From the NCBI GenBank assembly GCA_003565625.1, contig PXBD01000075.1:1-38048 (forward strand): DNA of 38,048 nt. Direction: 5' to 3'. Positions 1 to 38,048 of this stretch are shown here, piece by piece. Each line of letters begins with the position of its first letter. Position 1 is the stretch's first letter. This DNA comes from Gammaproteobacteria bacterium (lineage in GTDB: Bacteria; Pseudomonadota; Gammaproteobacteria; Xanthomonadales; Wenzhouxiangellaceae). The translations under genes were made by a program, and so were the position numbers. Under the pieces are notes generated by a model. That model was not told the origin of the DNA and ran no database searches. It saw only the letters and a program-made list of their open reading frames with translations.

Positions 1-120
1 ACCTTCGGTTCTGAGTGTCACGATCATCCTCCGATGATCCCAGACCCCGGCCGGCCTTCAGGCTCACTTCTCGCTGGAAATACAAGACCCGTTCAGGCTC
101 ATGTGTCATTGGAAGAGGCT
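1..120 (+). repeat. Left copy of a 120-bp perfect inverted terminal repeat, upstream of tRNA-Lys
   Basis: Bases 1-120 are identical to the reverse complement of bases 37928-38047, with no mismatch. Within the repeat, GATCATC (23-29) and GATGATC (34-40) form a 7-bp stem around the loop CTCC. The decamer TTCAGGCTCA occurs twice as a direct repeat (57-66 and 90-99). There is no convincing reading frame. Identity stops at 120, and the -35 box of the tRNA-Lys promoter begins at 126. Because both copies run into the window ends, the true repeat may extend further outward. Its nature (insertion sequence end, MITE, shared tRNA upstream region) cannot be decided from this sequence. Confidence 0.95.
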
Positions 121-125
121 GGCAG

Positions 126-154
126 TTGAGATTTTTCGGTTTTGCCGCTATTCT
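126..154 (+). promoter_or_regulatory. Sigma-70 promoter of tRNA-Lys
   Basis: TTGAGA (126-131) and TATTCT (149-154) are separated by 17 bp. A GC-rich discriminator (CTCCGGC) follows, as expected for a stringently controlled stable-RNA promoter. The predicted start is near 161, giving a short leader before the tRNA at 174. The 120-bp repeat ends 5 nt before the -35 box. Confidence 0.7.
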
Positions 155-173
155 CTCCGGCTTCCTGCGACAT

Positions 174-248
174 GGGCCGTTAGCTCAATGGTAGAGCAGT
201 AGGCTTTTAACCTATTGGTTGAAGGTTCGAGTCCTTCACGGCCCACCA
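174..248 (+). tRNA. tRNA-Lys (anticodon UUU)
   Basis: A full cloverleaf can be folded. The acceptor stem is GGGCCGT/ACGGCCC, and the D arm contains AGCTCAATGGTAGAGC. The anticodon stem is GTAGG/CCTAT around the loop CTTTTAA (anticodon TTT). The T arm contains GGTTCGAGTCC, followed by discriminator A and an encoded CCA tail. The gene has its own promoter and no terminator before the methyltransferase gene that starts 20 nt downstream, so the two may be co-transcribed. Confidence 0.97.
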
Positions 249-268
249 TCTTTTCCTGACTTTCCGTC

Positions 269-919
269 ATGCGCGATTCCCGGCTGCCTACTTCCTCGCA
301 GGACGGTACCCATCCGCGCCTGGCCGAAATTGTTAAACGACATCTCGGCACGCGTTGGCATCAACCGCTGCGCGGTCACAGCCAGGCCGCTTTCGCCAGG
401 CTGGCGGCTTCGGTGACGATGGATCAGGGGCTGGTTCTGGATGCCGGCTGCGGCACGGGTCGGTCGACGGCGGCCCTGGCCCAAATCCATCCCGACTGCC
501 TTGTCATCGGGGTGGACCGGTCGGCCTCGCGCCTGGCGCGCGCTCCAATACTGCCGGCCAACGCCTGCCTGGTTCGGGCCGATTTGACTGATTTCTGGCG
601 TCTGGCACGTGCCGCGCGGTGGACTCTCGAAAGACAGTACCTGCTGTACCCGAACCCCTGGCCGAAAGCGAGGCATCTACGTCGCCGCTGGCATGCCCAT
701 CCTGTTTGGCCGGATTTGCTAGGTCTGGGTGGTCAGCTGGAATTGAGAACCAATTTTGAACTGTATGCCGAGGAGTTTGCGGCCGCCCTGGAATTGGCGG
801 ACCGTGTCGCCGACGTGCAAATGCTATCTTTAAGGCCGGATCAAACCCTGACTCCGTTTGAGGCCAAGTACCTCAGGAGCGGACATGGATTGTTCCAGGT
901 GCGCGCAATCCTCAGCTAA
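269..919 (+). CDS. TrmB-like SAM-dependent methyltransferase
   Basis: This 216-residue class I methyltransferase has the SAM-binding motif VLDAGCGTGRST near residues 56-67. A segment LLYPNPWPKARHLRRRW resembles the FPDPWPKKRHNKRR signature of tRNA (guanine-N7)-methyltransferase TrmB, and the C-terminal LTPFEAKYLRSGHGLFQV resembles TrmB's end. The N-terminus (HPRLAEIVKRHL...HSQAAFARL) differs from canonical TrmB, so I call it TrmB-like rather than trmB. m7G46 formation in tRNA is the natural guess, but the substrate is unproven. The ATG at 269 has no clear Shine-Dalgarno sequence and lies 20 nt after tRNA-Lys; read-through from the tRNA promoter is likely. The next gene follows after 50 nt on the same strand. 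Confidence 0.8.
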   Translation: MRDSRLPTSSQDGTHPRLAEIVKRHLGTRWHQPLRGHSQAAFARLAASVTMDQGLVLDAGCGTGRSTAALAQIHPDCLVIGVDRSASRLARAPILPANACLVRADLTDFWRLARAARWTLERQYLLYPNPWPKARHLRRRWHAHPVWPDLLGLGGQLELRTNFELYAEEFAAALELADRVADVQMLSLRPDQTLTPFEAKYLRSGHGLFQVRAILS

Positions 920-969
920 GGAGTGCACGTGATTGCAGATTTGTTGCTTTTGCCAAGGAGAAAAATCAG

Positions 970-1776
970 ATGCCATTGATTCGCCTGTCGGCCAGCGTGC
1001 TGGTTTTTGTGATGCTGATAGTTCCGGCGCTGGCCGATGACCGCTTGCGCGAGGTGATTGATGACCCGGATCGCCCGGTGCCCCATTCTGCCCGTGATGA
1101 TCAGCGCAACCCCTTTGAAACGCTGCAGTTTTTTGGCTTGCAGCCCGAGATGACCGTGGTCGAACTATCACCCTCGGGCGGCTGGTACACCGAGATTCTC
1201 GGTCCCTACCTGAAAGACGACGGCCAGCTGATCGCAGCCCACTGGAATATGGATGGCGACAACGTTCCGGATTTCTATATCCGCATTCGCGGTCAGTTCG
1301 AAGAGCGTATTGCGGACTCGGACCGTTTCGGCAACATCGAGATCGTGGCCTTTGATCCGCCCGAATTGACCTGGCTCGGTGAGCCCGGCAGCGCCGATAT
1401 GGTGTTGACTTTTCGCAACGTCCATGGCTACAAACGTGCGGGCACTTTTGGCGATGTGCTGGACGGCGCACACGCGGTGCTCAAACCCGGCGGTGTGCTG
1501 GGAGTCGTCGGTCACCGTCTGCCAGAGGATCGTGAGCAAGACCCTGAAGCTCGTTCCGGATACGTTCACCAAAGCTGGGTCGTGGCCATGGCCGAGTCGC
1601 ACGGTTTCCGGCTGGACGCGAGTGCTGAAATCAACGCCAACCCCAGGGATACTGCTGATCATCCGTCCGGCGTCTGGAGTCTGCCTCCGGGCCTGCGCGA
1701 GGGCGAGGAAACGGCAGATCACTTCCGTGCTATCGGGGAGTCGGATCGCTTCACCTTGCGCTTTGTCAAACGCTGA
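970..1776 (+). CDS. Exported class I methyltransferase-like protein (COG4798 type)
   Basis: The 268-residue product begins with a signal peptide (about residues 1-22, ending ...LIVPALA before DDRL). The mature part starts LREVIDDPDRPVPHSARDDQRNP and continues FGLQPEMTVVELSPSGGWYTEILGPYL, a methyltransferase-type nucleotide-binding loop in which GGGW-like residues replace the usual GxGxG. A later GGVLGVVGHR segment fits the strand after motif IV. Such proteins are annotated as predicted methyltransferases of unknown substrate. AAGGAG at 955-960 is a good ribosome-binding site. The export signal is odd for a SAM enzyme, since the periplasm is not known to contain SAM. Either the fold has been reused or the signal acts as an anchor. 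Confidence 0.75.
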   Translation: MPLIRLSASVLVFVMLIVPALADDRLREVIDDPDRPVPHSARDDQRNPFETLQFFGLQPEMTVVELSPSGGWYTEILGPYLKDDGQLIAAHWNMDGDNVPDFYIRIRGQFEERIADSDRFGNIEIVAFDPPELTWLGEPGSADMVLTFRNVHGYKRAGTFGDVLDGAHAVLKPGGVLGVVGHRLPEDREQDPEARSGYVHQSWVVAMAESHGFRLDASAEINANPRDTADHPSGVWSLPPGLREGEETADHFRAIGESDRFTLRFVKR

Positions 1777-1879
1777 TTGATGGTGCGCTGCACCCGTCGG
1801 CCGTCTTTCGACCAGGCGGCCGACGCTTTCACGAGGTCTTGCGTGGCGGGGGGTATCTTGGCGGTGAATTTTTTCAACG

Positions 1880-2473
1880 ATGCTTTTACCCATGGGAGAT
1901 CTTCTCCGCCTGGTCTACGCCAGCAGGATCAACTTCGAGCCCAGCGCTACCGGCGACCAGATGGATCCCGTCGTCGCCGACATTCTCCGCCAATCGCGGC
2001 GTAACAACGAGCCGCGGGAAATCGGTGGGGTGTTGTGCTGTGGCGATGGCTACTTCTTCCAGTGTCTGGAAGGAGAGCGCTCGGTTGTGGAGAACCTCTA
2101 CGACCGCTTGCTGCGCGATGATCGTCATCGCGACGTTACCCTCCTGAGCAAACGGCCGGTTCGACAGCGAATGTTCCAGCTCTGGAGCATGAAATTCATG
2201 AACGTGGATCGACGCATCCGGCGCATGCTGGAGGTCGACCGCCTCGAAGCATTCGAGCCGCATCAGTTCAGCGATCTCATGGTCGATCGGCTGTTGGAGG
2301 AATTGCGTGATGCCTCTGAGCGGCGCCGTCCGGCTCCGTTGGGCCGACAACGCAGCGGCACCGGCGCCCGACAGGCCGGAGCGACCCGGGAGCTGATGCC
2401 GGGACTCATGTTCGCAACGGCTGCAGGCGTGACCGCCATTGTCATCGGCCTGATGCTTGCCGGGCTGGTCTAG
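1880..2473 (+). CDS. BLUF-domain blue-light photoreceptor with C-terminal membrane anchor
   Basis: Residues about 8-110 form a BLUF (FAD-binding blue-light sensor) domain. Tyr13 in LVYAS, Asn42/Asn43 in SRRNN, Gln61 in FFQCLEG, and Trp102 with Met104 in LWSMKF match the flavin hydrogen-bond network, with the family spacing from Gln to Trp (41 residues). A basic, low-complexity linker (about 142-166) leads to a hydrophobic segment (about 169-195, ELMPGLMFATAAG...LAGLV) that should be one membrane helix. No output domain such as EAL or a cyclase is present. An ATG four codons downstream (1892, MGDLLRLVY) is an equally plausible start, and neither has a strong ribosome-binding site. The TAG stop overlaps the first arm of a long palindrome. 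Confidence 0.88.
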   Translation: MLLPMGDLLRLVYASRINFEPSATGDQMDPVVADILRQSRRNNEPREIGGVLCCGDGYFFQCLEGERSVVENLYDRLLRDDRHRDVTLLSKRPVRQRMFQLWSMKFMNVDRRIRRMLEVDRLEAFEPHQFSDLMVDRLLEELRDASERRRPAPLGRQRSGTGARQAGATRELMPGLMFATAAGVTAIVIGLMLAGLV

Positions 2474-2556
2474 TGTACCCCGTCGTTAATCCTGTGACTT
2501 TCAGCGAGCCGGAAAGCGCTCAGCTGAAAGTCACAGGATTAACGACGGGGTACACT
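2472..2556. repeat. 85-bp palindromic element with perfect 34-bp arms
   Basis: The left arm 2472-2505 (starting AGTGTACCCCGTCG) is the exact reverse complement of the right arm 2523-2556. The 17-nt centre is 2506-2522, which can itself form a small AGCG/CGCT stem. There is no T-tract after either arm, and both neighbours (BLUF gene, parC) are on the plus strand. It is therefore a poor candidate for an intrinsic terminator and looks more like a MITE or REP/REPIN-type palindromic unit. It starts inside the stop codon of the BLUF gene. Confidence 0.9.
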
Positions 2557-2593
2557 GGCCCAAGACCAACTCGCCCCGCCGGCTCGTGCCGGC

Positions 2594-2623
2594 CTGACAT
2601 CCGAAGCTGATCTGGGCGACAAT
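2594..2623 (+). promoter_or_regulatory. Probable promoter of parC
   Basis: CTGACA (2594-2599) and GACAAT (2618-2623) are separated by 18 bp. The predicted start point (about 2630) falls directly at the parC ATG (2631), which would give a leaderless or nearly leaderless transcript. The call rests on hexamer matching only. Confidence 0.4.
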
Positions 2624-2630
2624 CGCGGGC

Positions 2631-4877
2631 ATGAGCGAATCCAGCCTGCCATCTTCCCTGTATGAACAGGTTCCGCTGCGCGAATATGCCGAGCGGGCCT
2701 ACCTTGACTACGCCATGTACGTTGTGCTGGACCGGGCCTTGCCGCACTTGGGCGACGGCCTTAAACCGGTCCAGCGCCGCATCGTCTACGCCATGAGCGA
2801 ACTGGGTCTGTCGGCTGCGGCCAAGCCCAAGAAGTCAGCGCGCACGGTTGGCGACGTGATCGGCAAGTTCCATCCGCACGGTGATTCGGCCTGTTACGAG
2901 GCCATGGTGTTGATGGCTCAGCCGTTCTCCTATCGTTATCCGCTGGTCGATGGGCAGGGCAACTTCGGCTCACCCGACGATCCCAAATCCTTTGCCGCCA
3001 TGCGCTACACCGAGTCGCGCTTGGCGCCCTATGCGCGCACCCTGCTGGCCGAGCTGGGGCAGGGTACGGCCGACTGGGTGCCCAATTTCGACGGCACGCT
3101 CAAAGAGCCGAAACTGCTGCCGGCGCGCCTGCCCAACCTGCTGCTCAACGGTGGCCAGGGAATTGCCGTTGGTATGGCCACCGACATCCCGCCCCACAAT
3201 TTGCGCGAGGTGGTCGCTGCCTGCGTGCGCCTGCTGGAGAAAAAAACCGCCAGCGTTGCCGAATTGTGTGAGCACATTCAGGGTCCGGACTTCCCGACTG
3301 GCGGTGAAATCGTCACCTCGCGCCAGGACATCCTCAGGGTTTATGAAACCGGCCATGGCGGTATTCGCCAGCGCGCGGTCTGGGAGCGCGAGGGCGAAGA
3401 GGTCATCATCACTGCCCTGCCGCATCAGGTCTCGCCAGCCAAGGTGCTCGAACAGATCGCCGCCCAGATGCAGGCGAAGAAGTTGCCGATGGTGGCTGAT
3501 CTTCGCGACGAGTCCGATCATGAACATCCGACCCGCCTGGTCATCGTGCCGCGCAGCAACCGGGTGGATGCTACCGCACTGATGGATCACTTGTTTGCAA
3601 CCACCGATCTGGAAAAGTCTGTCCGGGTCAATCTCAACGTCATCGGTAACGACGGCCGCCCGGGCGTTCGCAATCTTCGGGAACTGCTCTTCGAGTGGCT
3701 GGCATTCCGCCGCGCCACCGTTACCCGCCGCCTGGAGTTCCGCCTGGACCAGGTGGTCGATCGGCTGCACGTGCTGGATGGCCTGTTGATTGCCTTTCTG
3801 AATATTGATGAGGTGATCCACATCATCCGCACCGAGGACCAGCCCAAGCCAGTGCTGATGGAACGCTTCCAGCTGACCGGTACCCAGGCCGAGGCGATCC
3901 TGGAACTCAAACTTCGGCATCTCGCCCGCCTGGAGGAAATGAAGATTCGCGGCGAGAAGGACGAGCTGGAGACTGAGCGCCGGCAGCTCGAGGCTGTTTT
4001 GGGCTCACCGAAAAAGCTGACCCGACTGATCCGCGATGAATTGCTGGAGGATGCCGAGAAGTACGGCGACGCGCGTCGCTCGCGCCTGGTCGAGCGCCAG
4101 GCCGCGCAGGCGCTGAAGGAGACCGACCTGGTGGCCTCGGAGCCGGTGACCGTGGTCTTGAGCGAGCAAGGCTGGGTCCGAGCAGCCAAGGGTCACGAAA
4201 TCCGGGCCGAGGAGCTCAATTACCGCTCCGGTGATGCCTACCTCGCCGCGGCGCGTGGTCGCAGCAACCAGCCGGCCTGTTTCATCGACTCCACCGGGCG
4301 CAGTTATTCGTTACCGGCACACGAACTGCCCAGCGCGCGCAGCCTGGGCGAGCCGCTCACGGGGCGCTTTTCACCGCCGGCCGGTGCGGCCTTCCGCAGC
4401 CTGATGATCGGCGCGCCGGAGGACAGGGTGCTGGTGGTCAGCGATGCCGGCTATGGTTTCGTGACCCGGCTTGAGCACCTGCAGACCCGTCAGAAAGCAG
4501 GCAAACGCCTGTTGAGCGTTCCGGCCGGGGCTGACGTGCTGCCGCTGGCGCCGATCGTTGATTCGGAAGAGGGTGTGCTGGTTACCGCTACATCCGAGGG
4601 CTATCTGCTGGCGTTTTACCTGAGTGAACTACCGGAGCTGGCGCGCGGCAAGGGTAACAAGCTGATCAATATCCCGCCCAAGGCTCGCAAGCAAGGCGAA
4701 AAGCTGGCCGGAGCCATCGCCATCGCCGCCGGCCAGGACTGCCTGGTCTGGGCCGGTCAGCGCTACCTGCGCTTGAGCTGGAACGACACTGAAAACTACT
4801 GGGGCGAGCGCGCCCAGCGCGGTCGCAAGCTGCCCAGAGGCTTCCAGAAAGTCTCCCGGCTCACGCTCGCTGATTGA
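2631..4877 (+). CDS. parC: DNA topoisomerase IV subunit A
   Basis: The 748-residue product matches ParC in length (about 750) and sequence throughout. With ParE it decatenates daughter chromosomes. The winged-helix catalytic region has [11 protein letters not shown] with Arg125-Tyr126, the DNA-cleaving tyrosine. The quinolone-resistance region reads [10 protein letters not shown], with Ser86 and Glu90 equivalent to E. coli Ser80 and Glu84; this is the susceptible form. The tower/coiled-coil region ([19 protein letters not shown]) and a C-terminal beta-pinwheel of degenerate repeats follow. GyrA is excluded because the C-terminal domain is short and lacks a clear QRRGGKG box. No strong Shine-Dalgarno sequence precedes the ATG. 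The gene converges on the ABC exporter gene, with a 37-nt gap. Confidence 0.97.
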
Positions 4878-4910
4878 CCGGACAGCACGGCGGTTCACGA
4901 TGCCGTCGGT

Positions 4911-4928
4911 GAGCCTATCGATAGGCTC
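4911..4928. repeat. 18-bp perfect palindrome between convergent genes
   Basis: GAGCCTATCGATAGGCTC reads the same on both strands. It spans the last codons and stop of the minus-strand ABC exporter gene, 33 nt after parC. It has no loop and no adjacent T-run, so a terminator role is uncertain. Confidence 0.6.
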
Positions 4929-6729
4929 GAGCCTGCAACTCGAACAGCTGCGCGTAGCGCCCGCCACGAGCCATGAGCTCCTCGTGACTGCCCAGCTCGA
5001 TGATCCGCCCCTGATCCATCACGGCGATCTGATCGGCTCTGCGCACGGTCGAAAAACGGTGCGAGATCAGGATCAGAATCTGGTTTTTGGCCATGGCCTG
5101 GAAATGTTCGAAGACCTCGGCTTCCGCCTTGGCGTCCATCGCGGCAGTGGGTTCGTCCAGGATCAGGATGTCGGCATCGGCCCGCATGAAGGCGCGGGCC
5201 AGGGCGATCTTTTGCCACTGGCCGCCCGAGAGTTCCTGCCCATCCTTGAACCACCGTCCCAGCTGGGTGCGATATCCGGACGGGAGTTCGCGAACAAACG
5301 CGTCGGCCAGGCCTTTTTCAGCCGCTTCGTGCCAGCGCGTCTCGGTGTCGAAGTCGCGCACGTCGCCGGCGCCGATGTTGTGGCCGACCAGCCATTGATA
5401 GCGGGCAAAATCCTGAAAGATGACGCCGATACGGTCCTGCAGAACGCGCGTGTCCCAATCCTTGAGCGAGGTGCCGTCGAGGCGGATATCGCCACGCTCG
5501 ATTTCATAGAGCCCGGCGATCAGTTTGGTCAACGTGGTCTTGCCGGAGCCGTTTTCGCCGACCAGGGCCAGGCTGCTGCCGGGCCGGAGCGTGAGATGAA
5601 CCGAGTCGAGCGCCGGCGCAGTGCCGCCGGGATAGTGAAACGACAGATTCTCGATTTCCAGACCGGCTCCGGGCCGCGTGCCCTTGCTGACCCCGCCGCT
5701 GCGGGGGCGCACCGGCAGTTCGAGGAATTCATACAGGCTGCTCAGGTAGAGGTAGTCCTCGTACATCCCATTGATTGCCGTCAGGCTGGCGCTGACTGCC
5801 GACTGCCCTTGCTTGAAGACCAGGATGTACATGGTCATTTCGCCCAGCGAAAGCTGACCGGACACGGTGGCCAGCACCACCCAGGCAAAGGCAACATACA
5901 GGGTGGCCGTGCCAACCAGCCCCAGACCGAAGGCCCACCAGCCGCGGCGGATGGTCAGGGCCCGGTCTTCGCGAAAGATCTTGCGAAAAATGGCCTTGTA
6001 GCGATCCAGCAGTCTCGGCCCCAGACCGAACAACTTGACCTCCTTGGTGTAGTCCTCGCGCGCGAGGACAGACTCCAGGTACATCATTTCGCGCGTCTCC
6101 GGGGAGCGCCAGCGAAACAGCCGGTAGGCCTGCCCGGCGAACTTCGCCTCGGCGAAAAACGCCGGCAGACCGCCGAAGATGAGCAACAGCACGGCCCACG
6201 GTGAGAAGGCCAGCAGCAGGCCGCTGAAACTCAGGATGGCGATGCCGTTCTGGATTACGCCAAAGGTCTTCTGAACCAGGGCCAGCGGCCGGGAAGAGGC
6301 TTCGCGTCGGGCCCGGGTCAGGCGGTCGTAGAACTCGGCATCTTCGAGCTGAGCCAGTTCCAGCTGCTGGGCCTTTTCCAGAATCATCACGTTGACCCGG
6401 TGGCCGAGCCGGGCCCGGAGCAGGTTGTTGCAGATGCTCAACCCGGTCTGCACGGCGGCCATGGTGGCCACCAGGCCAGCCTCGACCGACAGCCAGAGCC
6501 AGACTTCAGGGCGCAATGCGTCGTCCTGGATGGCAGCCACGACGCTGTCGACCAGAAACTTTCCGACCCATGCGATCCCGGCCGGCAGCAGACCCGCCAG
6601 AAGGGTCAGCAGCGCCAGCGCAATGGTCAACAATGGGCTGGTTGCCCACACCAGGGCGAGTGCGCGCCGACCATAGGTCAGCAGCGAGGTTGCCTGCCAG
6701 CCTGAATCCGGAGAGGGCGCGCTGCTCAC
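4915..6729 (-). CDS. ABC exporter, fused permease and ATPase
   Basis: This is a half-transporter with membrane and ATPase domains in one chain of about 604 residues. Numbered from an upstream ATG at 6753, the membrane region spans about 35-335. The ATPase shows Walker A GENGSGKTT (399-407), Q-loop Gln447, signature LSGGQ (508-512), Walker B ILILDEP (529-535) and H-loop His565. It should form a homodimer that exports a lipid, peptide or drug; the substrate is not evident. I prefer the GTG at 6729: it overlaps the stop of the upstream gene (GTGA) and has GAGG 8 nt before it. The ATG at 6753 would overlap that gene by 28 nt and has no ribosome-binding site. It is translationally coupled to the YeiH-like gene. 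Confidence 0.92.
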   Translation of the reverse strand: MSSAPSPDSGWQATSLLTYGRRALALVWATSPLLTIALALLTLLAGLLPAGIAWVGKFLVDSVVAAIQDDALRPEVWLWLSVEAGLVATMAAVQTGLSICNNLLRARLGHRVNVMILEKAQQLELAQLEDAEFYDRLTRARREASSRPLALVQKTFGVIQNGIAILSFSGLLLAFSPWAVLLLIFGGLPAFFAEAKFAGQAYRLFRWRSPETREMMYLESVLAREDYTKEVKLFGLGPRLLDRYKAIFRKIFREDRALTIRRGWWAFGLGLVGTATLYVAFAWVVLATVSGQLSLGEMTMYILVFKQGQSAVSASLTAINGMYEDYLYLSSLYEFLELPVRPRSGGVSKGTRPGAGLEIENLSFHYPGGTAPALDSVHLTLRPGSSLALVGENGSGKTTLTKLIAGLYEIERGDIRLDGTSLKDWDTRVLQDRIGVIFQDFARYQWLVGHNIGAGDVRDFDTETRWHEAAEKGLADAFVRELPSGYRTQLGRWFKDGQELSGGQWQKIALARAFMRADADILILDEPTAAMDAKAEAEVFEHFQAMAKNQILILISHRFSTVRRADQIAVMDQGRIIELGSHEELMARGGRYAQLFELQARAYR

Positions 6730-7805
6730 AATCCAGGCCTCGCCAGGACCCATAGCAGGGCCACGCCGAGCATGCCGCTCGCGGCTGCCAGGGCCACGAG
6801 CGCCGGGCGCCAGCCCAGGGACTGCAGATCACGCGGGCGGATGCCCAGGGCCAGCGCGGCCATGGCCATGGCAAACAGCAGCTGGCTGAGATGGTGCAGA
6901 CCGAGCAGCACCGAATGCCAGAGCGGCTCATCGCCGAAGCTGCTCGCGTCGATCAGGGTTCGAACCCCGGCCAGGCCGATGAAGGCCAGGATAAACAGGG
7001 GGAAAGGCGCGCTTTGCAGCCGGCCGCGGTCGGCCAGCAGCCAGGCCAGCAAGGGAATCACGAAGATCAGGCTCATGTTGCGCAGGAGCTTGGTTACGGT
7101 GGCCGCATCCAGGGTGCCGTCTACTTGCCAGAGTTGCTGGTGCATGCTGGCTGCTGCCGTGACCTGGGCGGTATCGTGTACCGCACTGCCCAGCACCAGG
7201 CCTACCAGGGTCGGATCGTCCAGCCAGCGCGGCAGCAGCAGCGGATAGGCCACGGTCGCGATCAGGCCGATCAGCGCAATGCAGGCCAGTGCGTAACAGG
7301 TTTCGTTCGAGCGGGCGCGCACCGCCGGTGCCAGGGCGGCGATGGCCGAGGCGCCACAGACGGCCGTGCCGGCGGCAAGCAGGCCGCTCAGGCGTCGCTC
7401 GACTTTCAGCAATCGGAGCAGTCCGAGCACCAGTACCAGTCCGGTGATGACCGTGATCGCCACCAGCGGCAGAGCCTGCCCGCCCAGCGCCCACAGGTCG
7501 GCGATGCTCAGGCGCAGGCCGATCAGGACTACGGCGGTTTTGAGCAGGACGCCGCGCGCCACTGCAAGCCCGGGTTCAAGGCCCGGTCGGCGCGCGCTCA
7601 GCGGGGAAAGCGCCAGGCCCAGCCCGATGGCAATCACCATCGGTGAGGACGGCAGCGGCGGGAGCGGGCCAAGGCCGCGGTTGAGCCAGGCCGCTGCCAG
7701 CCAGGCCACGGTTGCGAGCAGAAGTACCACCAGCAGTCCGCTGATGGCTGGGTGCAGTTTGGTCAGCTGGCTTGACACGCAGCGGTCTACAACATGGAGA
7801 TACAA
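6726..7805 (-). CDS. YeiH/UPF0324 family membrane protein (putative sulfate exporter family)
   Basis: The 359-residue product has about ten hydrophobic segments. It carries family motifs: GLRLSIADLWALG, GTAVCGASAIAALAP, the HDTAQVTAAA helix and TKLLRN. These match the UPF0324/YeiH family, often labelled putative sulfate exporter; transport activity is poorly proven. The extreme N-terminus (MYLHVVDRCVSSQ) is unusual, so a start a few codons downstream is possible. The gene is divergent from the esterase gene and overlaps the ABC exporter gene downstream, suggesting a two-gene operon. No LysR regulator, common beside yeiH elsewhere, is adjacent. Confidence 0.88.
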   Translation of the reverse strand: MYLHVVDRCVSSQLTKLHPAISGLLVVLLLATVAWLAAAWLNRGLGPLPPLPSSPMVIAIGLGLALSPLSARRPGLEPGLAVARGVLLKTAVVLIGLRLSIADLWALGGQALPLVAITVITGLVLVLGLLRLLKVERRLSGLLAAGTAVCGASAIAALAPAVRARSNETCYALACIALIGLIATVAYPLLLPRWLDDPTLVGLVLGSAVHDTAQVTAAASMHQQLWQVDGTLDAATVTKLLRNMSLIFVIPLLAWLLADRGRLQSAPFPLFILAFIGLAGVRTLIDASSFGDEPLWHSVLLGLHHLSQLLFAMAMAALALGIRPRDLQSLGWRPALVALAAASGMLGVALLWVLARPGL

Positions 7806-7813
7806 GGGGCGGA

Positions 7814-7843
7814 TTGTAGGGCACTGGCCACTTCGCTTTATAC
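7814..7843 (+). promoter_or_regulatory. Possible promoter for the esterase-hemerythrin pair
   Basis: TTGTAG (7814-7819) is followed after 18 bp by TTATAC (7838-7843); TATACT one base later would give 19 bp. It lies in the 189-bp divergent intergenic region, about 150 nt before the esterase start. Assigned by eye from hexamers only. Confidence 0.3.
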
Positions 7844-7994
7844 TCGCAAGCTGCAGGCCTGGCGGAGAGAGGCAACGGGCCGGAAGATTCCACTGCTTGA
7901 GCTGATGTTGTCTAAAAAAACCGGAAGGCAGGCCCGGCGAGCGATAAATAGTATGATGAAGCGCTAATCATTACCGGAGAAGCACCCGCCTGAT

Positions 7995-8909
7995 ATGGTC
8001 AGCTGGCAAACCCGAACCGCCGCCCTGCTGGGACGAATGACCATCCGGCAGTCGCTCCGGCGCGACTTTTCGGTGGCCGGAATGCGGGCCCGGATCAAGG
8101 CCATGGAACGCTTTTTTCCGGGGCTTCCCGACGATATCCAGATTGATCTGGTGCCGTCTCTGCAGCACTGCGACGGGGAGTGGCTGACCCCGCTTGACGG
8201 GCCGACAGAAAGAGTCATTCTGCACCTGCCTGGCGGGGCCTTCATGACCCGTTTCGAGCAGGCTGAACGGCTGCTGCTGGCGCGTCTGTGCCGGGCCGCC
8301 AACGCCCGCGGGCGACTGGCTTTCTACCGCCTTGCTCCTGAGTTTCCTTACCCGGCAGGGCTGGACGATTGCCTTGAGGCCTATCGCCAGTTGCTGGAAC
8401 TTGGCGTGGCACCGCAGCATCTGTTTGTCAGCGGGATGTCGGCCGGAGGCTGCCTGGCCCTGGCGATGTTGCTGGCAGCGCGTGATCAGGGTCTGCCGAT
8501 GCCGGCCGGTGCTGTGCTGATGTCGCCGGCGGCCGATTTGACGGACGCCTCCGAATCCGGCTCAAGGATTCGCAACGCGGCCAGCGACGCTGTGCTGAGC
8601 ATGGAACGGGGTGATGATATTCGCGCCATGTACCTCGGCGGCAAGACCGAACTGGTCGACCACCCTTATGTGTCACCGGTCTACGGTGACTTTGCCGGCT
8701 TCCCGCCCCTGTTTTTTCAGGTCGGTGGCGACGAAATTCTGCTGGATGATTCGCGCCGTTGTGCCGAGTCGGCCCGGAGCGCCGGTGTGGCGGCCGAACT
8801 GGAAGTCTGGGATCGCATGCCGCATGGCTGGCAGGCGTTGTCTTTTGCCCCGGAGTCGGGTCGGGCCATCGCCCGGCTGGCTGATTTCATTCGCGAGCGA
8901 TGCCCATGA
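7995..8909 (+). CDS. Alpha/beta hydrolase of the hormone-sensitive-lipase (acetyl esterase) family
   Basis: The 304-residue product has the HSL-type layout. The oxyanion segment reads HLPGGAF (77-83), a variant of HGGGF. Then come YRLAPEFPYPAGLDD (111-125), the nucleophile elbow GMSAGG with Ser149, Asp246 in VGGDEILL, and His277 in MPHGWQ. This is a complete Ser-Asp-His triad for cleaving short acyl or carboxyl esters; the substrate is unknown. A GGAG lies about 15 nt before the ATG, further than ideal. The gene overlaps the hemerythrin-domain gene by a few bases, which indicates coupled translation. Confidence 0.9.
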   Translation: MVSWQTRTAALLGRMTIRQSLRRDFSVAGMRARIKAMERFFPGLPDDIQIDLVPSLQHCDGEWLTPLDGPTERVILHLPGGAFMTRFEQAERLLLARLCRAANARGRLAFYRLAPEFPYPAGLDDCLEAYRQLLELGVAPQHLFVSGMSAGGCLALAMLLAARDQGLPMPAGAVLMSPAADLTDASESGSRIRNAASDAVLSMERGDDIRAMYLGGKTELVDHPYVSPVYGDFAGFPPLFFQVGGDEILLDDSRRCAESARSAGVAAELEVWDRMPHGWQALSFAPESGRAIARLADFIRERCP

Positions 8910-9829
8910 CCGATCGTTCCACTGCCGGTCATCAAGGCCCCGGCGGGGACTTCATGGCCAGCCTGCGCCGGGATCATGCCGGGTTGTCGCGGGTGCTGCG
9001 CGAAATCGATGCCCAGCTTACGCAACTGTCCGAACCGTCCGAACGAGCCCGCCGCGTGCTGGTAGACGCGCTGCGCTACCTGCTGCGCTACCACCACACC
9101 TTCCACCATCCGCGCGAAGACCGACTGTTTGCCCGCATTCGGCGCCGTGACCATGCGCTGGATCAGACCTTGCGCGGTCTGTCGCACGAACATGAAACCG
9201 GAGAGCGTCAGGCCGAGGAACTGGCCGCCGAACTGGCCGAGATTCCAGCCCGGGATCTTGCCGGTCCGCGCGGCCAGCGCCTGGCCGAGCGCATCCGTGG
9301 CTACGTCGGCCACACGCGCATCCACATGCGCGAAGAAGAGGCGGTGTTCTACGGTCGCGCGGAAGCCGTGCTGAATGCCACCGACTGGGAAGAAATCATG
9401 GCGGCTGACGATGGCTCGCAGGATCCGATGAGCGATCTGGCGAGCTTGCGCGCTCAGTATCCCGACCTGGCCGACCAACTGGGGCTGCCGGTTGTCCACC
9501 TGGGGATGGTTGAGCGCACCCAACCGATCAGCGATGAGATGCGCCTGCAGATGCTGGCCCTGACCGACCTTTACGGCGGCTTGTTGCACGATGGGCTGGA
9601 CCTGGCGCGCAGCAACCTGGATTGCCTGCTGTCGGTGCGTGGCCCGGGCAGCCTGGTGCGCGCCTTCGGGCAAGTCTCCAGGGCCAATATGCGCTTCGCC
9701 GGCCAGTGTCTGGCGGAGCCGTCGCGCTGGGTCGTCAATAGCGGGGCGGCCATGGTCGTGGCCTGTCTGCGGCCGTATTTGAGGGGTGATGAGCCCTCCG
9801 GCGATTTGCCGGAAGGCCCGGCGGAGTAG
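8900..9829 (+). CDS. Hemerythrin-domain protein with unassigned C-terminal region
   Basis: Residues about 15-155 form a hemerythrin/HHE four-helix domain. SLRRDHAGL, YHHTFHHPREDRLF, LSHEHE and HTRIHMREEEAVFY supply the His and acidic ligands expected for a di-iron site binding O2, NO or iron. Residues about 165-309 are a separate part with a helical segment (LTDLYGGLLHDGLDLARSNLDCLLSVRGPG) faintly reminiscent of phasins; I do not assign it. The ATG at 8906 overlaps the esterase stop as ATGA and is an equally good start. It probably shares an mRNA with the esterase. The next gene, liuD, is convergent, 4 nt away. Confidence 0.82.
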   Translation: MPMTDRSTAGHQGPGGDFMASLRRDHAGLSRVLREIDAQLTQLSEPSERARRVLVDALRYLLRYHHTFHHPREDRLFARIRRRDHALDQTLRGLSHEHETGERQAEELAAELAEIPARDLAGPRGQRLAERIRGYVGHTRIHMREEEAVFYGRAEAVLNATDWEEIMAADDGSQDPMSDLASLRAQYPDLADQLGLPVVHLGMVERTQPISDEMRLQMLALTDLYGGLLHDGLDLARSNLDCLLSVRGPGSLVRAFGQVSRANMRFAGQCLAEPSRWVVNSGAAMVVACLRPYLRGDEPSGDLPEGPAE

Positions 9830-9833
9830 CTCT

Positions 9834-11816
9834 TCAGGGAGCGGGTGCCGCAGTTGGCGCCAGAGTCAGCAGCCAGGCGTCGGCCTCGACCATGCTGCCG
9901 GCCGCCACGGCAAGCTCTTCGATGCGTCCGGCAAAGGGAGCCTTGACCGCCAGCTCCATTTTCATGGCCTCCATGATCAGCAGCGTTTCCCCTTCCTTGG
10001 CCGCGTCGCCAGCGGTCGCTCGAACCTCGAGGATCTTGCCGGGCATGGGCGCGAGAATGCGCCCGTCGCCGATGCCGCCGGATGTGGCGGCCTCGAAGCG
10101 AGGGTGGCGTATGCAGGTCCATCGGTCAGGGCCGAGACAGACCTCCAGTTGCAGTTCATCCTGTTTGTGGATCCAGATACGATGGGCCTGATCGTCAACG
10201 AGCAGCCCGTAGCAGGCATCGCCCAGTGCCTGCAGCCGGACTCGATGCGCACCATCGGCCACCTGCATGTGGTACTCGCCGGCAACGCCCCTGGCCTGCA
10301 CCAGCTGGCGCCTGGGGCCGCATTCGATTTCCAGACTGCGACCGGCCGCAACGCCCAGGCGCCAGCCGTCGCAGTGACTCCAGGGTCCGGGCCAGCTGTC
10401 CTGCGCTTCCTCGCCCACCAGCCAGTGCGCGGCGGCTGCGGCCAGGACAGCGCCTGGAGGCTCGGCGATGGCTTGCCCGATGTCAGGTTCACGATCCAGC
10501 AGGCCGGTATCGATGCGGCCGTCGGCAAAGGCTTGGGAACCGGCCAGCGCCTGGAGAAATCCGAGGTTGGTGGTCGGGCCGGCAATGAAGCTGGTCTTGA
10601 GAGCTTCCAGGAGCCGGGTCCGGCAGGCCTCGCGGTGATCCGCATGCACCACCAGCTTGGCGATCAAGGGGTCGTAGTGCATGCTGACCTGGTCGCCGGC
10701 ATCGACTCCGCTGTCAACGCGCACAGCCGAACCCGAAGCCAGGCGCAGGCGGTCGATGCGGCCACTGGAGGGCACGAACCCGCGTGCCGGATCCTCGGCG
10801 TAGATGCGGGCTTCCATGGCGTGGCCATTGAGGCTGATCGCCTCCTGCCGCAGTGGCAGGGGCTGTCCGGCGGCAACGCGAATTTGCCACTCGACCAGAT
10901 CCAGTCCGGTGATCATTTCGGTCACCGGGTGTTCGACCTGGAGACGGGTATTCATCTCGAGAAAAAAGAATTCCTCGCCATCGACCAGGAATTCCACCGT
11001 GCCCGCGCCGCGGTAGTTGACCGCTTTGGCCGCTCGCACAGCCGCGGCCAGCAGATCTTCGCGCAGACCCGCAGGCAGGCCAGGCGCGGGGGCTTCCTCG
11101 ATGATCTTCTGGTGACGGCGCTGGCTTGAGCAGTCGCGTTCGAACAGATGCATGGTATTGCCGTGGCTATCGGCGAAAACCTGCGCCTCGATGTGGCGCG
11201 GGCGTTCCAGGTAGCGCTCCAGAATCATGCGCTGGTCACCGAAGGCTCCGGCCGCCTCGCGGCGGGCGGCTTGCAGAGCCTCGCCAAAGTGCTCGGCGGC
11301 TTGCACCACGCGCATGCCCTTGCCGCCGCCGCCGGCCGCAGCCTTGAGCATCAGCGGAAAGCCGATTTGACGGGCCTGGGTCAGGAGCGCTTCATCGCCC
11401 TGCCCGGCGCCATGGTAGCCGGGGATCAGGGGCACGCCGGCCGGCTCCATCCGGGCCTTGGCCGCGGCCTTGGAGCCCATCAGTTCCATGGTCTCGGCGC
11501 TGGGTCCGATCAGCACCAGACCGGCCCGTTCGACGGCGCGCGCGAAAGCAGCATTTTCCGACAGGAAGCCGTAGCCAGGGTGGATGGCCTGGGCACCGCA
11601 TTCGTGCGCGGCACTGATCAGGCGATCGCCGCGCAGGTAGGATTCGGCCGCCGCGGCCGGCCCGATGCAGATCGCCGTGTCGGCCATGCGGACATGGCGG
11701 GCATTGGTGTCGGCCTCGGAAAAGACCGCGGTCGCATGAATACCCAGGCGGCGACAGGTCGCAATGATGCGACAGGCAATCTCGCCGCGGTTGGCGATCA
11801 GAATGTTATCGAACAT
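9834..11816 (-). CDS. liuD: 3-methylcrotonyl-CoA carboxylase, biotin-carrying alpha subunit
   Basis: The 660-residue product has an N-terminal biotin carboxylase (MFDNILIANRGEIACRI, ATP-grasp region with AAAGGGGKGMRVV, and the RLQVEHPVTEMITGLDLVEWQ active-site region). It also has a C-terminal biotinyl domain with AMKM, the biotin attachment site being Lys619. It carboxylates biotin and hands the CO2 to the LiuB partner, converting 3-methylcrotonyl-CoA to 3-methylglutaconyl-CoA in leucine breakdown. Propionyl- or geranyl-CoA carboxylase alpha chains look similar; the neighbouring LiuB and LiuC decide the call. The start lies 3 nt after the liuC stop, so the three genes form one operon. Confidence 0.92.
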   Translation of the reverse strand: MFDNILIANRGEIACRIIATCRRLGIHATAVFSEADTNARHVRMADTAICIGPAAAAESYLRGDRLISAAHECGAQAIHPGYGFLSENAAFARAVERAGLVLIGPSAETMELMGSKAAAKARMEPAGVPLIPGYHGAGQGDEALLTQARQIGFPLMLKAAAGGGGKGMRVVQAAEHFGEALQAARREAAGAFGDQRMILERYLERPRHIEAQVFADSHGNTMHLFERDCSSQRRHQKIIEEAPAPGLPAGLREDLLAAAVRAAKAVNYRGAGTVEFLVDGEEFFFLEMNTRLQVEHPVTEMITGLDLVEWQIRVAAGQPLPLRQEAISLNGHAMEARIYAEDPARGFVPSSGRIDRLRLASGSAVRVDSGVDAGDQVSMHYDPLIAKLVVHADHREACRTRLLEALKTSFIAGPTTNLGFLQALAGSQAFADGRIDTGLLDREPDIGQAIAEPPGAVLAAAAAHWLVGEEAQDSWPGPWSHCDGWRLGVAAGRSLEIECGPRRQLVQARGVAGEYHMQVADGAHRVRLQALGDACYGLLVDDQAHRIWIHKQDELQLEVCLGPDRWTCIRHPRFEAATSGGIGDGRILAPMPGKILEVRATAGDAAKEGETLLIMEAMKMELAVKAPFAGRIEELAVAAGSMVEADAWLLTLAPTAAPAP

Positions 11817-11819
11817 GGA

Positions 11820-12638
11820 TCATGTTCCCGTTCCATCGGCGCTTCGGTTTTTCCCGGCCACCCAGGCCGGCTGCCGCTTTTCAAGGAAAGCGCTCAAGCC
11901 TTCCTGGCCTTCGCGCGACACCCGCAGTGCGGCAATGGTTTCGGAAGTTCGCCGATCCAGTTCTTCCGGGTCAGCCTGCCAGGTGCTGACCAGCCGGATG
12001 AGGGATTTGACCCGAGCCTGGGCCCTCGGCCCACCGCTGAGCAGGAGATCGACCAGGTCGGTGATGTGTCCGTCGAGTTGGCCTGGCGGGACGACATCGG
12101 TGATCAGGCCGATGCGCTGCGCCGTCTGGGCATCCACCCGCTCTCCCGTGAGCATGTAGCGCCGGGCATGATTGACGCCGATGCGTGCAACCACGAACGG
12201 GGCAATGGTCGCCGGGGCCAGGCCCAGCCGGACTTCGGTCAGGCCGAAGCGGGCATGTTCGGGGCTTACCGCCAGATCACAGCAGGCAATCAGGCCAACG
12301 CCGCCGCCAAAGGCATGGCCGTTGACGCGAGCGATGGTGGGGCAGGGCAGTTGATCGAGTCGGCGCAGCATGGCGGCCAGCTTGCGCGCGTCGCTGCGGT
12401 TGTCTTCCTCGCTGCCGGCGGCCATTTCACGCATCCAGTGCAGGTCGGCCCCGGCCGAGAACGATAACCCTTCGCCGGTCAGGATCAACATCCGCGACTG
12501 GTCGGAGACGAGCCGATCGAAGGCGTCGCTGAGCGCCGCGACCAGTTCGGCATTGAACGCGTTGTGCACGGCGGGCCGGTTCAGGGTCAAAGTCACCACG
12601 CCGCGCTCGTTGGTCTGGCTTTGCAGCAGGTCGCTCAT
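11820..12638 (-). CDS. liuC: Enoyl-CoA hydratase family, probable 3-methylglutaconyl-CoA hydratase
   Basis: This 272-residue crotonase-fold protein has VTLTLNRPAVHNAFNAELV at the N-terminus, the oxyanion segment LSFSAGADLHWM, and the second CoA/active-site region VNGHAFGGGVGLIACCDLAVS. Between the carboxylase subunits it should hydrate 3-methylglutaconyl-CoA to HMG-CoA. The start is the ATG at 12638, giving MSDLLQSQ; an upstream in-frame TTG at 12659 would add seven residues. The liuB stop is 25 nt upstream and liuD begins 3 nt downstream. Confidence 0.9.
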   Translation of the reverse strand: MSDLLQSQTNERGVVTLTLNRPAVHNAFNAELVAALSDAFDRLVSDQSRMLILTGEGLSFSAGADLHWMREMAAGSEEDNRSDARKLAAMLRRLDQLPCPTIARVNGHAFGGGVGLIACCDLAVSPEHARFGLTEVRLGLAPATIAPFVVARIGVNHARRYMLTGERVDAQTAQRIGLITDVVPPGQLDGHITDLVDLLLSGGPRAQARVKSLIRLVSTWQADPEELDRRTSETIAALRVSREGQEGLSAFLEKRQPAWVAGKNRSADGTGT

Positions 12639-12663
12639 ATCCAGGTCAGGTTCCTTCAAGTGG

Positions 12664-14271
12664 CTACATCCGGAATACGCCGAAGCGCCCGGGCTCGGTC
12701 GGTGCGCTGGCGGCTACTGCCAGCGCCAGGCCAAGAACACGGCGGGTGTCGACCGGGTCGATAATGCCGTCGTCCCACAGGCGCGCCGTGGCATAGTACG
12801 GATGACCCTGCGTCTCGTACTGTTCGCGGATTGGCGCCTTGAAGGCCTCTTCGTCCGCTACCGACCAGTCCTCACCTCGTCCAACCAGCGCGTCGCGCCG
12901 AACCGTGGCCAGGACGCTGGCCGCCTGCTCGCCGCCCATGACCGAGATGCGAGCATTGGGCCAGGTCCAGAGAAAGCGCGGCTGGTAGGCACGGCCGCAC
13001 ATGGCGTAGTTGCCGGCCCCGAAGGAGCCACCGATGATGACGGTGAATTTCGGAACATGGGAACAGGCCACCGCGGTCACCATCTTGGCGCCGTCCTTGG
13101 CGATGCCGGCCTGCTCGTATTTTTTCCCGACCATAAACCCGGTAATGTTTTGCAGAAAAACCAGCGGCACATCGCGCTGGTTGCACAACTGAATGAAGTG
13201 GGCGCCTTTGAGGGCCGATTCGGAAAACAGGATGCCGTTGTTGGCCACGACGCCTACCCGGTAGCCATGGATGGAGGCCCAGCCGCAGACCAGAGTGGTG
13301 CCGTAGCGAGCCTTGAACTCCGAGAATTCCGAGCCGTCGACCAGCCGGGCAATGACTTCGCGTACCTCGAACGGGTAGCGTGTATCGGTTGGCAGGATGC
13401 CGTAGAGGTCATCGATCGGGAAGGCCGGCTCCCGGGGTGCGCGCGCCGGCATCAGCCGCGGCGGCGGCCGGTTGAGGTTGTTGACCAGATCCCGGGCGAT
13501 GGCCAGGGCATGCGCATCGTTTTCAGCGAAATGGTCGGCAACGCCGGACAGGCGGGTGTGGGTATCGGCCCCGCCCAGCGTTTCGGCATCGACCTCCTCA
13601 CCCGTGGCGGCCTTGACCAGCGGTGGGCCACCCAGAAAGATCGTGCCCTGCTCGCGCACGATGACGGCTTCATCGCACATGGCCGGCACATAGGCGCCGC
13701 CGGCCGTACAAGAGCCCATGACCACGGCGATCTGCGGGATGTTGCGTGCCGAGAGCCGGGCCTGGTTGTAGAAAATGCGGCCGAAATGATCGCGGTCCGG
13801 AAAAACCTCGTCCTGCATCGGTAAAAAAGCGCCGCCAGAGTCCACCAGGTACAGGCACGGCAGGTGATTTTCCAGGGCAATTTGCTGCGCGCGCAAATGC
13901 TTTTTGACGGTCAGCGGATAATAGGTGCCGCCCTTCACCGTGGCATCGTTGGCGACAACCAGGCACTCGCTGCCTGCGATGCGTCCGATGCCGGCAATCA
14001 CGCCGGCCCCGGGCGCTTCATTGTCGTACAGTCCGTGGGCCGCCAGCGGTGCGATTTCAAGGAACGGGCTGCCCGGGTCGAGCAGCAGCCGAATTCTTTC
14101 CCCGGGTAACAGTTTGCCGCGCGCGGCGTGCTTTTCGCGCGCGCGCTCCGGGCCGCCGAGAGCAGCCTGCTCAAGATGGTCCTGCAGTTGCCTGGCCAGG
14201 GCGCGGTGGTGCCCGTCCCGCTGGTGGAATTCCACATCCTGGCGATTGATTTTGCTTTCCAGCCTCGGCAT
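12664..14271 (-). CDS. liuB: 3-methylcrotonyl-CoA carboxylase, carboxyltransferase beta subunit
   Basis: From the ATG at 14271 ([11 protein letters not shown]) the product is 535 residues, the usual length of this subunit. GGGAG lies 5 nt before that ATG and a -10 box (TACAAT, minus strand) at 14300-14305, so the longer frame opening at 14373 is not used. Carboxyltransferase motifs include [46 protein letters not shown] and [16 protein letters not shown]; the last two regions hold acyl-CoA and biotin oxyanion sites. It moves CO2 from LiuD-biotin to 3-methylcrotonyl-CoA. It is the first gene of liuB-liuC-liuD; no isovaleryl-CoA dehydrogenase or MerR-type regulator precedes it. Confidence 0.93.
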
Positions 14272-14299
14272 CTGGACTCCCGGCGGTGCACGGATGAAC

Positions 14300-14305
14300 A
14301 TTGTA
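14300..14305 (-). promoter_or_regulatory. Probable -10 box of the liuBCD operon
   Basis: TACAAT on the minus strand predicts a start near 14293 and a 22-nt leader carrying GGGAG before the liuB ATG. The -35 region (around TTCCGA, 19 bp upstream) is weak, which would suit an activated or regulated promoter. Confidence 0.4.
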
Positions 14306-14344
14306 GCCTGCCACCAGCGTGCATTCGGAATCTGTTCGTTTTGC

Positions 14345-14374
14345 TTGTCACCTGCCGATGCGAGCGGGTACAAT
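14345..14374 (+). promoter_or_regulatory. Sigma-70 promoter of rpsO-pnp
   Basis: TTGTCA (14345-14350) and TACAAT (14369-14374) are separated by 18 bp. The predicted start near 14381 leaves a leader of about 147 nt before rpsO. That is long enough for the autoregulatory S15-binding structure known for rpsO in several bacteria; I did not identify a specific pseudoknot. Confidence 0.65.
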
Positions 14375-14527
14375 GCCCTGCTGTATTGAATGCGGGCGCA
14401 TTTTCAGGCTTTTGCCTAAAGCCCAGCTCGGTTCCGATCCTGGCAGCAAACGCCGGGGCGGCGCTTTCGAGGGGGTTTTCTGAAAAAGCCTGGTCGCCCA
14501 CCGACTTTTCAAAATTGTGAGTACACC

Positions 14528-14797
14528 ATGTCATTGACGGCAGAACAGAAACAGCAGGTTGTCAAGGAACACCAGTTGTCCGAGGGCGACACCGGATCCC
14601 CGGAGGTGCAGGTTGCACTGTTGACCGCGCGCATCCAGGATCTGCAGGGTCATTTTGCAGAGCACAAGAAAGATCACCACTCTCGCAGGGGCCTGCTCAA
14701 GCTGGTCAATCAGCGCCGGTCGTTGCTGGACTACGTGAAGAAAAAAGACGTCCAGCGCTACCGTGACCTGATCCAGCGTCTGGGCCTGCGTCGTTAA
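14528..14797 (+). CDS. rpsO: 30S ribosomal protein S15
   Basis: The 89-residue product matches S15 in full length. Diagnostic segments are [34 protein letters not shown] and [16 protein letters not shown]. It binds the central domain of 16S rRNA early in small-subunit assembly. It is followed by pnp in the classical rpsO-pnp order, 93 nt apart, with a hairpin between them. The Shine-Dalgarno sequence (GTGAG) is modest, consistent with translational control. Confidence 0.98.
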
Positions 14798-14827
14798 GGC
14801 TTCGAAGGACTTTCCGACTGGAATGGA

Positions 14828-14862
14828 ACACTCCGGCGGCTGTGATGGCTGTTCCGGGGTGT
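14828..14862 (+). promoter_or_regulatory. Intercistronic hairpin between rpsO and pnp
   Basis: ACACTCCGG (14828-14836) pairs with CCGGGGTGT (14854-14862), one G-U pair included, around a 17-nt loop. No T-run follows. In E. coli the pnp leader holds an RNase III cleavage stem through which PNPase controls its own synthesis; this hairpin sits at the corresponding place. The role is inferred from position only. Confidence 0.45.
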
Positions 14863-14890
14863 CTTGTATTGCGACAAGTGGAGAGATGTA

Positions 14891-16987
14891 GTGAAAAAAT
14901 TTACCAAGACATTCAAATTTGGCGAGCACGACGTCACCCTGGAAACCGGGCATGTGGCCCGCCAGGCTGACGGTGCCGTGCTGGTCACGATGGCTGATAC
15001 GGTTGTGCTGGTCACCGCCGTGGCCCGCAAGGAGGTCAAGCCGGGCCAGGCTTTTTTCCCCTTGACGTGCAATTATCAGGAAAAATTCTATTCCGCGGGC
15101 CGCATTCCCGGCGGGTTTTTCAAGCGTGAAGGCCGCCCCACCGAGAAAGAAACCCTGACCTCGCGACTGATCGACCGCCCCCTGCGGCCGTTGTTCGCCG
15201 ATGGTTTCATGAATGAAACCCAGGTCATCGCCACCGTGATGTCTTCCAATCCGGAAGTCGACGGCGATATTCCCTCTTTGATTGGTGCATCGGCGGCTGT
15301 GGCCCTGGCCGGCCTGCCGTTCGACGGCCCGATTGGTGCTGCCCGGGTCGGCTTCATCAACGACCAGTATGTGCTGAACCCGACCCAGAGCCAGCTCGAG
15401 GAGTCGCGCCTGGATCTGGTGGTTGCCGGAACCTCCAAGGCCGTGTTGATGGTGGAGTCCGAGGCTGACCTGCTGACCGAAGACCAGATGCTGGGCGCGG
15501 TCACGTTTGGTCACGAGCAGATGCAGATTGCGGTCCAGGCGATCGAGGAACTCGCCGCCGAGGCGGGCAGGCCGCAGTGGGACTGGCAGCCTGCAGCCAA
15601 GCCGGAAGGCCTAGCCGAGCGGGTGGCCGAGGTGGCCTCCGCCGGGTTGACCGAAGCCTATGCGATTACCGACAAGATGGCGCGTCGTGATGCCGTTTCG
15701 GCCCTGCGCCAGAAAGTGCTCGACGAGTTGCGGCCTGAGGGTGCTGAAAACGTGCCCGAGCTCGACGAGGTCAAGGAGGCTTTCGGCAAGCTGGAAAAGA
15801 ACCTGGTCCGCGATCGCATTCTGTCGGGCAACCCGCGCATCGACGGCCGCGACTTGACCACCGTACGTCCGCTGGACATGCATGTTGGCGTCTTTCCCCG
15901 CACTCATGGCTCTTCGCTGTTTACCCGTGGCGAGACTCAGGCCATGGTCGTGACCACCCTGGGCACCGGGCGTGATGCCCAGATCATCGACGCCATCGAG
16001 GGTGAGTACAAAGAGCATTTCATGCTTCACTACAATTTCCCGCCTTTCTGCGTCGGCGAAACCAGCTTCATGCTGGGGCCCAAGCGGCGCGAAATCGGGC
16101 ACGGCCGCCTGGCCAAGCGCGCCCTGATGGCGGTGATCCCCAAGGCGGAGGACTTTCCGTATGTAATCCGCCTGGTTTCAGAAATCACTGAATCCAATGG
16201 TTCGAGCTCGATGGCCTCTGTTTGTGGCGGTTCACTGGCGCTGATGGATGCCGGTGTGCCGATCAAGGCACCGGTTGCCGGCATCGCAATGGGGCTGATC
16301 AAGGACGGCGAGCGGTTTGCGGTTCTGACCGATATCCTTGGCGATGAGGATCATCTCGGCGACATGGATTTCAAGGTTGCCGGCACCGATGATGGGGTGA
16401 CCGCGCTGCAGATGGACATCAAGATCGACGGCATTACCGAAGAAATCATGCGCGTGGCGTTGAGCCAGGCCCGTGATAGTCGTAGCCACATCCTTGGCCA
16501 GATGAACGAAGTGATCAGCACGGCGCGCTCGGAAATGAGCCAGTATGCGCCGCGTCTGTTCACCATGAAGGTGCATCCGGACAAGATCCGCGACGTGATC
16601 GGCAAGGGTGGTTCCACGATTCGCGCCATCACCGAGGAGACGGGGACGACCATCGACATTCAGGATGACGGTACCGTGACCATAGCCTCGGTCAACCAGC
16701 TCGCTGCCGATGAGGCGCGCAAGCGCATCGAGCAGATCACGGCTGACGTCGAGGTCGGCGCGGTGTACGAAGGCACGGTGACCAAGATCATGAACTTCGG
16801 GGCTTTCGTGACGATTCTGCCGGGCAAGGACGGTCTGGTACACATCTCGCAGATTTCCGACAAGCGAGTGGAAAACGTCACCGACGAACTCGCCGAAGGC
16901 GACAAGGTCAAGGTGCAGGTTCTGGAAGTCGACAAGCAGGGCCGGATTCGCCTGAGCATGAAAGCGCTCAAGACCAGCCAGGACTGA
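14891..16987 (+). CDS. pnp: Polyribonucleotide nucleotidyltransferase (PNPase)
   Basis: Two RNase PH-like domains are followed by a KH domain ([18 protein letters not shown]) and an S1 domain ([30 protein letters not shown]). It degrades RNA 3' to 5' by phosphorolysis in the degradosome or alone. The start is GTG at 14891 ([12 protein letters not shown]), with GGAG 7 nt upstream, giving 698 residues, the normal size. A frame opening at a TTG nine codons earlier lacks any such site. An intrinsic terminator follows the stop. Confidence 0.98.
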
Positions 16988-17029
16988 TCCGTTCGGCTGG
17001 TCTTTCTGTTCCCGCTGTGCTTTAAAAAA

Positions 17030-17057
17030 GGCCGCCCGGTTTCCCGGCGGCCTTTTT
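17030..17057 (+). terminator. Intrinsic terminator after pnp
   Basis: GGCCGCC (17030-17036) pairs with GGCGGCC (17046-17052) and is followed by TTTTT. It ends the rpsO-pnp transcript 43 nt after pnp. The A-run before the stem gives weak activity potential on the minus strand too. Confidence 0.85.
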
Positions 17058-17079
17058 CCTGTTCAAGAGCGTTCATGGC

Positions 17080-17472
17080 ATGCAGTTGCTGACACCCATA
17101 TCTCCCGGCGAGTTGCTCGACAAGCTCACCATCCTCGAGATCAAGTCCGAGCGCATTGGCGATCGCGAACAGCGCGCCAACGTGGCGCATGAAAAGCAAC
17201 TGCTGGATGCAGTGTGGCAGAACGCCGATCTCGACACCGATGAAGTCAGCGCTCTTCGGGCGGAGTTGAAAACAGTCAACCAAAAATTGTGGGACATCGA
17301 GGACGCAATCCGCGATGAGGAGCGCGCCCGGCGCTTCGGTGACCGGTTCATCGAGCTGGCCCGCTCGGTCTATATCACCAACGATCAGCGCGCCGCCCTG
17401 AAAAAGGCCATCAATCAGCTGCTGGGCTCGAAAATCGTCGAGGAAAAATCCTATCGGGAGTATGCACCTTAG
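17080..17472 (+). CDS. DUF6165 family small protein
   Basis: The 130-residue, highly charged, mainly helical soluble protein begins MQLLTPISPGELLDKLTILEIKSERI. It contains KLWDIEDAIRDEERARRFGDRFIELARSVYITNDQRA and ends GSKIVEEKSYREYAP. I recognise this as the DUF6165 type, conserved in proteobacteria often near surface-polysaccharide genes, with no known activity. It starts 23 nt after the pnp terminator with no obvious ribosome-binding site, so its expression is unclear. Some LPS-core genes lie a few kb downstream. No signal peptide or membrane segment. Confidence 0.75.
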   Translation: MQLLTPISPGELLDKLTILEIKSERIGDREQRANVAHEKQLLDAVWQNADLDTDEVSALRAELKTVNQKLWDIEDAIRDEERARRFGDRFIELARSVYITNDQRAALKKAINQLLGSKIVEEKSYREYAP

Positions 17473-17494
17473 GTCTTCGCGGCGTTTCTGGCTG

Positions 17495-17500
17495 TATACT
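17495..17500 (+). promoter_or_regulatory. Probable -10 box of the OmpA-Ig gene
   Basis: TATACT, preceded directly by TG, lies 42 nt before the ATG in a 69-nt intergenic gap. The -35 region is poor, so the match is only moderate. Confidence 0.35.
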
Positions 17501-17541
17501 CCGCTCTGGTCTTCGTTACAAGAAATCCCAAGGTTTCTCCC

Positions 17542-19875
17542 ATGAAAAAGGTCCTACTTGCCGTACTCATCGGTTTCGCCGGCAGCCTTTCGGCCCAGAG
17601 TGGCGATTTCGAAGCCGATGAAGCCCGGTCGATGAGCCAGTCACCGACGCTGACCTTTGTCGGCGACCGCTACCGGGTCGGCGTTGGGATCGATACGGAG
17701 TTCGACCTGATTGGTGAGTTCATGGCGACTCTTAACGAGTCTCCGACGTCGGCCTTGATTGGTGAGGGCTGGCTCGGCCGCAAAGGTGCCGGCGGCGTCA
17801 AACTGAACTACCACTGGCTGTTCTCCGGAACCTCGGAAGCGGGCCCAGGCGGTCCGGTGTACACCGATGGTCGGGTCGCCAAACTGTTCATCGCGGCCGA
17901 TCAAAACCAGCATGACGACCGGAAGCTGTCGCTGGGTGTCGGGTATGAATACGAGGACTGGTTTCTCGGTTTGTACGGCATGCGTGCCTTGACCGATGAA
18001 AGGCTGGTCAACCGGGCGGTGGATCTGAGCGATTTGCTGGTGCGGGGTGAGTTGGACGGACGGGGCTTTAGCCGGGTCGATCAACTTGAGCGCGTCACCG
18101 AATTGTTTGAGAAGCCGTTTGACTGGGGCGTTGGCCTGCGCGCCGGTCGATACTATGACAGCCGGCTGTTGCGTCTGCAGGGTGGTTTTGATTACGAGAA
18201 AGGCGACTTTGGGAACTCCCAGATCACCGCCTCGTTCTCGGCCGATCGATTTTTTGCCGACAGCCCCCATAGTCTCTCCCTGCGAGGCGGCTGGGTGGAG
18301 CGGCGTGGCCCGCTGGTAGATGACCGCAGCGATCTGCGGGGTTCCCTGGTGTACAGCTACAGTTTTGGCCGGCACTATCGGCCGGTGCGACAGTTTCGTG
18401 AGCAGACGGTCGAAATAATGCCGGAGCCCCGTTTCGAGGAACGGTCGGTGGCTACGGAGGTTACCTTGTCTGACCAGGCCACCTTCGCTTTCGACAGCTC
18501 GGAGCTGCAGGCGGCTGCTCGGGAGACGCTGGTTGTGTTGGTCGCGGCCATTCGCGATGGCCGCCTGCTTGGCCAGATCCAGGTCGTGGGTCACACCTGT
18601 GATATCGGCCCGGCGCGCTACAACCAGAGCCTGAGCGAGCGGCGAGCGAAGGCGGTCGTCGACTATCTCCTGGCATCCGGAATCGAAACGGATGAGATCA
18701 CCTGGGAGGGACGTGGCGAGAACGAGCCGCGCTATCCCAATGACTCGGACGAAAACCGCAGTCGCAATCGGCGGGTCGAGATCGCGTTTGTGACCGAGCA
18801 GTCGCGTACTGATCAGGTTCGGGTGAGTCCGGAAGGGCCGATTACCGAACTTCGTCAGGTCGAAATTCCATCAGAGGCGCCGTGGATTCGGCGCGCCTTG
18901 AGGAATCCGGTGCAGCACAAGCGCGTGGTGGATACCTACCGCTTTGAGAACGTTACGGAAACCGTGACCGAAGGTGAGATCGTCCTTGACAACCAGCCGC
19001 CGGAGGCCAATGACAACCGCTTCACGGTGGAGCAGGACTCGGTCGACAACCCATTGGATGTACTGGCCAACGACAGCGACCCGGATGGTGATCCGCTGAC
19101 CATTGTGAGCGTGAGCACGCCCGGCAACGGTGAGGCGGTGATTAGTGGTGATGTAGTGCTGTACACGCCGGCGACGGGTTTTTCCGGCACGGATTCCTTT
19201 ACCTACAAGATTGACGACGGCTTCGGCGGGCAGGCGACGGCGACGGTAACGGTTGCGGTGGAGCGGGCCAATCAGCCGCCGGAGGCGAACGATGTCACGG
19301 CAAGCACCGTGCGTACCCAGGCAGTGGAGATTGATGTTCTGGCCAACGATAGTGATCCGGACGGAGACCCTTTGTCCATCGTCGACTTCACCCAGCCCGC
19401 CAACGGCTCGGTTGCCTTGTCAGGCGAAGTGGTTGTGTATCAGCCGGATCAACTGTTTTTCGGCGAAGACATGTTCACCTACACGATCAGTGATGGGCGC
19501 GGTGGTGAAGCGAGTGCAACGGTTCGAGTAGACGTGGCCTTTGCCAACCAGGCGCCGGTGGCCAATCCGGACGAGGCTTTCGGTCCGCCCGGAGTGCCGT
19601 TTGCGGTCGACGTGCTGACCAATGACTTCGACCCGGACGGGGATCCGATCGAAGTCATTGAGGTCACCAGGCTAAGCCTGGCGCCGGCGGACGCGATCAT
19701 CAACGACGACGGCACCATTTCGTTCACCATCAGCGCCAGTTGCAGTGGCTTTAACCTGTTCCGCTACACCATCAGCGATCCGTTCGGGGCCACGGCCACC
19801 GCCAACGTGACCGTGCGCCGTGATGTGGCCGATGGCGAAGCCAGTCCGGAAAATGAGGACGACTGCACGTACTGA
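17542..19875 (+). CDS. OmpA-family outer-membrane protein with three C-terminal Ig-like repeats
   Basis: The 777-residue product has a signal peptide (MKKVLLAVLIGFAGSLSA). A probable beta-barrel region (about 25-285) has alternating-residue, aromatic-rich strands. An OmpA-type peptidoglycan-binding domain follows (about 310-425, GHTCDIGPARYNQSLSERRA...NRRVEIAF). Three tandem Ig/cadherin-like (Big_9) repeats come last, with VLANDSDPDGDPL-type calcium-binding signatures near residues 506, 598 and 690, spaced about 92 residues. The OmpA domain normally ends the protein; here the repeats follow it. Cys353 replaces the usual diaminopimelate-binding Asp, with Asp354 next to it. AAGG precedes the ATG. 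It probably tethers the outer membrane to peptidoglycan; the repeats may aid adhesion or spacing. Confidence 0.87.
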   Translation: MKKVLLAVLIGFAGSLSAQSGDFEADEARSMSQSPTLTFVGDRYRVGVGIDTEFDLIGEFMATLNESPTSALIGEGWLGRKGAGGVKLNYHWLFSGTSEAGPGGPVYTDGRVAKLFIAADQNQHDDRKLSLGVGYEYEDWFLGLYGMRALTDERLVNRAVDLSDLLVRGELDGRGFSRVDQLERVTELFEKPFDWGVGLRAGRYYDSRLLRLQGGFDYEKGDFGNSQITASFSADRFFADSPHSLSLRGGWVERRGPLVDDRSDLRGSLVYSYSFGRHYRPVRQFREQTVEIMPEPRFEERSVATEVTLSDQATFAFDSSELQAAARETLVVLVAAIRDGRLLGQIQVVGHTCDIGPARYNQSLSERRAKAVVDYLLASGIETDEITWEGRGENEPRYPNDSDENRSRNRRVEIAFVTEQSRTDQVRVSPEGPITELRQVEIPSEAPWIRRALRNPVQHKRVVDTYRFENVTETVTEGEIVLDNQPPEANDNRFTVEQDSVDNPLDVLANDSDPDGDPLTIVSVSTPGNGEAVISGDVVLYTPATGFSGTDSFTYKIDDGFGGQATATVTVAVERANQPPEANDVTASTVRTQAVEIDVLANDSDPDGDPLSIVDFTQPANGSVALSGEVVVYQPDQLFFGEDMFTYTISDGRGGEASATVRVDVAFANQAPVANPDEAFGPPGVPFAVDVLTNDFDPDGDPIEVIEVTRLSLAPADAIINDDGTISFTISASCSGFNLFRYTISDPFGATATANVTVRRDVADGEASPENEDDCTY

Positions 19876-19883
19876 AAGAGTTC

Positions 19884-20939
19884 TCACTCTGGGGCGTGTT
19901 GTGATCTGAGCAGTTGTTCGAGCTGACGCTTGACTGCTGCTATCGAAATCAGATCCATCACGCCGGGTTTTTCCAGGCGTTTGCCCCAGCGAAGTTGCTC
20001 CGGGGGCTTGCCGGTGAACTTGCGGGCGGCCTCGGGGAACTGATCGACGCAGTGGTCCAGGCTGCCCAGCGGCCCGGACCGGCGTGACCACGTGGCTGCG
20101 TACAGTCCGACCACCGGCGTGCCCAGTGCCGCGGCAAAATGGGCTGGACCGGCATCCGGGGTGATGACACAGGCCGCCCTCTCCAGCATCGCCAGGGCCT
20201 GGTCGAGCGTATCCTGCCCGATCAGGTTCAGCACCGTGTGGTCCATCTGCTGCTCGATGTCGCGGCCGAGTCTGCGTTCGATGGCGCTCGGGCCGCCGAC
20301 GAGAATGACAGGTCGACCCATTGTGCCGACCACCCAGTCGGCCACGGCCGCGTAGCCTTCGGCATGCCAGTTGCGTCCCGGATGGCTGGAGGCGGGGCTG
20401 ATCAGCACTGCATGGCGCTTGCCGGGCTGATGAGCGCAGGCCCAGGCGCGTGCGCTTTCCGAAACCGGCAAGGCGCGATCGGCCGGGTCGGTCTGCAGCC
20501 CGAGGTGGTCGGCGAACGACAGCAATGCTTCGGCCTGGTGTTGAAAAGGAACCGCCGGGATACGTTCGTTGACGACCAGTCCATGGCCCTCGCGCGAGCG
20601 ATGGCGGTCGAAGCCGATCCGGCGCCTGGCCCGGATCAGTAGCGCCATCAGGTTGGCCCGCGCCGAGACCTGGGCGTGGAGCAACAGATCGAAGCGGCGT
20701 CCGCGCAGTGAGCGGGCGAGGTCGCGCCAGGCGCGAGTTCCCTCAGCTTTGTTGAATACAATGAAGTCGATATCCGGTAAGCTTTGGACCAGCCGATATT
20801 CGCTGCGGCCGATGATCCAGGTCAGACTGGACTTCGGCCAGGCTCGCTGCAGTGCACGTGCCAGGGGTACGGTGTTGCATACGTCGCCGAGCGCCGACAG
20901 ACGCAGCAGGCAAATCCTGTCAGGGGGTTCCGGTGCCAT
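19884..20939 (-). CDS. Glycosyltransferase family 9 (LPS heptosyltransferase-like)
   Basis: The 351-residue product has the GT9/GT-B layout. The N-terminal ICLLRLSALGDVCNTVPLARAL is typical of heptosyltransferases I/II. The C-terminal nucleotide-sugar site reads ISPASSHPGRNWHAEGYAAVADW, then ITPDAGPAHFAAALGTPVVGLYAAT. It likely adds heptose to Kdo or to a first heptose in the LPS inner core; WaaC versus WaaF cannot be settled. The start (ATG at 20939) is only 17 bp from the divergent kdkA start. It converges on the OmpA-Ig gene with an 8-nt gap. Confidence 0.88.
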   Translation of the reverse strand: MAPEPPDRICLLRLSALGDVCNTVPLARALQRAWPKSSLTWIIGRSEYRLVQSLPDIDFIVFNKAEGTRAWRDLARSLRGRRFDLLLHAQVSARANLMALLIRARRRIGFDRHRSREGHGLVVNERIPAVPFQHQAEALLSFADHLGLQTDPADRALPVSESARAWACAHQPGKRHAVLISPASSHPGRNWHAEGYAAVADWVVGTMGRPVILVGGPSAIERRLGRDIEQQMDHTVLNLIGQDTLDQALAMLERAACVITPDAGPAHFAAALGTPVVGLYAATWSRRSGPLGSLDHCVDQFPEAARKFTGKPPEQLRWGKRLEKPGVMDLISIAAVKRQLEQLLRSQHAPE

Positions 20940-20956
20940 GGGCGGAGGATGGTCCG

Positions 20957-21658
20957 TTGGATGAAAGCTTCACGAAACAGCAAAGCGTTTCTATCTTATA
21001 CGACGCTGCGCTCTGTGAGCCTCCCGCGCCGGAGTGGTTCCAGCCCGAGTGGTGGCGTCAGCGCGGGCTGGTAACCGACCGGCTGGGCGGGCGCGGACAG
21101 GCGCTCGGGGTAGTCTCACCGGCCGGTCATGCCGTTCTTCGTCGATTCCACCGCGGAGGGCTCATCGCCCGAGTGTCGGCCGACCGATTCCTGGGCCTGA
21201 ACGCGGCGCGCAGCCGCGCCTTCCGCGAGTTTCGCCTGCTCGCCCGTCTGCGCGCGCTGGCGTTACCCGTGCCGGAACCGCTGGCCGCCAGCTTTGAGCC
21301 CGTCGGGCCGTGCTATCGGGCCGCCTTGTTGACCCGGCGCATCCCTGAGGCGCGCGAGCTGGCCGTGCTGGCCAGTACGCTGGAGCGCTCCGGCTGGCAG
21401 CAGCTCAATGAAACCCTGGCGCGGTTTTTCGCCGCCGGGCTTTGTCATCCGGATCTGAATGCACGCAACATCGTTCTTGGTGGCAGCGGTCAATGGTATT
21501 TGCTGGACTTTGACCGCGCTCGCCTGGCGACCGGTGCGGTATCCGGTCATGCCATGCGCCGACGCCTGGCCCGGTCGCTTGCTCGACTGGTTCCGCCAGG
21601 CTGGGAAGTCGATTTCGATGCAACGGTGGGAGCGCGCCGTCGTTCTGCCGGTGGTTGA
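20957..21658 (+). CDS. kdkA: 3-deoxy-D-manno-octulosonic acid (Kdo) kinase
   Basis: From the TTG at 20957 the product is 233 residues, the normal KdkA length. GGAGG lies 8 nt before that TTG; a longer frame upstream would overlap the divergent gene. The kinase-like catalytic loop GLCHPDLNARNIVL (about 161-174) and the LLDFDRAR metal-binding segment (about 182-189) match the KdkA/WaaP family. N-terminal WFQPEWWRQRGLV and the FREFRLLARLRALALPVPEP segment also match. It phosphorylates O-4 of the Kdo residue on lipid A. That fits an inner core with a single phosphorylated Kdo, and the neighbouring GT9 enzyme would act on the same core. Confidence 0.9.
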   Translation: MDESFTKQQSVSILYDAALCEPPAPEWFQPEWWRQRGLVTDRLGGRGQALGVVSPAGHAVLRRFHRGGLIARVSADRFLGLNAARSRAFREFRLLARLRALALPVPEPLAASFEPVGPCYRAALLTRRIPEARELAVLASTLERSGWQQLNETLARFFAAGLCHPDLNARNIVLGGSGQWYLLDFDRARLATGAVSGHAMRRRLARSLARLVPPGWEVDFDATVGARRRSAGG

Positions 21659-21663
21659 ACGGG

Positions 21664-22626
21664 TCAGTTCGGGCTGTCGGGGGCCGGTGGCTGGGCGATC
21701 TCCCGTCGGGCCAGCGTCTCGGCGAAGCCCAGCCAGGCTTCCGCGCTGAGTCGGGGTGCCTCCAGCATCGGCAAGTGACCAATTCCCTCCTGTATCAGCA
21801 GGCGGGCTTCGGGCAACAAGTCGACCAGCAAATTGCCGCCCGAGGGATGCAGTACCTGGTCGGCCTGACCCCAGGTGATCAGGGCCGGAACCGGCAGGTC
21901 CAGGGCCAGCTCTTCCAGCGGCCGGGAATCATTGCGCATGGCATCGAAGATGCGCTGAGCGCGGCCCTCGTTCTGCCGGGCGCGCTCGGCGAGAAAGCGC
22001 AGCAGGGGCGCCGGGAGCCAGGGCGGGCGCACGAAACAGTAGTCCATCAGGCGCCGGAAGTCGGCCGGGTTGCGGATGATGAGCGGGTTGTGCCGATCTT
22101 GGGCAACCTCTGCGAGCACCGGCGAGAGGCGTGCGGTATGCATTCCACCGGGGGCCAGCAGCCAAAGAGCGCGCACCCGTTCCGGCGCCTGTCGTGCCAT
22201 GGCCACAGCCAGGTAGCCGCCCATGGAATTCCCGCCCAGATAGAAGCTGTGGACCCCGAGTGCATCGAGCCAGTCCAGAACGCGGCTGGCCAGGTCTTCG
22301 ATACGAAAGCTGGGTTCATGATGCAAGCGGGTGTCGCCAAACCCCGGGAGATCCGGGGCAAGGACGCGAAAATGTGCGCGCAGTCTGGTGGTGACGCGGC
22401 AGAAATGATCCGCGTCGGCGTTGAATCCATGCAGGAGAACCAGTGGTTCGCCATGGCCACCTTCGAGGTAATGCCAGTCTACGTCCTGGTGCACCATGCG
22501 CCGACTGGACAGGCCTGAGCGCCAACGCTCGGTCCACTGGAACAGACGCGCCAGCGGGGTCGGGTAGTACCGCCACAGCAGCACTCCCACGCCCACCAGA
22601 GCCAGCAGCAGGAACCACAGCGTCAT
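21664..22626 (-). CDS. Membrane-tethered alpha/beta hydrolase
   Basis: From the ATG at 22626 (MTLWFLLLALVGVGVLLWRYY) the product is 320 residues: one N-terminal membrane helix, then an alpha/beta-hydrolase fold. Visible features are the oxyanion strand PLVLLHGFNADADHF, nucleophile elbow GGNSMGGYLA, a lid-like insert, TWGQADQVLHP with the acid residue, and GIGHLPMLEAP with the catalytic His. It resembles lipases/esterases of the MhpC/BioH class; the substrate is unknown. GGGG lies about 9 nt before the ATG. The frame opens 106 codons earlier, but that part looks non-coding. It ends 5 nt from kdkA, convergent. Confidence 0.88.
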   Translation of the reverse strand: MTLWFLLLALVGVGVLLWRYYPTPLARLFQWTERWRSGLSSRRMVHQDVDWHYLEGGHGEPLVLLHGFNADADHFCRVTTRLRAHFRVLAPDLPGFGDTRLHHEPSFRIEDLASRVLDWLDALGVHSFYLGGNSMGGYLAVAMARQAPERVRALWLLAPGGMHTARLSPVLAEVAQDRHNPLIIRNPADFRRLMDYCFVRPPWLPAPLLRFLAERARQNEGRAQRIFDAMRNDSRPLEELALDLPVPALITWGQADQVLHPSGGNLLVDLLPEARLLIQEGIGHLPMLEAPRLSAEAWLGFAETLARREIAQPPAPDSPN

Positions 22627-22717
22627 GTTTGATATCCCCGTTCGCGGTTGTCGCCGAAACCCTTTCCTGGCACAGGATACCGGTTCAGCCTTCTGTGTGC
22701 TGATGGCCGAACGGGAT

Positions 22718-23002
22718 TCAGTTCGACCCCGGTTTTGCCGCTGATCGCGCCGGGGGCTTGTCAGCAGGATCGAGCTCCGGTTCCGGATCGGTTCCCGGCA
22801 CCGGGTCATGCCCGCCCGGGCACAGCGGATGACAGCGCAAAAGGCGCTTGAGCGCCAGCCAGCTGCCGCGTCCGGCTCCATACAGCTCAATGGCCTGCAT
22901 GGCATAAACAGAGCAGGTGGGCGTGAACCGGCATTGACCGCCAATCCACGGTGACAGCACGTAGCGATAAGCGCGGAGGATGGTCAGGAGAATGCGTTGC
23001 AT
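22718..23002 (-). CDS. yidD: YidD, membrane protein insertion efficiency factor
   Basis: The 94-residue product opens with MQRILLTILRAYRYVLSPWIGGQCRFTPTCSVYA and has LKRLLRCHPLCPGGHDPVP, the cysteine-rich core of YidD. The C-terminal tail is Pro/Asp-rich and variable. YidD is thought to help Sec/YidC membrane insertion. It usually sits between rnpA and yidC; here it is alone, divergent from dksA, and the frame ends 91 nt before the start of the membrane hydrolase gene on the same strand. Confidence 0.93.
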   Translation of the reverse strand: MQRILLTILRAYRYVLSPWIGGQCRFTPTCSVYAMQAIELYGAGRGSWLALKRLLRCHPLCPGGHDPVPGTDPEPELDPADKPPARSAAKPGSN

Positions 23003-23010
23003 GCGGCAGT

Positions 23011-23041
23011 TTGCCTACGGTGGGTCCTTAGGCTATATAAT
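23011..23041 (+). promoter_or_regulatory. Promoter of the DksA-like gene
   Basis: TTGCCT (23011-23016) is followed by TATATA (23034-23039, 17 bp) overlapping TATAAT (23036-23041, 19 bp). The predicted start is near 23046-23048, giving a leader of about 38 nt. It lies in the yidD/dksA divergent gap. Confidence 0.55.
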
Positions 23042-23084
23042 TGTTGGTTTCCAGTTTCAACAGGCGCGAGGCAAACGAATCTCA

Positions 23085-23513
23085 ATGCCCAAACACAGTG
23101 TACAACTACCCGAGGGATACAAGCCGTCTGAGGATGAGCAGTACATGTGTCCGGAACACGTGGAATATTTCCGCCAACTGCTGCTGAACTGGCGAACAGA
23201 GTTGATCGAGGAGTCGCAGGAAACCATCAACAACCTGCGCGGCGAAGTCCGTGATGTGGGTGACGAGGCGGAGCGCGCCAGTCGCGAGACCGAAAACAGT
23301 CTCGAACTGCGGACCCGCGATCGGTACCGAAAGCTGCTCGGCAAGATTGATCAGGCCCTTGCTCGGATCGAGGACGGGTCCTATGGCTTCTGCGAGGAAA
23401 CCGGCGAGGAAATCGGTCTGGCCCGACTCGAAGCCCGTCCGATCGCTACCTTGTGTCTTGACGCGCAGGAGCGCTGGGAACTCAAGCAGAAACAAATGCG
23501 CGACAGTCGCTGA
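23085..23513 (+). CDS. dksA: DksA-family RNA polymerase-binding regulator, two-cysteine type
   Basis: From the ATG at 23085 (MPKHSVQLPEGYKPSEDEQYM) the product is 142 residues. A coiled-coil hairpin spans about 25-95, with acidic tip residues Asp60, Glu61 and Glu63. The globular part follows (YGFCEETGEEIGLARLEARPIATLCLDAQERWELKQ). It enters the RNA polymerase secondary channel and, with ppGpp, lowers rRNA transcription and raises amino-acid promoters. Of the four zinc ligands only Cys103 and Cys124 remain; the partners are Thr106 and Ala127. That C-T-C-A pattern is, as I recall, the zinc-independent DksA2 pattern of Pseudomonas. The frame opens 35 codons earlier, but that part overlaps the promoter. 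Confidence 0.92.
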   Translation: MPKHSVQLPEGYKPSEDEQYMCPEHVEYFRQLLLNWRTELIEESQETINNLRGEVRDVGDEAERASRETENSLELRTRDRYRKLLGKIDQALARIEDGSYGFCEETGEEIGLARLEARPIATLCLDAQERWELKQKQMRDSR

Positions 23514-23673
23514 TTCACACCCTGTGATGCCCGGTCGCCGGAACTTTGCATTCTTTTAAATTGTCTATGCAAGGTTCGGATTAACATCATATTCCGATCA
23601 ATGCTTCGGCCGGCGATATCCGTATCGGCTCGGTCGGTAGTGCTACCTCAACGACACAACAGGGATGACTGTA

Positions 23674-24681
23674 ATGAAGATGAGCATGCTGGCAGCGGCG
23701 ATGGGCGCCCTTGCCATGGTGAGCCAGTCCGCCGCGGCGGAACAAGAGTTCGACGACCGCTGGTACGTGGCGCCGTCGGTCGGGATTGTATTCCCGGATG
23801 GTGACCGCCAGACCAGCGGTTCTTACGATTATCACTACGGTCTGAGCTTCGGACGATTTTTCTCGCCGAATGTCAGTCTTGATCTGCGCCTGGACCGCTA
23901 CCGGCTGGATTTCTCCGAGCCGACCCCCGGTGCCGGCGAGTCCATTCAGCTCCATTCTTACGGGTTGGTAGGTCGCTACTTCTTCCGTGAAGGGCAGGCG
24001 ACCCGTCCTTATGTGCTGGCGGCTGCCGGCATCCAGGGCCACGATAGCGCTTACGATAACGGCCGCGATGTGTTTGGTTCACTGGGCGCGGGCGTCGAGC
24101 ACACCTACAACGACCGCTTCAGCTTCCGGATGGAGGTAGAGGGACGCTACGACAACGATCGCGACACCTTCAACAGCAGTTCCGGATTCTTTGACGTGCT
24201 GGTAACGGCCGGGTTCAGATTCCCGCTGGGAGCGCGCCCCGAGCCGGTCGTGGCTGCACCGCCGCCACCGCCGCCGCCGCCGCCGCCACCACCGGCTCCT
24301 GAGCCTGAGCCCGAACCGGAAGTGATTTTCGAGTTCGACGCTGCTGTGTTCTTCGAGTTTGACTCCTCGGCCCTGCGTCCGGCTGCCATTGCTGAACTGA
24401 ATGAGGCCGCCGCGGTGCTCAATCTGCATGATGAACTGGTGCGCATCGAGGTGGCCGGGCATACCTGTGATATGGGTCCCGCTGATTACAATCAGGGCCT
24501 GTCCGAGCGCCGTGCACGTTCGGTGTACAACTTCCTGGTGAACGACGGCGGTGTGGATTCCGATCGTCTGTCCGTGCGAGCCTATGGCGAAGATCGTCCC
24601 AAGGTGCCCAACACCTCGAGGGAAAATCGTCAGCAGAACCGGCGGGTGGAGTTGGTCGTGCTGGAGCGTCGTCGCGACTGA
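23674..24681 (+). CDS. OmpA-family outer-membrane porin-like protein with polyproline linker
   Basis: From the ATG at 23674 (MKMSMLAAAMGALAMVSQSAAA, signal peptide) the product is 335 residues. AGGGA lies 8 nt upstream; an ATG three codons earlier sits inside that site. An eight-stranded OmpA-like barrel spans about 25-185 (WYVAPSVGIVFPDG...FDVLVTAGFRFPLG). A linker of 12 prolines plus PEPEPEPE follows, then the peptidoglycan-binding domain (about 215-330, GHTCDMGPADYNQGLSERRA and NRQQNRRVELVV). It should link outer membrane to peptidoglycan. Cys265 stands where most OmpA proteins have the ligand-binding Asp, as in the larger OmpA protein in this window. A strong terminator follows. Confidence 0.92.
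   Translation: MKMSMLAAAMGALAMVSQSAAAEQEFDDRWYVAPSVGIVFPDGDRQTSGSYDYHYGLSFGRFFSPNVSLDLRLDRYRLDFSEPTPGAGESIQLHSYGLVGRYFFREGQATRPYVLAAAGIQGHDSAYDNGRDVFGSLGAGVEHTYNDRFSFRMEVEGRYDNDRDTFNSSSGFFDVLVTAGFRFPLGARPEPVVAAPPPPPPPPPPPPAPEPEPEPEVIFEFDAAVFFEFDSSALRPAAIAELNEAAAVLNLHDELVRIEVAGHTCDMGPADYNQGLSERRARSVYNFLVNDGGVDSDRLSVRAYGEDRPKVPNTSRENRQQNRRVELVVLERRRD
24259..24294 (+). repeat. In-frame proline-codon microsatellite (12 x CCN)
   Basis: Twelve consecutive proline codons, mostly CCG with a few CCA, form the hinge between barrel and peptidoglycan domain of the second OmpA protein. Slipped-strand changes here would alter linker length in steps of one residue without frameshift only when whole triplets change. 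Confidence 0.85.
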
Positions 24682-24708
24682 GGCGACTTCATCGGATGTA
24701 CTGATGCG

Positions 24709-24735
24709 AAAAAGCCGGCCAAAGGCCGGCTTTTT
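24709..24735. terminator. Bidirectional intrinsic terminator between ompA and sufE
   Basis: AAAAAGCCGGCC (24709-24720), loop AAA, GGCCGGCTTTTT (24724-24735): a perfect stem flanked by A and T runs. It can stop transcripts from the OmpA gene on the plus strand and from cysS-sufE on the minus strand. Confidence 0.93.
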
Positions 24736-24755
24736 CGTGCTCGAACTCGATCGCG

Positions 24756-25178
24756 TCAGTGCTGCGTGGAATGAGCGACGTTGCGTACTGCCCTGAGCAT
24801 GGCGTCAAGCCCGTTGGCTCGTGTCGGTGACAGATGTTCGCTCAAGCCGATGGCGTCGACGAATTCAGGCTCGGTGGCGAGAATTTCCTCGGCGCTGCGC
24901 CCGGAATAGACGCGCAGCAACAGCGCAATCAGGCCGGAGACGATGGCTGCGTCGGAGCCGGCCCGGAATGTCAGGTGGCTGGCATCGCCGTGGGCCAGAA
25001 ACCAGACGTTGGATTGACAACCGGCCAGCAGGCGGTCGTCGGTGCATTCGTCTTCGGCCAGCGGGGGTAGTTTCTTGCCCAGATCGATCAAGTACTGGTA
25101 GCGCTCCATCCAATCGTCGAAGAACGAGAATTCCTCGATGATGGCCTGCTGCGCCTCGTCTGCCGTTGCTTCGCTCAT
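24756..25178 (-). CDS. sufE: SufE-family sulfur acceptor protein
   Basis: From the ATG at 25178 ([11 protein letters not shown]) the product is 140 residues. [26 protein letters not shown] and the [11 protein letters not shown] motif, whose Cys accepts persulfide from a cysteine desulfurase, identify SufE/CsdE. The C-terminal half has [17 protein letters not shown] and [13 protein letters not shown]. The ATG overlaps the cysS stop as ATGA, so translation is coupled. No sufS, sufBCD or csdA gene is in the window, so its desulfurase partner must be elsewhere. An alternative start six codons upstream lies inside cysS. Confidence 0.93.
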
Positions 25179-26539
25179 TTGCTCGCGGCCTCCCACGTGG
25201 TTCCTTCTGGTCCGTCCTTCAACAGGATACCGCGCGCGGCAAGATCATCGCGTATGCGGTCGGCGCGGCCGAAATCGCGCTCGGCGCGTGCGGCCTGACG
25301 GGCCTTGATCAGAGCCTCGATTTCGGGCTCGTCCAGGTCGGTTTCCGCCTTGCGCTGATCAAACCAGGCATCGGCCGGCTGCAGCAGCAGGCCGAGTATT
25401 CCGGCGCTGGCGCGCAGGCACGCGACGGCTTCGGTTGACGTGCCGCTGCCGGCATGGCGAGCCACACGGTTGAGCGCGGCCAGCGCGGTGGGCGTATTGA
25501 GGTCGTCTTCGAGTGCGGCGATCACGTCGGGATCGGCTTCGGCCGCGCGCCCATCATCGTGTTCCCGCAGCAGACCATAGAGCCGGTCGAGCGTGGTCTG
25601 GGCCTGTTCCAGGACTTTGTCCGACCAGTCCAGCGGTTGGCGATAGTGGGCCGACAGCAGGACATAGCGCAGCACCTCCCCCGGCCACTGCTTCAGCAGC
25701 TCATGGACTACCAGGGTGTTGCCGAGCGATTTCGACATCTTGCGTTTGTCGACGGTGACAAAGCCGTTGTGCATCCAGTAGCGGGCAAAGACCTCGGTGC
25801 CATGGGCGCAGCGGCTTTGGGCAATCTCGTTTTCATGGTGCGGAAACACCAGATCCTGGCCGCCGGCATGGATGTCGATGGTCTCGCCGAGATGAGCCGC
25901 CGACATCGCCGAGCACTCGATATGCCAGCCCGGACGACCGCGTCCCCACGGGCTGTCCCACCCCGGCAGATTCTCCGGCGAGGGTTTCCAGAGCACGAAG
26001 TCGCCGGGATTGCGCTTGTAGGGTGCGACCTCTACCCGGGCGCCGGCAATCATCTCCCGGCGATCACGACGCGACAACTGGCCGTAGTCCGGGAAGGTCC
26101 CGACATCGAACAGCACGTGCCCCTCGGCGAGGTAGGCATGTCCCTGATCGACCAGTTGATCGATCATGCCGATGATTTCCGTAATGTGATCGGTGGCGCG
26201 CGGCTCGATGGTCGGACGACCCACCCCCAACTGTTCCATGTCGGCGTGGTAGGCCTCGGCGTAGCGACGGGAGATGACCTCGATCGGCACGCCTTCGGCG
26301 GCCGCGGTCTGGTTGATCTTGTCGTCGACGTCGGTGATGTTGCGGGCGTAGATCACCTGCGGGAAGCGACGGCTGAGCACCCGATGCAGCAAGTCGAAGA
26401 TCACCGCTGGTCGGGCATTGCCGATATGGGCATAGTTGTAGACCGTCGGGCCGCAGGCATATAGAGTCACGCGCTGCGGGTCGATGGGCACGAATGGCTC
26501 CTTGCGCCGGGACAAGGTGTTGTAGATCTGGATGCTCAT
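25175..26539 (-). CDS. cysS: Cysteinyl-tRNA synthetase
   Basis: The 454-residue class I synthetase has [18 protein letters not shown] (HIGH-type motif at 37-40, zinc ligand Cys29). It also has WHIECSAMS and the [13 protein letters not shown] zinc-site residues, and KMSKSLGN (about residue 268). It charges tRNA-Cys. The length is normal, with a DALR-type C-terminal helical domain. It heads a two-gene unit with sufE, linking cysteine use in translation with cysteine-derived sulfur. It is divergent from pepQ. Confidence 0.97.
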
Positions 26540-26619
26540 GGCATGGGTCTGGCGCGCTGCGCGCTACAATTCAGGCTGAAATCAATGGTGCGCCAGTGTA
26601 CCGAACTCCGAGGTCCTTC

Positions 26620-27945
26620 ATGCCGACAACCAACTCGCTGCTGTACGCACGCCACCTCGAGCAGCGTTCTCAACAGGTCGACCAGGCGCTTAGCCAGCTG
26701 GGCTTTGATGCCTTGCTGATCCACTCTGGCCGGCCGCACAAGCGCTTGTTTGACGACCAGCACCCACCGTTTCGCGCGCACGCCCCGTTCGTGGCCATGG
26801 TGCCGCTGCCGTTTGCGGCCGACTGCCTGCTCGAGTTTCGGGTCGGCAGATGTCCGCGCCTTTGGTTTTGTCAGCCCGAAGACTTTTGGCATCTGCCGCC
26901 GGCGCAGCCGGAGGACTGGTGGGCTGATGCCATTGAGATCGAGGCCGTGGACGATCCAGAGGGCTGGGCGCATTGCTTTGATTCACAAAGAGCCCTGGCC
27001 GTCATTGGTGATTCGTCCGAGCTCGGCGGGCTGGCGGTTACAGCGACTCTGAACCCTCCGGCCTTGCTGCATCGTCTGGCCGAGGATCGGACGGTCAAGA
27101 CGGCTTGGGAACGCGACTGTCTGCACCGCGCCAATGAACGAGCCGCCCAGGGTCATCAGGCCGCGGCCGCCGCATTCGAGTCCGGCGCGGCCGAGCTGGA
27201 TATCCATCTGGCCTATCTGGCGGCGGTTGGCCAGGATCAGGACGAGCTTCCGTATGCCAGCATAGTGGCCTTGAACGAACACGCCGCCGTGCTGCACTAT
27301 CAGCATCGCAGCGCGAAGGCCCCGACGTTGTCGCAAAGCTTCCTGCTCGATGCCGGTAGCGACCAGCATGGCTATGCCAGCGACATTAGCCGAACCTGGG
27401 TGGGTCCGAATCATGCCGAGTTCGTCGCCCTGATCCATGAAATGGACGCCCTCCAGCTGCGCCTTTGCGATCAGATGCAGTCCGGCTGCTGTTTCGTGGA
27501 TCTGCATCGCCAGGCCCATCGCGAGCTGGCCGGTTTGCTGCATCGGGCCGGGCTGGTGCGCATGGAGCCGGCTGACCTGCTGGCCGCGGGCATCACCTGC
27601 TACTTTTTCCCGCATGGCCTGGGACATTTTCTGGGCGCGCAGGTGCATGACGTCAACGGCCAGGTCGATCCGTCCGGCGATCCCGTGCCGCCGCCGGACA
27701 CGGACCCCTTCCTGCGCCTGACCCGGCGCCTGGTTGCAGGTAACGTGGTGACGGTGGAGCCCGGCCTTTATTTCATTCCGATGCTGCTGGAACGCCTGCG
27801 CGCCAGTTCACATGGCCGCCATATCGACTGGTCACTGGTCGATCACCTGATGCCCTGCGGCGGCATCCGGATCGAGGACAACGTTCTGGTGACCGAGTCC
27901 GAGCCGATCAACTTCACTCGCCAGGCGTTCGCCGGGCAAGCCTGA
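26620..27945 (+). CDS. pepQ: Xaa-Pro dipeptidase (PepQ type)
   Basis: From the ATG at 26620 (MPTTNSLLYARHLEQR) the product is 441 residues. GAGG lies 8 nt upstream and a TACAAT -10 box at 26565-26570; the frame opens 42 codons earlier inside cysS and is not used. The pita-bread metallopeptidase ligands are visible: Asp pair in LLDAGSDQHGYASDISRTW, His in FPHGLGHFLGAQVHD, Glu in VTVEPGLYF and Glu in IRIEDNVLVT. It cleaves dipeptides with C-terminal proline, and family members can also hydrolyse organophosphates. It is followed after 13 nt by the FAD oxidoreductase gene, a likely operon. Confidence 0.94.
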   Translation: MPTTNSLLYARHLEQRSQQVDQALSQLGFDALLIHSGRPHKRLFDDQHPPFRAHAPFVAMVPLPFAADCLLEFRVGRCPRLWFCQPEDFWHLPPAQPEDWWADAIEIEAVDDPEGWAHCFDSQRALAVIGDSSELGGLAVTATLNPPALLHRLAEDRTVKTAWERDCLHRANERAAQGHQAAAAAFESGAAELDIHLAYLAAVGQDQDELPYASIVALNEHAAVLHYQHRSAKAPTLSQSFLLDAGSDQHGYASDISRTWVGPNHAEFVALIHEMDALQLRLCDQMQSGCCFVDLHRQAHRELAGLLHRAGLVRMEPADLLAAGITCYFFPHGLGHFLGAQVHDVNGQVDPSGDPVPPPDTDPFLRLTRRLVAGNVVTVEPGLYFIPMLLERLRASSHGRHIDWSLVDHLMPCGGIRIEDNVLVTESEPINFTRQAFAGQA

Positions 27946-27958
27946 AGCGTTTGATCGG

Positions 27959-29371
27959 GTGACTGCGTCGTTTCTCGACCAGCTGGAGGCCGTGCTCGAC
28001 AAGCCGGGGCTGTTGCGGCCTGGGGACGGGCTGGAGCGCTACGAATCGGAATGGCGCGGTCGCTATCGATCGCGCGCGCTGGCGGTTGCGCGACCGCAGG
28101 ACGTGTCTGTCCTGGCCGCCGTGGTGGCCTGCTGCGCCCGCCATCAGATCCCCGTGGTGGCCCAGGGGGGCAACACCGGACTGGTCGGTGGCGCGGTGGC
28201 CTGCGGCGAGCGGCGTGAGCTGTTGCTGAGTCTGGATCGCATGACCGCAGTCCGCGCGGTTGATGCACACTCGGCCTGTATGACGGTCGAGGCGGGTTGC
28301 ACCCTCCACAACGCCGCGCGGGCAGCGGCCGAGGCCGGCTGGCGGTTGCCGCTGGCCCTGGCCTCCGGCGGCAGCGCCACCATTGGCGGCATTCTGGCCA
28401 CCAATGCCGGCGGCAATGAAACCATTCGTTTCGGCAACGCGCGCGCCATGGTGCTGGGCGTGGAAGCGGTATTGGCCGATGGCCAGGTGTGGCATGGCCT
28501 GTCGCCGCTGCGCAAGGACAATGCCGGTTACGATCTGGCCCAGTTGCTGGTGGGCTCGGAGGGCACCCTCGCCATACTGAGCGCGGCTACGCTGGCCCTG
28601 CGTCCGCTGCCGGCGCAGCGGGCAGTGGCGTGGCTGGCGGTGTCGTCTCCGGCCGCTGCCCTGAAGGTGCTGGGTGAGCTGCGCCGAGTGCTGGACGAGA
28701 GCCTGAGCGCGTTCGAACTGATCCCGGCCCAGGCGATCGAGTTCGTCCAGCAGCTGTTGCCGGAGGCGACCTGCCCGGTGGCTTCGGATAGCGCCTGGCA
28801 TGTGCTCGTCGATTGTGATTGCGCGCGTCCGGGAGAATCGCTGCGCGAGACCTTGCTGATGGTGCTGGAACGCCTGTATGCCGACGGCGCGGTCAATGAC
28901 GCGGCGCTGGCGGAAACCGAGGCCCAGGCCAATGCTTTCTGGCGCCTGCGCGAATCGATCTCGGATGCGCAAAAAACCGGCGGGGTCAGCATCAAGCACG
29001 ACATTTCGTTGCCGGTCGCCGAGATTCCGTCCTTCCTTGACGAACTGCTGCCGATGCTGCAACGCCAGGTTCCCGGGATCCGGCCGTGCGTTTTCGGTCA
29101 TCTGGGCGACGGCAATCTGCACTTCAATCTCAGCCAGCCACCGGACATGGCAGCTGATGGCTTCCTGGCGCGCGAGGCTGAGCTGAACGAGCTGGTGTTT
29201 GCGCGTGTGCTGGCCCGCGGCGGGTCGATTGCGGCCGAGCATGGAATCGGGCTGCTGCGCCGCGACTGGCTGGCCCGCAGTGCCGATCCGGTGGCCCTGG
29301 AAGCCATGCGGCGAATCAAGCAGGCGCTGGATCCAAACAATCTGCTCAATCCCGGCAAGGTCGTGGGTTGA
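27959..29371 (+). CDS. FAD-binding oxidoreductase, D-2-hydroxyglutarate dehydrogenase-like
   Basis: The 470-residue product has a GTG start (VTASFLDQLEAVL), 13 nt after pepQ. The PCMH-type FAD domain shows PVVAQGGNTGLVGGA and LASGGSATIGGILATNAGGNETIRFGN. The C-terminal oxidase domain shows GGVSIKHDISLPVAEIP, FGHLGDGNLHFNL and AEHGIGLLRRDWL, with metal/substrate His and Glu residues. These match the GlcD / D-2-hydroxyglutarate dehydrogenase group, which oxidise D-2-hydroxy acids. No Fe-S partner subunit (GlcE/GlcF) is adjacent, favouring the single-subunit D-2-hydroxyglutarate type. Exact substrate unproven. It converges on bfr. Confidence 0.88.
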   Translation: MTASFLDQLEAVLDKPGLLRPGDGLERYESEWRGRYRSRALAVARPQDVSVLAAVVACCARHQIPVVAQGGNTGLVGGAVACGERRELLLSLDRMTAVRAVDAHSACMTVEAGCTLHNAARAAAEAGWRLPLALASGGSATIGGILATNAGGNETIRFGNARAMVLGVEAVLADGQVWHGLSPLRKDNAGYDLAQLLVGSEGTLAILSAATLALRPLPAQRAVAWLAVSSPAAALKVLGELRRVLDESLSAFELIPAQAIEFVQQLLPEATCPVASDSAWHVLVDCDCARPGESLRETLLMVLERLYADGAVNDAALAETEAQANAFWRLRESISDAQKTGGVSIKHDISLPVAEIPSFLDELLPMLQRQVPGIRPCVFGHLGDGNLHFNLSQPPDMAADGFLAREAELNELVFARVLARGGSIAAEHGIGLLRRDWLARSADPVALEAMRRIKQALDPNNLLNPGKVVG

Positions 29372-29464
29372 GCTCTGTAAAGCGGGATGGGAAACCGGGG
29401 ATTCCCGACCTAGCCGCCGCGCGCGGTGCGCGAAGCGGTTGGCTATCCGGGAGGGAAGGGCGGT

Positions 29465-29953
29465 TTACTCTTCGCCGGCGTCGGCTGGCACCATCTGGGT
29501 CTGGAAGTAATTTTTCTCGCCCAGGCGGTCGATCAGTTGCAGCTGGGTCTCGAGCCAGTCGACGTGGCCTTCCTCGTCTTCCAGAATGCTTCGAAAGAGG
29601 TCACGGCTGACGTAGTCACGAACCTGTTCGGCATATTCGACCGCGTCGCGGTACATCGGGATGGCGTCGAGTTCCAGCGACAGGTCGCACTCCAGGGCTT
29701 CCTTGGGGGTCTCACCGATCCGCAGTCGCTCCAGGTCCTGCAGGTTGGGCAGGCCGCCCAGAAACAGAATGCGCTTGATCAGCCGGTCAGCGTGCTGCAT
29801 TTCCTCGATCGACTCCTCGTACGACTTCTTGGCCAGACGGTCCAGCCCCCAGTCTTCGAACAGTCGCGAATGCAAGAAATATTGATTAATGGCCGTCAAT
29901 TCGCCCTTCAGGGCCTTGTTCAGCCATTCGATTACCTTCGGGTCACCTTTCAT
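29465..29953 (-). CDS. bfr: Bacterioferritin
   Basis: The 162-residue product has every ferroxidase ligand at the standard position: Glu18, Glu51, His54, Glu94, Glu127 and His130. Met52 is the haem-ligating residue between subunits. The 24-subunit shell stores iron as a ferric mineral. AAGG lies 7 nt before the ATG. bfd is upstream on the same strand, 96 nt away, so the iron store and its reductant partner can be expressed together. An inverted repeat lies in the gap before it. Confidence 0.97.
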
Positions 29954-29984
29954 CTCGATACCTTATGGGGTTGGCAAGGAAGGC

Positions 29985-30006
29985 GCAATGATATACCAAT
30001 CATTGC
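29985..30006 (-). promoter_or_regulatory. Inverted repeat in the bfr upstream region
   Basis: GCAATGAT (29985-29992) and ATCATTGC (29999-30006) form perfect 8-bp arms around ATACCA. On the minus strand the spacer contains a -10-like TATATC. The arms share AATGAT/ATCATT with Fur half sites, but the spacing is longer than a standard Fur box. It could be an operator for bfr or a small hairpin after bfd. Confidence 0.4.
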
Positions 30007-30049
30007 GGCTGATTTGTTCAGGAAGGGGGTTGCGCGGCCGAGTGGCCCA

Positions 30050-30259
30050 CTAGCCGTTGCTGCTGGCCAGAACCTCAAGCGGCAATGTTCGTTGGGCGCG
30101 AATCTGAACCGAGAGCACCAGTTCCTCGGCAAACTGACGGCAGCTGCCGCAGGTGTTCGAGCAACCGGTAACAGCCTGGATTTCGTCGAATCCCATGCCC
30201 TGCTCGGCAAGCTCGCGGATCGTGCCTTCCTTGAGGCGATTGCAGATGCATACGTACAT
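30050..30259 (-). CDS. bfd: Bacterioferritin-associated ferredoxin
   Basis: From the ATG at 30259 (MYVCICNRLKEGTIRELAEQ) the product is 69 residues. Cys4, Cys6, Cys37 and Cys40 (CGSC) match the [2Fe-2S] ligands of Bfd; Cys33 is extra. Bfd passes electrons to the bacterioferritin haem to release stored iron. The frame opens 12 codons earlier, but those codons cover the -10 box and Fur operator. The C-terminal tail (LSVQIRAQRTLPLEVLASSNG) is longer than in short Bfd proteins. It precedes bfr on the same strand. Confidence 0.92.
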   Translation of the reverse strand: MYVCICNRLKEGTIRELAEQGMGFDEIQAVTGCSNTCGSCRQFAEELVLSVQIRAQRTLPLEVLASSNG

Positions 30260-30268
30260 GATGTGGAA

Positions 30269-30295
30269 ACTATAGCAAATGAGAATGATTGTCAA
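30269..30295 (-). promoter_or_regulatory. Promoter of bfd
   Basis: On the minus strand, TTGACA (30295-30290) and TATAGT (30274-30269) are 15 bp apart, a short spacer that should need help. The predicted start near 30262 leaves at most 3 nt before the ATG, so the transcript may be leaderless. Confidence 0.6.
30275..30293 (-). promoter_or_regulatory. Fur box at the bfd promoter
   Basis: The plus-strand sequence GCAAATGAGAATGATTGTC matches the 19-bp Fur consensus (GATAATGATAATCATTATC) at 14 of 19 positions. It covers the whole spacer between the -35 and -10 boxes of bfd, so Fur binding would block polymerase when iron is plentiful. Confidence 0.75.
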
Positions 30296-30297
30296 TA

Positions 30298-30311
30298 TTG
30301 ATCCAGATCAA
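30298..30311. promoter_or_regulatory. Perfect FNR/Anr-type box upstream of bfd
   Basis: TTGATCCAGATCAA matches TTGAT-N4-ATCAA exactly. Its centre lies about 42 bp upstream of the predicted bfd start, the class II activator position. On the other side it is 86 nt before the DUF427 gene, so it might also act there. Confidence 0.75.
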
Positions 30312-30396
30312 ATTTGCCCGCGTCGTTTTGCTTTTCCTGGCGTTGACGTCCATCCGCGCACACTTGTTGGGTATATCCGCAGACACCGAGCAATCA

Positions 30397-30870
30397 ATGC
30401 AAAACCTGCCCTCAGCCGAATGCGTGTGGGATTATCCGCGGCCGCCGAAAATCGAGCGAATCGATTGGCCGCTGCGGGTAGTTCACCAGGATCAGGTCCT
30501 GGCCGAAACCGACCAAGCGTTCCGGGTGCTCGAGACATCGCATCCGCCCTGTTACTACTTTCCCGCCAACTCGGTGGTCTTCGCCTGCCTCGTGCCCAGC
30601 GAAACCCGGACGTTCTGCGAGTGGAAGGGCCAGGCTCGCTACTGGCATCTGCAGACCAATGAGCAATTGATCGAAGACATCTGCTGGGCTTATCCGTCGC
30701 CGCGTGATCGGCGTCTGGCCGACCACGTATCGTTTTATGCGGGCCGCGTGGACGCCTGCTATGTCGCCGGCGAGCGTGTTCAGCCCCAGGCCGGCGATTT
30801 TTACGGCGGCTGGATCACATCCTGGGTCCAGGGGCCGTTCAAGGGCGGGCCGGGAACGCGGGGCTGGTAG
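30397..30870 (+). CDS. DUF427-domain protein
   Basis: From the ATG at 30397 (MQNLPSAECVWDYPRPPKIE) the product is 157 residues. The DUF427 core is visible: VVHQDQVLAETDQAFRVLETSHPPCYYFPANSV, then CEWKGQARYWHL, then CWAYPSPRDR...VSFYAGRVDACYVAGERVQPQAGDFYGGWIT. It is a small beta-rich soluble fold of unknown function. The frame opens 36 codons earlier in the bfd control region, and that stretch is not convincing as protein. The ribosome-binding site (CGAG) is weak. It is divergent from bfd, and their shared 137-nt gap holds the Fur and FNR boxes. Confidence 0.82.
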   Translation: MQNLPSAECVWDYPRPPKIERIDWPLRVVHQDQVLAETDQAFRVLETSHPPCYYFPANSVVFACLVPSETRTFCEWKGQARYWHLQTNEQLIEDICWAYPSPRDRRLADHVSFYAGRVDACYVAGERVQPQAGDFYGGWITSWVQGPFKGGPGTRGW

Positions 30871-30889
30871 CTGCGTTTCGGCAGCTACC
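30866..30889 (+). terminator. Hairpin at the end of the DUF427 gene
   Basis: GGTAGCTGC (30866-30874), loop GTTTCG, GCAGCTACC (30881-30889) is a perfect 9-bp stem that includes the stop codon. No T-tract follows (CTCGTTGCC), so it is a possible weak terminator or stability hairpin. Confidence 0.4.
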
Positions 30890-30953
30890 TCGTTGCCTGT
30901 GTGCTGATGCCGCGCTCGGCATACTATCGAAACCACTTTCCGGAACGCGCCCT

Positions 30954-31334
30954 ATGAATCCAGTTCTTTTGATCGGAGCCTTGCTGGGGCTGTTGTCGGT
31001 GGCCATCGGCGCTTCAGCCGAGCACCTGCTGCAGCAACGAGTCGACGAAGAAGTCTGGCGCTGGGTGATGACAGCCGTCCGTTACCACCAGATTGGTGCC
31101 GTCACCGTTACCGCCATTGGTCTCGCGCTGGCCGCCCAGGCTCGGGCCGCCGACCGCCTGCGGCTGGCGGCCGGATTTCTTACCGCCGGCACCGTTTTGT
31201 TCAGCTTCAGCATTTATGCCGCTGCCGCTACCGGGGCCCATGCATTGACCTACCTCACGCCCATCGGCGGTGTCACCCTGATGTTCGGCTGGCTTCTGCT
31301 TGTCTGGGCGGCTCTGACTACGGCACCTGATTGA
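30954..31334 (+). CDS. DUF423 family small membrane protein
   Basis: The 126-residue product has four hydrophobic helices: about 2-20, 46-62, 69-91 and 97-121. The family pattern MNPVLLIGALLGLLSVAIGASAEH, VRYHQIGAV and the TYLTPIGGVTLMFGWLLLVWA end match DUF423 (YgdD type). It resides in the inner membrane; its function is unknown. It ends 6 nt before nei, so they are probably co-transcribed. Confidence 0.87.
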   Translation: MNPVLLIGALLGLLSVAIGASAEHLLQQRVDEEVWRWVMTAVRYHQIGAVTVTAIGLALAAQARAADRLRLAAGFLTAGTVLFSFSIYAAAATGAHALTYLTPIGGVTLMFGWLLLVWAALTTAPD

Positions 31335-31340
31335 CGTAAC

Positions 31341-32162
31341 GTGCCCGAGGGGCCGGAAATGTACCGGGTCGCGCGGCGCGTCGCCAAAGCAGTGGCCGGA
31401 GTGCCGCTGACCGAGGTCTGGTTCGCCTTTCCAGCCCTGCAGGCGCAGACCGGAGCGTTGCTTGGGCAGCGTATCGAGGCGGTCGAGACGCTGGGCAAGG
31501 CGCTGCTGGTTCGGTTCGAGAGCGGATATACGATTTACACCCATAATCAGCTGTACGGGCGCTGGATGTTTTCCAAGCCCGAACAACGCCCGGATACCCG
31601 CCGACAACTGCGCCTGGCGCTCAGTGGCCCCACCCGGTCGGCCCTGCTCTACAGCGCATCGACCATCGAGTTGATCAGGCCCGGTCTCCTGGCGGCGCAC
31701 CCGTTCGTCCAGCGCGCCGGGCTTGATGTGCTTTCCAGCCGGGCTGAGGTCGCCGAAATCGTTGCCTGGATCGCCCAGCCGCGTTTCGCCCGACGCCGGC
31801 TTGGGCTTTTGCTGCTGGATCAATCCTTTCTTGCCGGGATCGGCAACTACCTGCGCTCGGAAATTCTGTTTGATGCCGGACTGGACCCAGCTCAGCGGCC
31901 CGTTGATCTGGATCAGAATGCCTTGCGCGCGCTCGCGGTCGTTGTGCACCGACTGCTGTGGCGTTCGGTGGAGACTGCTGGCATCACCAACGACCCCAAG
32001 CTGGCCGCAACCCTGCGCGCGGCGGGCTGGCGTCGCCGGGATTACCGGCATTTCGTGTTTGGCCGTCATGCCCAGGCCTGCTTTCGTTGCGACCGGCCGA
32101 TCGAACGCATCGAGGTCGGCGGCCGACGGTTGTACCGCTGCCCGGGTTGTCAGAGCCGGTAG
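31341..32162 (+). CDS. nei: Endonuclease VIII-type DNA glycosylase
   Basis: The 273-residue product starts at a GTG, reading MPEGPEMYRV. Pro2 is the Schiff-base nucleophile and Glu3 the acid of the Fpg/Nei family. The helix-two-turn-helix region has LLLLDQSFLAGIGNYLRSEILFDAGL. The C-terminal zinc finger has CFRCDRPIERIEVGGRRLYRCPGC. MPEGPE rather than MPELPE, and the GRWMFSK segment, favour Nei over Fpg. It removes oxidised pyrimidines and nicks the abasic site. The GTG lies 6 nt after the DUF423 stop, suggesting coupled translation. Confidence 0.95.
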   Translation: MPEGPEMYRVARRVAKAVAGVPLTEVWFAFPALQAQTGALLGQRIEAVETLGKALLVRFESGYTIYTHNQLYGRWMFSKPEQRPDTRRQLRLALSGPTRSALLYSASTIELIRPGLLAAHPFVQRAGLDVLSSRAEVAEIVAWIAQPRFARRRLGLLLLDQSFLAGIGNYLRSEILFDAGLDPAQRPVDLDQNALRALAVVVHRLLWRSVETAGITNDPKLAATLRAAGWRRRDYRHFVFGRHAQACFRCDRPIERIEVGGRRLYRCPGCQSR

Positions 32163-32198
32163 AATACGAGGCCGACCTCAGCACGGATCGTTCAAATC

Positions 32199-34382
32199 GT
32201 GCGCCTGATTGCCCGCTACCCAACGTTGTCCGAGGCACAAGAACGAGCTGCCTTTCTGCGCTCGCGCGGAATCGCCACGCACGTGTCCGGATTGACCTCG
32301 CTGCGCCCCAACCTGGCCCATCGCGGGCGCGATCGGGCGGCCTTGTGGGCGGTATTGGCCGAACAGGCCGAGGACGCGGGACAACTGCTGGAAGACCCGG
32401 GTCGGCCTGCTCCCAGCGCTCTCGACGAGCCGGCCATGGAACGTCTCGAAACCGACGGAGCGGCCCTGGCGCGCCGATCCCTGCTGCGCGCGCTGATCGT
32501 AACGCTGGTGATTCTGGTGGTCTTGCTGGTGCTGGTCATTAGCGTCGCCGACGCCGCCGAACAGGTGTCCGGACGCGTGTTCCACGATCTCGACGGTGAC
32601 GGTCGTTATCAGCAAGGTGAGCTAGGCGTGGCCGGTGTGCTGGTTTCCAATGGTCTGGATGTGACCGTAACGGATGCTGACGGGCGCTACGAGTTGCCGG
32701 CGCGTTCGGATATGGATATCACGGTGGTTCAGCCGGCCGGCTGGCGCGTGCCGGTCGACGATCGCCAGCTGCCGCAGTTCGCCTTCACCTGGAAGGCCGG
32801 CGGCACCCCCGAGACGCTGCGCTTTGGCGGGCTCCCCGACCCTGGACCCTTGCCTGAGCGGATCGACTTTCCCCTGTTGCCGGCACCGGATGCAGACCAT
32901 TTTCGCTGCGCCATCGTCGGCGACAGCCAAACCTACTCCAACGATGAGGTCGGCTACTTCCGCTCCAGCACCATTGTGGATCTGCTTGACGAAGGCCTCG
33001 ACGACGGCGACTGCATGATCTACCTGGGCGACGTGGTCGGCGACGATCTCGACCTGCTCGACCGCTTGCTTGGGGTCGGCTCAGCGGTGGGCGTGCCGCA
33101 GTGGCTGGGGTTCGGCAATCACGACATGGATTTTGACGCCACCGATCCGGCTCATTCGGCCGATTCCTGGCGGCGGCTGGCCAAGCCGGCCTATTACGCC
33201 TTCGAGATCGGCCAGGCCACCTTCGTGGCGCTCAACAACCTGGTCTATCCCTGCGGCGAGGAAGACGCGCAGCGGCCCGGGCGGGAGTTCTGCCTGGAAG
33301 ACCGGCCCCGCTACAACGGCCGGGTTTCACAGACCCAGATGCAGTGGCTGGAAAACCTGCTTCAACACATTCCCGAAGACCGCCTGATCGTGCTGCTCCA
33401 TCATGTTCCGCTGGTGTCGTTCAGCGATGCCGATCGCCCGGTACACCTGACCGACAACGCCGCCGACCTCCACGCCCTGCTGGATGGGCGTCCCGCGCTG
33501 TCGCTGGCCGGCCATACCCATACCCTGGAAAACCTGGAACCAGGCGAATGGTATGCCGGCTGGGAAGAGCACGTCGGTGTCGGGCCGCTGCCGTTTCGCC
33601 ACATCATCGCCGGCGCGGCGTCCGGGGCCTGGTGGCAGGGCAATCTCGATGTTCACGGCATTCCGATGGCGCTGCAGCGCATGGGCGCCCCCAAGGGCGT
33701 GGTCATGCTGGATTTCGACGGCATCGAGTACCGCGAACGCTACCGCGGCGCCCGGCTCGATCCGCGTCGCGGCCAGTGGCTGTCGCTCAATACGCCGGCA
33801 TTTCGGGCCTGGCACGAGCAACTGGCCGCGTGGATGGCCCGGCCCGAAGACGAGCGCGACTCGGTGCCGCCGGTTTCGGTCCACGACCTGCCGGACGTGC
33901 AGCTGGTAACGACCGATGAACTGGCCGAGGGCGTCTACCTGACCGCCAACGTCTGGCTGGGTAGCCGTTCGACGCGGGTTCGGGCGCGCCGGGGGCAGGG
34001 CGAGTGGTTTGCGTTGGAGCGCCCGCAAAAAGGACAGGGCGAGGCCGCACAAACCGGTGCGCTGTATGCCGATCCGTTTTCGGTTCAGCGCCAGGCCAGC
34101 GATTCCCGTCGGGCTGTGGTCAGCCGCTCGGGCAATTCACGCACCCAGGGCTATGAAACCTTCCGGGGTCGCGCCAACCAGGGCGTGCCGCGCCCGCAGG
34201 GGCGCTCGCTGGCCGATCGCAACGTCCACCTGTGGAAGGCGCGGCTGCCGTCCGATCTTGCCGAAGGCGTCCATGTGATCGAGGTCGAGAGCGTGGACCG
34301 CAACGGCCAGCGCTTGGTCGATCAGCTGGTGCTGGAAGTGAAAACCGAACGCCCGCCCAGGTTCTGGCGGGTCTGGAACTAG
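32199..34382 (+). CDS. DUF2007 domain fused through a membrane helix to a metallophosphoesterase
   Basis: The 727-residue frame opens at a GTG. Residues 1-66 (MRLIARYPTLSEAQERAAFLRSRGIATHVSG...) resemble the small DUF2007 signal-transducing-type domain. Residues about 94-117 are a membrane helix ending VISVADA before AEQVSG, which also looks like a signal-peptidase site. Next comes a beta-sandwich (HDLDGDGRYQQGELGVAGVLVSNG...) and a calcineurin-like catalytic domain: IVGDSQ, YLGDVVGDD, GFGNHD, LLHHVP and AGHTH, all five metal-site blocks. A C-terminal beta domain ends the chain. The phosphoesterase should face the periplasm. An internal ATG at 32436 could give a secreted enzyme alone. Substrate unknown. 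Confidence 0.83.
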   Translation: MRLIARYPTLSEAQERAAFLRSRGIATHVSGLTSLRPNLAHRGRDRAALWAVLAEQAEDAGQLLEDPGRPAPSALDEPAMERLETDGAALARRSLLRALIVTLVILVVLLVLVISVADAAEQVSGRVFHDLDGDGRYQQGELGVAGVLVSNGLDVTVTDADGRYELPARSDMDITVVQPAGWRVPVDDRQLPQFAFTWKAGGTPETLRFGGLPDPGPLPERIDFPLLPAPDADHFRCAIVGDSQTYSNDEVGYFRSSTIVDLLDEGLDDGDCMIYLGDVVGDDLDLLDRLLGVGSAVGVPQWLGFGNHDMDFDATDPAHSADSWRRLAKPAYYAFEIGQATFVALNNLVYPCGEEDAQRPGREFCLEDRPRYNGRVSQTQMQWLENLLQHIPEDRLIVLLHHVPLVSFSDADRPVHLTDNAADLHALLDGRPALSLAGHTHTLENLEPGEWYAGWEEHVGVGPLPFRHIIAGAASGAWWQGNLDVHGIPMALQRMGAPKGVVMLDFDGIEYRERYRGARLDPRRGQWLSLNTPAFRAWHEQLAAWMARPEDERDSVPPVSVHDLPDVQLVTTDELAEGVYLTANVWLGSRSTRVRARRGQGEWFALERPQKGQGEAAQTGALYADPFSVQRQASDSRRAVVSRSGNSRTQGYETFRGRANQGVPRPQGRSLADRNVHLWKARLPSDLAEGVHVIEVESVDRNGQRLVDQLVLEVKTERPPRFWRVWN

Positions 34383-34449
34383 CAAGCATCACAGCTGATT
34401 GTCTCTCGGTGATGAATCGAAAAGAGATTCCCTATTGGTGAAATTGTGG

Positions 34450-34478
34450 TTGTAAACAACAACCGTTCGCGTTACGAT
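34450..34478 (+). promoter_or_regulatory. Sigma-70 promoter of the TonB-receptor gene
   Basis: TTGTAA (34450-34455) and TACGAT (34473-34478) are separated by exactly 17 bp. The predicted start is near 34485, giving a leader of about 34 nt. A Fur box overlaps the -10 box. Confidence 0.65.
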
Positions 34479-34489
34479 AACGATTCTCA
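34475..34489 (+). promoter_or_regulatory. Fur box before the TonB-receptor gene
   Basis: CGATAACGATTCTCA matches the 7-1-7 Fur consensus TGATAATNATTATCA at 11 of 14 fixed positions. It overlaps the -10 box and start site, the usual place for iron-dependent repression. Confidence 0.7.
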
Positions 34490-34518
34490 TCCAATGGCCC
34501 TCAGGGGTCTCTCGTACA

Positions 34519-36648
34519 ATGTCCACCAAGGCCCCCATAAAAACCGCCCTGTCTTGTGCGGTTTCTGCCGCTGTATTGCTTGCCGCTGGATCGATTCACG
34601 CCTCTCAGGAAACTGAAGTTGATCAAAGTCTTCTGACCGACGAGATCGCCGACTCAATCGACTTGCCGCGTATTCGCGTGGTCGCTCCTGATCCGCTGAA
34701 TGTGTCGTTGACGCCCGGCGCGGTGTACCAGATCGACCAGGAAGAGGTTGAGCGGGTGCAGCCGCGGTCGACCGAAGATCTGCTGCGACGGGTGCCGGGC
34801 ATTTACATCAAGCGCGAGGAAGACAGCGCCGTGGTGACCAATTTCGGCGTGCGTGGACTGCCGGCCGGGGATTACAAGACCCTGGTACTGGAAGATGGTG
34901 TCCCTATCCAGCCCGGCATCTTTGTCGGCAATGCCCGCTACTACAACCCGCGCGTGCAGCGCATGGAAGGGGCCGAGGTGCTCAAGGGTGCTTCCTCACT
35001 TCGGTTCGGCCCGAACAATATCGGCGGCGTGATCAACTTCCTGACCCGTGACCCGAAAGAGGGCATGGCGGTGTCGGGTCGAGTCGGCTCCTGGAACACC
35101 CGCGAAGGCATGGTCGAAATCGGGGGAGTCTCGTCTTCCCGGGAAGCGCAGTTCGGCCTCATTGCCACTCGCGCCACCAGCGATGGCTGGATGGACAAGG
35201 AGTGGGACATGACCGATGTCATGGTCAAGGCCGGCAGTTCGCTAGGTAACGGCCACTCGGTCGGGGTCAAGTTCTCCTACTACGAAAATGACGCCAATAT
35301 CTCCTATCGGGGGTATTTCGAGGATGCGTTCGATGCCGGCGCCACTTTCAACCCGGCACCGGACGATTTCTTTTTGACCAGCCGCCGAGCGTTCGATGTG
35401 AATCACGAGTGGGATATCAGCCGCAACCTGCAGCTGCAAACGGTGGCCTACTGGAACGAAATGACGCGCGATTACTGGCGTTTCAATGTTGATGGGACGA
35501 CAACCAACGCCCAGGGTCTGACGGTCTGGAATTTCACCGATATTCTCGAAGGCCGCAACCGCGATTTCGAGCGCTATGGCATCGACTCCCGCCTGACTCT
35601 GTCGCATTCGTTGTTCAACGTCGACAACGAAGCGCAGTTCGGCCTGCGCTACATGGAAGAAGAACTGCTCGACACCCGACCCCGGGCGACTCGTGCCGCT
35701 CCGCGAACACCCATCTCTCTCGGCTCGGAGCCGGGGCAACCGGCCCTGCGTCGCAACCGCAAGGATTCTGCCGAAAGCCTGGCGTTGTTCGCCCAGAACC
35801 GGTTCGATATCAGCAGCGCGTTGTCGGTCACCGCCGGCCTTCGGGTCGAAACCTACGAGCAAAAACGCAATGATCTGATAGCTACGGTGGATCCGGTCGA
35901 CACCTTCAGCAACACCGAATGGCTGCCCGGACTCGGCGCAACCTATCAGGTCAACCCATCGCTGCAGTTCTACGGCAGTGTCTACATCGCGTTCGCTCCA
36001 CCCCTGGTCGGTAGCGTGGTCGGTTCCGATGATGTCCCCACCGATGCCGAAAAATCGACCAATATCGATGTCGGGATTCGCGGCGGCAGCGATACCTTCC
36101 GCTACGAAATCACCGCCTTCAGCATGGACTTCTCCAACCAGGTCGACCCGGGCATTTCCGGCATCCGTGCGCCCAACGAGGGCAGCGCGCTGATTCAGGG
36201 GGTCGAGGCTTCCATGGGGCTTGCCTTTGGCGACGGCTTCCGGCTCGACGGCAACGTGACCTGGATCCCGACCGCGGAGTTCGGCGAAGACCGGCCAGGC
36301 GAGGCCCTGGACGGGAACCGTATTCCCTATTCGCCGGACTGGACCGCCAACCTGACCTTGAGCTACGAAACGGGGGCGCTGCGCACCGCGCTGCTGTTCA
36401 ACTACACCGATGAGGTCTTCGGTGACGGTATGAACCGCGTCGAGATCGACCCCTTGAACAATATGGGCGGCTTGATCCCGAGCTACTACACGTTTGACCT
36501 GACCGCCAGCTATGACTTCAACGATCGGCTGGGTGTGTTTGGCAACATCAGGAACCTGACTGACGAGCGCTACATCGCCGGCCTGCGCCAGGGCATTTAC
36601 GCCGGGCCCGAGCGCAGTTTCGATATCGGTCTGCAGTATCGATTCTGA
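34519..36648 (+). CDS. TonB-dependent outer-membrane receptor, FecA-like iron siderophore type
   Basis: The 709-residue product has a signal peptide (MSTKAPIKTALSCAVSAAVLLAAGSIHA). A plug domain spans about 50-175 (ERVQPRSTEDLLRRVPGIYIKREED, FGVRGLPAGDYKTLVLEDGVPIQPG, EVLKGASSLRFGPNNIGGVINFLTRDP), and a 22-stranded barrel ends in DIGLQYRF with terminal Phe. A TonB-box-like PRIRVVAP lies near residues 49-56. The plug resembles FecA; it lacks the extra N-terminal signalling domain of about 80 residues, and no fecI/fecR genes are adjacent. A Fur-controlled promoter supports import of ferric citrate or another ferric chelate; the ligand is not provable. AGGGG lies 12 nt before the ATG. Confidence 0.93.
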   Translation: MSTKAPIKTALSCAVSAAVLLAAGSIHASQETEVDQSLLTDEIADSIDLPRIRVVAPDPLNVSLTPGAVYQIDQEEVERVQPRSTEDLLRRVPGIYIKREEDSAVVTNFGVRGLPAGDYKTLVLEDGVPIQPGIFVGNARYYNPRVQRMEGAEVLKGASSLRFGPNNIGGVINFLTRDPKEGMAVSGRVGSWNTREGMVEIGGVSSSREAQFGLIATRATSDGWMDKEWDMTDVMVKAGSSLGNGHSVGVKFSYYENDANISYRGYFEDAFDAGATFNPAPDDFFLTSRRAFDVNHEWDISRNLQLQTVAYWNEMTRDYWRFNVDGTTTNAQGLTVWNFTDILEGRNRDFERYGIDSRLTLSHSLFNVDNEAQFGLRYMEEELLDTRPRATRAAPRTPISLGSEPGQPALRRNRKDSAESLALFAQNRFDISSALSVTAGLRVETYEQKRNDLIATVDPVDTFSNTEWLPGLGATYQVNPSLQFYGSVYIAFAPPLVGSVVGSDDVPTDAEKSTNIDVGIRGGSDTFRYEITAFSMDFSNQVDPGISGIRAPNEGSALIQGVEASMGLAFGDGFRLDGNVTWIPTAEFGEDRPGEALDGNRIPYSPDWTANLTLSYETGALRTALLFNYTDEVFGDGMNRVEIDPLNNMGGLIPSYYTFDLTASYDFNDRLGVFGNIRNLTDERYIAGLRQGIYAGPERSFDIGLQYRF

Positions 36649-36712
36649 GTTGATCGATGGGGTGGCCCCGGGGCGCACAGCGTCCCGGCGGTCATTGGCG
36701 CACAATGCCCGT

Positions 36713-37714
36713 ATGGAAACACAAGACATCGGGGCGGTCGGACGTCCCTTCGAAACTTTGCAGCCCGAGCGGGTGCTCGAGGCGGCCGAGCGCCTGGGCC
36801 TGATCACCGACGGGCGGCTGCTGCCGCTCAACAGCTACGAAAACCGGGTCTGGCAGATCGGGCTGGAAGAACGCGACCCAGTGATTGCCAAGTTCTACCG
36901 GCCCGCGCGCTGGCGAAGCGAGGCGATCCTGGAGGAGCACGCTTTCACCGCCGAACTGGCCGCTGCCGGGCTGTCGGTTGTGGCGCCAATCGCCTTTGCA
37001 GGTCAAACGCTGCACGAACATGCCGGCTTCCGCTACGCACTGTTCCCGCGCCAGGGCGGTCACGCGCCCGAACCGGAACATGAAGATACGCTCCAGCGCA
37101 TCGGGCGCGCCCTGGGTCGACTGCATGCGGTCGGGCAGGCGCAGGCCTTCGCGCACCGGGTATCGGTGTCCATCGAATCCCTGGGGACCGAGCCGCGTGA
37201 CTGGCTGCTGAACAACAACTGGGTTCCGCTGCACTTGGAATCGGCCTTCCGCACGCTGACCGACGATCTGCTGGTGCACATCGCCGGTGCCTGGGAGCGC
37301 GCCGGCGAATTCCGGCCGATTCGCCTGCATGGCGACTGCCATCCAGGTAATATCCTGTGGCGCGACGGACCGCATTTCGTCGACCTGGACGACTGCCGCA
37401 CCGGCCCGGCGGTCCAGGATCTGTGGATGCTGGTCTCGGGTGAGCGGCATGACCGCGAACAGCAGTGGGGCTGGCTGCTGGAGGCCTATTCAACGTTTTG
37501 CGAGTTCGATCCGCGCGAGCTTCACCTGGTCGAAGCGCTGCGCACCCTGCGCATGATTCACTACCAGGCCTGGCTGGCCCGGCGCTGGGACGATCCGGCC
37601 TTTCCGCTCGCTTTCCCCTGGTTTGAAGACGATCGTCACTGGGAAAACCTGATCGGTCAGCTGCGTGAGCAGCTCTCGGAGCTGCAGGAAAGCACGGTGG
37701 TCTGGCATCGCTGA
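36713..37714 (+). CDS. srkA: Stress response kinase A (YihE type)
   Basis: From the ATG at 36713 (METQDIGAVGRPFETLQPERVLEAAERLGL) the product is 333 residues, close to SrkA (328 in E. coli). It has an aminoglycoside-phosphotransferase/choline-kinase fold: LNSYENRVWQIG, ILEEHAFTAELAAAGLSVVAPI, the catalytic RLHGDCHPGNILWRDG and FVDLDDCRTGPAVQDLWML. SrkA is a Ser/Thr kinase that counters stress-induced cell death, often next to dsbA, which is absent here. No clear ribosome-binding site precedes the ATG; CACAAT at 36701-36706 would place a start exactly on it. The frame opens 21 codons earlier, just after the receptor gene. Confidence 0.93.
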   Translation: METQDIGAVGRPFETLQPERVLEAAERLGLITDGRLLPLNSYENRVWQIGLEERDPVIAKFYRPARWRSEAILEEHAFTAELAAAGLSVVAPIAFAGQTLHEHAGFRYALFPRQGGHAPEPEHEDTLQRIGRALGRLHAVGQAQAFAHRVSVSIESLGTEPRDWLLNNNWVPLHLESAFRTLTDDLLVHIAGAWERAGEFRPIRLHGDCHPGNILWRDGPHFVDLDDCRTGPAVQDLWMLVSGERHDREQQWGWLLEAYSTFCEFDPRELHLVEALRTLRMIHYQAWLARRWDDPAFPLAFPWFEDDRHWENLIGQLREQLSELQESTVVWHR

Positions 37715-37763
37715 CCTCGGCGCTGTCGGATAGCACTTGCCCGCCGGCCCTGTGCCAGAACAC

Positions 37764-37789
37764 AAAAAGGCCAGCGGCTTGGCTGGCCT
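37764..37789 (-). terminator. Intrinsic terminator of tRNA-Pro
   Basis: On the minus strand AGGCCAGC (37789-37782), loop CAAGCC, GCTGGCCT (37775-37768) is followed by a T-run (37768-37764), 15 nt after the tRNA 3' end. Confidence 0.85.
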
Positions 37790-37804
37790 ATCTGCTTTGA
37801 AACC

Positions 37805-37881
37805 TGGTCGGGGTGAGAGGATTCGAACCTCCGGCCCCTGCCTCCCGAAGACAGTGCTCTACCAGGCTGAGCTACACCCCG
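37805..37881 (-). tRNA. tRNA-Pro (anticodon CGG)
   Basis: On the minus strand the acceptor stem is CGGGGTG/CACCCCG, and the D arm is AGCTCAGCCTGGTAGAGC. The anticodon stem is CTGTC/GGCAG around TTCGGGA (anticodon CGG). The T arm contains GGTTCGAATCC, with an encoded ACCA end. C at position 1 is typical of bacterial tRNA-Pro. It has its own promoter and terminator and is a single-gene unit. Confidence 0.97.
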
Positions 37882-37893
37882 ACGAAGCCGACA

Positions 37894-37922
37894 AGTATAG
37901 CGCTGGCAGCTACCTCGGGCAA
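37894..37922 (-). promoter_or_regulatory. Sigma-70 promoter of tRNA-Pro
   Basis: On the minus strand TTGCCC (37922-37917) and TATACT (37899-37894) are separated by 17 bp. The predicted start is near 37887, about 6 nt before the mature tRNA. The 120-bp repeat ends 5 nt upstream of the -35 box, as it does at tRNA-Lys. Confidence 0.7.
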
Positions 37923-37927
37923 GGGAT

Positions 37928-38047
37928 AGCCTCTTCCAATGACACATGAGCCTGAACGGGTCTTGTATTTCCAGCGAGAAGTGAGCCTGAAGGCCGGCCG
38001 GGGTCTGGGATCATCGGAGGATGATCGTGACACTCAGAACCGAAGGT
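37928..38047 (-). repeat. Right copy of the 120-bp perfect inverted terminal repeat, upstream of tRNA-Pro
   Basis: This is the exact reverse complement of bases 1-120, including the GATCATC/GATGATC hairpin and the two TTCAGGCTCA decamers. The flanks diverge completely inside 37928 (ATCCC here against GGCAG at the other copy), so the boundary is sharp. Only one further base (38048) remains outside it in the window. Confidence 0.95.
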
Positions 38048-38048
38048 C

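Follow-up and report, generated by a model that had tools for sequence, protein, structure and literature searches.

The 120-bp repeat at both ends of the window, i.e., of the whole 38,048-nt stretch of DNA that was analysed, is the transposase-start end of an insertion sequence (IS) of about 1.40 kb. The flanks of this end show predicted sigma70 promoters to be the target, before which the IS is locked in one phase and one orientation. We consider it likely that the element inserts 5 bp upstream of the -35 box of sigma70 promoters and that, as we infer, its transpososome recognises the holoenzyme bound to the promoter.

The window is the complete contig G000:C13:1-38048 of an assembly of 2.8 Mb in 95 contigs (about 90% complete), and it breaks within the repeat at both ends. 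Positions 1-120 and 37928-38047 form an inverted pair of 120 nt that is 100% complementary, confirming the earlier note, which had described the one as the reverse complement of the other. The same note had placed the end of the repeat 5 nt from the -35 box at both tRNA genes and this was found again: GGCAG is followed by TTGAGA at tRNA-Lys and ATCCC by TTGCCC at tRNA-Pro. Both copies terminate with ...TCATTGGAAGAGGCT, followed by 5 nt, the -35, 17 nt and the -10. The features are as follows:

1-120, minus strand: IS end on the transposase-start side, before tRNA-Lys (from identity and full-length copies; the transposase would read leftward off the contig)
1-27, minus strand: putative first nine conserved transposase codons, M-I-V-T-L-R-T-E-G (read against transposases MIVTLKTQG...; start codon provisional)
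57-80, no strand: inner subterminal repeat TTCAGGCTCAcTTCTCgcTGGAAA (same two-repeat layout in full-length copies)
92-120, no strand: terminal inverted repeat TTCAGGCTCATGTGTCATTGGAAGAGGCT (matches AGTCCTTTCCAAT..ATGAGCCTGAA at the other end)
121-125, no strand: GGCAG, 5-bp target duplication (second copy at the other end of the element, G000:C49, L132)
126-131, plus strand: -35 TTGAGA of the tRNA-Lys promoter (TTGAG conserved in four element-free relatives)
149-154, plus strand: -10 TATTCT of the tRNA-Lys promoter, spacer 17 (sequence and relatives)
174-248, plus strand: tRNA-Lys (TTT) (ARAGORN)
37805-37881, minus strand: tRNA-Pro (CGG) (ARAGORN)
37894-37899, minus strand: -10 TATACT of the tRNA-Pro promoter, spacer 17 (sequence)
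37917-37922, minus strand: -35 TTGCCC of the tRNA-Pro promoter (sequence and relatives)
37923-37927, no strand: ATCCC (as read on the minus strand), presumed 5-bp target duplication (by analogy with full-length copies; partner not found in the bin)
37928-38047, plus strand: second copy of the IS end, before tRNA-Pro (from identity; the transposase would read rightward off the contig)

At 2466-2562 the window furthermore contains a 40-nt inverted repeat (95% complementary, loop of 17 nt), which is terminator-like or a small repeat element.

In the bin, the start end is present in two copies only (searched with its terminal 17 nt, one mismatch allowed) and the opposite end in one, on contig C49 (two mismatches allowed). 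The middle of the element is absent from the bin: nothing in G000 matched the transposase at E <= 1e-20. A 38-nt stretch had no exact match in the genome contigs searched, and a 22-nt end pattern had no match in the viral contigs searched. Further copies occur in other genomes: scanning genome contigs with TTCAGGCTCANNTGTCATTGGA returned at least 118 stretches, a set that was obtained with one exact pattern and is not a census. Hosts among the matches listed are Thiobacillus, Gallionella, Nitrospira, Methylomonas, Thiocapsa, Chromatiales, Rhodocyclales and others. For 66 of the 119 matches listed, no more than 300 nt of the stretch remain on the side of the element, which is what a multi-copy element that breaks assemblies would produce. 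Similar repeats lie in relatives upstream of tRNA-Pro, tRNA-Met, SRP RNA and dnaA, and of 370 genomes sampled from the class, 25 contain the transposase (E <= 1e-20). The larger multi-copy element that had been postulated from the window is thereby borne out by full-length IS copies in other genomes, as is the suspicion that the visible 120 bp reflect the assembly, their extent being set by where the assembly broke, inside two copies. A degenerate relative of the repeat (L007, G014:C339) was matched over query positions 12-70 only. The 5.1-Mb chromosome OY282433 (G067) carries 21 ends; one of its loci, L077, is a MITE-like copy that retains both ends within 177 bp, too little to accommodate a transposase, and here too 5 nt separate the element from a TTGACC.

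Full-length copies measure 1400-1414 bp, possess inverted repeats of about 30 bp and carry one ORF of about 420 aa, thereby showing what is general for an IS, i.e., a short element with inverted terminal repeats and a single transposase gene. The two ends read AGYC..TTTCCAAT......ATGAGCCTGAA and TTCAGGCTCAnnTGTCATTGGAnnRGRCT, and in full-length copies the transposase starts near the end of the type seen in the window and reads inward. The transposase core is of the rve type (matches to Pfam rve at E 2.5e-6 and 1.5e-5, which do not reach the family cut-off). Among 12 transposase sequences D197 and E294 are invariant and D257 is nearly invariant, and we read these three as putative catalytic residues. 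The AlphaFold model of the transposase is poor (mean pLDDT 62, alignment of six sequences); a Foldseek search with this model returned retroviral integrases with TM values of about 0.2-0.3 to the query, matches that would support an rve fold only. In a sequence search of the PDB the best match was weak (E 0.0032), to the integrase chain of entry 7z0h.

Identical 5-nt flanks border 12 of the 16 full-length copies with both ends, the four without a duplication being L036, L057, L092 and L164; L164/L197 has neither a duplication nor a visible promoter. The single-contig genome G186 contains four copies with equal search scores and the duplications CCCCG, CCCCG, CGGCC and CTGAC. In the genome of the window itself, GGCAG adjoins the tRNA-Lys-side end (121-125) as well as the other end on C49, beyond which lies a gene that we read as a putative deoC. 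The tRNA-Lys loci of 29 relatives were read for an empty site, and in five of them a deoC homologue lies just upstream. Four of these (L224, L235, L229 and L219) align across the joined deoC|tRNA-Lys site; they lack the element and conserve both TTGAG and the -10. The fifth, L230, has 258 nt between the genes and no alignment across the site. Because GGCAG is found at both ends and the site is joined in relatives, the insertion can be placed between deoC and tRNA-Lys, exactly 5 bp upstream of the -35. For the tRNA-Pro insertion, a contig with the matching other end was not found in the bin; in several relatives a promoter is present at the same tRNA-Pro place and the element is absent. Target duplication and empty site, which characterise insertion sequences in general, are both found. 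In L057 and L101 the flank of the start end consists of the start end, 5 nt and the opposite end of a second element, a tandem that would result from two hits at one position before the same promoter.

Beyond the transposase-start end the flanks follow the pattern N5-TTGACA-N17-TATAAT (122 distinct flanks among the matches listed). A logo was drawn from the 115 of these 122 flanks, among the matches listed, that have the standard tail, the seven with other tails being left out; in percent, positions +6 to +11 read T81 T56 G72 A45/C38 C58 A36 and positions +29 to +34 read T50 A66 N A43 A56 T66. A promoter score, i.e., the matches to TTGACA-N16-18-TATAAT out of 12, was determined for a second set of 122 distinct flanks among the matches listed, differently filtered and largely overlapping the first. 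In this set it is maximal at offset 5 (mean 7.56 of 12), amounts to 5.5 at each of the two neighbours that have the -10 in common with it (offsets 4 and 6), and lies at 3.0-4.2 at the remaining offsets of 0-39; shuffled flanks score 3.3-3.8. A score of at least 9 of 12 is reached at offset 5 by 42 of the 122 flanks among the matches listed and at offsets 10-59 by 0.1 of 122 on average. The 5-nt phase to promoters is far beyond chance, recurring over 122 distinct flanks from many genomes among the matches listed. As a control, 27 flanks of the opposite end gave a mean of 3.19 at offset 5 and none of them reached 8; because the promoter pattern is absent beyond the opposite end, the orientation is fixed.

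Among the matches listed, the offset-5 peak was seen in Thiobacillus sp. 63-78 (16 sites, mean 7.94), OY282433 (13 sites, mean 6.69), S012_40 (11 sites, mean 7.64), Gallionella/Gallionellaceae (10 sites, mean 7.20), Nitrospira (7 sites, mean 8.43), Wenzhouxiangella and kin (11 sites, mean 7.91) and the remaining 54 sites (mean 7.52). The highest mean in any host group at offsets other than 4, 5 and 6 is 5.86. Although all flanks differ in sequence, independence is incomplete for sites of one genome or of close relatives; L037 and L069, from two Nitrospira, look like one inherited insertion.

The insertion sites are shown by their sequence to be complete predicted promoters with -35 and -10. 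A -10 of at least 4/6 is present at 91 of the 122 sites among the matches listed, versus 10.6% at random positions, and is lacking at the other 31. At most two matches to the -35 are seen at 30 of the 122 sites among the matches listed, and at 20 of these 30 the -10 is still present. At insertion sites with TTG(A/C)C as -35, among the matches listed, a -10 of at least 4/6 is found in 27 of 33, compared with 7.2% of the 4562 TTG(A/C)C words found elsewhere in these loci. The -10 follows the -35 with a normal spacer. Within the 59 clear-promoter sites among the matches listed, the -35 is at offset 5 in 49, and the -10 is at 28, 29 and 27 in 38, 11 and 4, respectively; because the -35 mostly keeps its offset while the position of the -10 varies, the -35 is the anchor.

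Only 15 of the 122 sites among the matches listed have a tRNA gene at a distance of up to 300 nt, at 14 of them reading away from the element, and a tRNA-specific element was rejected on this count. The earlier note had suggested an insertion guided by tRNA promoters or polymerase; the phasing to promoters stands, and the restriction to tRNA genes has to be given up, the targets being, as predicted from the flanks, sigma70 promoters generally. Copies away from tRNA promoters, which had been named there as speaking against this suggestion, do exist as far as tRNA genes are concerned, not as far as promoters are. Ten downstream proteins were scanned, namely that of L003 and nine that had been chosen as likely genes out of 20 listed at random. 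Named matches among them include DnaA (L003), DnaX (downstream of the SRP RNA in L012), ribosomal protein L13 (rplM), SurE, phosphoribulokinase and the large subunit of glutamate synthase; the downstream protein of L013 had no named match in the scan.

Ten elements with transposases that are 46-58% identical were also scored, and the best promoter score is at offset 5 in seven of them (L200-L203, L207, L212 and L213), from which the habit of promoter insertion looks old and shared, with some drift. Off the rule are L206 (best offset 6), L204 (offset 7) and L205 (no clear promoter). At L213 (locus 908-1408 of the Polaromonas plasmid CP087967), the start end directly adjoins the end of a small gene annotated as 'TniQ family protein', which is probably a chance neighbour.

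The simplest model is docking on the promoter-bound polymerase, because the sigma70 holoenzyme is the common feature of the sites. The transpososome would recognise RNA polymerase-sigma70 holoenzyme on promoter DNA. Its most probable docking surface would be the nearest one, sigma region 4 at the -35, and the element ends would be joined where the polymerase complex borders the upstream DNA. The start end faces the promoter, which leaves the core promoter whole and turns the transposase gene away from it; this outcome would account for the copies next to dnaA and tRNA genes. Such targeting would spare host genes and give the element a safe home, as that of Ty1/Ty3 does at Pol III genes in yeast. 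We lean slightly towards the more specific reading of an IS family guided by the holoenzyme via sigma70 region 4, which would constitute a bacterial counterpart of Ty1/Ty3 with a single transposase and no dedicated target selectors.

Many IS read short target words, and the main rival is a transposase that itself reads promoter-like DNA (TTGAC and a -10-like motif) without polymerase. The -35, which is next to the joining site, is indeed the strongest part of the logo. However, the sites have both boxes with a spacer varying from 16 to 18 as sigma70 allows, TTGMC at insertions is accompanied by a -10 much more often than other TTGMC words (27/33 versus 7.2%, among the matches listed), and sites with a weak -35 keep the -10 (20/30, among the matches listed), so that we regard direct reading of the DNA as unlikely. 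Guidance of the transposase by another protein sitting at promoters, i.e., an activator, a nucleoid protein or sigma alone, would resemble the role proposed for XerC with ISAjo2; for the dif-hunting IS a direct contact between transposase and XerC is proposed (Harmer, Pong and Hall, 2023; PMC10132070). Yet the first 50 nt of the flanks hold no strong common motif besides the two boxes, and it is the holoenzyme that is common to such diverse promoters, which leaves another guide protein with a slight probability.

A selective origin of the pattern would mean random or intergenic insertion, with those copies surviving that spare the promoter or activate it as an artificial UP element. Damage at housekeeping genes such as tRNA, dnaA and rplM, which are among the targets, would be harmful, but at -50 or -70 an insertion would do just as little harm, and the copies are found in a single-nucleotide phase and in one orientation with no excess at other offsets. 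Because the phasing is single-base, selection alone is insufficient and this origin is very improbable. That the contig ends fall inside the repeat could point to an assembly artefact, or the repeat could be a conserved regulatory module, the alternative raised in the earlier note as a conserved upstream control module. Complete copies with duplications lie inside the single-contig genomes G186 and G375, though, and the repeat is the end of an IS with a transposase gene, target duplications (12/16 full-length copies) and an empty site in relatives; these rule out the control module, and the probability of artefact or module taken together is negligible.

Docking on the promoter-bound holoenzyme would add to the known target cues of bacterial transposons, which are DNA words, replication forks, guide RNAs, dif/XerC and the attTn7 proteins. 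If it is true, transcription and transposition are joined in bacteria by a single-gene IS locked to the upstream border of the sigma70 holoenzyme, the harmless multiplication of such elements beside essential genes is explained and the elements can serve as natural labels for promoters that are active in uncultured genomes. In searches of the open-licence PMC literature no paper on a promoter-targeted bacterial IS was found. The eukaryotic retrotransposons Ty1/Ty3 insert at a fixed place upstream of Pol III genes via the transcription machinery. The bacterial IS likewise occupies a fixed place upstream of promoters and, as would be expected of a Ty3-like element, keeps constant phase and orientation at the promoters of many genes, whereas contact with the machinery is established for Pol III and only inferred here. 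Tn7/TnsB shares with it targeted transposition, a 5-bp duplication and repeats within the ends, which in Tn7 are repeated transposase sites; in contrast, Tn7 uses several proteins including dedicated target selectors and has TGT/ACA ends.

The closest precedent for a promoter-locked IS is the ISAjo2-type IS of the IS1202 family, which hunt dif sites (Harmer, Pong and Hall, 2023; PMC10132070). These insert 5 bp away from XerC sites, always in the same orientation and with duplications of 5 bp, and it is suggested that the transposase may contact XerC (PMC10132070). Both the ISAjo2 type and the present IS are single-gene DDE elements with a 5-bp duplication, an extra repeat inside the end and a fixed orientation, the left end of ISAjo2 lying 5 bp from the binding site of a host protein. 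They differ in the target, which is XerC at dif/pdif for ISAjo2 and predicted sigma70 promoters here, in the ends (TGT...ACA versus AGYC...GRCT) and in the IS1202-family Q at E+7, in place of which E294-SKNGSV-A/V is found here. The pXBB1-9 transposase, taken as that of ISAjo2, has E247 and Q254. IS1202-family transposases are 25-56% identical to TnpAjo2 (PMC10132070), and a relation of the present transposase to TnpAjo2 was not detectable by BLASTP (best E 0.071, 26% over 93 columns) or hhalign (probability 1.5%). Membership in IS1202/ISAjo2 was rejected on TGT ends, Q at E+7 and transposase similarity. ISCARN53/62/63 are listed in Table 7 of that paper as similar in size to the promoter IS (1387-1404 bp, 407-432 aa) but with duplications of 16-17 bp (PMC10132070). 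The present IS group is apparently undescribed.

Weak similarity over the rve core was found to IS481 (NCBIfam NF033577, E 2.5e-9 and 2.4e-13); membership was rejected at 37.1 and 50.3 bits versus a curated cut-off of 224, and the transposase has about 420 aa as opposed to the 284 positions of the IS481 model. A homologous core is shared with ISNCY family transposases (about 510 aa) from Mesorhizobium, Novosphingobium and Acidithiobacillus plasmids, three of which are 25-28% identical to the promoter-IS transposase (hhalign probability 99.5%). Unlike the promoter IS, ISNCY elements have transposases of about 505-511 aa, a length of about 1.7 kb where measured and different ends. The N5-TTGACA pattern was not seen in eight ISNCY element flanks, read by eye. 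Several of L274, L275, L279 and L280-L284 (Mesorhizobium, Aminobacter and Novosphingobium plasmids) share an outside motif of about GATTGNCGCGC, preceded by CTCTC/TTCTC-like bases and present in some copies on both sides in inverted order, and these ISNCY relatives may target another protein-binding or palindromic site.
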